This document shows positions 1-47,184 of a stretch of 47,184 nt of DNA, piece after piece. Where the stretch lies: assembly GCA_947246685.1 (NCBI GenBank), contig CAMXSN010000011.1, positions 1-47,184 of the forward strand. The letters are read 5' to 3'. The notes beneath the pieces were generated by a model. The model worked only from the letters and a program-made list of their open reading frames with translations, made no database searches and was not told where the DNA came from. The translations under genes and the position numbers were made by a program. Position 1 is the stretch's first letter; each line of letters begins with the position of its first letter. The stretch comes from an uncultured Clostridia bacterium. Lineage in GTDB: Bacteria; Bacillota; Clostridia; Christensenellales; UBA3700.

Positions 1-54
1 TGCCATTAAAAATGCACCTCCTTAAGTTTTGTCTAACTTTTGGGGTGCATTTCA
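1..54 (-). mobile_element. Outward-facing end of an IS3-family (IS150-like) element, partial
   Basis: These 54 bases are the exact reverse complement of the last 54 bases of the window. Read on the minus strand they begin TGAAATGCACCCCAAAAG, run through an AAGGAGG ribosome binding site and end in ATGGCA at the window edge. That is the terminal repeat plus the start of a first transposase frame. A TG terminus followed by CCCC and AAAAGTTAGACA is typical of IS150-group IS3 elements. The transposase itself lies outside the window, so the family call rests on the end alone. Confidence 0.6.
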
Positions 55-96
55 ATTTGCGAGCGGCTTTTAATATGCCTATTTTACAAAATTTAT

Positions 97-1452
97 TCAT
101 TCCAGTGATCTCAGCATCTCACCCAAGGCGTCTACGCTGCCCGCGCCAAGTACGAGCACGACGTCTCTTTCCGTCGTGTTTGCCTGCAAATACTCGCATG
201 CCTTGCGGTATCCGTCAATATACAGAGCGCCCGCGCCCGTCGAATTGAGATAATTGACGAGATCGAATCCGTCAAGTCCGTCTTCGCTGTTCTCCCTAGC
301 CGAGTAAGTGGGAAGCACTATCAGTTCGTCCGCCCAATAAAAGCATTTACCGAACTCTTCGAGCAATGCCTTCGTCCTTGAAAACGTGTGAGGCTCGAAC
401 ACCGCGACGATTCTCCCTTTGGTCATAAGTCTTACGGTATCCACCGTCGCGCTGATCTCCTTGGGATGGTGCGCATAGTCCACGATGATTTTCGCGCCGC
501 TCTTCGCCCGTCCTATTTGCGTAAATCTCCGCTGGACGCCGCCGAACGATTGCACGTAACATTTTACTTCCCGCATATCCAGCCAAAGCAAATAGCATAC
601 CCCTATCACCGCCAACGCATTGAATATATTGTGCTTGCCGAAAATATTAAGGCTGACGTCCGTAAGATACTGCCCTTCAAAAGTCACGTCAAAAGAAAAC
701 TTACCGCCTTCCTGTCTGATGTTGACCGCTCTGAAATCCGCGTTTTGCCCCAATCCGAAAGTATAGATTTTGTCGCTGTCTACGCGCGACAGATCGAGTT
801 CCGCCGCGGCGTTTTCTTCGATAAGAGCTATCGCGCATTGCTCGGCAAATTTGCTAAACGCCTCTCTCATACTCTCGATAGTCGGATAGGTGTCGGGATG
901 GTCGTAATCGCAATTGAGTATAACTCCGATATCCGGTTGAAGCGAAAGAAAACTGCGTTGATATTCGCACGCCTCGGTTATGAAATAATCGTTGCCGCTG
1001 TTGACGAAATTACTGCCTTCGCCGTTGACAAGTCCGCCGATATGCCCCTTGAATGCAAGCGGAATATTCTCTGCGACGTGACACAGCATAGCCGTGGCGG
1101 TGGTCTTGCCGTGACTGCCGGAAATCGCTATCAGGCTCTTGCACTCTTTGGATATCAATGCGAGATATGCTTTGCGCTCCATACATCTGATCTTATTGGA
1201 ACGGGCAAACTTCAATTCTACGTCGTCGTCGTTGACCGCGCTCGAATACACTACAAGGTCGCTCTTTGCAACAACGCTGTTGTTGCTGCCAACGTATGCG
1301 ACGATACCGTATCTTCTAAGTCTTTTCAACGTGTCGGAATCCGTTCTGTCCGAGCCGCTCACCCATATTCCCGATTCGCTGGTAAGCATTGCCAATGCGG
1401 ACATACTTATTCCGCCTATGCCTATAAAATGAATTCTGTTAAAAGTCAGCAT
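97..1452 (-). CDS. murC: UDP-N-acetylmuramate--L-alanine ligase MurC
   Basis: MurC adds L-alanine to UDP-MurNAc, the first step of the peptidoglycan stem peptide, in the cytoplasm using ATP. The 451-residue length is normal for the family. The N-terminal Rossmann domain shows the glycine-rich HFIGIGGISMSALA motif (residues 8-21). The central ATP-binding loop is GSHGKTT (112-118), with Ser where many homologues have Thr. The C-terminal domain carries YAHHPKEI and EPHTFSRT. No good Shine-Dalgarno site precedes the ATG, but the start is fixed by the Rossmann motif beginning a few residues later. It stands alone on the minus strand, 165 bp downstream of the phage holin genes, and its 3' end lies 43 bp from the IS end. 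It is not in a dcw cluster; murG is about 39 kb away in this window. Confidence 0.95.
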   Translation of the reverse strand: MLTFNRIHFIGIGGISMSALAMLTSESGIWVSGSDRTDSDTLKRLRRYGIVAYVGSNNSVVAKSDLVVYSSAVNDDDVELKFARSNKIRCMERKAYLALISKECKSLIAISGSHGKTTATAMLCHVAENIPLAFKGHIGGLVNGEGSNFVNSGNDYFITEACEYQRSFLSLQPDIGVILNCDYDHPDTYPTIESMREAFSKFAEQCAIALIEENAAAELDLSRVDSDKIYTFGLGQNADFRAVNIRQEGGKFSFDVTFEGQYLTDVSLNIFGKHNIFNALAVIGVCYLLWLDMREVKCYVQSFGGVQRRFTQIGRAKSGAKIIVDYAHHPKEISATVDTVRLMTKGRIVAVFEPHTFSRTKALLEEFGKCFYWADELIVLPTYSARENSEDGLDGFDLVNYLNSTGAGALYIDGYRKACEYLQANTTERDVVLVLGAGSVDALGEMLRSLE

Positions 1453-1617
1453 ACTCTATAATATGCCGACTTAATCCATAATGTGAGCAATTTCCCGATT
1501 TTTTTCCTCAAAAAAATACGGCGCGGTAATCAGCAGCCCATATACGGTAATTGCGCGCGATTTTGCCTCTGCAAAGCAAAGACCCGAGTACCCAACTCGA
1601 GTCGATATAACTTTTGA

Positions 1618-1869
1618 TCAATCCGTTGACCGCGAACCGTCTTGTTCTCCTTCTTCCGCGTCCTTCTTTTCACTGTCGGATATTTCCGACTGCCGATCGG
1701 CTTTGACGTTCTTTTTAAGTATGCCCGATACGGTAAGCGCGCTCAAAAAAGCCATCGTTATCTCCGTGATAAAAGGAATATCGATTTTGAGACTTACCGT
1801 CTGTAATACCGCCATTACCGCGCTTGCCACCGCTATCCAAAATTCATAACTTCTCAGTTTCTGTTTCAT
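1618..1869 (-). CDS. Phage holin, small membrane protein (83 aa)
   Basis: This 83-residue protein starts MKQKLRSYEFW. It has two hydrophobic stretches (about residues 9-23 and 32-47) and ends in a highly charged tail rich in Asp, Glu, Lys and Ser. This is the shape of small phage holins, which open the membrane at lysis. A longer frame upstream is open, but the ATG at 1869 is preceded by AAAGGAG at good spacing and overlaps the stop of the preceding gene as ATGA, so this start is preferred. It is the last gene of the phage operon. No endolysin accompanies it, which is odd for a lysis module. Confidence 0.72.
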   Translation of the reverse strand: MKQKLRSYEFWIAVASAVMAVLQTVSLKIDIPFITEITMAFLSALTVSGILKKNVKADRQSEISDSEKKDAEEGEQDGSRSTD

Positions 1870-2111
1870 ATATTCTCCTTTGCCGCTTTGACGGCTCCGC
1901 TGTCCAACGTCTTTCTCATTTCTTCGCGAAGTTTGCAGACGTTGGCGTCGAGCGCGTTCAGATAACCCAAATCGCCTGTCAGCGAAGATATTGTCTTTTG
2001 ATATTTTAACTCTCTCGATCTGCTGTCTTTGAGCTCGAAAATCAGCAGAGCGCAAAACAACAGCGTCCATATGCCGTTGCTTGCCGCAAGCTCAATTATT
2101 TTTTCCCACAT
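1866..2111 (-). CDS. BhlA/UviB-family holin-like protein (81 aa)
   Basis: The protein begins MWEKIIELAASNGIW, with one transmembrane helix (about residues 12-27), then a charged ELKDSRSRELKYQKTI segment and an amphipathic tail. This layout matches the BhlA/UviB family: small membrane proteins in phage lysis and bacteriocin-release loci with an N-terminal anchor and a cytoplasmic helix. Its ATG follows a GGGGTGA site. Its TGA overlaps the next gene's ATG, suggesting translational coupling of the two holin-like proteins. Family assignment is from sequence pattern only. Confidence 0.75.
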   Translation of the reverse strand: MWEKIIELAASNGIWTLLFCALLIFELKDSRSRELKYQKTISSLTGDLGYLNALDANVCKLREEMRKTLDSGAVKAAKENI

Positions 2112-2115
2112 TATA

Positions 2116-3111
2116 TCACCCCTTTTTGCCGATTTCTCTCAAAAGTCTGCTGTAATAAAGTCCCAAATATTCCTGCAAGTCTTTGTTTTCGCCGATCATT
2201 TTAAGCGCCGCTTCTCTGGGCAAACCTTTGTAGAACTGCATTGCAAGGTCATATCTCTTGTCGTAATTTTCGCCTTTCTCTCCGGCGTAACCTACCTGCT
2301 CTTCCATTCTCTTGATTTCCAATTCGTCCTTTATGCGCTGCGCAAGCTGCTTTTCTATCGCGCTGGCTCTGTCCTCTTTGTATTTGAGTTCCTTTTCTCT
2401 GAGAGAATTGTTGTATTTATCTATAGCCTCGATTTGCTTATTACGCTTGTCGAGCAATGAATTTATTTCACTGTCGAGTTTTTTCGCATACGACAGATCC
2501 AAATTCCCCAGCGCGGCTTTTTCTTCTGCTCTGAGTTTATCTATCTGCGCGTCGAGCAAAGATATTTTGCTCGACACTTCACCGCCCAGTTTTTCCAGAT
2601 CGCTTTCTTTGGACTGACGCGCGTCTTCTTCTCTGACTTCTTTGATAGACGATCTGTACAGACCTTTTCTGACAAGGTCTTCTCTTAGCGCCTTGTCGAA
2701 TTCTTTATATTTGTCGTCAATCTTTTGACTTTGGAGTTTTTGATTCTGTTTTTCTGCGGTTTTCTTGCTCTCGATCTCGTCTACCTTGCCGCCGTATTGC
2801 GTCTTCAAGACGTTGCCGTCGTCCTCTTTAAGCTTTTGATACTTGCTTGCGGTCTTGTCCTTTATCGTCTGTATGTCGTCGCCGTCGTAACGTCTGTATA
2901 CGAAATCTATCTCCTCGGGCAGTAAATCGGATATATCCTCATAGCCTTTGCCCGGATCGTAAGACGCGGCAAACTCGTCGCTGATTTTTTTGAGTTCGCC
3001 GTTGAGCTTGGCCTCCTGCTCTTTATATGGACCGGTGTCGACGTCCTCTTTTTCCTTTTTTCCGCCTTTGAAAAATTCTCCGACTTTTTTTGTAAATTCG
3101 CTCCAAGTCAT
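2116..3111 (-). CDS. Phage coiled-coil protein, probable virion component (331 aa)
   Basis: I do not recognise a named family. The protein is 331 residues, strongly charged and predicted mostly helical. Long Lys/Glu heptad-like stretches between about residues 95 and 270 suggest extended coiled coil. There is no signal peptide or membrane segment. A strong AAGGAGG site precedes the ATG at 3111. It sits between the tail-like genes and the holins, the position of tail-needle or internal ejection proteins in P22-like phages. A needle or injected helical protein is possible but unproven. Confidence 0.6.
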   Translation of the reverse strand: MTWSEFTKKVGEFFKGGKKEKEDVDTGPYKEQEAKLNGELKKISDEFAASYDPGKGYEDISDLLPEEIDFVYRRYDGDDIQTIKDKTASKYQKLKEDDGNVLKTQYGGKVDEIESKKTAEKQNQKLQSQKIDDKYKEFDKALREDLVRKGLYRSSIKEVREEDARQSKESDLEKLGGEVSSKISLLDAQIDKLRAEEKAALGNLDLSYAKKLDSEINSLLDKRNKQIEAIDKYNNSLREKELKYKEDRASAIEKQLAQRIKDELEIKRMEEQVGYAGEKGENYDKRYDLAMQFYKGLPREAALKMIGENKDLQEYLGLYYSRLLREIGKKG

Positions 3112-3217
3112 ATTTGCGAATCCTCCTTATCTCTCGATTGAGCCGACCTAAGTTTGGATTTTTTTTGATAATATTTATACTTTGTTATTCGCAAAGCGAT
3201 TTTTCTCAATATTCCGT

Positions 3218-3601
3218 TCATTCCGTCTCCTCTATTTCTTTTACTTTGCTAAGCGCTCCCTTCAACCTTATTCTTGCCGCGACTGCGTCGTCAATGTAGA
3301 AAGCAAGTCTGTGCATTCCCCTTGCCAAATCGACTTTGATTATGCCGACCGCCGTCCATTCAAGCTTAGATATCAGTTCGCCGTCAATGAAATAATAACA
3401 AATCGGCAGCAAATTGCCGTCGGGGAAAGCCAAAGCTTCGAGCTCGACTTCTCCGCCGTATGAATAGACCTCGACTTCGAGCTGCAAATCTCCGAATACG
3501 TTTCTTGCCGCAAAAAAATATTCCGCAATGCTCAAACCTATATGTCGATCGAGCCTCTCGTCCAAGTCGTCTATCCGCCTCTCTATTCTCCTGTTCTCCA
3601 T
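3218..3601 (-). CDS. Hypothetical phage protein (127 aa)
   Basis: Unrecognised. It opens with a short, highly charged helix (MENRRIERRIDDLDERLDRHI). The rest alternates hydrophobic and charged residues in a way that suggests a beta-rich domain with aromatic patches (EVYSYGG, ICYYFIDGE). A clean AAGGAG site lies before the ATG. It lies 12 bp after the beta-propeller gene and 106 bp before the coiled-coil gene, in the same operon. The helical start plus beta domain would suit a trimeric tail accessory or fibre-base protein, which is a guess. Confidence 0.55.
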   Translation of the reverse strand: MENRRIERRIDDLDERLDRHIGLSIAEYFFAARNVFGDLQLEVEVYSYGGEVELEALAFPDGNLLPICYYFIDGELISKLEWTAVGIIKVDLARGMHRLAFYIDDAVAARIRLKGALSKVKEIEETE

Positions 3602-3613
3602 CTTAAAATCTCC

Positions 3614-5044
3614 TTATTTGAGAAAATCCACAACGAGCGCAGGCGGCTTGATGACGTCTCTGACGTTGTCGCTCTTGATATAAAATCTAAACGCGTCCGA
3701 TCTGATATACAAATTACGCCTTTTCTCGTCGGGCGACAGCAAAAATTCATATCTCTCTTCTCCTGCCATAACGCCCAAAATATACTGATATTCGGTATTG
3801 TATTCTATCGCCCTAAGCACTTTCTGCTCGGAAGGTCTGTCAAAGTCTATCTCTCCGCTTTCCCAATATTTCAGGAACGGCGCGTCGAAATACAGTCCTC
3901 CCTTATCCAACTCCGCCAAAAAAGCGCAATCTTCACTCAGTCCTATTACCTTGCCGTAATCGCGCGTATTGAGATTAGTCAAATTGAAAAAACTGACGCC
4001 GCGCATCACATTGACGCTCCTATCCGCAAGATCGAATATGAGAATCATATTGTTGTTTCTACGCCTCGATATCGCGCCGTAGTCTCCGCCGTCGCCGTTT
4101 GTAAACGACAGTATATAGCGATGATGGGCATAGCACGCTGACACGTCCTCGAATCCACGCGAAAGCAGTTCGTTGGTTTTTACGGAAAATCTGCCCACGT
4201 CGTAGCCGTCGAACAGATATACTCCGTCCTCGCCCGCAAACGCAATATACTCTCCGCACTCCGTGACCGAAGGCGAATATATTCTGCCCGAAGACGAATA
4301 TATCTTTTTGAGAGAAAACTGACTCTGATCAACGTACGCCGACAATCTGTAAATGCCGTAATCGCAAAAAACGTATAGATAATTGTCAAAACTCCTGACG
4401 GCGCTGACGCTTCCCAGCGAACCGTCGAATTCTATATATCCGCCCTCTTGCAAAGACACGTTCCAATTAAAAGGATTGAAATCGTCGCTAAACCATAGTT
4501 TGTTGCGTTCGTCCTCGGATACCGCGTAGATTCTCTCGCTGTGCACGCACATATCTTTGATACGCATCTTCAACGGCACGTCTTTTAATTCTCCGTTGCA
4601 AAACGCCTTAATGCCCTTGTTTCCCGACAATAGCAATAGGTCTTCGTCTTCATAGATATAATTTACTGCTGCCGTAAAAGTGTCGTCGCAATCGATATGC
4701 TGCCATCCCTCGTCCGACGTCGATATGTATTCTATACCTCGCGAATGAGCGACTACAACGGTCGCTTCAGACGCGCCGGATGGAGATTTTCTCTTGGCGA
4801 CGAACATCTTTCTATAGCCGTCCGTAGGCGGCAGAGCGGGCAATCTATTGCCGTCGAGACGAAGCGAACTTATGCCGTATAGATTGACCAGCGAGTTGTT
4901 TTTGAATCCAAAATTATACACGTTGTCGACGTAGTCGCACGGCAGACTGCGCGACAGCTTATTCTCATCGTATCCTTTGAAATTAGACAGTATCAATCTC
5001 TTCCTTTCAGGTTTGGACAAAGCGTATTTCTTGTCGTAAAACAT
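3614..5044 (-). CDS. P22 gp10-like phage tail-hub / head-stabilisation protein (beta-propeller)
   Basis: The 476-residue protein contains repeated short beta-strand blades with aromatic and Gly-Asp turns (YVFCDYGIYRLS, YIAFAGEDGVYLFDGYD, HRYILSFTNGDGG), as in a beta-propeller. The N-terminal part has DYVDNVYNFGFKNNSLVNLYGI, typical of propeller tail proteins of short-tailed phages. P22 gp10 is of similar length and follows the gp4 adaptor, the same order as here. Its role would be to close the DNA exit channel below the portal. The ATG follows an AAGGTGG site, one base after the preceding stop. The match is by architecture and gene order, not by a search. Confidence 0.6.
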   Translation of the reverse strand: MFYDKKYALSKPERKRLILSNFKGYDENKLSRSLPCDYVDNVYNFGFKNNSLVNLYGISSLRLDGNRLPALPPTDGYRKMFVAKRKSPSGASEATVVVAHSRGIEYISTSDEGWQHIDCDDTFTAAVNYIYEDEDLLLLSGNKGIKAFCNGELKDVPLKMRIKDMCVHSERIYAVSEDERNKLWFSDDFNPFNWNVSLQEGGYIEFDGSLGSVSAVRSFDNYLYVFCDYGIYRLSAYVDQSQFSLKKIYSSSGRIYSPSVTECGEYIAFAGEDGVYLFDGYDVGRFSVKTNELLSRGFEDVSACYAHHRYILSFTNGDGGDYGAISRRRNNNMILIFDLADRSVNVMRGVSFFNLTNLNTRDYGKVIGLSEDCAFLAELDKGGLYFDAPFLKYWESGEIDFDRPSEQKVLRAIEYNTEYQYILGVMAGEERYEFLLSPDEKRRNLYIRSDAFRFYIKSDNVRDVIKPPALVVDFLK

Positions 5045-5045
5045 C

Positions 5046-5597
5046 TCAGCACCACCTTCTGGGCTTGATCTTTATCTCGCCTTTTTTTCTCGTCGCCGTG
5101 CGCATATCCTCTTTGAATCTGTCTGAAAACATTACCGATTGCTCATACATGCCCTCGATAAGCGAATATTCCGCGCATATCCCCAACGCAAGCGTCTTGG
5201 CGCTTACCAAAGGACTTAAAGGACACTGCTCGTCTATAGACACGTCCATAGGCAGATAACTGTATTTGATCAGCGCTTTCTTCATTCCGCTGTTGGCAAC
5301 TCTGCACTCCGACGGTCCCATATAACAATCCGACAGAATATCGCTGTCCGCGTCTCTAACTTCCAGCACTTCGAGCACTCTGTGCAATAGTCTGTCGTAG
5401 TTAATCGTTCCGTCTTTTACCTGCGCGATTTCCCTTTCTATCAGCGGAATGTATTCGGTCGCTATTTCCTTGATTACCAGATTGGCGCACTTGACGAGCA
5501 ATTTCAATCTCGGATGCTGAGCAGTCTGCGTGTTGACGGCGGCGTCTTCATCGCCCAGATAAGTCAACGATATCTCTATAGCTTCTTTTAATTGCAT
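5046..5597 (-). CDS. Phage head-tail connector / adaptor protein (183 aa)
   Basis: A mostly helical 183-residue protein beginning MQLKEAIEISLTYLGDED and ending KPRRWC. The C-terminal segment (LALGICAEYSLIEGMYEQSVMFSDRFKEDMR) looks like the long helix of portal-binding adaptors of short-tailed phages (P22 gp4 or T7 gp11 type). These form a ring between portal and tail. The position between the capsid gene and the propeller protein supports this. The ribosome binding site is TAGGAG. A perfect 20-bp palindrome lies just upstream (5616-5635). Confidence 0.6.
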   Translation of the reverse strand: MQLKEAIEISLTYLGDEDAAVNTQTAQHPRLKLLVKCANLVIKEIATEYIPLIEREIAQVKDGTINYDRLLHRVLEVLEVRDADSDILSDCYMGPSECRVANSGMKKALIKYSYLPMDVSIDEQCPLSPLVSAKTLALGICAEYSLIEGMYEQSVMFSDRFKEDMRTATRKKGEIKIKPRRWC

Positions 5598-5615
5598 ATA
5601 TTTCTCCTATAAATT

Positions 5616-5635
5616 CGGGACGGATATCCGTCCCG
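5616..5635. repeat. Perfect 20-bp palindrome (CGGGACGG...CCGTCCCG)
   Basis: The arms CGGGACGGAT and ATCCGTCCCG are exact reverse complements with no unpaired loop. It lies between the stop of the 104-residue phage gene and the ribosome binding site of the adaptor gene. The same eight-base arms recur in the hairpin after nrdG (25514-25539). No T-tract follows on the minus strand, so it is not a standard terminator. It could be an mRNA-processing or stability hairpin, or a dispersed repeat. Confidence 0.7.
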
Positions 5636-5642
5636 ACAGTTG

Positions 5643-5957
5643 TTACAAACCGCTTTCCGCCATGGCCTTTTCAAAAAGCCTGCGCCTGTGTTCCCGCTCG
5701 ACGGCGCGATTGTGCCGCTCTATCTCGGCGAGAATACGCTCTTTGTTTTTCACTTGGCTTTTCAGCGCGTAGTCTATCGCTCTCTTATCGAGAGAGGGAA
5801 AAGGCAGCGCAAGTTGAAATGCGGGATATTTTTTTGCATTGTGCAATTCGTATCTGCGCGTATCCCCGTTAAAATATATTTTGTAGTCTTCGTCTACGCT
5901 CTTTATCCGCGCGGATATATCGAACAAGTCGTCCTTAATTTCAAAAAGTTTTTGCAT
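5643..5957 (-). CDS. Conserved-looking phage protein of unknown function (104 aa)
   Basis: The protein reads MQKLFEIKDDLFDISARIKSVDEDYKIYFN at its start, followed by YELHNAKKYPAFQLALPFPSLDKRAIDYAL and a charged helical tail. From memory, small proteins of this style (KDDLFDI... followed by a short beta segment and LPF.LD.R) are frequent beside capsid genes in clostridial phages, but their function is unknown. A GAGGGAG site precedes the ATG. It lies 67 bp after the capsid gene in the same orientation. Confidence 0.6.
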   Translation of the reverse strand: MQKLFEIKDDLFDISARIKSVDEDYKIYFNGDTRRYELHNAKKYPAFQLALPFPSLDKRAIDYALKSQVKNKERILAEIERHNRAVEREHRRRLFEKAMAESGL

Positions 5958-6024
5958 TTTCTCCCTCTAATGACGCGATACCGACTCTATTTGTTATCCC
6001 GAGCCGTATTCTCTAAGAGCGCCG

Positions 6025-7194
6025 TTATTCTATGATTCCCGTCATCTTAATCTGTCCTATAGGTTTGTCGCAAATCATATCGGCGTATTTGACGAGCGTC
6101 GCTCCGTAAGTTGCGCTGCCGGCTTTTTGCTTGATTACTTTTCCGTTGTCGCCTTCAAGCCATCTCCAATCGCAGAGCTGATGCAACTTGAAATCTTTGC
6201 TGTTGAGCAAATACATACTGCCTTTCTCGACAAATCTGTCCGCGACCAAAGGAATTCCGTTGAAAGCGAGCGCCTTGAAACCGCCGTCGAGATTCATATA
6301 ATCAAAATTGACTCTCGATATGGAAAGATAATCGAGAAATGCCCTTCTTGCGTCGTATGAACACACTATAAAATCTATCTGACTGCCCGCTATCTCGTCG
6401 ACGTAATCAATCGCGCTCTGCAATTTTGCGGAAGTGATCGATCCGACTTTATCATACTGTTTGGGTCTCAACCAGCTTCTGCCCTCTCTCGACAGTCCGT
6501 ATAGGTCAGTATCCGAGAATATTGCGCCCAAACCGGTAAGTTCGTTTGCCTTGGATCCCTGTACGGTTATCGTATCCCCGTCTGCAACGACGGACGAAAC
6601 CGCCGCCGATACCTGCACGGTCTCGTTGACTCTGTCGACGCTGACGATTCTCACTCCCTTTAGATCCGCATATACGTTTCCGCTCGCAGCCGAGTGCACG
6701 TCAACCACCATACCTTCCATCATATTTCTCACGCTGTCTACTTTAATGACCGCGCCGGAAGAACCGCTTGCCTTGCATTTTGCAAGAGTGCCGCTGCCGT
6801 CGCCGTAAAGCATTCTTCCCAGATTGAATTTGGACGCTTTGAGCAATCCTTCCATCTCGGAATTGAGCAGGTTGACAAACGCGCCGGTATTGGACTGCGA
6901 CGCCCTTATGGCTTTATCCGACAACTCGATCGTGCCGTAAAGATTTTTGAGTTCCAACTTAAATCTGTCGAAATTGTTTGCCGCAGGCGTAGGCAAATCT
7001 CCCGTCTCCGTGCCTGCGCCCACGCCGCCGTTGAGACCGTAAGGCACAAGTTTGATAATCTCTTTGCCCCACACGTCGCTCGACGTCTGCTCTATCTTTG
7101 CCAAAAGCGGATTGACGCCCACGTTGAGCTGATCCGCAACCACGTTCAAATATACGCTTTTAAGCGCCTTTTCCGCTGTTTCTAACGTTACCAT
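6025..7194 (-). CDS. Phage major capsid protein (probable HK97 fold)
   Basis: The 389-residue protein has the N-terminal helix MVTLETAEKALKSVYLNVVADQLN. It continues with a loop containing GAGTETGDLPTPAANNFDRFKLELKNLYGTIELSDKAIRAS and a middle with SQSNTGAFVNLLNSEMEGL. The C-terminal part contains IDFIVCSYDARRAFLDYL and FNGIPLVADRFV. These are typical capsid-family landmarks: E-loop, spine helix, and the GIPLVAD(R) strand near the C-terminus. The gene follows the scaffolding gene directly, with the TAA of one next to the ATG of the other and an AGGAGG site inside the preceding gene. No protease gene is present, so maturation cleavage, if any, is not explained here. Confidence 0.8.
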   Translation of the reverse strand: MVTLETAEKALKSVYLNVVADQLNVGVNPLLAKIEQTSSDVWGKEIIKLVPYGLNGGVGAGTETGDLPTPAANNFDRFKLELKNLYGTIELSDKAIRASQSNTGAFVNLLNSEMEGLLKASKFNLGRMLYGDGSGTLAKCKASGSSGAVIKVDSVRNMMEGMVVDVHSAASGNVYADLKGVRIVSVDRVNETVQVSAAVSSVVADGDTITVQGSKANELTGLGAIFSDTDLYGLSREGRSWLRPKQYDKVGSITSAKLQSAIDYVDEIAGSQIDFIVCSYDARRAFLDYLSISRVNFDYMNLDGGFKALAFNGIPLVADRFVEKGSMYLLNSKDFKLHQLCDWRWLEGDNGKVIKQKAGSATYGATLVKYADMICDKPIGQIKMTGIIE

Positions 7195-7770
7195 TTATAT
7201 CCTCCTGTTGTCGAGCATAGCTTGTATAACTCTCCCCGCGTCGGCTATGCTCTTTGGTCTGTCGGGCGGGGTCAATGCGATACTTCCGCGCGAAGAGATG
7301 GATCTCGGGGGTTGATTTTGCTCCAACTCTTCGAGATATTTCTCTACTATAGCGCCTCGTATCTTTTCGTTGCCGTAGACGTACTTCTCTATAAAAGCGT
7401 CGTCTTCGACTAATTTTTCCGGCGGAACGTATATTTTTGCAAAGACTTTTGCCAAAGCTTTTTCCAAACAATCTCCGTCTTTGCTCAGCGCTTCGTCTGA
7501 AGCGATCTGCTCGCCTATCATAGCGGCAAAATCCTTAGCTATCGGATAATCGCAAAAAAATCTGTCGACTTTATCCTGCCAATCTCTTCTCTCGTATACC
7601 GCTTCGCCTATTTGGCTCTCGGGAGTGTCCGCGCGTTTCTCCCCCGTATTTATATCGGTATTCCCATCGAAAGAATCTTGACGGACAGCCGCGCTTTCCG
7701 CTAACGGCTCCTGCGTATTCCCGTTGACGTCCGCTACCGTAATTTCGTCATTCGATTGCCCGTATTCCAC
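7195..7770 (-). CDS. Phage scaffolding protein (GTG start)
   Basis: A 191-residue acidic, hydrophilic protein with a disordered N-terminus (repeats of Asn, Asp, Gly, Thr, Glu), a helical middle, and a basic C-terminal stretch ending AMLDNRRI. Size, composition and position between portal and capsid genes fit a scaffolding protein, which guides capsid assembly and then leaves. The start codon is GTG at 7770, eight bases after AGGAGG. It overlaps the end of the portal gene by 23 bp, implying coupled translation. Confidence 0.72.
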   Translation of the reverse strand: MEYGQSNDEITVADVNGNTQEPLAESAAVRQDSFDGNTDINTGEKRADTPESQIGEAVYERRDWQDKVDRFFCDYPIAKDFAAMIGEQIASDEALSKDGDCLEKALAKVFAKIYVPPEKLVEDDAFIEKYVYGNEKIRGAIVEKYLEELEQNQPPRSISSRGSIALTPPDRPKSIADAGRVIQAMLDNRRI

Positions 7771-9637
7771 CGTCGTTGCCTCCTTTGTCCGCGCCGAGCG
7801 TTAATCCTGCGGCGCTCATTATTCTATGATTTCTTATGTGTTCGTCGATGAGGTTTATCATATCGGCGTCTTTTTCTTCAAGCAGTCTTTTGAGATGCTC
7901 TTCGATATGCAACGAGTGATCGTCGTAGTCGGCGACTTGCACTTCGATTTTGCCGAATTCGAGATTTTCTTTCATAGCTTTTTTTCTGTGACCTTCGTCG
8001 ACGTCTTTGCCCGACTCCCAGTTTCCCAGCCCCAAAATTTCAAGAATCTTGAGCTTGTTGCGACTGGATATCTCGCCGTTGTCTCCGTTGAAAATGCCGA
8101 GTTTGGCAAGTTCCAACACCATATTCCTGCGGTTTTCCAACGTATCCGTCAATTCGTTTTCGTTATCGAACACAAGGTCGTCGCTCTGCAAATCGCTGGC
8201 GTTGAAATATGCCAGTTCCACGTCGCCGTTGTCCCCCGAGAACCTCTTCATTCTTCTGGTCTTGCAAAACTGCTTGTAAAGTCTGAGCATCTGCTCGCAT
8301 ATTCTCTTGATTCCCATTCTGAGCGAATTGGTTGCGATAGACAGACGCGTGTCGTCCTGCTCGACCAACAATCCTATCGCCTTGCCGGAAAGCTGATTAA
8401 ACACGTTGGAATATTTACTCAACTCGCTCACTCCGGATATCGTCGTAAACTCGGTAAGTATCCTCTCTTCTTCATATTGAAAATCTATGGGCACTTTGCC
8501 CGTTTCGAGCAACCTAGGCGGATTGGCGCCCTGCCTGTAGATCAATACTTTGCCGGGCGACAGCCCTTCTTCTTCGAGATTATCGGTATCTATCGAGCCG
8601 TCTTCGACGGTCATAACTCCCATAGCGAGTCTGTTGATAAACTCGTGCTTGCGATTCTTGACCGCATTGTAAGCCCTCTGCAAGGGAATGAGCCTTTCGA
8701 TTATGCTCGTGCCGTAGAAACAGCCGAGTTTGTCAAGACAAATAATTCGCGTGAAAGGAAAACCGCGCTGCTCGCCGTATTCGTTGATATACGGCAGGTC
8801 TCCGTAGTGCAGCAATTTGTTGCCGGCTACCGCCGCGTATTCTCCGTTGGGTTTGTCAACGGTGGGACGCGTGTAGCGCTCTATCACCACGCACATATCG
8901 TGCGCCGCGCTTTCGAGCATATTGGGAACGCTAGCGCTGTAGCCCAATCCTCCGCCCACCTGAGCGTTGTCGAGAGAAAACACGTTGACGTCCTCCCCTT
9001 CTACTTCCACTCCCCAGATATCCTTAATCTCATCAACGTGATAAGCCTTGGCATGGATGATACTTCTGCAATCGCCGACGTTGGCAGTCGTAATGCTGTC
9101 TGGGAAAATCTCATACGGAGGCACGACGCTTACGCTGACGTCGCCCTCTCTGACGTATTTTCCGTCTTTACCCGCGCCAATGATTTTGCCCTTGTCCGGA
9201 GACCATACAGTCTTGAAAAAACAACTGCCCGTAACTTCGCTCCAGGTACTCGCCTCGTTGAGCAGCAGACTGACGTCGTTTTCTTCGCACAGCGCTTTGA
9301 CGATTTGAGTGGAAAGTTTTGCCGTCTGCACGTCGCTGTCGTCCGTGCTGAAAGGGCGTACGCTCACTCCGCATTTAAGCCGATTGAGTTTTGAAAGTCT
9401 GGTCTCTATTATCGACGAAATGTGATTGTAGACCTCTCTTTCCTGCCAGAAATACTGCTTGCCGTATTGCTCTATATCTCCGACCGGAGATATCTCGGAA
9501 TATTGATTGCCGTTGAAAAAGTTCATATTTAACCGCCACTGCAATTCAAGCGGTTTACGTTCTTCCCTGCGTCTTTCAAAATCCTTTCTTACGTCCGCCA
9601 CTATATCCTGCGCAAATAAAGTTTGATTTCTTCTCAT
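7748..9637 (-). CDS. Phage portal protein (P22-like)
   Basis: The portal forms the twelve-subunit ring through which DNA enters and leaves the head. The 629-residue protein begins MRRNQTLFAQDIV. It includes WRLNMNFFNGNQYSEI, YNHISSIIETRLSKL, RYNAVKNRKHEFINRLAMGVMTVEDGSID, KVLIYRQG and TISGVSELSKYSN.FNQLSGKAIGLL, the pattern of P22-type portals. An in-frame ATG exists 24 bp upstream, but the ATG at 9637 has AAAGGAGGG at correct spacing and overlaps the previous stop as ATGA, so it is chosen. It is shorter than P22 gp1 (725 aa) and lacks the long C-terminal barrel. Confidence 0.85.
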   Translation of the reverse strand: MRRNQTLFAQDIVADVRKDFERRREERKPLELQWRLNMNFFNGNQYSEISPVGDIEQYGKQYFWQEREVYNHISSIIETRLSKLNRLKCGVSVRPFSTDDSDVQTAKLSTQIVKALCEENDVSLLLNEASTWSEVTGSCFFKTVWSPDKGKIIGAGKDGKYVREGDVSVSVVPPYEIFPDSITTANVGDCRSIIHAKAYHVDEIKDIWGVEVEGEDVNVFSLDNAQVGGGLGYSASVPNMLESAAHDMCVVIERYTRPTVDKPNGEYAAVAGNKLLHYGDLPYINEYGEQRGFPFTRIICLDKLGCFYGTSIIERLIPLQRAYNAVKNRKHEFINRLAMGVMTVEDGSIDTDNLEEEGLSPGKVLIYRQGANPPRLLETGKVPIDFQYEEERILTEFTTISGVSELSKYSNVFNQLSGKAIGLLVEQDDTRLSIATNSLRMGIKRICEQMLRLYKQFCKTRRMKRFSGDNGDVELAYFNASDLQSDDLVFDNENELTDTLENRRNMVLELAKLGIFNGDNGEISSRNKLKILEILGLGNWESGKDVDEGHRKKAMKENLEFGKIEVQVADYDDHSLHIEEHLKRLLEEKDADMINLIDEHIRNHRIMSAAGLTLGADKGGNDGGIRAIE

Positions 9638-9831
9638 CGATTTCCCTCCTTTCTCCCGCAAGTTTTGTCAAACAGCCGCTGCAGTCCGCCGTAAACTTCC
9701 TGCGCGCAGCATTCGCAAAGATGAACGTAATTCTCGACGGGCGCGTCGTCGGGAACAAGCGAATACGCAGCTAAGTTCGCGCACTTGCCCATATCGCATT
9801 TCAGTTTACGGTTCTGAACTATTATTTTCAT
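9634..9831 (-). CDS. Small Cys-rich phage protein, possible zinc knuckle (65 aa)
   Basis: A 65-residue protein with Cys12, Cys17, His37, Cys39, Cys41 and Cys42 (HLCECC). The cysteine and histidine spacing could bind a metal. It is real: AAAGGAGAGG precedes its ATG, and its TGA overlaps the portal's ATG. It also overlaps the 3' end of the 96-residue gene upstream. A similar short Cys protein between terminase and portal is common in clostridial phages in my experience, but no function is established. Confidence 0.65.
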   Translation of the reverse strand: MKIIVQNRKLKCDMGKCANLAAYSLVPDDAPVENYVHLCECCAQEVYGGLQRLFDKTCGRKEGNR

Positions 9832-10096
9832 TTTCCTCTCCTTTTGCTTTGCTCAGCAAACTCGCGAGCAAACTCTCTTTGTATTTTTGCAGTTCTTCGT
9901 CGCTCATCGCCGTCAATTCCGCCGTGCGGGATTTCAACTCGACGTAAGCCTTTGCCGCCGCCAAGTCGGGAGGAAAATGCTTGGTGCTAATCTTTCTCTT
10001 GACCAACTCGTTCTCTCCCGAATATTCCTCGGTAATCTCCCTGATATCGTAGCCGACGGCGCGTCTTAATATTGCTGACTCTATCTCGTCGTTCAT
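9806..10096 (-). CDS. Phage protein resembling the C-terminal part of small terminase subunits (96 aa)
   Basis: The sequence RRAVGYDIREITEEYSGENELVKRKISTKHFPPDLAAAKAYVELK matches the pattern (aromatic-GYxxxExxEEY...LVKRKxxTKxxPPDxxAxxxxLE) seen in the C-terminal half of small terminase subunits of Firmicutes phages. There is no N-terminal helix-turn-helix, so it would be a trimmed form or a related accessory. It lies downstream of the large terminase gene rather than before it. The ribosome binding site GGAGGAG precedes the ATG. Its 3' end overlaps the Cys-rich gene by 26 bp. Confidence 0.6.
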   Translation of the reverse strand: MNDEIESAILRRAVGYDIREITEEYSGENELVKRKISTKHFPPDLAAAKAYVELKSRTAELTAMSDEELQKYKESLLASLLSKAKGEENENNSSEP

Positions 10097-10108
10097 AACT
10101 CCTCCGTC

Positions 10109-11536
10109 CTAAACAATGCGTTTTCTCGACAGAGCATTCGCAAGTTTTTGTTTGTCTTTCTGAATTACGCTCAAAGCGACGTCGGGCGCTTTTGCCGACT
10201 GCGGTCTTGACGCGATATAATACCTCAGCGCGTCGAGAGCATGATCGTCTTTTTTCAGAGGTCTGTCGCCTTTGCTCCACCAATAGCTCTTGAGTTCTCT
10301 GATAAGATTGACGCAACAGGAAAATATCTTGAGTTTACCCTCGGCAAAATAGCTTTTGACCTTGGCTATACCTGAAAACAGATTCTTATCCACCTTTGTA
10401 TTGACGACTATGCCTCTGTCGTAGAACAGTTCCGATACGCTCCGCTGACTTGCCAAAGTACGTTGGTCGGCGGCGCTGTCGATCAACGCCCGCAATCTGC
10501 CTCTGGAATCTCTGTGCCAACCAAGATCGTACGCCAATTTGTGTATCGCGTCGGCATGCCAATCTATGTCTTTGCCTGCCATATACGACTCTGCGACTAC
10601 GAATACGTTGCCGTCGTAGTCCACGGCGAAAAAAAGACACGCCAAAGGATTGTTCAGCCCGGGATCTATCGAAATATTGTCCTGCCACTCAAACGGCACG
10701 TCGAAAGGAGCTATGACGTGAGCGGACGGATCGAATTCTTTATAGACTATCCCCTCCGCTTCGCTGAAGCGGCCGTATCTTCTCGACGAGAGAGTCTCCT
10801 CGTCCATATGTCCCGAAAGATTTGATATTTCCTCGGAATCGAGAAATGGATTATCAGCCCACTCGACGTGCTCGTGCCACACCTCTTCGTCCTGAGCGGA
10901 ATTGAGATATATCTCGTCGTATACCCAAGTCAATCCTTTGAGCGGAGTCATAGTGCCCCATATCTCTCCCAACCTATCTATAACTCTCATCCTGCATTCG
11001 TCGTAAATATCTTTAGGCGGTTCTTCGTCAAACCAAACGAAGTCAAGCGACGTTCCCTGAAATTTTTCACGTCCCTGATCGCAGCTTTTGAAAGATATTT
11101 TTGAAGTTCCGCCAAATACGTTTTTGATAAGAATATAATCGATTATCCCATATTGAGCCGAAGCCTTCTTGCCCGATTGCATGACGATATCCTCTATCCA
11201 ATCGGGATTGACGTAACTCAAAAATTTGCTTTGCGCGACGTCGCGTTGCACCTCGTAAGACAGCGACACCACCCATCCGGCAACGTCCTTACGATTCTGC
11301 CTGTAAGGATGTATTCCTCGCGCCCACCACACCGCCTCGACTGCGCCGCACTCCGTTTTGCCGCTTCTGTTGCCGCCGAAAACCCATCTGTTGCGTTTGG
11401 CGCATCTGTGGAAGATCATTTGTTTTTCATGAACTTTTTCTCCCGTGTTATATAGCGCGAGTTTGTCGTTGAACTCTCGTCTGCGCTCTTCTTTCTCGAT
11501 CGAATATAAGGTATAAAGTATTTGCTTTTCCGTCAT
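10109..11536 (-). CDS. terL: Phage terminase large subunit
   Basis: TerL is the ATP-driven motor and nuclease that packages phage DNA through the portal. The 475-residue protein has Walker A FGGNRSGKT (53-61) and Walker B VWFDEE (167-172, acidic residues 170-172). The RNase H-like nuclease domain is marked by ISIDPGLNNP, ALIDSAADQ and a final DHALDALRYYI. All catalytic landmarks are intact. It is the first gene of the minus-strand phage operon, downstream of a TTGACG-17-TATAGA promoter (11553-11581). The ribosome binding site is a weak GGTGA. Confidence 0.93.
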   Translation of the reverse strand: MTEKQILYTLYSIEKEERRREFNDKLALYNTGEKVHEKQMIFHRCAKRNRWVFGGNRSGKTECGAVEAVWWARGIHPYRQNRKDVAGWVVSLSYEVQRDVAQSKFLSYVNPDWIEDIVMQSGKKASAQYGIIDYILIKNVFGGTSKISFKSCDQGREKFQGTSLDFVWFDEEPPKDIYDECRMRVIDRLGEIWGTMTPLKGLTWVYDEIYLNSAQDEEVWHEHVEWADNPFLDSEEISNLSGHMDEETLSSRRYGRFSEAEGIVYKEFDPSAHVIAPFDVPFEWQDNISIDPGLNNPLACLFFAVDYDGNVFVVAESYMAGKDIDWHADAIHKLAYDLGWHRDSRGRLRALIDSAADQRTLASQRSVSELFYDRGIVVNTKVDKNLFSGIAKVKSYFAEGKLKIFSCCVNLIRELKSYWWSKGDRPLKKDDHALDALRYYIASRPQSAKAPDVALSVIQKDKQKLANALSRKRIV

Positions 11537-11552
11537 AATACGTCACCGAACG

Positions 11553-11581
11553 TCTATATTTTTTTTTAATTATTCCGTCAA
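11553..11581 (-). promoter_or_regulatory. Sigma-A-type promoter of the phage morphogenesis operon
   Basis: On the minus strand TTGACG (11576-11581) and TATAGA (11553-11558) are separated by exactly 17 bases, 17 bp upstream of the terL ATG. Its -35 box lies only five bases from the -35 box of the opposite promoter serving the SH3-protein gene, so the two promoters are back to back. Confidence 0.6.
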
Positions 11582-11586
11582 TAGTA

Positions 11587-11615
11587 TTGTAAAAATTCTT
11601 AAAATAGAATATAAT
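11587..11615 (+). promoter_or_regulatory. Sigma-A-type promoter of the SH3 membrane-protein gene
   Basis: TTGTAA (11587-11592) and a perfect TATAAT (11610-11615) are 17 bases apart. Transcription would start near 11622, leaving a leader of about 20 nt before the ATG at 11641. Confidence 0.65.
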
Positions 11616-11640
11616 TAAAATATTACTGAAAGAGGTATAT

Positions 11641-12417
11641 ATGAAAAAGGTAATCATACTTGCGTTGCTTATCACTGTACTTGCCGTTGTTTTCATCGGC
11701 GGCGGAGTATGTTCGGCAGATGAAAGCGACGTCTACTATTACACGTCTCAGAATATAGAAATGCGAGTAACTCCCTCTCCCGAATCCAAGGTTGCGATAT
11801 ACGTTCCCGCAACCTATGCTTTCAAATATGTCGAGACTTTGGAAAACTACGTCAAGATCAACTACAACGGCTATGAGGGATATATCTCGGCAAGCGCGTT
11901 TACTTCATATTGCAAGCCCGTCACCGAAAAATGGGGCGGCGAACCTTACGAATACGCAATCGCAAACGATATAATATCCAAAGAAGGCACTTTGACGATG
12001 TATAATATGGACATAGACATGTCGGCTTTCGACCCATATCTGACTAGCGCGGTGACAGTCAACAAGGTCTACGGATATTACGTCAAAAACAACGAATATT
12101 ACTTCCTTGTCAACTACACTGCCTACAACGACACCAAGGACAGATATATCAAAGCCTCCGATACCAAAGATCTCGTCAATTTTACGTCGGCGACGATCTC
12201 TCCCAGCGCAGGATATCTCAAACAAACCGCACCCGACGAGATCACCAGCGGAGACAATAATCCCGGAGGCAAACCCGGTTCCAACATGACGACAAAATCT
12301 CCGACAAACAATTTGGAGCGATATATTCTCATAGCGGTAATCGCAGTGCTGTGCGTCGTCATCATCATTCTTATTTTTGCGCCTAACAGATCAAGACGCA
12401 ATCCCAACAACGGCTAA
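11641..12417 (+). CDS. Secreted/membrane-anchored SH3-like domain protein (258 aa)
   Basis: The protein has an N-terminal signal sequence (residues 4-22) and then a bacterial SH3-like segment (about 30-85: MRVTPSPESKVAIYVP, YVKINYNGYEGYISASAF). A second beta-rich region follows (about 110-190). Next come a Gly/Asn/Pro/Thr linker and a C-terminal transmembrane helix (about 228-248) followed by basic residues. It would sit outside the cell, held by one C-terminal helix. Such domains often bind cell-wall peptides or glycans. It has its own promoter and terminator and is divergent from the phage operon. It may be a phage cargo (lysogenic conversion) gene or a host gene bordering the phage. Confidence 0.78.
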   Translation: MKKVIILALLITVLAVVFIGGGVCSADESDVYYYTSQNIEMRVTPSPESKVAIYVPATYAFKYVETLENYVKINYNGYEGYISASAFTSYCKPVTEKWGGEPYEYAIANDIISKEGTLTMYNMDIDMSAFDPYLTSAVTVNKVYGYYVKNNEYYFLVNYTAYNDTKDRYIKASDTKDLVNFTSATISPSAGYLKQTAPDEITSGDNNPGGKPGSNMTTKSPTNNLERYILIAVIAVLCVVIIILIFAPNRSRRNPNNG

Positions 12418-12441
12418 ACGACGCCTATAGACACGCATGCA

Positions 12442-12472
12442 AAAAGCCGTAAAAATACGGCTTTTATTTTTT
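12442..12472 (+). terminator. Rho-independent terminator after the SH3-protein gene
   Basis: AAAAGCCGT and ACGGCTTTT form a nine-bp stem around AAAAAT, followed by ATTTTTT. It lies 24 bp after the stop codon. The A-rich 5' side means it can also work for the gene on the opposite strand. Confidence 0.85.
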
Positions 12473-12496
12473 GTTATAGCAGTAGAATTCGTCGCG

Positions 12497-13018
12497 CTAT
12501 CCGCATCTTTTTGCGTTGAGGACTTTTCGACCGACGAGAACTTTTTCGGTAATTGTAGTTTGTTTTTCTTCATCCGAAGCTTTTTCGTTGAGTTTGATAA
12601 AAATAGGTTCCTTCGCATAGCGCTTTTCCAACCAACTTTCGTCGTATCCTTTAACTTCGCAAACGTTTGCAAAAGATTTAAGCGCCAATGCATGCCTTCT
12701 GAAAATATTTCTCAGACACGTTCCGCTATCCAAAGCTATTTTATCAAAGGTCTGCCTCTTGATATATCTGCGCGTCAACACGTCTTTGTAAACGGGCTTA
12801 ATCGCCGCAAGCGCTAAATCGACAATCACCTTTGCGTTGATTAAATTTTCCTTTCTCTTGTTGTTATCCAGCATTTTCTGCATCAATTCCAGCGCGTTGC
12901 CCTGATAAGAAAAACTGTTTAACGCCAACAGCTTGTTTCTTCTGTCAATCGATTCTGTGATAATAGGCAGCAACCTGTATGCCATCAATAAACTTTTTGA
13001 CCATTTGTCCTGATCCAT
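12497..13018 (-). CDS. ArpU-like / sigma-70 region 4-like phage late-gene regulator
   Basis: A 173-residue protein. The helical N-terminal half is followed by VLTRRYIKRQTFDKIALDSGTCLRNIFRRHALALKSFANV (about residues 94-133), which reads as a sigma-region-4-style helix-turn-helix like those of phage ArpU/RinA late activators. The C-terminus is charged. Two ATG codons are adjacent; the second (13018) has the better distance from GGAGG. Its place next to the terminase operon suggests it switches on the morphogenesis genes. No separate promoter is obvious. Confidence 0.6.
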   Translation of the reverse strand: MDQDKWSKSLLMAYRLLPIITESIDRRNKLLALNSFSYQGNALELMQKMLDNNKRKENLINAKVIVDLALAAIKPVYKDVLTRRYIKRQTFDKIALDSGTCLRNIFRRHALALKSFANVCEVKGYDESWLEKRYAKEPIFIKLNEKASDEEKQTTITEKVLVGRKVLNAKRCG

Positions 13019-13273
13019 CATTCACCTCCCCTGCGGTATCTCAATATATTTAACAGACATGGATTTCTTCCAATTCCGCTCACACCACAAGTATAGAACC
13101 GCATAGAACTGAATTGCAAACGTTTATGACACAAATATGAACATTTGTTTGCATATTTTTACAATAGACTGTCTATATCGACCCATATGGGTAAAAATTC
13201 GGACAAAATTTTGATATTTTAGATAATATGCCAAACGCTCGATAGTTTTAGATCGATTGACAATAATAAATAT

Positions 13274-13940
13274 CCACCAGCTCAGCTGGTGGTTTTTCTG
13301 TTTCGGGCGTAGCCCTTTGTTACTAGCCACACGAAATCGTGTTTGTTTTGTCCGCCTCGTGCTTTTTACTGCTTGAACGGATCAAGCATTTCGCTCATGC
13401 TCATTTGCTCTATCATCTTATCCTCTTTCAGTTGGTTTGCTATGTATTCCGCTATTTTCTTTGTATTCTTTCCTACTGTATCTACATAGTATCCTCTACA
13501 CCAAAATTCTCTGTTGCGGTATTTGTATTTCATATTTGCCCATCTTTGGTATATCATCAGGCTACTTTTTCCTTTCAAAAATCCTACAAATCCCGCAACG
13601 CTCATTTTGGGCGGTATCTCTACCAACATATGTATATGGTCAGGACATACTTCTGCTTCTATTATATTTACTCCCTTCCAATTACATAATTCTCTTAATA
13701 TTGCTCCTATTTCTCTCTTCTTCTCTCCATAGAATACTTTTCTTCGATATTTTGGTGCAAATACTATATGATATTTGCAATTCCATGTTGTATGTGATAG
13801 ACTGTTTGTAATAGTTTCGTTTTTCATTTTTGTGCTCCTTTTGTTTAGATTTGCCTTGGCGGACAAATCTATTATAACAAAAGGAGTGCTATTTTTTACT
13901 CACCGGTAAACCTCTTTTGAACCCCCAGACTATCTGGGGG
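13274..13940 (-). mobile_element. IS200-type insertion sequence (tnpA only)
   Basis: The element holds a single Y1 transposase gene flanked by two perfect imperfect-loop hairpins. CCACCAGC-TCA-GCTGGTGG (13274-13292) lies on the 3' side, and CCCCCAGA-CTA-TCTGGGGG (13922-13940) on the 5' side. Subterminal hairpins at both ends and no inverted terminal repeats are the hallmark of IS200/IS605 elements, which move as single strands. There is no tnpB. Exact ends cannot be set from one copy; they should lie within about 20 bases outside the hairpins. It inserted between the phage regulator and the two-component system. Confidence 0.8.
13366..13827 (-). CDS. tnpA: IS200/IS605-family Y1 transposase TnpA
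   Basis: The 153-residue protein carries the HUH motif as DHIHMLVEIPP (His64, His66). The catalytic tyrosine is in KKIAEYIANQ (Tyr128), close to the position of Tyr127 in the IS608 enzyme. YHIVFAPKYRRKVF near the start and FWCRGYYVDTVGKN are further family marks. An in-frame ATG lies 39 bp upstream, but the ATG at 13827 follows AAAGGAG. The gene looks intact, so the copy may be active. Confidence 0.92.
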   Translation of the reverse strand: MKNETITNSLSHTTWNCKYHIVFAPKYRRKVFYGEKKREIGAILRELCNWKGVNIIEAEVCPDHIHMLVEIPPKMSVAGFVGFLKGKSSLMIYQRWANMKYKYRNREFWCRGYYVDTVGKNTKKIAEYIANQLKEDKMIEQMSMSEMLDPFKQ

Positions 13941-13950
13941 TTTTCGATAA

Positions 13951-13979
13951 CAAAAAAACAGATCGGCTTAACCGATCCG
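13951..13979 (-). terminator. Rho-independent terminator of the two-component operon
   Basis: On the minus strand GATCGG-TTAAG-CCGATC is followed by TG and seven T residues. It begins 17 bp after the histidine kinase stop codon. Confidence 0.85.
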
Positions 13980-13995
13980 TAAAGATTGTTTGATT

Positions 13996-15036
13996 TTAAG
14001 CTGTAGGAATGTGCACGGTAAATATCGACCCTTCGCCCTCTTTGCTCGACACGTCTATCGAACAATGCGAATCGTCCAATATTTTTTTGACAAGCGCAAG
14101 TCCCAATCCGTTGCCCTCTCTTGCTCGCGAAGTATCGCCTTGATAGAATTTATCGAATATCCTATCCCTCACTTCGTCAGACATGCCTATCCCGTTATCT
14201 TTGACGGTAAAAGTGGCTTCCGTGCCGTATTTTTTGAGAATGATATTTATTTCTCCCCCGTCGTTGCTGAACTTTATCGCATTGGAAATGAGATTTTGCC
14301 ACACCTGAGCAAAAAGCGCCTCGTCATAGAATATCGTGACTTCGTCGAGATCCAAATTCAGCTCTATATTCTTTTGGCTCCATTTATCTTCGAGCATAAT
14401 TACCGCCTGTCTTATCTGCTCGTCGATTCTAAAATCGTTGGGCTGTATGATAGCATGATTTTCTAACTTGCTGAGACGCAGTATATTCGACGTCAGCGTC
14501 GTAAGACTGTCGGACGACTCTATAATATTGTTGCAATATTCGATGAGTTCCGCTTGGTCTTTACAGTCTTTAATTAGTTCGGCATAACCTTTGATGCTTG
14601 CGAGCGGAGTCTTGAATTCGTGAGATACGTTGGTAACAAAATCGCTTTTCAAAGTTTTATTTTTGTCAAGCTCGTTGACCATGACGTTAAAGTTGTGAGT
14701 GAGCATGGATATCTCGTCGTTTTTGACTTCTCCGTTCTTCTTGGTCTGCTCTTTGAGCTGAATGGAAAAATCCCCGTGGGCAACGCGCTTTGTGACTTCG
14801 CATAGCTCCCGTATAGGAGTAAAAAACGCCTTGTTGATTATGATTGACAGCACGAGACCTATTACGATACTGGATATCGCGGCGATTATTATCGTCCACC
14901 ACGTATCTTCGACTTTTACTTGAAAATGTTCGAGAAGATAGTAAGCGCCGGAAAATATACCCGACGCGGCAAGTATGGAAATAAAGCTCGCCAAACTGAG
15001 CTTGATAAACATATCTCTTCTTGGTTTTTTCTGCAT
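13996..15036 (-). CDS. Sensor histidine kinase with short extracytoplasmic loop
   Basis: A 346-residue membrane kinase. TM1 (about 12-32) and TM2 (about 47-67) enclose only about 14 external residues, followed by a HAMP-like linker (70-122). The HisKA box is NVSHEFKTPLASIKGYAELI (His139). The catalytic domain has NLISNAIKFS, DNGIGM, FDKFYQGD and GNGLGLALVKKI. So short a loop suggests signal sensing within the membrane or through a partner protein. An upstream GTG (15045) would touch the AGGAG site, so the ATG at 15036, eight bases from it, is preferred. It pairs with the response regulator 17 bp upstream. Confidence 0.92.
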   Translation of the reverse strand: MQKKPRRDMFIKLSLASFISILAASGIFSGAYYLLEHFQVKVEDTWWTIIIAAISSIVIGLVLSIIINKAFFTPIRELCEVTKRVAHGDFSIQLKEQTKKNGEVKNDEISMLTHNFNVMVNELDKNKTLKSDFVTNVSHEFKTPLASIKGYAELIKDCKDQAELIEYCNNIIESSDSLTTLTSNILRLSKLENHAIIQPNDFRIDEQIRQAVIMLEDKWSQKNIELNLDLDEVTIFYDEALFAQVWQNLISNAIKFSNDGGEINIILKKYGTEATFTVKDNGIGMSDEVRDRIFDKFYQGDTSRAREGNGLGLALVKKILDDSHCSIDVSSKEGEGSIFTVHIPTA

Positions 15037-15053
15037 AAACGCCACTCCTGTTG

Positions 15054-15725
15054 TTATTTTTTAACGGCTTTGTAGCCAAGTCCGCGTATGGTCGCGATTT
15101 CAAAATCCGAATTATTCTTGAATTTGTCTCTGATGCGTGTGATATGCACGTCCACCGTGCGCTCAACCGTCTCGCTGTCCGCTCCCCAAAATTCTTCCAT
15201 GAGCTGACTTCTTGTAAATATTTTGTTGGGATACGACAGCAGTTTGTAGAGAATATAGAATTCCTTTTGCGGCAATTCAATTCTGCCCGACGACGTTATC
15301 GCAGTCAGCGAATCGTATTCCAACGTCGTACCGCCTATGACCAGCTTTCTCTCGCTGACAATCTGCGAGCGTCTTAGCAACGCTCCCGTTCTCAACACCA
15401 ATTCGTTGGTATCTATAGGCTTGACCATATAGTCGTCTATGCCGAGCAAAAAGCCTTTTTTCTTGGCGTCGAAATCATCCATTGCCGTCATAAACAGTAT
15501 TGGGATATCCTGATTGACAGAACGTATCTTTTCGGCGAAACCGTATCCGTCCATGACTGGCATCATAATATCAGATATTATCAAATCGTAATGCCCTTCG
15601 TTGAATTTATCAATCCCGCTCTGACCGTTGAGAGCCATATCTGCGGAATATCCGTTCTGTTCCAATACCGTACGCACAAGCTTATTGAGTTTTATATCGT
15701 CCTCTACGACGAGTATCTTTATCAT
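15054..15725 (-). CDS. OmpR/PhoB-family response regulator
   Basis: The 223-residue protein has a receiver domain with the acidic pair at 9-10, phospho-acceptor Asp52 (DLIISDIMMPVMDG) and Lys near 102. It is followed by a winged-helix DNA-binding domain (YKLLSYPNKIFTRSQLMEEFWG, ERTVDVHITRIRDKF). This is the partner of the histidine kinase that follows. The ribosome binding site AGAGGA precedes the ATG. The target genes cannot be inferred; neighbours include transport and translation-factor genes rather than an obvious regulon. Confidence 0.94.
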   Translation of the reverse strand: MIKILVVEDDIKLNKLVRTVLEQNGYSADMALNGQSGIDKFNEGHYDLIISDIMMPVMDGYGFAEKIRSVNQDIPILFMTAMDDFDAKKKGFLLGIDDYMVKPIDTNELVLRTGALLRRSQIVSERKLVIGGTTLEYDSLTAITSSGRIELPQKEFYILYKLLSYPNKIFTRSQLMEEFWGADSETVERTVDVHITRIRDKFKNNSDFEIATIRGLGYKAVKK

Positions 15726-15947
15726 AAATTCCTCTGACTATATAATGATATTATTAATAAATAAGGTCTTTTCAAATCAAATTTACAAAAATATTTTGCC
15801 TTCGCAACCTTTTATATATTATAACACGATATTTATCAGTTGTAAATATACAAAAATTATAGCCGCATAGGCGGTCCGCTCGCTTGACTTCGCTTAGAGC
15901 TTAGACGCGCCGTATACGGCTTTAACATTATATTTTTATTGCGATAA

Positions 15948-17492
15948 CTAAAATTCGATATCGAATACTTCGTTGCAAAGACTTTCCGCATACATCGGTT
16001 CGTGGCTGACCAGAATAATCGCTCCCTCATACTTCTCCAGCGCTTCGAAAAGCGCTTCTTTGGCAGATACGTCGAGGTGGTTGGTAGGCTCGTCGAGTAT
16101 GAGTATATTGCTTTCTTTCTGCATGAGCGCGCACAGTTTTATCTTGACCTGTTCTCCGCCCGACAGATTGGATATGTATTTTGTCGCAAGATCGTTCTTG
16201 ATACCTACTCTTGCAAGCTGATTTCTGATTTCTTTCTGCGACATTTTGGGATAGGTCTCGTTCATAAACGTAATCGCGTTGATATCGGAGCGGAACTGCA
16301 AATCCTGCTCGATATAATTGATCTTTGCATTTATATTAAAAGAAAACGCGCCGCCTATCGAAGGAAGTCTCTTCATTATCGTCTTCAAAATCGTGGTTTT
16401 GCCCAGTCCGTTGGTTCCTCTCAGCCACAGTTTTGTCGTGCTGCCCATTTCAAATGATATCGGGGGCAATATCGCCTTGCCTTCGTATCCGACTTGGAGA
16501 TTTTTGACCTCGAGCATATGCTTTGTCACAAGCAACGTATATGGAAAATCAAACGTGGGCTTTTCAAACGAAACGGGTTTTTGCATGACGTCGATTCTGT
16601 CAAGCATTTTTTTACGGCTGTTAGCCATACCCGCCGTAGCGGCTCTAGCCTTGTTTCGCGCGATATAATCTTCCATCTTTTTGATTTCTCGCTGCTGTCT
16701 CTCGTAACTGTCCGCATACTGTCTGGCATTTTGTTCGTGTTGAAGAATAAACTCGTCGTAATTTCCCCAATACTTCCTGATCATTCCGTTTTCTATATTG
16801 ACAATTATCTTACACACGCTGTTGAGAAACGCCGTATCGTGCGAAATAAGTATAAACGTTCCTTTGAAAGAATCGAGATATTTTCTCAGCCAATCTATCT
16901 GTTCGAGATCCAGAAAGTTGGTAGGCTCGTCGAGCAGCATCACGTCCAATTCCTCCAACAGCAATTTGGACAGCATCAGCTTGGCTCTCTGCCCGCCGCT
17001 GAGATTTCCTATCACCGTATCGTAACCGAAGTTATTTACGCCAAGACCGTTGGCGACTTTTTTTATCTTAGAATCAAGGTCGTAGAAACCGCTGTTGTCC
17101 AACTGTTCCTGCATCGCTGCCGACTTGTTGACCATCCTATCTAGCTTGTCCATATCTTCCTCTGTCGCCATATCCGAATAAAGCTGTTCGAGCCGTTCGT
17201 TAAGAGCGTACAGATGATCGAACGATCCCTGGAGATACTCCATTACGCTTTGAGATCTGTCTATATCGGCGTGCTGATCGAGATAGCCCCATCTAATACC
17301 GTTGAGCCACTTGACCTCTCCCGCGTCCTGAGAAAGTCTGCCTGTAACAATATTCATAAAAGTTGACTTACCTGCTCCGTTAAGTCCCACGACTCCTATA
17401 TGCTCGCCGTTGTTGACTGAAAGATCGGCGTCGTTGAACAACGTCTTGGAATCAAAAATATGCGTAAGCCCTTTTATTGTCAAAACACTCAT
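15948..17492 (-). CDS. ABC-F family ATPase (ribosome-associated)
   Basis: Two ABC domains sit in one 514-residue soluble chain with no membrane segments. The first has GLNGAGKST (36-44), LSGGQRAKLMLSKLL and MLLDEPTNFLD. The second has GTNGLGKTT, LSGGEQVKIKL and LILDEPTNHLD. Between them is a charged helical linker (RQYADSYERQQREIKKMEDY...) as in ABC-F proteins that enter the ribosomal E site. Some family members protect ribosomes from antibiotics and others are housekeeping factors; the linker alone does not let me decide. Its ATG overlaps the TAA of the ClC gene by one base (TAATG), so the two are cotranslated. Confidence 0.9.
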   Translation of the reverse strand: MSVLTIKGLTHIFDSKTLFNDADLSVNNGEHIGVVGLNGAGKSTFMNIVTGRLSQDAGEVKWLNGIRWGYLDQHADIDRSQSVMEYLQGSFDHLYALNERLEQLYSDMATEEDMDKLDRMVNKSAAMQEQLDNSGFYDLDSKIKKVANGLGVNNFGYDTVIGNLSGGQRAKLMLSKLLLEELDVMLLDEPTNFLDLEQIDWLRKYLDSFKGTFILISHDTAFLNSVCKIIVNIENGMIRKYWGNYDEFILQHEQNARQYADSYERQQREIKKMEDYIARNKARAATAGMANSRKKMLDRIDVMQKPVSFEKPTFDFPYTLLVTKHMLEVKNLQVGYEGKAILPPISFEMGSTTKLWLRGTNGLGKTTILKTIMKRLPSIGGAFSFNINAKINYIEQDLQFRSDINAITFMNETYPKMSQKEIRNQLARVGIKNDLATKYISNLSGGEQVKIKLCALMQKESNILILDEPTNHLDVSAKEALFEALEKYEGAIILVSHEPMYAESLCNEVFDIEF

Positions 17493-19204
17493 TATTCACC
17501 CTGATTAATATTTTGTCCGTTATCTCCGTCTGCGTCTGAGCGCGCAACGTTTTTGCGAGACTTGCGCATCAGCTGAGATATAAATTCTTCCGTTTCGGCA
17601 AAATCCGAACTCTCCACGACTATCGTCAGTCTGTCGCCCTTGCGCAGAACCGTTTCGCCGTCGGGCACGACGCTCTCTCCGTTTTGCCTTATTATCTCAG
17701 TGACGAGGCCGTTGGCAGGCCAAATGACGTCGCTGATACGTTTGTCCGCGACAAACGTCCCTTCCTCAACGACAGCTCCGAAATATCTCTTCTCGACCTT
17801 CTCCGCGTTTTGTTCGCGAAGTCTATCGAGCAGACTGTCATAGAACGGCGTGTTGCCCAAAAGTTCCGCAACCAGATATGCGGTGAATATCGCCAACGCC
17901 GTGGGAAGGAAATCCGACTGATATCCCGAAAGCTCGACTATCAGCACTACCGCGGTAATAGGCGCGCGCACGCTTGCTCCAAAAAACGTAGTCATAGCAA
18001 TAATCACGACGGCGGAGAAATAATTCTTATCCATGCCCATCTTGACGAAAATAATCCCCATCAAAGCTCCAAGCAGCGCACCTGTCGTGAGCATTGGGAT
18101 AAACAGTCCTCCTGTCGCTCCCGAATTAAAACAAAGCAACGTCAATATAAAACGCACCGTCAGTATTCCCGCAAGCAAGATAAACGAATATTCAAGCCCG
18201 TTGTGACAAAGATGGTCGATGAGCGAATGTCCGCCCGTGTTGACAAACGCAAATCCGTTGTCAAAATACTTAGTAAAAATCAAGCCGAGCGCGCCCGTCA
18301 GCAAAAACGCAATGAGCAGTCTCGCCCAATACGGAAATTTTTTTATCCATTTATCGGTAAGCCTTTGAGAATGCACCATGACGAGATTGAAAAGTATCGC
18401 GCACGCGCCGATGACAACGCCTATCGCAATAAGTATACCGAGCACGGCGGCAAATTCACCGAAAGATCCCATTTCTTTGAAATCTCCGAAAGGTTTAAGC
18501 GATTTGATATCGAAAAGCATAGCAGTACTCGACCATTTGGCGTCTTTGATTGCCATACCCAACAGTCTGTAAGTAGCCGTGCCTGTGATTACTGCCGACG
18601 AGGCGCACATCAATATCATCGGCGATATGCGCTTGTGACATTCTTCCATAGCAAAAATTATGCCCGTAAGCGGAGCGTTGAACGCGACGGCGATACCCGC
18701 ACCCGCGCCGCCTGCGATGACGTAGCGTCTCCAAGTGAGTTTTGCTCTCATCAACTGAGTTACGCCTTGAGAAGTCATAGCGCTCAGCTGAACGCTGGGT
18801 CCCTCGCTGCCGAGCGGCAATCCGGCAAAAAAACTGATATACGAACCGATCAGCGTGCCGACAAGCGTCCTAAGCCATTTGTATGACAAAAATCCTCTGA
18901 CGCTTCCCTCCACGTTGGGTATTCCGCTTCCCCTAACGTTGGGAACGTATCTGTGCAAAAGAGCGGTAAGCAAAGCCAACGCCGCCAATCCTATAAAAAA
19001 CAACGGCAATGCCCACAGATGCGTCAACGTCGCCGAATATATTTTCTGCGAAAATTCGATTAGATAGCGCGCGCCGAAATTGAATGCTCCCACCAAAAAT
19101 CCCGAGAGAATTCCCGTCAATCCGCCGTAAGCCACGACGGGCAACACAATATTTTTGAGCTTCTCGCCCATTGACTTGACTTTAAGTCTTGCTCTGCGCT
19201 TCAT
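17492..19204 (-). CDS. ClC-family chloride transporter with C-terminal TrkA-C-like domain
   Basis: A 570-residue membrane protein with the ClC selectivity motifs GSGIPNVEG (92-100), GLPLGSEGPSVQLSA (Glu134 is the gating glutamate position) and GATGGLFIPML. Many hydrophobic helices span residues 20-460. The final 80 residues (RISDVIWPANGLVTEII...VLRKGDRLTIVVES) form a TrkA-C-like cytoplasmic domain that usually senses ligands. The gating glutamate suggests a Cl-/H+ exchanger, not proven. The start at 19204 has AGAGG only three bases away, so a nearby alternative start is possible. It is first in an operon with the ABC-F gene. Confidence 0.92.
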   Translation of the reverse strand: MKRRARLKVKSMGEKLKNIVLPVVAYGGLTGILSGFLVGAFNFGARYLIEFSQKIYSATLTHLWALPLFFIGLAALALLTALLHRYVPNVRGSGIPNVEGSVRGFLSYKWLRTLVGTLIGSYISFFAGLPLGSEGPSVQLSAMTSQGVTQLMRAKLTWRRYVIAGGAGAGIAVAFNAPLTGIIFAMEECHKRISPMILMCASSAVITGTATYRLLGMAIKDAKWSSTAMLFDIKSLKPFGDFKEMGSFGEFAAVLGILIAIGVVIGACAILFNLVMVHSQRLTDKWIKKFPYWARLLIAFLLTGALGLIFTKYFDNGFAFVNTGGHSLIDHLCHNGLEYSFILLAGILTVRFILTLLCFNSGATGGLFIPMLTTGALLGALMGIIFVKMGMDKNYFSAVVIIAMTTFFGASVRAPITAVVLIVELSGYQSDFLPTALAIFTAYLVAELLGNTPFYDSLLDRLREQNAEKVEKRYFGAVVEEGTFVADKRISDVIWPANGLVTEIIRQNGESVVPDGETVLRKGDRLTIVVESSDFAETEEFISQLMRKSRKNVARSDADGDNGQNINQGE

Positions 19205-19253
19205 AAACCTCTGTTACTCAAACCGCGCACACGCGCGTCGTTTAATCTCTAAT

Positions 19254-19283
19254 AATATATACTATAGCGAGGGAAAAAGTCAA
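19254..19283 (-). promoter_or_regulatory. Possible sigma-A promoter of the ClC/ABC-F operon
   Basis: On the minus strand TTGACT (19278-19283) and TATATT (19254-19259) are 18 bases apart. The predicted start lies about 40 bp before the ClC ATG. Confidence 0.5.
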
Positions 19284-19326
19284 GTTTATAAACTCACTTG
19301 TTACCTTGACAGAGGCTTCGCCAAAA

Positions 19327-19353
19327 TGAAAAAAGGGAGCCGAAAGCTCCCTT
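19327..19353 (-). terminator. Rho-independent terminator after the small membrane protein
   Basis: On the minus strand AAGGGAGC-TTTCG-GCTCCCTT is an eight-bp stem followed by a run of T residues. It lies about 20 bp after the stop codon of the 108-residue gene. Confidence 0.85.
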
Positions 19354-19371
19354 CTGATTAATAGCCTGCTT

Positions 19372-19698
19372 TTAGAATAGCAAGTTGCCCAAACACGCCA
19401 TGACAATGTATATGCCCATACATACGAACACAACGACTTTGAATTCCGTTCTCTTATTCCTCACGTAATAATAAGCGGAAAGACAGATTACTACGCCAAG
19501 CGCGATATCTTTGACAAGATTGACGATCTTCATCGGCCAACCGCCGCCCATTTCAAGAGCGTTCAAAATCAGATTGACGACGAAAATCACGATTGCCAAA
19601 ATGAGCACTATGCAAGCGCTCAAACCTATAAGCGCGTTCATATTGGCTCTGACAGATCTGTCTTCGACTTTTTTACTCGTAGATTTTTTCTTTGCCAT
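19372..19698 (-). CDS. Small integral membrane protein of unknown function (108 aa)
   Basis: Unrecognised. A basic N-terminus (MAKKKSTSKK) precedes three predicted membrane helices (about 24-45, 58-77 and 86-106) with a short KRTE loop. It is probably genuine, with AAGGAGG before the ATG and its own terminator. It is a single-gene unit between the ClC operon and the sigma/anti-sigma operon. Nothing in it points to transport motifs or enzymatic residues. Confidence 0.7.
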   Translation of the reverse strand: MAKKKSTSKKVEDRSVRANMNALIGLSACIVLILAIVIFVVNLILNALEMGGGWPMKIVNLVKDIALGVVICLSAYYYVRNKRTEFKVVVFVCMGIYIVMACLGNLLF

Positions 19699-19790
19699 AC
19701 CCTGATCCTCCTTAATTATTGCAAGATAATTATAGTATCACTAACCCGATATGTCAAGCGGATGATAGCTTTTTGCCCAAGGCGGCGAAT

Positions 19791-19814
19791 ACGCCGAGGC
19801 AAATGCCTCGGCGT
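19791..19814. repeat. Strong hairpin downstream of the sigma/anti-sigma operon
   Basis: ACGCCGAGGC-AAAT-GCCTCGGCGT is a ten-bp perfect stem. It lies about 50 bp after the anti-sigma stop codon, but no T-tract follows on that strand. It may mark a transcript end or protect a 3' end. Confidence 0.55.
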
Positions 19815-19863
19815 ACCATAGGGGAATTACTCGTATACAAACCTATACGGGTAAAGGCTTAAA

Positions 19864-21162
19864 TTATCTTACGCTGGCAAGGAAGTCGGCGTAGTCTTTG
19901 TCGGAAATTTCCGCTCTGCCGTCAAAAATGTCTGCGTAATCCGCTGTCCGTCTGTCGAATTGTTCTGCGAGCACGCTGACGACTTCGTCATAATACTTGC
20001 GTATGTTGCTTTCGAGCAGACTGAACTTATCCTTGTCGCTCTCCTCGATAATCGAGTTGAACAATCCGAAAAATTCGCTGTTGTAAATATATTCGCTCAC
20101 GTTGTCGACAAATTCGTACAAACTGTCTATAATCGCGTATTTTGACAGATAGTACGTAAACTCAACCGTGTTGGAAATCTCTATGCCTAGATTTTTCAGT
20201 TGGGCAGTCAAACGGTCGCATTCGTCGATAAGGGCTTTTGCTTGAGACGACAAACTAGGCGCCAGCAAAGTATCTTCGACCGCTTTATAGACCCAGTAAT
20301 TGACGTCGCACGTATCGGAGAGAACGTCGAGTTTTTCGCCAAGGCTCTCCAATATTTCTTTCTTTGCTTTGAGCCCGCGGCAGTAATTCTCTATATAACT
20401 CTCGACCTCGTTCTGAAAATCGCCTATAAATCCTTTTGCCTCGCCCAAAACGAATCTTCCTTCGCGTTGGATATCGGACATATACTTATCGAGATTTTCG
20501 CCCGCGTATTCCCAACCGCGGGACTGCGCAAATTCTTTGACACTGACGGCTGCAGTGTCCACGTATGCGTATACGTTGAGCCGTCTCAGATAGTCCTGCA
20601 ATCCGTCGGCAAGTTTTTCGGTTGTGCTGTCGACTTCTCCTCCGACGACGTTCAAAGTCACTTTGTTATCTCTGCTGTTACAATCGATATAACCGAGTTT
20701 CGCCGCTTGTTCGAGAATTTTCTCTATGCACTCCTCCGCGTCTCTTCCCTTGCACTTAGCAAGTTCGTCGGCGCTAAGCACTACGTCCCCGTCGGAATTC
20801 CCCGAAGAAAGCGCAATCACCTTGCCTTTTGCATCGGCTGTGACCACTATGCTTGGGTTGATATCAACAATATAACACACTGTTTGAGATTTATCAACTG
20901 TTCCGTCCAATTTTTTTTGCCGCGTAAAATACGCGCCCAGCACGCTGACAAGCACTACGACGACCGCAATGCAAGCAACGGCGGACACCCAAGCCGCTGC
21001 GCCGTAGCGACGGCGTGGGAAATTTACTGTATTGTTGTCGCCGGAAGAATGAGAAATATCGCCGTGCGCGTTTATCGGAGCGCGCAAAACTTTGTCGTCA
21101 AGCGGCGGCGTCTTATCTTCGATCTGAGCGTCGAGCAGCTTTTTAATATCTTTGACTTTCAT
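19864..21162 (-). CDS. RsgI-like anti-sigma factor with large extracytoplasmic domain
   Basis: A 432-residue single-pass protein. The cytoplasmic N-terminus (1-50) precedes a membrane helix (about 54-79). Residues 93-130 read VCYIVDINPSIVVTADAKGKVIALSS, the conserved RsgI periplasmic signature. It includes the Asn102-Pro103 pair where RsgI proteins of this type are known to self-cleave. The remaining 300 residues are helical and charged, with no recognised sensor module. Its ATG overlaps the sigma factor's TGA (ATGA). It would hold the cognate sigma factor at the membrane and release it upon a surface signal. Confidence 0.8.
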   Translation of the reverse strand: MKVKDIKKLLDAQIEDKTPPLDDKVLRAPINAHGDISHSSGDNNTVNFPRRRYGAAAWVSAVACIAVVVVLVSVLGAYFTRQKKLDGTVDKSQTVCYIVDINPSIVVTADAKGKVIALSSGNSDGDVVLSADELAKCKGRDAEECIEKILEQAAKLGYIDCNSRDNKVTLNVVGGEVDSTTEKLADGLQDYLRRLNVYAYVDTAAVSVKEFAQSRGWEYAGENLDKYMSDIQREGRFVLGEAKGFIGDFQNEVESYIENYCRGLKAKKEILESLGEKLDVLSDTCDVNYWVYKAVEDTLLAPSLSSQAKALIDECDRLTAQLKNLGIEISNTVEFTYYLSKYAIIDSLYEFVDNVSEYIYNSEFFGLFNSIIEESDKDKFSLLESNIRKYYDEVVSVLAEQFDRRTADYADIFDGRAEISDKDYADFLASVR

Positions 21163-21689
21163 TCTCCGTACTCCTCTTTTATTATTTTCTGCAATGTCTT
21201 TATCGCCTTGTTATACCGCCATAGCGTAGTGCCAAGTGGCATATCGAGTTGTTTTGCTATTTCTCTGTGCTTCAGTCCCGCCGCCAGATGCATAAGCACG
21301 ATTTTTGAATCCGCGGCGTCTAATCTTGTGCGAATTATTTCCAGCACAGGGATTTGCCCTTCGTCTATACGATAAGCTGCGTTGAGGTCATGCTCGTCAA
21401 AATCCGTCGGCACGCTCCGCCTCGCCTTTTTCATTTCGCTGAAAGCCGTATTCTTGGCGATTTGCATGATCCACGCAAAAGCATTACCCGATCGATACTT
21501 ATCCGCGCTGCGGCGTATCTTGACGAAAGTGTCCTGCGTAAGGTCCTCTGCCGTGTGATATTCGCCCACGACGGAAAGCAAGTAGGCAAACACCTGTTTT
21601 GACGTCTCCCTATACAATCTTTCAAACGCTTCCTCGTCTCCGCAACTCACCCTGCAAAGCAATTCATCCAACAAACCTTCGTCTCGCAC
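21159..21689 (-). CDS. ECF-type RNA polymerase sigma factor (GTG start)
   Basis: The 176-residue protein has a sigma region 2 (EEAFERLYRETSKQVFAYLLSVVGEYHTAEDLTQDTFVKI, about 18-57) and a region 4 helix-turn-helix (LKHREIAKQLDMPLGTTLWRYNKAIKTL, about 139-166), with no region 3. It starts at GTG 21689, with AGAGG five bases upstream. It is translationally coupled to an RsgI-like anti-sigma gene, which is more often seen with SigI-type sigmas. A TTGATT-17-TATAAT promoter lies upstream. Confidence 0.92.
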   Translation of the reverse strand: MRDEGLLDELLCRVSCGDEEAFERLYRETSKQVFAYLLSVVGEYHTAEDLTQDTFVKIRRSADKYRSGNAFAWIMQIAKNTAFSEMKKARRSVPTDFDEHDLNAAYRIDEGQIPVLEIIRTRLDAADSKIVLMHLAAGLKHREIAKQLDMPLGTTLWRYNKAIKTLQKIIKEEYGE

Positions 21690-21749
21690 ATATACCTCTG
21701 CAATTAATAAACTCCCGACAACGCCTTTTTATTGACGGGATACATATAA

Positions 21750-21778
21750 ATTATATTATATATTAAAATATTAATCAA
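21750..21778 (-). promoter_or_regulatory. Sigma-A-type promoter of the ECF sigma operon
   Basis: On the minus strand TTGATT (21773-21778) is 17 bases from TATAAT (21750-21755), about 60 bp before the GTG start. An extra ECF-type autoregulatory -35 (with an AAC core) was not evident by eye. Confidence 0.6.
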
Positions 21779-21802
21779 TATAAATACCGTTGCGATATTC
21801 AT

Positions 21803-22640
21803 TCTATCATTCTGAGCGCAATGCAGTAGAAGAATCTAATCAATTAGTTTTGTCATTTCGATTGCAACTGTTGAGATATTTCGACTGCGCTGTCGCTCCG
21901 CTCAATATGACAGAACTTTTTAGTTAAGTATCTTAGTAAGAATAACTAATCTAGTTCAAATTAAAAATATTAATGTCACCCTGAGCGAAACGAAGTGAAG
22001 TCGAACGGGTCTCAACATATTAATAAATTGATTAGATTTCTCCACTGCGGTCGAAATGACATATATCAGATATAATACGTCATTCTGAGTGAAGTCGAAG
22101 AATGACAAAATAAAAGTGAATAAACAAACTTGCAGTAGTATAACAATCTTAGTTGAATTGCCAAATGTCCTTTATGTCATATTGAGCGAAGTGTAACGTA
22201 GTCGAAATATCTCAACAGTATGAAAGTAAAAAAGATGAGATTCTTCGACTGCGCTCAGAATGACAGAACATATAAACATAGTGGACAATAATATGTCACC
22301 CTGAGCGAAACGCAGTGAAGTCGAACGGGTCTCAACATATTAATAAATTGATGAGATTTCTCCACTGCGGTCGAAATGACATATCACATTATAATCCGTC
22401 ATTCTGAGCGTAGTCGAAGAATCTCATCCGTTTTATTTCTTCATCAATGTGAAATAGCGATTACTGCGTTATGCTATTAACGTCAATCGCGTCAGCATCT
22501 CAACCGCTTAACAAAGACCGCCAAAATGCGCGCAAAGCGGCATTTTCGTTTGGGCGGAAGGGAGTAATCTGACTGATAATACGGCAAGTTTATTTGATAT
22601 AAATATACTTGCCGGTCAAAAGGCGAGATTACGCACTCGT
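21803..22640. repeat. Mosaic array of dispersed hairpin repeats (array 1)
   Basis: This gene-free stretch is built from units of the form GTC-arm-TGAGCG...GTCGA-arm-TCTC in both orientations. Examples are ACCC/GGGT at 21978-22010, ATATT/AATAT at 22179-22210 and ATTCT/AGAAT at 22401-22422. It also holds a TAGCGATT...CGTTATGCTATTAACG hairpin near 22452-22490 and a CCGCC...GGCGG element at about 22528-22567. About 150 bp (from about 22292) recur almost unchanged at about 33074. No convincing gene lies inside. Confidence 0.85.
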
Positions 22641-22758
22641 CTACGCTTGGTGTGTTCAAAGCGTTCCTATTGATAAAATAACGAAATATACTCATAGGGT
22701 TTAAGATGTTATAATTAACAGGTATAATACATTATGTGGATAAAAGATATGTGTCCAA

Positions 22759-22774
22759 ACACAAGATATTGTGG
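22759..22774. promoter_or_regulatory. Possible NrdR box upstream of nrdD
   Basis: ACACAAGATATTGTGG is close to the NrdR consensus (ACACWATATATWGTGT type), an ATP/dATP-responsive repressor site found before ribonucleotide reductase genes. NrdR sites usually occur in pairs about 31 bp apart; the matching position upstream (near 22729) is only a weak match. It lies about 50 bp upstream of the nrdD -35 box. Confidence 0.4.
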
Positions 22775-22825
22775 TTTGTCAAGCGTTTTTGCTGAAATTT
22801 TTTCACAAAAATTTACTGTTTTGTA

Positions 22826-22854
22826 TTGCATAAGCATTAACGTTATGCTATAAT
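22826..22854 (+). promoter_or_regulatory. Sigma-A promoter of nrdD-nrdG
   Basis: TTGCAT (22826-22831) and a perfect TATAAT (22849-22854) are separated by 17 bases, giving a leader of about 30 nt to the ATG at 22891. Confidence 0.75.
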
Positions 22855-22890
22855 CAGTTTTGCAATTAAGAAAAATGAGAGGAGAAAATT

Positions 22891-25008
22891 ATGTACGTAA
22901 TCAAAAAAGACGGCACAAAAGAAGAATACAACGTCCAGAAAGTAGTTACTGCGGTCAATAAATCCGCTTACCGCGCTCTCGTCAAATTCAGCGAGGAGGA
23001 CATCCAGTTTATCTGCGACTTCGTCAACAAGAAGGTCGCCGCGATGAACAAGGACTTTATCAGCATTAGCGAAATGCACAACGTTGTCGAATATGCCCTC
23101 GAATCGCTCAATCCGTCGGTAGCAAAGAGCTATAAGGATTACCGCAACTACAAGCAAGATTTCGTACATATGCTCGACGAAGTATACAAAAAGAGCCAAG
23201 CCATAATGTATATCGGCGACAAGGAGAACTCCAACTCCGACAGCGCTCTCGTATCCACGAAAAGGAGCCTGATATTCAATCAACTCAATAAAGAGCTGTA
23301 TCAAAAGTTTTTCTTGACCAAAGACGAATTACAGGCGTGCCGCGACGGATTTATATACATACACGATATGTCTGCCCGCCGCGATACGATGAACTGCTGT
23401 CTGTTCGACGTGGCAACAGTGCTCAAAGGCGGATTCGAGATGGGCAACATCTGGTACAACGAACCCAAGACGCTCGACGTTGCGTTCGACGTTATCGGAG
23501 ATATCGTTCTTTCCGCGGCAAGTCAGCAATACGGCGGTTTTACCGTGCCTCAGGTTGACAAAATATTAGAACCGTATGCCGAAAAGAGTTTCCAAAAACA
23601 ATACGACAGATACAAATCGCTCGGTCTCAGCGACGACAAAGCCGAAGAAGAGGCAGTCAAAGACGTCAAAAAAGACATGATGCAGGGATTCCAAGGCTGG
23701 GAGTACAAGTTCAACACGGTTGCGTCCTCTAGAGGCGACTATCCGTTTATAACAATCACGGGCGGACTTGGCACGTCGAGATTTGCCAAAATGGCAAACA
23801 TCTGCATGCTGGAAGTACGCAAGAACGGACAAGGCAAAAAAGAATGCAAAAAGCCTGTGCTCTTCCCCAAAATCGTATTCCTTTACGACGAGAACCTGCA
23901 CGGTCCCGGCTGTCCGCTCGAGGACGTATTCGAGGCTGGCGTGGAATGTTCGTCCAAGACGATGTATCCTGACTGGCTGTCGTTGACGGGCGAAGGCTAC
24001 GTGGCAAGCATATACAAAAAATACGGAGAAGTCATATCCCCTATGGGTTGCAGAGCTTTTCTCTCTCCCTGGTATGAAAAAGGCGGTATGTACCCTGCCG
24101 ACGAAAATGACAAGCCTATCTTTGTAGGCAGATTCAATATCGGCGCGGTAAGTCTGCATTTGCCTATGATCTATGCAAAAGCAAAGCAGGAATCTAGAGA
24201 TTTCTACGAAGTCCTCGACTATTATCTCCAATTAATACGGCAGCTACATCAGCGCACGTACGAATATCTCAGCCAAATGCGAGCCTCCACCAATCCGCTT
24301 GCATATTGCGAAGGCGGTTTCTACGGCGGACATCTCAAATACAGCGACAAGATAGGTCCCCTTCTCAAAGCGTCGACAGCGTCGTTCGGCATCACTGCGC
24401 TTAATGAATTGCAGGAAATTCACAACAAAAAATCCATTGCCGAAGACGGACAGTTCGCATTGGAAGTTATGCAGTATATCAACGACCGTATCAACCAATT
24501 CAAAGAAGAAGATCATATACTCTACGCAATGTACGGCACGCCTGCGGAAAGTCTGTGCGGATTGCAGGTAGAACAGTTCAGAAAGCAGTTTGGAATAGTG
24601 CCCAACGTAAGCGACAGACCTTACGTGACCAATTCTTTCCACTGCCACGTGTCCGAAGATTTGACGCCGATACAAAAGCAAAATCTCGAAAAGAGGTTCT
24701 GGGATTTGCTCAACGGCGGCAAAATACAATACGTCAAATATCCTATCGATTACAACAAAGAAGCTATACGCACGCTTATCAGACGAGCTATGGCATTGGG
24801 CTTCTACGAAGGCGTCAACCTTTCTCTTGCATACTGCGACGATTGCGGTCATCAAGAATTGAGCATGGACGTATGCCCCAAGTGCGGCAGCAGAAACCTT
24901 ACCAAGATCGACAGGATGAACGGTTATCTATCCTACTCTCGCGTAAAAGGCGACACTAGACTCAATGCCGCTAAGATGGCGGAAATACAAGACAGGAAGA
25001 GTATGTGA
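22891..25008 (+). CDS. nrdD: Anaerobic ribonucleoside-triphosphate reductase NrdD (class III)
   Basis: NrdD reduces ribonucleotides to deoxyribonucleotides without oxygen, using a glycyl radical made by NrdG. The 705-residue protein starts with an ATP-cone (MYVIKKDGTKEEYNVQKVVTAV, about 1-90), the allosteric site. The catalytic barrel shows NCCLFDV, GVECSSKTMYPDW, SPMGCRAFLS and GRFNIGAVSLHLP. Near the end are two CxxC pairs (CDDCGH, CPKCGS) for structural zinc. The RMNGYLSYSR segment carries the radical glycine. A GAGAGGAG site precedes the ATG. It overlaps functionally with nrdG, which begins one base after the stop. Confidence 0.96.
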   Translation: MYVIKKDGTKEEYNVQKVVTAVNKSAYRALVKFSEEDIQFICDFVNKKVAAMNKDFISISEMHNVVEYALESLNPSVAKSYKDYRNYKQDFVHMLDEVYKKSQAIMYIGDKENSNSDSALVSTKRSLIFNQLNKELYQKFFLTKDELQACRDGFIYIHDMSARRDTMNCCLFDVATVLKGGFEMGNIWYNEPKTLDVAFDVIGDIVLSAASQQYGGFTVPQVDKILEPYAEKSFQKQYDRYKSLGLSDDKAEEEAVKDVKKDMMQGFQGWEYKFNTVASSRGDYPFITITGGLGTSRFAKMANICMLEVRKNGQGKKECKKPVLFPKIVFLYDENLHGPGCPLEDVFEAGVECSSKTMYPDWLSLTGEGYVASIYKKYGEVISPMGCRAFLSPWYEKGGMYPADENDKPIFVGRFNIGAVSLHLPMIYAKAKQESRDFYEVLDYYLQLIRQLHQRTYEYLSQMRASTNPLAYCEGGFYGGHLKYSDKIGPLLKASTASFGITALNELQEIHNKKSIAEDGQFALEVMQYINDRINQFKEEDHILYAMYGTPAESLCGLQVEQFRKQFGIVPNVSDRPYVTNSFHCHVSEDLTPIQKQNLEKRFWDLLNGGKIQYVKYPIDYNKEAIRTLIRRAMALGFYEGVNLSLAYCDDCGHQELSMDVCPKCGSRNLTKIDRMNGYLSYSRVKGDTRLNAAKMAEIQDRKSM

Positions 25009-25009
25009 T

Positions 25010-25498
25010 ATGCGTTACCACAATATTACCAAAGACGATATGCTCAACGGCGACGGGCTGCGCGTCGTACTGTGGGTTGCCGGCTGCACACATCACTGCA
25101 AAGACTGTCAAAATCCTATCACCTGGGACGTCAACGGCGGATTGGAATTCGGTGAAAACGAAAAGCAAGAGATCTTCGACGAACTTGCAAAATCATATAT
25201 TTCGGGCATAACGTTCTCCGGCGGAGATCCGTTGCACCCTGCCAACAGACAGCCTGTCTGCGAACTTGCAAAAGAAATAAAAGCCAAATTTCCCGCCAAG
25301 ACGATATGGCTTTACAGCGGATTTGAATGGGAGAGCGTCAAAGATTGGGAAATCGTCAATTACATAGACGTAATGGTCGACGGAAGATTTGTGGCAGAAC
25401 TGCTCGATCCTCAGCTATATTGGAAGGGATCTAGCAACCAAAGAGTTATCGACGTGCCCGCCACGTTAAAATCCGGACAAGTCGTACTGCATGCATAA
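25010..25498 (+). CDS. nrdG: Anaerobic ribonucleotide reductase activase NrdG (radical SAM)
   Basis: NrdG uses S-adenosylmethionine and a 4Fe-4S cluster to place the glycyl radical on NrdD. The 162-residue protein has the radical-SAM triad CTHHCKDC (Cys26, Cys30, Cys33), TFSGGDPLHP for SAM binding, and IWLYSGFEWE. The frame is open further upstream, inside nrdD, but the ATG at 25010 right after the nrdD stop gives the standard N-terminus (MRYHNITKDDMLNGDGLR), with AGGAAGAG as the binding site. A run of strong hairpins follows the gene. Confidence 0.95.
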   Translation: MRYHNITKDDMLNGDGLRVVLWVAGCTHHCKDCQNPITWDVNGGLEFGENEKQEIFDELAKSYISGITFSGGDPLHPANRQPVCELAKEIKAKFPAKTIWLYSGFEWESVKDWEIVNYIDVMVDGRFVAELLDPQLYWKGSSNQRVIDVPATLKSGQVVLHA

Positions 25499-25513
25499 TT
25501 GCGCGATATATCA

Positions 25514-25629
25514 ACGGGACGGTCAAATGACCGTCCCGTAAGTGTATTCAGTTGGTCAGTGACACTAACCAACTGAATACACGCCGTAATATCGTCCAAT
25601 AAAATTAACGGGTGGAATTAATCCACCCG
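25514..25629. repeat. Three successive hairpins after nrdG
   Basis: The first (25514-25539) pairs ACGGGACGGTCA with TGACCGTCCCGT. The second (25542-25582) pairs a 15-base arm beginning GTGTATTCAG with its exact complement around an 11-base loop. The third (25609-25629) pairs CGGGTGGA with TCCACCCG. None has a following T-tract. Together they may end or protect the nrdDG transcript. The first shares its CGGGACGG arm with the palindrome at 5616-5635. Confidence 0.65.
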
Positions 25630-25721
25630 CCTTAATGCAACGACCTAACGAATTTGTGGAGCTTTCCGCGCGATGATTGTTCGCGGAAGTTAAGCCATTG
25701 ATATTAAGTAAATTTGTGTGT

Positions 25722-26285
25722 TCCGCCCAAACGAAAATGCCGCTTTGCGCGCATTTGGGAGGACTTATGTTAATAGGATTAGATATTTCGACTGCGCTGT
25801 CGCTCCGCTCAATATGACTAGTGCGTAATCTCGCCTTTTGACAGGCAAGTATATTTATATCAAATAGACTTGCCGTATTATCAGTCGGATTACTCCCTTC
25901 CGCCCAAACGAAAATGCCGCTAAACGCGCATTTTGGCGGTCTTATATTAATAGGATTAGATATTTCGACTGCGCTGTCGCTCCGCTCAATATGACAGGAC
26001 TTTTTAGTTAAGTGTCTTAGATAGAATAACTAATCTTGTTCAAATAACAAATAATTACAATGTCATTCTGAGCGTAGTCGAAGAATCTCGTCAGTATATT
26101 AATCGGTTGAGACCCGTTCGACTTCACTACGTTTCGCTCAGGGTGACAGACTATTGTCCGTTACGATTTTTAGTCCTGTCATATTGAGCGGAGTGTAACG
26201 CAGTCGTAAGGAGCGAAGCGACGGTATAGCGATTGCTACGTTATGCTATTAACGTCAATCGCGTCAGCATCTCATCCGCTTATCC
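25722..26285. repeat. Mosaic array of dispersed hairpin repeats (array 2)
   Basis: Two copies of the CCGCCCAAACGAAAATGCCGC element (about 25728 and 25900) lie here, with a nested GGCAAGT...ACTTGCC and GTAATC...GATTAC structure between them. There are also ATATT/AATAT, ATTCT/AGAAT and ACCC/GGGT hairpin units and a GCGATTG/CAATCGC hairpin (26229-26262). The 150 bp between this array and the giant gene (26286-26434) contain further partial inverted repeats but no gene. Confidence 0.8.
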
Positions 26286-26434
26286 CATACTTTCTCTCGA
26301 GCGCGGAGAGTGGTGTGATTTTCGTCCTAGCTAGGGCAAGGTGAAGTCGCCAAATGTACTTTCCGTACATGTCGACTTCCCTTGTCCCGAAGATCGGGCG
26401 GAAGGCGCGACGCTATACGCGCTCGTCTCTAACT

Positions 26435-29400
26435 CTATCTCTTCGCTAACGTCCTCTGCTCTTTAAGAAAATCCTGATACCTCTCTATCTGATCCTCTCT
26501 CAAATCTATCATCTTCTTTGCCGATCTATACGCCTGCGCGTCTCCGACTATTACTTCTGTCTCCTTTGTCTTGATCTTTGTTCCGTCGCTGCTTGCGTCT
26601 TTCCTCAAATCCTTGAAGTATTCGTCTTCCATCTTAAACAACGCTACCGTCATATCTTTCTTTATCGTCAATTTGACCAACGGATTTACCGACGACTGTC
26701 CCATCAAGATGAAATACGTAGACTTCTTCTCCTTGCACTTATCTTTGGTCAACGCATAGGCTTTGAGCCCGTCAAAATACTTTCTCTGCTCTTTGCTGAG
26801 TTGCGCGTACGCCTCGTCAAGCGTCAATCTCGGAGCGCGCTCCTTGGTCAATGCCGACGATCTCTCCGCGGCAGGTACTCTGACGATCTTCTCGACCACT
26901 TTTTCTACGGGCACTTCTATGATCTTTTCCACAACCTTCTCTACAGGCTTTTCGACGATTTTCTCGACAACCTTCTCAACGGGTTTTTCCACCACTTTCT
27001 CGACAGGCACTTCGACAATCTTCTCGACAACCTTCTCTACGGGTTTCTCCACTACTTTCTCAACGGGAACTTCGACTACTTTCTCGACGACTTTTTCGGA
27101 ATTGCTCTGCGACATAAGTTTCTCGATGAGTTTCTCTTGATTACGCATCATCTGAGCGATAGCCGCGTCGTTCTTATCCGTTCTGTCGAGCAGTCTATTG
27201 ACGGTTTCGTCGTTTTTCTCCGATCTATCAAGCAATCTTTGCACCGCTTCGTCGTTGGAGCTTGCCGTCTGCGGCAAAAGCTGTTGCACGCCCGGCAACA
27301 ATGCCGCCACAGTCTCGGTGATCAAGCCTTTGATACTCTCCGCATCGACCGTAATGGAAGTCTGAGGCGTGATATAGGACGTATCGTGCGCAACTCCGCC
27401 GCCGTTGCTGCCCATATGCATAAACATCATACGCATTTCTTCGTCGCGGGCTTTTTTCTCGTTTTTCTCAAATTCTTCCTTTGCTTCGTCGAGATAATCC
27501 TGCGCCTTGTTGCAACGGCTCTTCTGTATGATCATAAATATCAGACCGAGCAGCGCAACCGCGAGCAACGAACATGCGATAATGGTCCAATTTTTCGAGC
27601 CGAGTCCGAATATAGCCGTACCTGTCACCGCGTAGACCGATTTATATTTCTTATCGGCAGTCTTTTTGGTCTTTTTGCGTTTGCTCTCGTAAGCAAAACC
27701 TTTTGCAAAGAATATCAACGCCAACAAAATGCTGACCGCGCTGACGATTATCTGCCACCATTCTTTTAAGAAATCGGCAAACTTGCTCATGTCTATGCTG
27801 CTGCCGGGATCTTTATCACCGGGTTTCTCGGGATTGTCGGGATTACCCGGATCTTCGGGATCGCTCGGCAATTCGGGATCTACCGTCGGATATACCGGGT
27901 GATTGGGATTGTTGGGATCGTTGACCGTCTCTCCCGCCGTCACGCTGAACATCTGCGGCGCTGTCTCCACGCTTCCGTCTGCAAATACGAAATTGCTCTG
28001 CTGATCGGCTTTTATCCTCGCCACTATGCTGTACTGCACTCCTGCTTCCAGCTTACCGCCGTTGCCCAAATCTATCACGTTGCCGTCAGCGTCCGTTATC
28101 TCATATTCCACGCCTTTGATCTGTCCGTACGTCAAGTTGAGCACAGGCGGCTTATACTTCGTATTCCACGTAGTATCAATCTTGCCTTTGACTATCTCAA
28201 AATCAAATTCAAAGTCTCCGTCTATTTGGTACTTGTCTATATAAGAGTTTTTAAGGCTGATCTCCACTCTGTATTTGCCCACGTTGGTCGGCGCGGTTGC
28301 TAGCTTTGCATAGCCGTCGTAATACGTCACATCAAACGCATTCGTTGGCAGCTTGCCGTCCGCTACCTTTATCTTCGCGTGTCTGGGATTACTGTTGTAC
28401 TCCATCTCGCTCTTTTCCAGGCTCACCTGCACCTTCGTCAAGTCTTTGCCTATGCGGAATATCTTGGACTGCGCTGACGGGTCGTCCAGCTCATAGTTGT
28501 TGGTGTCTTTCAATATAGGTTTGGCGATATAATACTTTGATTCCGTGCCCGACCATACGAGATCGCTCTCTTTCAAAGGTTTAGTCGGGTCGAGTATTTT
28601 GCCCGTGGAATCCGTCTCGTAATACTCGTATTCTACTATTCCGCCGTCGGCGTGCGCGTCTCTCAACACCAACACGTCAAAAGCCTTGTTGTTGGTATCA
28701 ACGACGTTTTTATTCTTCCATCCCGCTGTCTTGATGACCGCCTTGATTATCGTGCAGGTCTTGCTCCACTCAAACGGCGAGCTAGAATCCTCGATATACG
28801 TAGTCGGGTCGGTATCGTCGGGCAGGATATAATTATCCGCGCTGTCGGGATATGCAGGATCAAACACAAACGTAACGCTTGCAGGTATGTTGTCGCCCAC
28901 GTTTTGTCCCGTGTTGTCGCTATAGACGGGTTTGAGCTGTTTGGGCACGTTCTCCAACACGGCTTCGGAGCCGTTGACTTTATCGTATTCCAACTGTCCG
29001 TTGTCCTTCCACTTTACTGCGCTGAGATCAAATTTTGCCTTCTCTATCTCCCACTCTATAGTATAAATGCAGGTTTCGGTTGTTCCGTCCTTTTTCAATC
29101 TGACCTTCGTCGTATATTTATCGGCGTTGTGTCCTATCTTGGTATTGTTCGAATTATCTGCGGTTACCTCAAATCCCGTACCGGCAGTACCGAAGGTCTT
29201 GTCTATGCTGTAACCGTCCGGAGTCGTCATATCGAAATTGTAAGCATAATTTTCGTTGAATATTAAATGCTGTTTGCTATACTGCATAGCGGTAGTGTCG
29301 CCCAATTTAGCGGTCAACATATCCAATCTCACAGTCTGTTTGTTTGATTGAATTCTATACAGCACCCAAGTCGGGTCTGTCACCGCCGTAGCGGATATCA

Positions 29401-31957
29401 CCTCGATATATATCGGCGACTTCGGCGTCGACGTCGATCCCGATGACGTCAATACCGCATTGTAATCGCTGTTGTCGCTCTCCACTTTGAGTTCCCACTT
29501 GCCCGTCTGCGTGATAGCGTCGGTGTGCAACTCCAAATTGTTGAGCATCATCATCGATCCGCCTATATCCGCCGCCGTGAGTGGATATCCCGTCGTAACT
29601 TTGGTCCCTCCTGTGTCGGTAAAAGCAATTGGAATCTTGTAACTGCCTTTGACGGCAAAGAATTTCAGCTTCAACGAATCTCCGTTGATATTTAGTATCG
29701 GCTGTTGACTGATCATGCCGTTGACTTTGACTTTTTGATACTGTTTAATTTTAATAGTATCGTTCATGCCCGCATCCGGATCTATGATCAACTCTATGGT
29801 CGCCGGCTCTAATTCCAACTCGATTTCTTTGTCGTCCATATCGTTTCGCACGCCGCTTGCCCAATACATCGATCCGTCTTTTTTCTTCAACGCGACTTTG
29901 ATCTTGTATTTGCCTGCTTTCTTGACGTTGACCATATTGACGTTGTCAAACGTAGCCCCCGTGGGACACGTGACTGTCATCTTGTCCAAATCCAAATCTT
30001 TGAACTCAAATCCCACGTCGTTGCCGCCTGCATAACCTTGTTTTGCATTGACAAACGTAGGCAAAGTCAACGACTCGCCTTCGACGGAAAAATCTTTTGT
30101 CTTAGTTGTGATTTTTGGATCGGGTGTATAATTTGGATTGAGAGAAACCACCGTCGCAACGTAATCGCCCGATGCCGTAGGCATTATCAAAGCCTGTTTT
30201 TCGCATGTCGGGTCGTTGGGATGGTCGGGATGAGCCGGATCGCACTTGGGATATTCGGCTGTACCCGGTTTGTTTTTGTATGAGAAGCCTAGCACGGTCG
30301 TCAATCCCGTGTCGTTGGCGCATAAATCCGAGGGATCGTGCGCAACAGCCGGCGGAGCATTCCCTCCTCCGGTGAGCGTATATCCAATCGGTTGTGGTTT
30401 AATTTCAAATTTTATCTTACGCGTCCAAGACGAATCGGTCCCTTGGTCCGCCCAATTCGTCTTGGCTTGCGCCGCCGTCTTAATTGTAAATTCCACTGTG
30501 TATTTACCGGCGTCTATAGGCAAGGTAGACAAAGCCTTACCGTCTTTGTCTTTATACACAGTGTCCATCGCCGTCGTGTCGTCGAAAATCGACGTGTACC
30601 ACTCCGGCGCTTTTGTTCCGGAACTTACTGACAGCTTGTTGCTGTCGTAAGTTAGGGTGACGTCCTGAGGGACGTCAAGAATCTTTGCCGAGCTCAGCTC
30701 GGCTGATTTTAGATTTAAGTGAAGCGCAGGCCGAACAGCGTACGCGGCGGAGTCCACAATAGCATAGTATTGGGAACCCGCGGCGTCCAAGTAGTAAGCG
30801 TAGGATGCATTAGCGTAACCGCCGGAACGCAGCCAGGAAGTAGCCGAGCTACTTCTCATATTGACCGGATGCGACGTCAAAGAATTGGTATGGCCGGTGG
30901 TGTTCTCCGTCTTCCAGATACCTTCCGAGCCGTGCCAAGTAACGTTGGAAGTCAAACCGTTGGTGCCTGCTCCGGGTCTACCCCAACCTGTCTCTGTCAA
31001 GCTGGGCAGCCACAGATAGTCGTCGCCCCACTCGGTATAGCCGAGAGCATACGAACTGCTCTGCACATTTCCCGTGCCGTTAGTATGCCAGTGACCGCTA
31101 GGTATAGAAGTGCTGAGCGAATCGTTGGGATTGGTCCTCCAACCTTCGCTGAGATATGCGCCCATATTGACGTATGCGTCTTGAGTGCTTTGATATTGAA
31201 CGTTTTTTGGTTGAACTAAGAATTGAGTAAGACTTCCCGTCGCATTGTCGCGCGTGAATACTTCAAACGGATAGTTGGAGTTGGGCGTAACCACTCCCGT
31301 CCTGCTCGTCTTATTAATAGAATATTTTACTTGAGTTGTGCCGTCCGCCTCATAACCGTTGAGAAGCGTAGCTCTGACCAAACTGGTCGAATATACCGAA
31401 GACGGATAGTTTACCGCAAATTCATTTGCCGCCGCCGCGTGCCACGGCGCAAATTTAGAAGTCATTACGTTGGCGTCTTTGAGCCACAGCGTGACGATAG
31501 GATCGCCGTTCTGCGTCTCGGTCGTCAGCGACGTGACTATCCATTCCAATCCGCCGAGAGTTACTATAAGGTTTTGACCTGTTGCGCCGCTAGCGGCGTT
31601 GTAACTTCTTATCGTGTCCGACGCGATACCGTTGTGCATCGTGATGCCGGTAGCTCTGGTGTCGGGAGTGTTTGCCTGAGTGGTGACGTTTGCCAACGTA
31701 CCAGCAGTGCCTTGAGGCGTCAGCTTGTCAAACAACTTTTCCAACACGTTGCCGTTGAACACGTTGCCGTCCGTTCTGGTCTTATAGTCTTCAAGAAGCA
31801 GATCTCCAAGATCCAACGTGTCACTGATAACCGCCGCGTCCGCAATATCCTCGCTTGTCCCCTGCACCGCCGCCGTAAAACCGACTATTAGGCTCAAAGC
31901 AATGACAATGCTTATCACGGCATAGATTATGCCTTTTCTTCTTCTTAACTTTTCCAT
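26435..31957 (-). CDS. Giant membrane-anchored surface protein, DGR target (1840 aa)
   Basis: Residues 9-29 form a signal/anchor helix. An N-terminal domain (about 90-418), with [21 protein letters not shown] and [12 protein letters not shown], looks like a DUF6273- or C-type-lectin-like fold and contains the variable repeat (374-412). Then come MBG-like extracellular repeats (for example about 425-530 and 1185-1270: [14 protein letters not shown]). Hydrophobic helices lie at about 1402-1418 and 1457-1477, with a shorter one at 1440-1453. They are followed by a charged coiled region, a [11 protein letters not shown] repeat (about 1620-1692) and a C-terminal domain with no known match. Basic residues after the helices place the tail in the cytoplasm if three segments span. 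There is no LPXTG motif. The ATG at 31957 has AGAGGTGA, better than the ATG 18 bp upstream. Confidence 0.88.
26885..27095 (-). repeat. Tandem DNA repeat encoding [11 protein letters not shown] units
   Basis: About 210 bp of the giant gene encode alternating [15 protein letters not shown] and PVEK units. The copies are similar but not identical at DNA level. The repeat should form a stiff extended or helical spacer, and its copy number may vary between strains. Confidence 0.85.
30659..30703 (-). promoter_or_regulatory. Pair of perfect hairpins just downstream of the variable repeat
   Basis: In the direction of the gene, the first hairpin is GCCGAGC-TGA-GCTCGGC (30687-30703, seven-bp stem). 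It starts 17 bases after the VR ends. The second is GACGTCC-CTCA-GGACGTC (30659-30676, seven-bp stem, four-base loop). Both lie within coding sequence. A hairpin or cruciform a few bases past the VR is a known DGR target element that promotes retrohoming, so this position is meaningful. Which of the two acts, if either, is unknown. Confidence 0.65.
30721..30838 (-). repeat. Diversity-generating retroelement variable repeat (VR)
   Basis: These 118 bases within the giant gene match the template repeat at 33397-33514 at every position except nine. At all nine the template has A: five became T, three G and one C. The changed codons are seven of the eight AAY (Asn) codons of the template, now Gly, Tyr, Ala, Tyr, Tyr, Tyr, Tyr. 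All 94 non-adenine positions are identical. The final 20 bp (A-free, ending GCCTGCGCTTC) would serve as the initiation-of-mutagenic-homology site. The VR encodes residues 374-412. Confidence 0.93.
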
Positions 31958-32080
31958 ATCATTCACCTCTCGCATCCCTTATCGGATCGAGTCGCCGCCC
32001 CTTATGCGCGGCTCTCCACTTTAATTTATCTCCCGAAAGATAGTTGATGGTATTTCTTTCGGTATATTATTGTTATTATA
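31958..32080 (-). promoter_or_regulatory. Structured leader of the giant surface gene
   Basis: Upstream of the ATG lies a hairpin pairing CCGAAAGA with TCTTTCGG (32033-32062). A GC-rich inverted segment (GAGCCGC...GCGGCGACTC) lies nearer the gene. AT-rich TATAAT-like sequence further upstream (about 32080) could be the promoter, but I found no matching -35 box. No known riboswitch class was recognised. Confidence 0.35.
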
Positions 32081-33290
32081 TTAATCGGTTGAGATGCTGA
32101 CGCGATTGACGTTAATAGCATAACGTAGCAATCGCTATTCCGTCGCTTCGCTCCTTACGACTACGCTCAGAATGACTGATTATATTGTGATATGTCATTT
32201 CGACCGTAGCGGAGAAATCTCATCATTTTATTAATTTGTTGAGACCCGTTCGACTTCACTTCGTTTCGCTCAGGGTGACGAGTGCGTAATCTCGCCTTTT
32301 GATCGGCAAGTGTATTTATATCAAATAAACTTGCCGTATTGTCAGTCGGATTACTCCCTTCCGCCCAAACGAAAATGCCGCTTCGCTTGCATTTTGGCGG
32401 TCTTTGTTAAGCGGTTGAGATTCTTCGATTCCGCATACGCTACACTCAGAATGACAGATTATGTCTGAGATATGTCATTTCGACCGTAGCGGAGAAATCT
32501 CATCATTTTATTAATTTGTTGAGACCCGTTCGACTTCACTTCGTTTCGCTCAGGGTGACATTAATATTTTTTAATTTGCACTGGATTAGTTATTCTTTTC
32601 AAGTGCTTAACTAATAAGTTCTATCATATTGAGCGAAGTGTAACGCAGTCGAAATATCTCGTCCGCTTACGTTTGTCATGCTAAGAATCTATTCCGCTTA
32701 TTCCGTTGTAGACAGAACATAGCGCCAATAATGACACTTATGCATTTTCATTTTACATCAATAAATATGTCTTGGCAAGGCTTAATCGAGAGTTTTTGTA
32801 AAATTTTTCCTATTTTTCGCCTTTTTTCGTCCACTTTTTATTATTCCTTTACAATTTTTTTGGTTACTGTCGGCAATTCTTAATTTTTTCAATCATCAAG
32901 GAAATTACGCCCCCTTGGTTGAAAAATATAATTTTTAGTATTCTTTCTCCTATATACTCAATAGAATAAGCGGTTGAGATATTTCGACTGCGCTATCGCT
33001 CCGCTCAATATGACAGAACTTATAAGTTAAGTATCTTAGTAAGAATAACTAATCTAGTTCAACTAAAAAAATTAATGTCACCCTGAGCGAAACGAAGTGA
33101 AGTCGAACGGGTCTCAACATATTAATAAATTGATGAGATTTCTCCACTGCGGTCGAAATGACATATCACATTATAATCCGTCATTCTGAGCGTAGTCGAA
33201 GAATCTCATCCGTTTTACTTCTTTATCAAAGCGTAATAGCAATTGCTACGTTATGCTATTAACTTCAATCGCGTCAACTTCTTATCAGAT
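32080..33290. repeat. Mosaic array of dispersed hairpin repeats (array 3) with an AT-rich interval
   Basis: The stretch from 32080 to about 32680 and from 32965 to 33290 is made of the same repeat units as arrays 1 and 2. One example is the ATTTC/GAAAT unit at 32197-32218, and there are further copies of the ACCC/GGGT unit. About 32690-32960 is AT-rich and unlike the repeats. It contains a bulged inverted repeat at 32884-32928 (TTTTTCAA...TTGAAAAA) that could terminate transcription in either direction. No gene is apparent. Confidence 0.8.
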
Positions 33291-33327
33291 TTAAGCGGAA
33301 AAAATTTTTCAGTTTTTTGTATAGTTA

Positions 33328-33356
33328 TTGTTTTATCCTCTGCTTTGTGATACAAT
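33328..33356 (+). promoter_or_regulatory. Sigma-A promoter of the DGR template RNA
   Basis: TTGTTT (33328-33333) and TACAAT (33351-33356) are exactly 17 bases apart, with a TG dinucleotide just upstream of the -10 box. Transcription should begin near 33363, about 34 bases before the template repeat. Confidence 0.75.
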
Positions 33357-33396
33357 AATTTGCGTGGCGTATACTTACTGGTTTGCTTACCATTTA

Positions 33397-33514
33397 TCCT
33401 GGCTGCGTTCCGGCAATAACAATAATGCATCCAACGCTAACTACTTGGACGCCGCGGGTTCCCAAAACAATGCTATTGTGGACTCCGCCGCGTACGCTGT
33501 TCGGCCTGCGCTTC
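33397..33514 (+). repeat. Diversity-generating retroelement template repeat (TR)
   Basis: The TR has 24 adenines in 118 bases. All lie between A-free ends of 18 bases (33397-33414) and 20 bases (33495-33514). Its reading frame contains eight AAC/AAT codons, the codons that adenine mutagenesis turns into many other amino acids but not stops. It differs from the VR at 33415, 33416, 33418, 33421, 33422, 33433, 33439, 33466 and 33469, all adenines. Outside these limits the two loci do not align. Confidence 0.93.
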
Positions 33515-33707
33515 TCTCACTTGTCCGATAATGGACAAGATTTTCCGGTATCCGATCTATCCACGGGATAATCGGACTGAAGATTGGAGTTGAAGGGGTA
33601 TGCGTCCTGCTGCAAGCATTACTTGCGGCGAAACAAATCCGACCGTACTGCAACGGCATCTAACGGTTGCTTTTGAAGTATTAGCCGATAAGGCGGTCGG
33701 ATCAAAT

Positions 33708-33737
33708 AAAAAAAACTCGCATCCGCGAGCTTTTTTA
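33708..33737 (+). terminator. Rho-independent terminator of the DGR template RNA
   Basis: A run of A residues, the stem CTCGC-ATCC-GCGAG and a run of six T residues form a classic intrinsic terminator. Its A-rich 5' side makes it usable in both directions, so it may also end the convergent GIY-YIG gene transcript. Confidence 0.88.
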
Positions 33738-33803
33738 TATTGAAACCATTTTGAATCCATTTGCATTTTGGCGGTATTGGTTAATTTGATAAGATTATTT
33801 CAT

Positions 33804-34085
33804 TTATTCTCTCATCAAGTCTTTCCACTCTGCATTATCTCTGTTTATCAACGCATTCTTCTTTTCCCTTCGCCATCCTTTCAGTTGTTTCTCTCTTCTC
33901 AATGCATCGTTAATACATCCGTATTCCTCTACGTATACCAACTTGTTCAATTTGTATTTCTCACTAAACCCCGTCACCACTTTATCATTATGCTCATTTA
34001 TACATCTGTATATGTCATTTGTAACACCGCAATACAATGTTGTGTTGTTTTGGTTTGTGATTAGATATACGTAATACTTTTTCAT
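33804..34085 (-). CDS. GIY-YIG domain endonuclease (UPF0213/YhbQ-like, 93 aa)
   Basis: The small protein begins MKKYYVYLITNQNNTTLYCGVTND. The YVY and YCG elements correspond to the GIY and YIG motifs, followed by the conserved Arg (IYRCINEH). It continues with KLNKLVYVEEYGCINDALRREKQLKGWRREKK, the usual C-terminal part of the single-domain family. Such proteins cut DNA near nicks or ends, but their roles are mostly unknown. No clear ribosome binding site was seen. It lies between the DGR template RNA and a repeat array, facing the RNA. Confidence 0.85.
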   Translation of the reverse strand: MKKYYVYLITNQNNTTLYCGVTNDIYRCINEHNDKVVTGFSEKYKLNKLVYVEEYGCINDALRREKQLKGWRREKKNALINRDNAEWKDLMRE

Positions 34086-34114
34086 GTTGCTTTTTCTTTT
34101 GTGTTTTTCAGTTG

Positions 34115-34672
34115 AAACGTGATTGACGTTAATAGCATAAGCAATCTCTATATGGTTGAGATTCTTCGACTTCGCTCAGAATGACATATTACATATTTGT
34201 TAGTAAGCTAGATTAGTTATTCTTACTAAGTTAATTAACTAAAAAGTTCTGTCATATTGAGCGAAGTGTAACGTAGTCGAAATATCTAATCCGATTACAT
34301 TTGTCATTCTGAGCGTAGTATGACGACTGCTATTGTCCGCTATGTTTATATGTTCTGTCATTTCGACCGTAGTGGAGAAATCTCATCAGTATATTAATCG
34401 GTTGAGATTCTTCGACTTCGCTCAGAATGACAAATTGATTATTTGTTAGTTGAATAAGATTAGTTATTCGTATTTAAGATTCTTAACTAATAAGTTCTGT
34501 CATATTGAGCGAAGTGTAACGCAGTCGAAATATCTCAACAATAGTTTAACTGTTGAGACCCATTCGACTTCACTTCGTTTCGCTCAGGGTGACATATTAA
34601 TTGTTCGTTACGATTTTAGTTCTGTCATATTGAGCGAAGTGCAACGCAGTCGAAATATCTAATCCGCTTAAA
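34115..34672. repeat. Mosaic array of dispersed hairpin repeats (array 4)
   Basis: It contains several copies of the ATTCT/AGAAT, ATATT/AATAT, ATTTC/GAAAT and ACCC/GGGT hairpin units in alternating orientation, and a remnant of the TAATAGCATAA hairpin near 34127. It fills the space between the GIY-YIG gene and the topoisomerase A-subunit gene up to the stop codon. No gene is apparent. Confidence 0.8.
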
Positions 34673-34675
34673 CTT

Positions 34676-37156
34676 TTAATCTATTATATTATGTTTTTTC
34701 GCTCCGCCGATTGTCAGCACGTTTTTATCTTTGGACACGGTCTTCAAAATATTCTTGCCTTTATTTGCTCTATCCTCTATACCTATCTGCTCGGTGTTGA
34801 TACTCTTAACTTCTCCGCCCGGCAATATCAACGCAAAATCATACGGCATCGTCACAATGTCTGCGTATACACATTCTCCCAATTTGGAATCGTTGAGCCT
34901 TACGCCTTTGGACATCCTCATACGCGGTTCTATACAGCCAAGTATCACGCGCTTTGCATATCCGCTGTCGACGACGCTGATCACCTCGCCGCTGCCGTCG
35001 TTGTGCGCGGCAAATATTATCCTGTCTTTGTCTTCTAGCCTCATCAGCTTGACGCCGCTTGCTTTCTTGCCCTGAGTGGGGATGTCGTCGTAAGAATTGA
35101 GCATCATTCCGTCGGCTGTGATAGAGAGTATGTATCCTCTCGCGTCTCTCGTGCCGTCGTCCACCTCCGGCGGAGCGACTGCGCTTACGCTGACTATCAC
35201 GTCGTCTTCGTCCTTAAAAGACATCGCCGTAGTCTGCGACTTTTTGTCAAACGTAAATTCTGACATATCGGCATATTTCGCCATGCCCATCGCAGTGACC
35301 AGCAATATCTTTTTGCCTTTGATATCCTCGGGCTTGAATATTTCTAACAGCACGTCGTCGCTGTCTGCTTTGGCAATCTTGTTGATTCCCATTCCCCTGC
35401 TCTTCCATTTGTCGTCGCCCAGCGCCGCAACGGGGAAAGTCACAGCATTTCCCTTTGACGTTATGCCGAAAAGCATACCTTCGCTGTCCGTCTTGATAAC
35501 CTTCTTGGCGATATCCTGCGCATTGCAGTTGACTATACTCTTGGACGCAAGATTGTAGCCTTTGTCAAGCACAAACTTGATATTGCCGTTGTAGTGCAAC
35601 ACTACGTAGCCGTCCTTTTTGATCTTGGCGTTGAGATCTACTTCCACGTCAGCGATAGCGCTTTCGTGGATGATTTGACTTTGTCTGGGCTGTTTGTATT
35701 TCTTGTTGATTTCGAGCAGCTCTTTTCTGACCACGCCGTATTGCTTTGCCTTAGAATTGGTCACAGCAGTAAGATACGCGATCTTCTCCAACAGTTCTTT
35801 CTGCTCTTCGAGCATTTTGTTAATATCCAGTTTGTTGAGACGTTTGAGCGGAATATCGAGCACGGCTATCGCCTGTCTTTCCGTCAATTCAAATCTCAGC
35901 ATTAGCCTTTCTTTTGCCTCTACGTATGTCTTGCTGTCAAGCACTATGTCCACGACTTCGCGGATATTATTGACGGCTTTGAGCAGACCTTCGAGAATAT
36001 GTTCTCTCTTCTCCGCGACCTCGAGGTCGTATTTGCTCCTCTTGTATATGACTTCTCTTTGAAATTCTACGTAGTGCTTGACTATATCGAGCAATCCCAA
36101 CTGCATGGGTCTGTTTCGTACGATTGCAGTCATGTTGGCGTTGAAATTGATTTGCAAATCGGTCTTTTTGAGCAACAACGCTATCATCGTCTCAGCGTCC
36201 GTCTCTTTTCTCAATTTGATCACGCAGCGCATTCCCGACCTGTCGGATTCGTCGACGATATCCTGTATGCCGCCAAACAGATCTTTGTTGGTCTCCCTCA
36301 GGTCGTTGATCCTTGCCAACAGCGCGGCTTTGTTGACCTGATAAGGTATCTCCGTGACAACAATGTTGGTTCTGCCATTCTCGTTTTCGGTATGATATTT
36401 TGCCCTTATGACAATCTTTCCTCTGCCCGTGTCATACGCCTCGCGTATGCCCTGATTGTCCACGATTATTCCGCCTGTGGGGAAATCGGGAGCAGGAATA
36501 TATTTCATCAATTCGTCGAGAGATATGTCGTTGTCGTCGATATACGCGACGATGCCGTTGATTGCCTCGTGGAGATTGTGCGGAGGAATGTTGGTCGCCA
36601 AACCTACCGCAATTCCGCTCGCGCCGTTGACTAACAGGTTTGGAATCCTGCTGGGCAGAACCTCGGGCTCTTCCAACGAATCGTCAAAGTTCAACGTCAT
36701 CGGAACGGTGTTTTTGTCAAGATCTCTCAATATCTCGAGAGCATACGGCGTCATTCTCGCCTCGGTGTATCTCATCGCCGCCGCGGAATCGCCGTCTACC
36801 GAACCGAAATTGCCGTGTCCGTCGACAAGCAACATTCGCGTGTTGAACGGCTGAGCCAACTTGACCATTGCTCCGTATACGGACGTGTCGCCGTGCGGAT
36901 GATATTTACCAAGACAGTCTCCGACGATACGCGCGGACTTTCTGTGCGGCTTGTCGGGAGTTGTGCCAAGCTCCATCATCGTGTATAATATTCTTCTCTG
37001 AACGGGCTTAAGTCCGTCCTCTACCCTCGGCAACGCTCTGTCAAGTATAACGTATTCGCTATACGGAAGCATAGAGTTGTGCATCACCTGCTCGAAGGTG
37101 CCGTCGATTATTTTGGAGTTGTCCTCCCGTTGTTTGTCGTGATTGTTTTTTGCCAT
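34676..37156 (-). CDS. parC: Type IIA DNA topoisomerase subunit A (ParC/GyrA)
   Basis: This subunit breaks and rejoins DNA. The 826-residue protein has the winged-helix core with [23 protein letters not shown], the catalytic Tyr in [11 protein letters not shown], and [12 protein letters not shown]-terminal beta-propeller follows from about residue 500. The GyrA-box (QRRGGxG) expected in a gyrase is replaced by KKSQTTA, which favours topoisomerase IV. In the quinolone-binding helix the positions matching E. coli GyrA Ser83 and Asp87 are Thr and Gly. It follows the B-subunit gene in the same direction with a 168-bp gap. The parC name over gyrA is an inference. Confidence 0.88.
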
Positions 37157-37324
37157 ATCTACCCTTATCCGTCCGTGCTTTTTGTCGCCTGCGACAGCAT
37201 TGTGTCAATATTTGTTGAGTTAAGCCGCTTTATCGCGATATATGCCGCAATTTGTTGAATATTGCATAATCTCGGCGCATCTTTGATAAAATAATAATCA
37301 GTAATTTAAGCCGTCGATCCGTTG

Positions 37325-39313
37325 TCAAGCGTCCGATTTCTGTCTGTTTTCCGCTCTCTTGGTCTCGATGAAATTATCTTCTTTGTTAAAGTCTGCGTAT
37401 TCAAAGATATATTCGCGCCTCAGTTCCGCCCCGTCGCCCATCAGCGTTACGATAAGGCTCTCCGCCTCTGCGCTGTCCTCTATCGTCACTTTCATCAAAG
37501 ATCGGTTCATCGGGTCCATTGTCGTCTCCCACAGCTGTTCGGGATTCATTTCTCCCAATCCCTTGTATCTTTGCAGAGTGTAGTTCCTGCCCACGGTAGA
37601 CAGAATCTTCTGCAATTCCGCGTCGTCATAGGCGTAGCTGACTTTGTTTTTGTCGGTGATTTTGTACAGCGGTGGCATACCGATATAGACGTATCCGCCC
37701 GTAATCAACGGACGCATGTATCTAAAAAAGAACGTCAAAAGTATCGCCCTGATATGCGCTCCGTCTTGATCGGCGTCGGCAAGAATAATTATCTTGTGGT
37801 ATTTGAGATTATTGACGTTGAAATCTCTGCCGAAACCCGTGCCCAAAGCGTTGATTATCATCTTGATTTCTTCGTTTTTGAGTATGTCTTCCAGCTTTTT
37901 CTTCTCCACGTTGAGCGGTTTGCCCCTCAATGGCAATATTGCCTGAGTAGCCCTGTCTCTACCCTGTTTTGCGCTGCCTCCCGCGCTGTCGCCCTCGACG
38001 ATAAACAGCTCGTTCAGCTCGGGTTTTCTGCCCGAACAGTTCGCCATTTTGCCGATAAGCGCAGACAACGACATGCTGCTGATATTTCTCGCCACGCTCT
38101 TGGCTTTCGCCGCGCTTTCTCTGGCTTTTGCCGCCACTCTCGCTTTCTCGAATATTGCGTCGATAAGATCTTTTTTTGCTTTGTTGAGAAAATCTTTAAT
38201 TCCGTCGGTAAGCAGATTCTCCACAATCGATTTGACCTCTGGATTGCCCAATTTGGTCTTGGTCTGCCCCTCAAACTGCATATTCTGCATCTTTACAGCC
38301 AATACCGCGGTCAGTCCTTCTCGATAGTCCTCGCCGCTGAAATTCTGCTGTTTTTCTTTAATAATATTTTTTGCTCTGCCAAAATCGTTGAGCGCCCTCG
38401 TCAAAGCCGACTTGAATCCCGTCTCATGCGTGCCGCCCTCGGTCGTGGGAATGTCGTTGACGTAACTGAATACGCTCTCCGTGTATGTATCCGTGTGCTG
38501 AAATGCCAGCTCGACGACAAAATTGTCCTGCTTTTTCTCCACGTAAACGGGAGGCGCGTATTTTGCGGTCTTGCCTTCGTTGAGATGAGTGACAAAATCG
38601 CTTATGCCGCCGTCAAAGCAGTATTTCCTTACTTTGGGACGTCCGCCCTCGCTCATCTGACGGTTGTCGGTCAAAGTAAACTTTACGCCGCCGTTGAGAT
38701 AAGCAAGTTCTTTCAATCTCTTGGATATCGTGTCAAAAGAAAATTCCTCGTTGCCAAACACTCTTGCGTCGGGTTTGAACGTGACTTTTGTGCCTTTGAG
38801 CTTGCTATCGCAGGGCGACGCCGTCAAATCCTGTAACTTCCTGCCGCTCGCCACGTTGCCGTTGGGCAACTGATAGGAATGGAATTTCATCGTGTATTGA
38901 GTGCCTTTTTTATACACGTCGACGTTGAGCCACTCGGACAAAGCGTTGGTGACGGACGCGCCCACGCCGTGAAGTCCGCCCGACACCGAATAATTTTTGT
39001 TGTTGAATTTTCCGCCCGCATGCAGCGTGGTGAATACCAACTCGACAGCCGGTACTTTCTCGGTCGGATGAATATCCACGGGAATACCCCTGCCGTGGTC
39101 GGTTACGCTGACGCTGTTGTCAGGAAAAATCTCTATCTCTATGGAATTGCCGTGCCCGTTGAGTATTTCGTCCATTCCGTTGTCGACTATCTCCCACAAT
39201 ATGTGGTGCATACCCTTGACGCCCGTCGTTCCTATATACATACCCGGTCTTTTGCGCACCGCGTCAAGACCTTTGAGTACGTCTATGTCTTTTGCTCCGT
39301 AATTCTCTGCCAT
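37325..39313 (-). CDS. parE: Type IIA DNA topoisomerase subunit B (ParE/GyrB)
   Basis: The 662-residue ATPase subunit has the GHKL motifs EIVDNGMDE, DHGRGIPVDIHP, GGLHGVGASVTNALS and the QTKTKLGNPE segment. The Toprim domain has EGDSAGGSAKQGRD and DADQDGAHI, and the C-terminal part contains QRYKGLGEMNPEQLWETTMDP. All catalytic residues appear intact. It is the first gene of a pair with the A subunit. The ribosome binding site GGGAAAAG is modest, and a perfect 22-bp palindrome lies 17 bp upstream of the ATG. ParE is preferred only because of its partner's missing GyrA-box. Confidence 0.9.
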   Translation of the reverse strand: MAENYGAKDIDVLKGLDAVRKRPGMYIGTTGVKGMHHILWEIVDNGMDEILNGHGNSIEIEIFPDNSVSVTDHGRGIPVDIHPTEKVPAVELVFTTLHAGGKFNNKNYSVSGGLHGVGASVTNALSEWLNVDVYKKGTQYTMKFHSYQLPNGNVASGRKLQDLTASPCDSKLKGTKVTFKPDARVFGNEEFSFDTISKRLKELAYLNGGVKFTLTDNRQMSEGGRPKVRKYCFDGGISDFVTHLNEGKTAKYAPPVYVEKKQDNFVVELAFQHTDTYTESVFSYVNDIPTTEGGTHETGFKSALTRALNDFGRAKNIIKEKQQNFSGEDYREGLTAVLAVKMQNMQFEGQTKTKLGNPEVKSIVENLLTDGIKDFLNKAKKDLIDAIFEKARVAAKARESAAKAKSVARNISSMSLSALIGKMANCSGRKPELNELFIVEGDSAGGSAKQGRDRATQAILPLRGKPLNVEKKKLEDILKNEEIKMIINALGTGFGRDFNVNNLKYHKIIILADADQDGAHIRAILLTFFFRYMRPLITGGYVYIGMPPLYKITDKNKVSYAYDDAELQKILSTVGRNYTLQRYKGLGEMNPEQLWETTMDPMNRSLMKVTIEDSAEAESLIVTLMGDGAELRREYIFEYADFNKEDNFIETKRAENRQKSDA

Positions 39314-39329
39314 TATCTTTTCCCAAAAT

Positions 39330-39351
39330 CAATAAAGATTAATCTTTATTG
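39330..39351. promoter_or_regulatory. Perfect 22-bp palindrome upstream of parE
   Basis: CAATAAAGATT and AATCTTTATTG are exact complements. It lies between the hydrolase stop and the parE start. It could be an operator for the topoisomerase pair, or an RNA hairpin affecting translation of parE. The sequence is too AT-rich to be a strong terminator. Confidence 0.45.
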
Positions 39352-39386
39352 CCAGTGCTTTGATTGCTTTATTCTTTAATTTGAGG

Positions 39387-40391
39387 TTAACTTTCCGCCT
39401 GCGTCTCGCTCGGTTGAACTTCTTCCGCCGCGTCGGTTGCGGACGATTCCGCGATTTCCTCGGGCTTGCCGTCGACCACTCCGTCTATCCACGCGCCGAT
39501 ATCGGCGTAGACTTCGTCTTTGTTGAGTTCGTTGATAATCTCGTGTCTTGCGTCTTCATAAAGTTTTATCTTGACGTCCTCTATGCCCAGACCTACGTAC
39601 ATATCGTAAAGTCTGCTTACCAATTTACCCATCTTGCCCACAGGATCTTTGTCGCCCGCGACGATAAAAATCGGCAGTTTTTTGTCAATCGCGTTGAGTC
39701 TGTCTTCTTCATAGATCTTGCTCAGACCGTCGAAAAAGTTCTTATAAAAACCTATCGACATCGTATAGTTGCAATATTTATCGTTGTTGTATTTCTCCAC
39801 TTCGGCGGCGTCTCTGTTGAGCCACGCGTTGACCCGCTTTTCTTTCTTAAACGGCTTTTCATAATTGCCGAAAGACAGCTTTTTGATAAGATTTGCAGGT
39901 TTATCCTTGCCGTAAAGTCTGTATTGCATAGCCGATACCGACTTGGCAAGTTTTACTTCCGCCCCCTGCATTCTCGCCGATCCGCTGAGTATGCAACCTG
40001 CAATATTTGCGCTGTTGAGCTGAATGTAGCCCTGTCCGAGGAACGAACCGTAACTATGCGCGAATATAATTACGGGCAAATCGCCGTAAGTGTCTTTGAG
40101 ATATTGCGTAATTACTATCTCGTCGTCGATCGTGTCAAAATAAGTGTGACCGAACGGCACAATTCCCATATAGCCGTCCTTAGCCGTGCGTCCGTGACCT
40201 CTGTGGTCGTCGCCGGCAACGATATAGCCTTTTGAATTGAGATATTTAGCAAAGTCCTCGTATCTGCCGATATGCTCTACCATTCCGTGAAATATTTGCA
40301 CGATGCCTTTCGGCTCGCCGTCGGGCAACCAGATAGACATAGTGACTTCGTAGTCGTCTTTTCCTTTGATAACGTTATCTATTTTTTGCAT
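39387..40391 (-). CDS. Alpha/beta hydrolase, monoacylglycerol lipase / lysophospholipase-like
   Basis: The 334-residue soluble protein has the oxyanion HGMVEH (35-40), GDDHRGHGRT, the nucleophile elbow AHSYGS (Ser113), the acid region VAGDKDPVGKMG and the catalytic His in YEDARHEIIN. This fits the Serine aminopeptidase S33 / PldB group that splits fatty acids from mono-acyl lipids. The last 35 residues are acidic and Ala/Glu-rich, probably disordered. No signal peptide is present. The gene is 73 bp upstream of parE on the same strand but is probably a separate unit. Confidence 0.85.
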   Translation of the reverse strand: MQKIDNVIKGKDDYEVTMSIWLPDGEPKGIVQIFHGMVEHIGRYEDFAKYLNSKGYIVAGDDHRGHGRTAKDGYMGIVPFGHTYFDTIDDEIVITQYLKDTYGDLPVIIFAHSYGSFLGQGYIQLNSANIAGCILSGSARMQGAEVKLAKSVSAMQYRLYGKDKPANLIKKLSFGNYEKPFKKEKRVNAWLNRDAAEVEKYNNDKYCNYTMSIGFYKNFFDGLSKIYEEDRLNAIDKKLPIFIVAGDKDPVGKMGKLVSRLYDMYVGLGIEDVKIKLYEDARHEIINELNKDEVYADIGAWIDGVVDGKPEEIAESSATDAAEEVQPSETQAES

Positions 40392-40600
40392 AATTTTATG
40401 TTTCCTTTTATATTAAATTTAATGACACATACATTATATAGTATTTTCGCCGATATATCAACCCAATTTGTTGTGTTTGCAACTATTTTTGTCAATAATG
40501 GGCAATTTTAGCCGTATTTCTATTCATTTTTTAGTAAATTAACTTCCCAAACTGCTTTCAACGGCGCATTATCGACCTTTGATGTCGCTCGCATATGCAC

Positions 40601-40613
40601 TGAACATTGTTCA
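40601..40613. promoter_or_regulatory. Palindromic operator-like site, copy 1 (TGAACATTGTTCA)
   Basis: A 13-bp perfect inverted repeat, the shortest of three related copies. It lies in the 532-bp non-coding interval between the hydrolase and murG. That interval otherwise shows no gene or clear promoter. Confidence 0.45.
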
Positions 40614-40777
40614 AATAGCGTGTCAAGTGGCAATATCTTACCGTATTTCGCTGCAAATTAGCGCACAGCTAACGCCGCTCTGCCGCTATCGAATACGTCT
40701 TTCCGTCCGATTACGTCATTCTATGCAACTCGATATTTCATTCGCCTGTATTATTGCCATTATTCTACGATATATTT

Positions 40778-40794
40778 ATTGAACATTGTTCAAT
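40778..40794. promoter_or_regulatory. Palindromic operator-like site, copy 2 (ATTGAACATTGTTCAAT)
   Basis: A 17-bp perfect inverted repeat about 130 bp upstream of the murG start. The size and symmetry resemble TetR-family operators. It does not match LexA sites, which need four bases between GAAC and GTTC rather than three. Confidence 0.5.
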
Positions 40795-40923
40795 GAGCAA
40801 TATCGCGGCGCCGAACGACTCTATTTTAACATAAACGCCGATAAATTCATATCTATAAGTAACCTGCTAATAAAAAGACGGTTATCGCAAACACTATTAA
40901 AAACCGCATCGGAGGATATACAA

Positions 40924-41985
40924 ATGAACATCGCTCTCACAGGAGGAGGAACAGCGGGACACGTCATGCCCAATATGGCAATACTCGACGATCTATACAC
41001 GTATTTCGATAAAGTAATCTATATCGGTAATCAAGAAAAAATGGAGAAAAATCTGTGCGCAAAATTCAACGTTCCGTTTTTCCATTGCGACAGCGTCAAA
41101 TTCGACCGCAGCCATATGGCAAAAAATCTCGCAATCCCGTTCAAACTTCCTCAATATATTAATCAAGCAAAAAAAATACTTAAAGACAACGATATCGACA
41201 TTGTATTTTCTAAAGGCGGATACGTCGCAATGCCCGTCGTCTATGCAGCCAAAAGTCTTAATATCCCTACTGTCTGTCATGAATCCGATTATTCGCTGGG
41301 ACTTGCCAACAAGCTCAACTGCCGCTTTGCAAAGGGAATAATAACGTGCTTTGACTGCACCTGCAAAAAACCTAAGACCAAAGTATTTGCCAATCCAATC
41401 CGCAAGGACTTCTTTAACTGCCATCCGGAAAATATCTTCAAGACTTACGGACTCAACCGTTATACGCCGATATTGCTGATCATGGGCGGCTCTCTCGGCG
41501 CCAAAGCAATCAACAGTGTCGTGTATGAATCTCTTGACGATTTGTGCCGCAAATATCAAGTAATACACATATGCGGAAGTTCCATGCAACCTATTTCGCA
41601 CAAAAATTATCTGCAAATCCAATTTACGGACAATATTCAAGACTTTATAGCGGCAAGCGATCTAATAGTATCGCGTTGCGGAGCCGGAGCTTCTACAGAA
41701 ATCAACGCGCTCAACAAAAAAGCGCTGTATATACCTCTGCAAAATAAATCTTCTCGAGGAGATCAAGTGCTCAACGCCAAATATCTCGCGCAGAACGGCT
41801 ACGCGCTTATGCTCGAAGAGCCCAAACTCACCAAGAGCAGCCTGCTGATGGCTCTGGATGAGCTGTCTGCATTCGACAAGAAGGTTTACGTATACGATCG
41901 AGGCAACAATTCCAAGATCGCCGATTATATCAACAAGATTGCGCTTGAATACAGCCCGCAGCCTTCGTTTGCAACGCAAAGCTAA
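40924..41985 (+). CDS. murG: UDP-GlcNAc:undecaprenyl-PP-MurNAc-pentapeptide transferase MurG
   Basis: MurG converts lipid I to lipid II on the inner membrane face, the last cytoplasmic step of peptidoglycan precursor synthesis. The 353-residue protein starts MNIALTGGGTAGHVMPN (donor-side glycine loop). Further motifs are MGGSLGAKAIN, VSRCGAGASTEI and SSRGDQVLNAKYL. The frame extends 46 codons upstream from a TTG, but the ATG at 40924 has GGAGGATA and gives the standard N-terminus. It stands alone, far from other mur genes, and has two operator-like palindromes upstream and one downstream. Confidence 0.93.
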   Translation: MNIALTGGGTAGHVMPNMAILDDLYTYFDKVIYIGNQEKMEKNLCAKFNVPFFHCDSVKFDRSHMAKNLAIPFKLPQYINQAKKILKDNDIDIVFSKGGYVAMPVVYAAKSLNIPTVCHESDYSLGLANKLNCRFAKGIITCFDCTCKKPKTKVFANPIRKDFFNCHPENIFKTYGLNRYTPILLIMGGSLGAKAINSVVYESLDDLCRKYQVIHICGSSMQPISHKNYLQIQFTDNIQDFIAASDLIVSRCGAGASTEINALNKKALYIPLQNKSSRGDQVLNAKYLAQNGYALMLEEPKLTKSSLLMALDELSAFDKKVYVYDRGNNSKIADYINKIALEYSPQPSFATQS

Positions 41986-42008
41986 CACACAGAATTCATA
42001 AATACCAA

Positions 42009-42034
42009 AGACGAGCCGTTTTAACGGCTCGTCT
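42009..42034. terminator. Hairpin after murG, terminator-like
   Basis: AGACGAGCCGTT and AACGGCTCGTCT form a 12-bp stem with a two-base loop, 23 bp after the murG stop. The T-tract is poor on both strands. It lies between the convergent murG and acyl-CoA ligase genes. Confidence 0.55.
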
Positions 42035-42063
42035 AGCAATTATACGTAGTTAATTTTTATTCG

Positions 42064-42080
42064 ATTGAACATTGTTCAAT
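42064..42080. promoter_or_regulatory. Palindromic operator-like site, copy 3 (ATTGAACATTGTTCAAT)
   Basis: Identical over 17 bp to the copy at 40778-40794. It lies at the 3' end of the acyl-CoA ligase gene, two bases from its stop codon, where an operator for that gene's promoter would not be expected. The two identical copies bracket murG. Confidence 0.5.
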
Positions 42081-42081
42081 G

Positions 42082-43707
42082 CTACGTATTCCTATCTTCC
42101 GATTGCAATTTTCTGAAATCAACCTTGCCTATTTGCGTCAACGGCAGCGACTGCTTGAATATTATCACGCGCGGCATATTATATTTAAGCAAATTCTCCG
42201 AAATATAATCGCGCAGCCGTTTCTCGTATTCTCCGTTAGTCTCCACGTCCTCATCCGCCACGACGTATAGCTTCAAATACGTCTTACCGCTCTCCTCATA
42301 AGGAATGACACAGCTTCTTACGACAGAATCGAATTTATTGACGCAGTCCTCGATTTCCTGCGGATAGACGTTGATTCCGCTTATTTTTACCATACGTTTG
42401 AGCCTGTCGACAAAATATACGTATCCCTGCTCGTCCATATAGCCTATATCGCCCGTTTTCAGCCATTTCCGACCGTCAGCGTCGAAGAAAAATACTTCTT
42501 TATCCAATTCTTCCGCTTTATAATAACCGCTCATCATAGTGTTGCACGTCAGCACCAACATTCCTCTTTCCATCGGTTTGAGAAAATTATTATTTTCGTC
42601 GACAACGGCAAAATGATTATTCTTTACAGGTTTTCCCAGCGTGCCTTCTTTGTGAATATCCATCGTATTGACGCAGCATATCCCACCCTCGGTCAATCCG
42701 TAACCAGCGCACAGTTTGATAGGATTTCCGCTCTTTGCCATAGCGTCTTCAAACGCTCTCTTTACCTCGTCCGAGAGTTTTTCTCCGCCGCAATAACAGT
42801 TTTTTAATTTTCTGAGATATTTCCCCTTGAATTTACCTGAGGCTACCATTTTGGCGTACATATTCGGCACGCCCGCAATATAAGTAACGCGCGCGCGTTT
42901 GACCAACCTGCAAGCGCCTTTAGGGTTGAATTTAGGCATCATCACGGCTTGTCCGCCGCCGCAAATAACGGTATGCATACAGATACCTAGTCCAAAATTA
43001 TGAAACAACGGCAACACCATTAGCATGCCTTCGCTGTCGTCAACGCCGCCGCCTATCAAGTCTATCACATTGTCGGCGAGATGATTGAAAGCGTCGTTAG
43101 ACAGCATTACCGTCTTTGACACGCCAGTAGTTCCGCCGCTGTGCATATATACGGCAATATCGTCGCCTTTTATATCTACTCCGGCAAAGCTATGTCCGTT
43201 AAGAGTATCCCTAAATCTGACCACACGTGAATTATATTTAATATCTTTGACTTTGTTTCTTATATAAAGTTTGTAAGGAATCTTAAAAAGCGCAGGAAGA
43301 AAATCGCTTGCACTGCATAGAATGACGGGCTTTTCACTATCGTCCAGCCACTTATATTTATGATAAAACTCGTCAAACAAGATATAAGCCTTGCTGTCCA
43401 TCTCTTCGGACATTTTCTTCAAGGCTTCGCCGGGAATCAAGGGATGCACCAGATTAGCAACTGCGCCGATACTGTTGATCGCGTAAAACCCAACTATGGC
43501 GTTGGGAATATTGCCAAGACACAACACGACGTTATCGCCTTTGCCTATACCCAAACTTTGAAGATATCCCGCAAAACTTTTGACAATATCTATGAATTTG
43601 CCTATGCCGACCGACGCGCCGAAAAAATCCCAAACCTTGTTAGTTCTCGGCAGGCGTTGAGTTTCCTCGATCAAATATGCAAACATGGATTTATCAAATT
43701 TCGCCAT
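42082..43707 (-). CDS. AMP-forming acyl-CoA synthetase (long-chain fatty acid--CoA ligase family)
   Basis: The 541-residue adenylating enzyme has the P-loop MHSGGTTGVSKTVM, the motif AGYGLTEGG, and the hinge KTGDIGYMDEQGYVYFVDRLKRMVKISG. The C-terminal lysine motif is QIGKVDFRKL. It would activate a fatty or related acid as acyl-AMP and then acyl-CoA; the substrate is not deducible. Its ATG lies two bases after the stop of the PAP2 gene, with GGAG inside that gene's end, so the two form an operon. This suggests acyl-lipid recycling. Confidence 0.9.
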   Translation of the reverse strand: MAKFDKSMFAYLIEETQRLPRTNKVWDFFGASVGIGKFIDIVKSFAGYLQSLGIGKGDNVVLCLGNIPNAIVGFYAINSIGAVANLVHPLIPGEALKKMSEEMDSKAYILFDEFYHKYKWLDDSEKPVILCSASDFLPALFKIPYKLYIRNKVKDIKYNSRVVRFRDTLNGHSFAGVDIKGDDIAVYMHSGGTTGVSKTVMLSNDAFNHLADNVIDLIGGGVDDSEGMLMVLPLFHNFGLGICMHTVICGGGQAVMMPKFNPKGACRLVKRARVTYIAGVPNMYAKMVASGKFKGKYLRKLKNCYCGGEKLSDEVKRAFEDAMAKSGNPIKLCAGYGLTEGGICCVNTMDIHKEGTLGKPVKNNHFAVVDENNNFLKPMERGMLVLTCNTMMSGYYKAEELDKEVFFFDADGRKWLKTGDIGYMDEQGYVYFVDRLKRMVKISGINVYPQEIEDCVNKFDSVVRSCVIPYEESGKTYLKLYVVADEDVETNGEYEKRLRDYISENLLKYNMPRVIIFKQSLPLTQIGKVDFRKLQSEDRNT

Positions 43708-43709
43708 AC

Positions 43710-44696
43710 TTACTCCAAATCGGAAAGTGCGTCTTGCGCGACTTTGAAGTTAGTCCCTTTTCTAAAAAAGAGTATTTCCGTGACTTTATATATTGTGTAG
43801 GATATCAAACTTCCCATTACAACGTCGGAAAGAAAATGCGCGTCGTCGCATATTCTTGACACGGCAGTCAATACTACAAACGCCGAGCATCCGCCGTATA
43901 ACATATATCCAAGCCATTTTTTCTCATGCCACTTGGGCAACACTTTCCACAAAGTGCAAAGGATGAATATATGAGTAGCCGCATTGGCATGCCCGGACGG
44001 GAACGAAGTATATTTGTAATCTTCGCTCAGCTCGATTCTCGCCGTGTCAGGTCTGAACCAAGGCGTAAAATAAGAAAATCCATCGTTGGCAAGCGCATTC
44101 TCTTTGAGCATATCTCTAAATCTCATCCTATGCCAAATAAACTTCATTCCATAACTTACAACCAACGAAATCATAAGATACGTGATTGCAAATATTGCGA
44201 ATTTGAATAGAACGTATCTTGTTTTCTTGGGTATGTATCTGCCGAGAAACAATCCCAATCCCGCCGCGCACAGCGCAAGCGCTCCCATCAAAGCATAGAA
44301 TTTGATTCCGTCAAATCCTGTGTCCTGTATCATATCGGCCACTTCGCTCTTGCAGCAAAGTATTACCCATCCGCCGACACTTAGCGCAGCCATAAGAATC
44401 TTGAACGGAATACGCCATTTTGCAGGAAGCAAATCGTCGCTGTAAAATAGCATTACCGCAAATATAGGAAGAATAAAGTAAGCAGGATATTCGGCTATTA
44501 TCGAAAATATGAAGGCAAATGCAGTCTTTGCCCAATTGCCGTTGAGCGTCTTGGACAACGATTTATTGATAAGCAGATCGTAATATTGACCGTTGCTATC
44601 CTTAAAACATAAAAATATAAGCAATCCTGCCAAGGCGGCAAGTACCACCGAATGAATCGCTATCGACGTCAAGCGTTCTCTTTTTCTCTGCTCCAT
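43710..44696 (-). CDS. PAP2-family membrane phosphatase
   Basis: A 328-residue polytopic protein with about eight hydrophobic helices. The PAP2 catalytic motifs are YTSFPSGHANAATH and SRICDDAHFLSDVVMG. The first motif (K......RP) is weak here, read as KFIWHRMRFRDM. Family members dephosphorylate phosphatidic acid, undecaprenyl diphosphate or related lipids at the outer membrane face. The operon with an acyl-CoA ligase favours phospholipid turnover, but undecaprenyl-PP is also possible. The N-terminus is basic, consistent with a cytoplasmic start. Confidence 0.85.
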   Translation of the reverse strand: MEQRKRERLTSIAIHSVVLAALAGLLIFLCFKDSNGQYYDLLINKSLSKTLNGNWAKTAFAFIFSIIAEYPAYFILPIFAVMLFYSDDLLPAKWRIPFKILMAALSVGGWVILCCKSEVADMIQDTGFDGIKFYALMGALALCAAGLGLFLGRYIPKKTRYVLFKFAIFAITYLMISLVVSYGMKFIWHRMRFRDMLKENALANDGFSYFTPWFRPDTARIELSEDYKYTSFPSGHANAATHIFILCTLWKVLPKWHEKKWLGYMLYGGCSAFVVLTAVSRICDDAHFLSDVVMGSLISYTIYKVTEILFFRKGTNFKVAQDALSDLE

Positions 44697-44816
44697 AAAT
44701 ACCTCTTTATGACATTGTACAACATATGCAAAATATTTGCAATACGTTTTGATATTATTGCATTCCTATAATAATTTATTATATTAATATAAGCGCGCAT
44801 TTATTTATACTAATAT

Positions 44817-44846
44817 AAAAAAGAGAAGGACTAGCCTTCTCTTTTT
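44817..44846. terminator. Bidirectional rho-independent terminator
   Basis: AAGAGAAGG-ACTAG-CCTTCTCTT is a nine-bp stem flanked by A residues on the left and T residues on the right. It serves the lipoprotein gene on the minus strand, ending 17 bp after its stop codon. It also separates that gene from the PAP2 operon. Confidence 0.8.
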
Positions 44847-44863
44847 ATTAGCTGTTTCTTTTA

Positions 44864-45787
44864 TTAGAATGCTGCGAGATGATCCTGAAGCGCATATCCC
44901 TTCTCATTCTTATCATAGGAGAACTGATTGTCTGCGTTCATAGTAACGACACTGTCAAGCAAACCGATGCTGATGTCGAGTTTCATCTTATAAGACTCAA
45001 CAATCTTAATCCTCTTCAATGCGCCGTTTTCCCAAAGTTCAACGTCAAAAGACAGTGCCTTGAAAACCAATTCCTGAACAGGCATTCCTGCATTGACTTC
45101 GAGCTGAGCTTTCATCGTATTGATATAGTTCTTCGTGCACTCTACCGGATCAAACACGATTTTGAACTTATATACGCCGTCTTTCAATTCGGGAGTAGTA
45201 GCTTCCTTAATGTAATCTTTCTGCAAATCATACATCCAAAGTACGGTAGGATTGCTGGCTTTCTTTTTTGCAAAATCCTGAACGTCTGCAAAATTTTTCT
45301 CAACCGCGTTCCATTTTTTCGCAGTCCATGTACCGTCTTTCTTTTGGCTTACGCCGGAAGCTGCGTTCTTGTACTTGATTTCGCTGGGCGAAATTACCAT
45401 CTTCTCATAAAGTTTTGCCGCGCCTTTACCCTTGCTGTCGTTGAAATATGTAGCGCCGGTCGCATTATTACCGCTCGGATCGCCCTTACCTTCTCTAATC
45501 TTGGTGGATTCAACGTATTGATTTACGCCGATACCCAAAACTTTAGTTTCAACGCCGCCTTGATAAGCGGTGATAGCATAATCTGCATTATAATAATTCT
45601 CTACGCCGATAGCCAACATCTCAAATGCCGACATATTCTTGTCAACAGGCTTTGTCTCAAATGAAGTAGGAGCTGTCTTACCTATTCTCATATTCGGGTC
45701 CAACTTCTGCGCACAGCCTGCAAATATCGCAACAGACGCCACTAATATCAAAGCGACAACTACTGCAAACTTAAATGTTTTCTTCAT
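44864..45787 (-). CDS. Lipoprotein of unknown function (307 aa)
   Basis: The N-terminus MKKTFKFAVVVALILVASVAIFAGC is a lipoprotein signal peptide, with Cys25 as the lipidation site. The mature part is a beta-rich, Lys-rich protein with no motif I recognise; repeated strands such as GVYKFKIVFDP and LSFDVELWENGALKRIKIVESYKMKLDISIG suggest a lipid- or ligand-binding sandwich. TAGGAG precedes the ATG and a TTGATT-17-TATCAT promoter lies upstream. It is a single-gene unit with its own terminator. Confidence 0.8.
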   Translation of the reverse strand: MKKTFKFAVVVALILVASVAIFAGCAQKLDPNMRIGKTAPTSFETKPVDKNMSAFEMLAIGVENYYNADYAITAYQGGVETKVLGIGVNQYVESTKIREGKGDPSGNNATGATYFNDSKGKGAAKLYEKMVISPSEIKYKNAASGVSQKKDGTWTAKKWNAVEKNFADVQDFAKKKASNPTVLWMYDLQKDYIKEATTPELKDGVYKFKIVFDPVECTKNYINTMKAQLEVNAGMPVQELVFKALSFDVELWENGALKRIKIVESYKMKLDISIGLLDSVVTMNADNQFSYDKNEKGYALQDHLAAF

Positions 45788-45820
45788 AGTTTTCTCCTAT
45801 AAATAATTTTTTCTGTATTA

Positions 45821-45849
45821 ATGATAAACCTTTTGACGATATAAATCAA
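45821..45849 (-). promoter_or_regulatory. Sigma-A promoter of the lipoprotein gene
   Basis: On the minus strand TTGATT (45844-45849) and TATCAT (45821-45826) are separated by 17 bases, about 35 bp upstream of the ATG. The rest of the 358-bp interval between the lipoprotein and DegV genes is AT-rich, with no other feature than the DegV promoter. Confidence 0.6.
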
Positions 45850-46062
45850 GTGATTTGACATATTTTTTTATTTACGTTTATCCAAATTTTGACATAGATT
45901 TTACATTAATAGAATTTTTCGCCCCACAGACACGCGATATCTGTTGTCTTATTATATAAATATCGCAGTTTTATCCAAATTATAACTAAAATTCAAACTT
46001 TGCGCAATTAGCATAATTAATTCTCAAAACTACCGGACTTTGTCGCCTAAACTTCAATTGGG

Positions 46063-46091
46063 TTGACAAAAAGCTCACCTTTATTTATAAT
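46063..46091 (+). promoter_or_regulatory. Consensus sigma-A promoter of the degV gene
   Basis: A perfect TTGACA (46063-46068) and perfect TATAAT (46086-46091) with a 17-base spacer. It should be one of the strongest promoters in the window, with a leader of about 48 nt. Confidence 0.85.
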
Positions 46092-46145
46092 TATAGAGTA
46101 TTATCGTTTAACGATGATACCCAAATACGAATTAAGGAGTTTACC

Positions 46146-47057
46146 ATGAATAAAATTATGATTACGGCGGAAGCCACAAGCGACTATCCGGAACGACTTC
46201 TCACTGAAAATATCACTATATTTCCAATGGGATACACCGTCAACGGAGTCGCATACGACGGCGTAACGACAAAACTTTCTCCCAAGGAATTCTACGACGC
46301 ATGCCGCAACGCAAAGTCAAAAGAAGATCTTCCGCAAACCTCGATGATTACGGCATATCAGGCAAAAGAGCTGTTCAAGCCCATTCTCGACAAAGGATAC
46401 GACGTTATTCATATAGGATTTACTAAGTCTTTGAGCGGAACTTACGACCAAATGTGCATGGCGGCAAAAGAACTTAAAGAAGAATATCCCGACAGAAAAA
46501 TCACTATTGTCGAATCGCGTTCGGCGGCGTTTGTGCAAGGACTTATCGTATGGTACGTAGACCAAAAACTGCAAAGCGGCGCAGCATACGACGAACTTGT
46601 CGAATATGCCGAATATTTATCTATGCACGCTGCAGGATATTTTACTATAGACGATATGAAGCACCTCTATCGCACCGGCAGAGCCAGTAAAACTCAAGCT
46701 TTTCTCGGCGAAGCGTTGCAAATCAAACCGATTCTTTACGTCAATAAGCTTGGAAAACTCGTGGCGATAAGCAAACAAATATCGCACAAAAAGGCAATGA
46801 AGACTATGCTCGAATACTTTGACAAGCGCATGCTGCCTTCCGAAGAGCAAAAACTTGTGGCGGTAATGCACGCCGACGCATACGAGGAGGCTCAAATGCT
46901 TGAAAAAGTTCTAGCAAGCAAATACGGATTTTCAAATATAGAAATCGTCGACGTAGGCCCTGTAATAGGCTCGCACGTGGGCGCCGGAATGGTGGCGGTA
47001 ATCATGCTCGCATCAGAAAAGGCAGAACCCAACGATAAGGAACTCGCAGAAGAATAA
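46146..47057 (+). CDS. DegV-family fatty-acid-binding protein
   Basis: The 303-residue protein begins with the family pattern (ITAEATSDYPERLL...ITIFPMGYTVNGVAYDG). It contains QTSMITAYQAKELF and HIGFTKSLSGTYDQM, the Thr-Ser and Ser-Gly-Thr motifs that contact the bound fatty acid carboxylate. GYFTIDDMKHLYRTGRAS and the C-terminal GPVIGSHVGAGMVAVI are also typical. DegV/FakB proteins deliver fatty acids to a kinase (FakA) for phospholipid synthesis. A FakA gene is not in the window. AAGGAG precedes the ATG, and a terminator follows. Confidence 0.92.
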   Translation: MNKIMITAEATSDYPERLLTENITIFPMGYTVNGVAYDGVTTKLSPKEFYDACRNAKSKEDLPQTSMITAYQAKELFKPILDKGYDVIHIGFTKSLSGTYDQMCMAAKELKEEYPDRKITIVESRSAAFVQGLIVWYVDQKLQSGAAYDELVEYAEYLSMHAAGYFTIDDMKHLYRTGRASKTQAFLGEALQIKPILYVNKLGKLVAISKQISHKKAMKTMLEYFDKRMLPSEEQKLVAVMHADAYEEAQMLEKVLASKYGFSNIEIVDVGPVIGSHVGAGMVAVIMLASEKAEPNDKELAEE

Positions 47058-47074
47058 TTTTACGCACATAGCCA

Positions 47075-47109
47075 AACAGCGTCGTCTCATCAGAGCCGAC
47101 GCTGTTTTT
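47075..47109 (+). terminator. Rho-independent terminator after degV
   Basis: AACAGCGTCG and CGACGCTGTT form a ten-bp stem with a 12-base loop, followed by a T-tract. Confidence 0.82.
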
Positions 47110-47130
47110 ATAAAAGCGCCCGGCGTATAA

Positions 47131-47184
47131 TGAAATGCACCCCAAAAGTTAGACAAAACTTAAGGAGGTGCATTTTTAATGGCA
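47131..47184 (+). mobile_element. Outward-facing end of an IS3-family (IS150-like) element, partial
   Basis: Identical in inverted orientation to bases 1-54. It contains the terminal repeat, an AAGGAGG site and the first two codons (ATGGCA) of a transposase frame that leaves the window. The left boundary is set where identity with the other copy stops. Confidence 0.6.

What the first reader, a model, noticed from the sequence alone, without database searches (positions are those of the whole stretch)
30721..33514. Diversity-generating retroelement: adenine-only differences between a template repeat and a surface-protein variable repeat
Seen directly: 118 bp at 33397-33514 (+) and 30721-30838 (-) are identical except at nine positions, and all nine are A in the first copy (A to T five times, to G three times, to C once). 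The template has 24 adenines in 118 bases. If substitutions were random in position, nine of nine at adenines would occur with a chance of roughly 6 in 10 million. Known from DGRs: a reverse transcriptase copies TR with adenine-specific errors and the cDNA replaces VR. The template's AAY-rich codons and A-free ends also match DGR rules. The giant surface protein is therefore a hypervariable binding protein.
Basis: partly seen in the sequence, partly recalled or inferred. Interest (0 to 1): 0.97.

Follow-up and report, generated by a model that had tools for sequence, protein, structure and literature searches.

The report
Gene rewriter with a stop template
A gut bacterium carries several template genes from which a reverse transcriptase encoded elsewhere in its genome likely rewrites its giant surface-protein genes; one short template contains a stop codon, and exact copies of such stop templates sit inside surface-protein genes of three related species, so the element would not only vary these genes but likely also switch them off.

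Summary
In detail: 118 bp, nine differences, all at template adenines. This is a real diversity-generating retroelement (DGR): a copy of the target from another assembly is identical over the 300 residues before the variable repeat (VR) and differs at six VR residues, all at adenine-bearing template codons.

The RT is not in this window. RT and bAvd lie on contig C3, flanked by two more templates; a fourth lies alone. Templates share ends and a 3' RNA element but differ in core.

One template is short, adenine-poor and carries an in-frame TAG. Six of 12 RT-positive genomes of the genus have one (6 of 7 with two or more template hits). In three species a target VR is a copy of that species' own stop template, giving a stop and a frameshift while the rest of the gene stays open. 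I infer a built-in, reversible OFF switch.

Two more distant relatives hold 55 and 41 template-type starts; one VR there equals a stored cassette with its 17 adenines unchanged, so some copying may be faithful recombination. Nothing was tested experimentally.

The parts
26435..31975 (-). Target gene: 1846-aa giant protein with N-terminal hydrophobic segment, DUF6273-like domain that holds the VR, MBG-like repeat, and two hydrophobic segments before a C-terminal region rich in repeats
   Evidence: hydrophobic segments read by eye
30721..30838 (-). Variable repeat (VR), differs from the template at nine positions, all adenines in the template
30687..30703 (-). Hairpin GCCGAGC-TGA-GCTCGGC that begins 17 nt after the VR end
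33397..33514 (+). Template repeat (TR), one of four in this genome, 24 adenines
33351..33356 (+). -10-like box TACAAT in front of the template leader (by eye)
33364..33396 (+). Template leader, a degenerate form of the GGGCGTAAG...CTGG leader of the other templates
33503..33663 (+). Conserved 3' RNA element (covariance model R1 hit; overlaps the last bases of the TR)
33716..33736 (+). Terminator-like hairpin with T run (by eye)

Best explanation
This is a multi-template diversity-generating retroelement: one RT-bAvd pair encoded on another contig likely copies several separate template RNAs, which share their ends but differ in their cores, into the variable repeats of giant surface-protein genes, where adenine-rich templates would diversify the binding site and a short, adenine-poor stop template would switch the gene off. 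Shown from sequence: adenine-only differences between this TR and VR; differences between two assemblies of the target confined to adenine-bearing template codons; four template loci with a common 3' element in this genome; short templates with an in-frame TAG in six genomes of the genus; copies of a genome's own stop template inside a target in three of them. Inferred: that RT-bAvd acts on all templates in trans, that the stop copy silences the gene, and that silencing is reversible because both ends and the downstream hairpin survive, so that a long template could overwrite the stop and reopen the gene with a new binding site.
For: Nine of nine TR/VR differences at A (P 1.5e-7). Other-assembly copy P0003 varies only at adenine-bearing TR codons. 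RT-bAvd on C3 flanked by two templates with the same ends. Four non-coding copies share leader and 3' element that both VRs lack. The 3' element occurs in 12 of 12 RT-positive and 0 of 5 RT-negative genus genomes. Short templates: 6 of 6 have an in-frame TAG, 5 of 6 change the frame (against 0 of 18 long ones), cores hold 19 A in 215 positions besides TAG. Three of 10 complete VRs in RT-positive genus genomes are copies of the genome's own stop template (78 of 78, 55 of 56, 58 of 59 bases), and the gene stays open beyond it. G006, G012 and G014 keep a stop template although no stop VR was found there; in G006 and G012 the VR seen is open. Across 10 equal-length VR and best-TR pairs, 120 of 137 differences are at template A. 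In 98 loci of other DGR RTs, 76 with a TR/VR-like pair, no separate short template was seen.
Against: No experiment, no reads. The three stop copies show no change at any of their 10 adenines, and in relative G057 a VR equals a stored cassette with its 17 adenines unchanged, which fits faithful recombination better than mutagenic copying. Stop templates were found in 6 of 12 RT-positive genus genomes and in none of the 12 RT-positive genomes outside the 17 genus genomes, so they are not general. The other assembly of the C2 target (P0002) also has the shortened ORF: no genome shows the same gene open, so reversal is not seen. The window's own target has an open VR. The genomes are related, so the counts are not independent; the P values ignore this.
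Confidence: 0.7

Rival explanations
1. An ordinary DGR with decaying extra templates: the short TRs are dead copies, and their presence in targets is accidental damage without function.
For: Other DGRs with several TRs are known (PMC6642488, passages). Many adenine-poor but open template copies exist in relatives. The C2 target is shortened in two assemblies and never seen open.
Against: Short templates keep leader and 3' element, always have TAG (6 of 6), and keep TAG at one of two codon positions while the surrounding core changes; G005 and G012 have an identical long template but different stop cores that both keep TAG. Downstream frames of 1457 and 1836 codons stay open in G000 and G002.
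Confidence: 0.2
2. Silent-cassette gene conversion: low-adenine cassettes, including the stop cassette, enter the VR by homologous recombination through the shared ends, not by reverse transcription.
For: No adenine is changed in the three stop copies or in the G057 VR that equals a stored cassette, 111 of 112 bases. That VR could also be the source of the stored copy.
Against: Shared ends are short (18 and about 20-30 bases). Every stop template sits in the same RNA-gene frame (leader, 3' element) as the mutagenic templates, and genus genomes without RT have no such element.
Confidence: 0.25
3. Assembly artefact: short reads misjoined template and target at the shared ends.
For: Contigs of relatives do end at these repeats.
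Against: Three assemblies show it, with different flanks on both sides of both copies. In G002 target and both templates lie on one 314-kb contig, 2-2.5 kb apart. A 240-kb contig of another assembly gives the same shortened C2 ORF.
Confidence: 0.05

Closest known systems
Bordetella phage BPP-1 DGR (PMC3240598, PMC12875486: passages)
   Same: RT plus Avd, adenine-specific TR-to-VR changes, RNA element 3' of TR, hairpin just after the VR
   Different: BPP-1 has RT, one TR and one VR in one cassette; here RT is on another contig than this TR and VR, there are four template loci, and one is a stop template. The 3' element was not shown here to bind RT-Avd
DGRs with several TRs or VRs (PMC6642488, PMC3521204, PMC4891356: passages)
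   Same: More than one TR or VR per genome; 271 of 948 DGRs with several VRs, about four fifths of these with one TR (PMC6642488)
   Different: The passages seen mention no short stop-bearing template, no template arrays with a shared 3' element, no silencing
Thiohalocapsa PB-PSB1 DGRs (PMC10907252: passages)
   Same: Targets thought to be diversified in trans by RT and TR of another locus
   Different: There whole loci were duplicated; here single template genes are dispersed and share one RT
Silent-cassette antigenic variation, such as pilin or vls systems (recalled, no call)
   Same: A store of donor cassettes rewrites an expressed surface gene
   Different: Here donors have a DGR-type RNA element and an RT, most changes are at adenines, and one donor encodes a stop

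Membership tests
Diversity-generating retroelement | RT of DGR type | tested here: met
   RVT_1 52.3 bits, cut-off 29.6; IGNQTSQ and YMDD in 11 of 11 aligned RTs (that the first motif marks DGR RTs is recalled); nearest solved chain 8ub7, named only Reverse transcriptase. No RT tree was made
Diversity-generating retroelement | Accessory protein Avd | tested here: met
   bAvd PF22296 41.2 bits, cut-off 40; NF033474 Avd 43.7 bits, below its cut-off of 80
Diversity-generating retroelement | TR/VR pair that differs at template adenines | tested here: met
   9 of 9 in the window; 120 of 137 over 10 pairs
Diversity-generating retroelement | Hairpin downstream of VR | tested here: met
   7-bp stem in the window; perfect stems of 6-7 bp also after most but not all VRs (none flagged by the script in L097, L106, L108)
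Diversity-generating retroelement | VR in a C-type-lectin-like domain | tested here: inconclusive
Diversity-generating retroelement | VR varies in the population while its surroundings do not | tested here: met
   P0003 against window, one pair: 6 of 38 VR residues differ, 0 of 300 before it
Diversity-generating retroelement | RNA-templated cDNA replaces VR | not testable with these tools
   needs a reconstitution
DGR-driven ON/OFF switch (proposed) | Stop template conserved as such | tested here: met
   6 of 6 short templates with TAG, in 6 of 12 RT-positive genus genomes
DGR-driven ON/OFF switch (proposed) | Stop template present in targets | tested here: met
   3 of 10 complete VRs
DGR-driven ON/OFF switch (proposed) | The same gene is found open and closed | tested here: inconclusive
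   C2 target: the one other assembly found is shortened as well; G002 target: no close relative found (best 49%)

The most novel reading that the evidence does not exclude
A retroelement that carries its own OFF switch: a dedicated adenine-poor stop template is written into surface-protein genes to silence them, and rewriting from adenine-rich templates turns them on again with a new binding site each time. One reverse transcriptase thus drives both phase variation and diversification, and sister lineages use the same template RNA genes to keep an archive of dozens of pre-diversified cassettes.
Probability: 0.5. Interest if true: 0.94.

Novelty: new variant of a known kind. Interest (0 to 1): 0.85.

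Why it matters
DGRs are regarded as diversifiers. A set of separate template genes, one of them a conserved stop cassette that is found inside targets, would add a silencing role and make template choice a second layer of control; it could explain how a cell shows few of many variable surface proteins. The template genes are short and modular, so template use in trans by RT-Avd can be tested directly. The cassette stores of relatives raise the question whether a bacterium can keep successful variants.

Tried and rejected
RT on contig C6: NCBIfam names it retron St85 (247.6 bits, cut-off 235), so it is not taken as the DGR enzyme. Rfam: no match at gathering scores in the window. Viral origin: RT relatives in IMG/VR are at most 38% identical and no viral contig holds the pattern of the template start, so the element looks cellular. 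Other giant paralogs (C16, C2:105190, C27, C17, C29, C5, C3:13829, C26) as targets: none holds both template ends with up to 3 mismatches; the C5 paralog has the 3' end with 3 mismatches, and the C16 paralog is 79% identical to one C3 template over 66 bases. Foldseek gave no match with E 0.001 or less for the VR domain.

Papers: searches for several TRs, stop codons, phase variation, archives, DUF6273 and solo TRs brought no listing or passage that describes a stop template or OFF switch in a DGR. The library holds open-licence papers only and no preprint server. Papers were seen as listings, starts of abstracts and passages (one search found none of its terms); none was read in full.

Rows dropped before counts: of 36 places, 24 are templates and 10 VRs; one fossil VR in RT-less G003 and one chance hit in G014:C13 were dropped, and two VRs cut by contig ends (G006:C38, G004:C72) were not in that list. 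Two templates cut by contig ends are not among the 24. Alignment A2 used 33 of the 36 elements listed (L081, L085:4208 and L101:3566 left out; L081 because its contig end looks foreign). In the TR/VR difference count L106 (unequal lengths), L108 (best template 26 differences, 12 at A) and G006 (not compared) are left out. The 3' element was found near RT in 22 of 23 loci L086-L108 (not L093) and in none of L109-L165 at E below 1e-8. In the control three loci were flagged (L145, L151, L160); I judged all three internal or tandem repeats; some of the 76 TR/VR-like pairs are themselves such repeats, and only 6-10 kb on each side of RT were seen. G057 cassettes as A-mutated children of the templates beside RT: only a few fit (11 of 15 and 7 of 10 changes at A), most have drifted. 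The second G057 target VR matches no stored cassette (33 differences to the nearest template by non-A changes). G046: 29 complete modules, 14 without a recognised end.
Full report
1. The observation. The two 118-bp copies were re-read from the window: nine differences, all at adenines of the copy at 33397-33514, and similarity ends abruptly on both sides. The first copy overlaps no ORF of 80 aa or more; the second is residues ~380-418 of an 1846-residue ORF. The chance of nine of nine at 24 of 118 adenines is 1.5e-7.

2. Where the machinery is. The window is a whole contig (C11) of a 1.75-Mb draft genome of 29 contigs. Pfam named no RT in the 29 window ORFs scanned. The genome has two RVT_1 matches, on C6 and C3. 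The C6 one is a St85-type retron RT. The C3 one (378 aa) carries IGNQTSQ and YMDD, its nearest solved chain is 8ub7 (E 1.3e-32), and it overlaps by a few codons a 172-aa bAvd gene. Two 118-bp copies with the ends of the window template flank this pair; neither overlaps an ORF of 90 aa or more.

3. Four templates, two targets. A search of the genome for either end with up to three mismatches gives six loci that hold both ends. Four are non-coding: C11 (this window), two on C3 beside RT, and one alone at C3:204604. Two are inside giant-protein genes: the window target and C2:307482. The alignment of all six shows that the four non-coding copies share a leader (degenerate in the window copy) and about 150 nt of 3' sequence that both target copies lack. 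RNAalifold on 33 such 3' elements predicts 23 pairs, 11 with at least one sequence changed on both sides. A covariance model of the element finds 26 copies in 13 of 46 family genomes: 12 of 12 RT-positive and 0 of 5 RT-negative genus genomes, and one genome of another genus. The model was built from elements of these and related loci, so its hits in them are expected; the informative part is the absence in RT-negative genomes. In relatives templates stand in tandem; -10-like boxes and terminators in front of and behind them were seen by eye.

4. The stop template. Of 24 complete templates in the genus (23, one more, G006:C30:2852), 18 are long (115-154 nt) and in frame from end to end. Six are short (56-90 nt): G000, G002, G005, G006, G012 and G014, one each. 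All six have an in-frame TAG at the 7th or 10th codon of the module; five change the frame; their cores hold 19 adenines in 215 positions besides TAG. Where long templates contain a stop it is TAA (8 of 18), which has two mutable letters. G005 and G012 share an identical long template, while their stop cores differ in length and sequence and keep TAG at the same codon. Of seven genus genomes with two or more template hits, six have exactly one stop template; the seventh, G004, has an adenine-poor open template instead. The P values (1.4e-4 for the frame, 3.3e-4 for TAG against TAA, 1.2e-11 for adenine depletion against 0.274) take no account of common descent.

5. The stop template inside targets. 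A pattern for the shared start gives 36 places in 13 of 17 genus genomes: 24 templates, 10 complete VRs, one fossil in RT-less G003 and one chance hit. Seven VRs are open. Three are copies of the stop template of the same genome: G000 C2 (78 of 78 bases), G002 (55 of 56) and G005 (58 of 59). The single difference in G002 and G005 is the base GCG[C/T]TTC, where open VRs of G011 and G012 also carry the T. Beyond the copy the gene stays open in a shifted frame: 1457 codons in G000, an 1836-aa ORF in G002, to the contig end in G005. In G002 target and both templates are on one contig. An ORF from another assembly (P0002, 98% identical) starts at the same downstream Met as the C2 remainder: that gene is shortened there too. 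This fits an OFF state in a second strain as well as a gene that is simply broken.

6. Hypervariability. P0003, the window target from another assembly, is identical over the 300 residues before the VR and differs at six of 38 VR residues, all at template codons with adenine: AAT, AAT, AAC, CAA, AAC, AAT. Over ten equal-length pairs of VR and best template, from this genome and relatives, 120 of 137 differences are at template adenines; the weakest is G013 with 14 of 23.

7. How it likely works. By analogy with BPP-1, where the RNA 3' of TR recruits RT-Avd and a hairpin after the VR is required (PMC12875486, PMC3240598; passages), RT-bAvd would bind the 3' element of any template RNA, copy it with errors at adenines and place the cDNA between the shared ends of a VR followed by the hairpin. 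Long templates then diversify; the stop template silences. As ends and hairpin survive, a later long copy could reopen the gene with a new site. Binding, copying, silencing and reopening are inferred.

9. A complication. The module occurs in many copies in two relatives outside the 17 genus genomes: 55 exact starts in G057 and 41 in G046, with 0 for the reversed control pattern. In G057, 59 distinct modules have no stop, 58 are in frame (the odd one has a misplaced end), and two lie in open frames over 300 codons. One target VR equals a stored cassette over 111 of 112 bases, its 17 adenines unchanged; every other equal-length module differs at 26 or more sites. Copying without adenine change, in whichever direction, thus happened at least once, and the three stop copies show none at their 10 adenines either. 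Recombination remains a live rival for low-adenine cassettes. No short stop template was seen in the 12 RT-positive genomes outside the genus set, though not all of their modules were read.

10. Known and new. Several TRs, several VRs and action in trans are reported (PMC6642488, PMC3521204, PMC10907252; passages). I found no report of a stop template, OFF switch or cassette store in a DGR in searches (open-licence papers only). A scan of 98 loci of other DGR RTs, 76 with a TR/VR-like pair, showed no separate short template within 6-10 kb of RT. I file it as a new variant of a DGR.

Noticed in passing
L312 6221, L108 8970, loci L305-L339: G057 and G046 hold dozens of template-type modules (55 and 41 exact starts), mostly adenine-poor and open, many in tandem; one G057 target VR equals a stored module at 111 of 112 bases.
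   Followed up: partly
L101 3463 and 3837; L076 (G004:C33) near 29329: Adenine-poor, open, VR-like templates in full template context (A fraction 0.05, 0.12 and 0.14), as if a diversified repeat had been stored.
   Followed up: partly
L103 7787 (VR) and 6300 (TR): This VR keeps the in-frame TAA of its template unmutated, another way in which a target may be closed; 8 of 18 long genus templates carry such a TAA.
   Followed up: no
window 21870-22641, 25721-26282, 32081-34686: Several families of short dispersed direct and inverted repeats fill the spacers around the target and template.
   Followed up: no
window 1-61 and 47124-47184: The contig ends are 61-bp inverted repeats of each other, 95% complementary.
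   Followed up: no
window 7748-11536 (-): Phage-type portal (P22-like) and large terminase genes; the DGR seems unrelated to them.
   Followed up: no
window 33804-34085 (-): A 93-aa GIY-YIG nuclease-like ORF just beyond the template.
   Followed up: no
L011 7263-8180 (+): A St85-type retron RT on contig C6, with a 297-aa ORF of no Pfam match in front.
   Followed up: no
L032 (G014:C153): The DGR RT frame of G014 has one internal TAG, though its three templates look intact.
   Followed up: no
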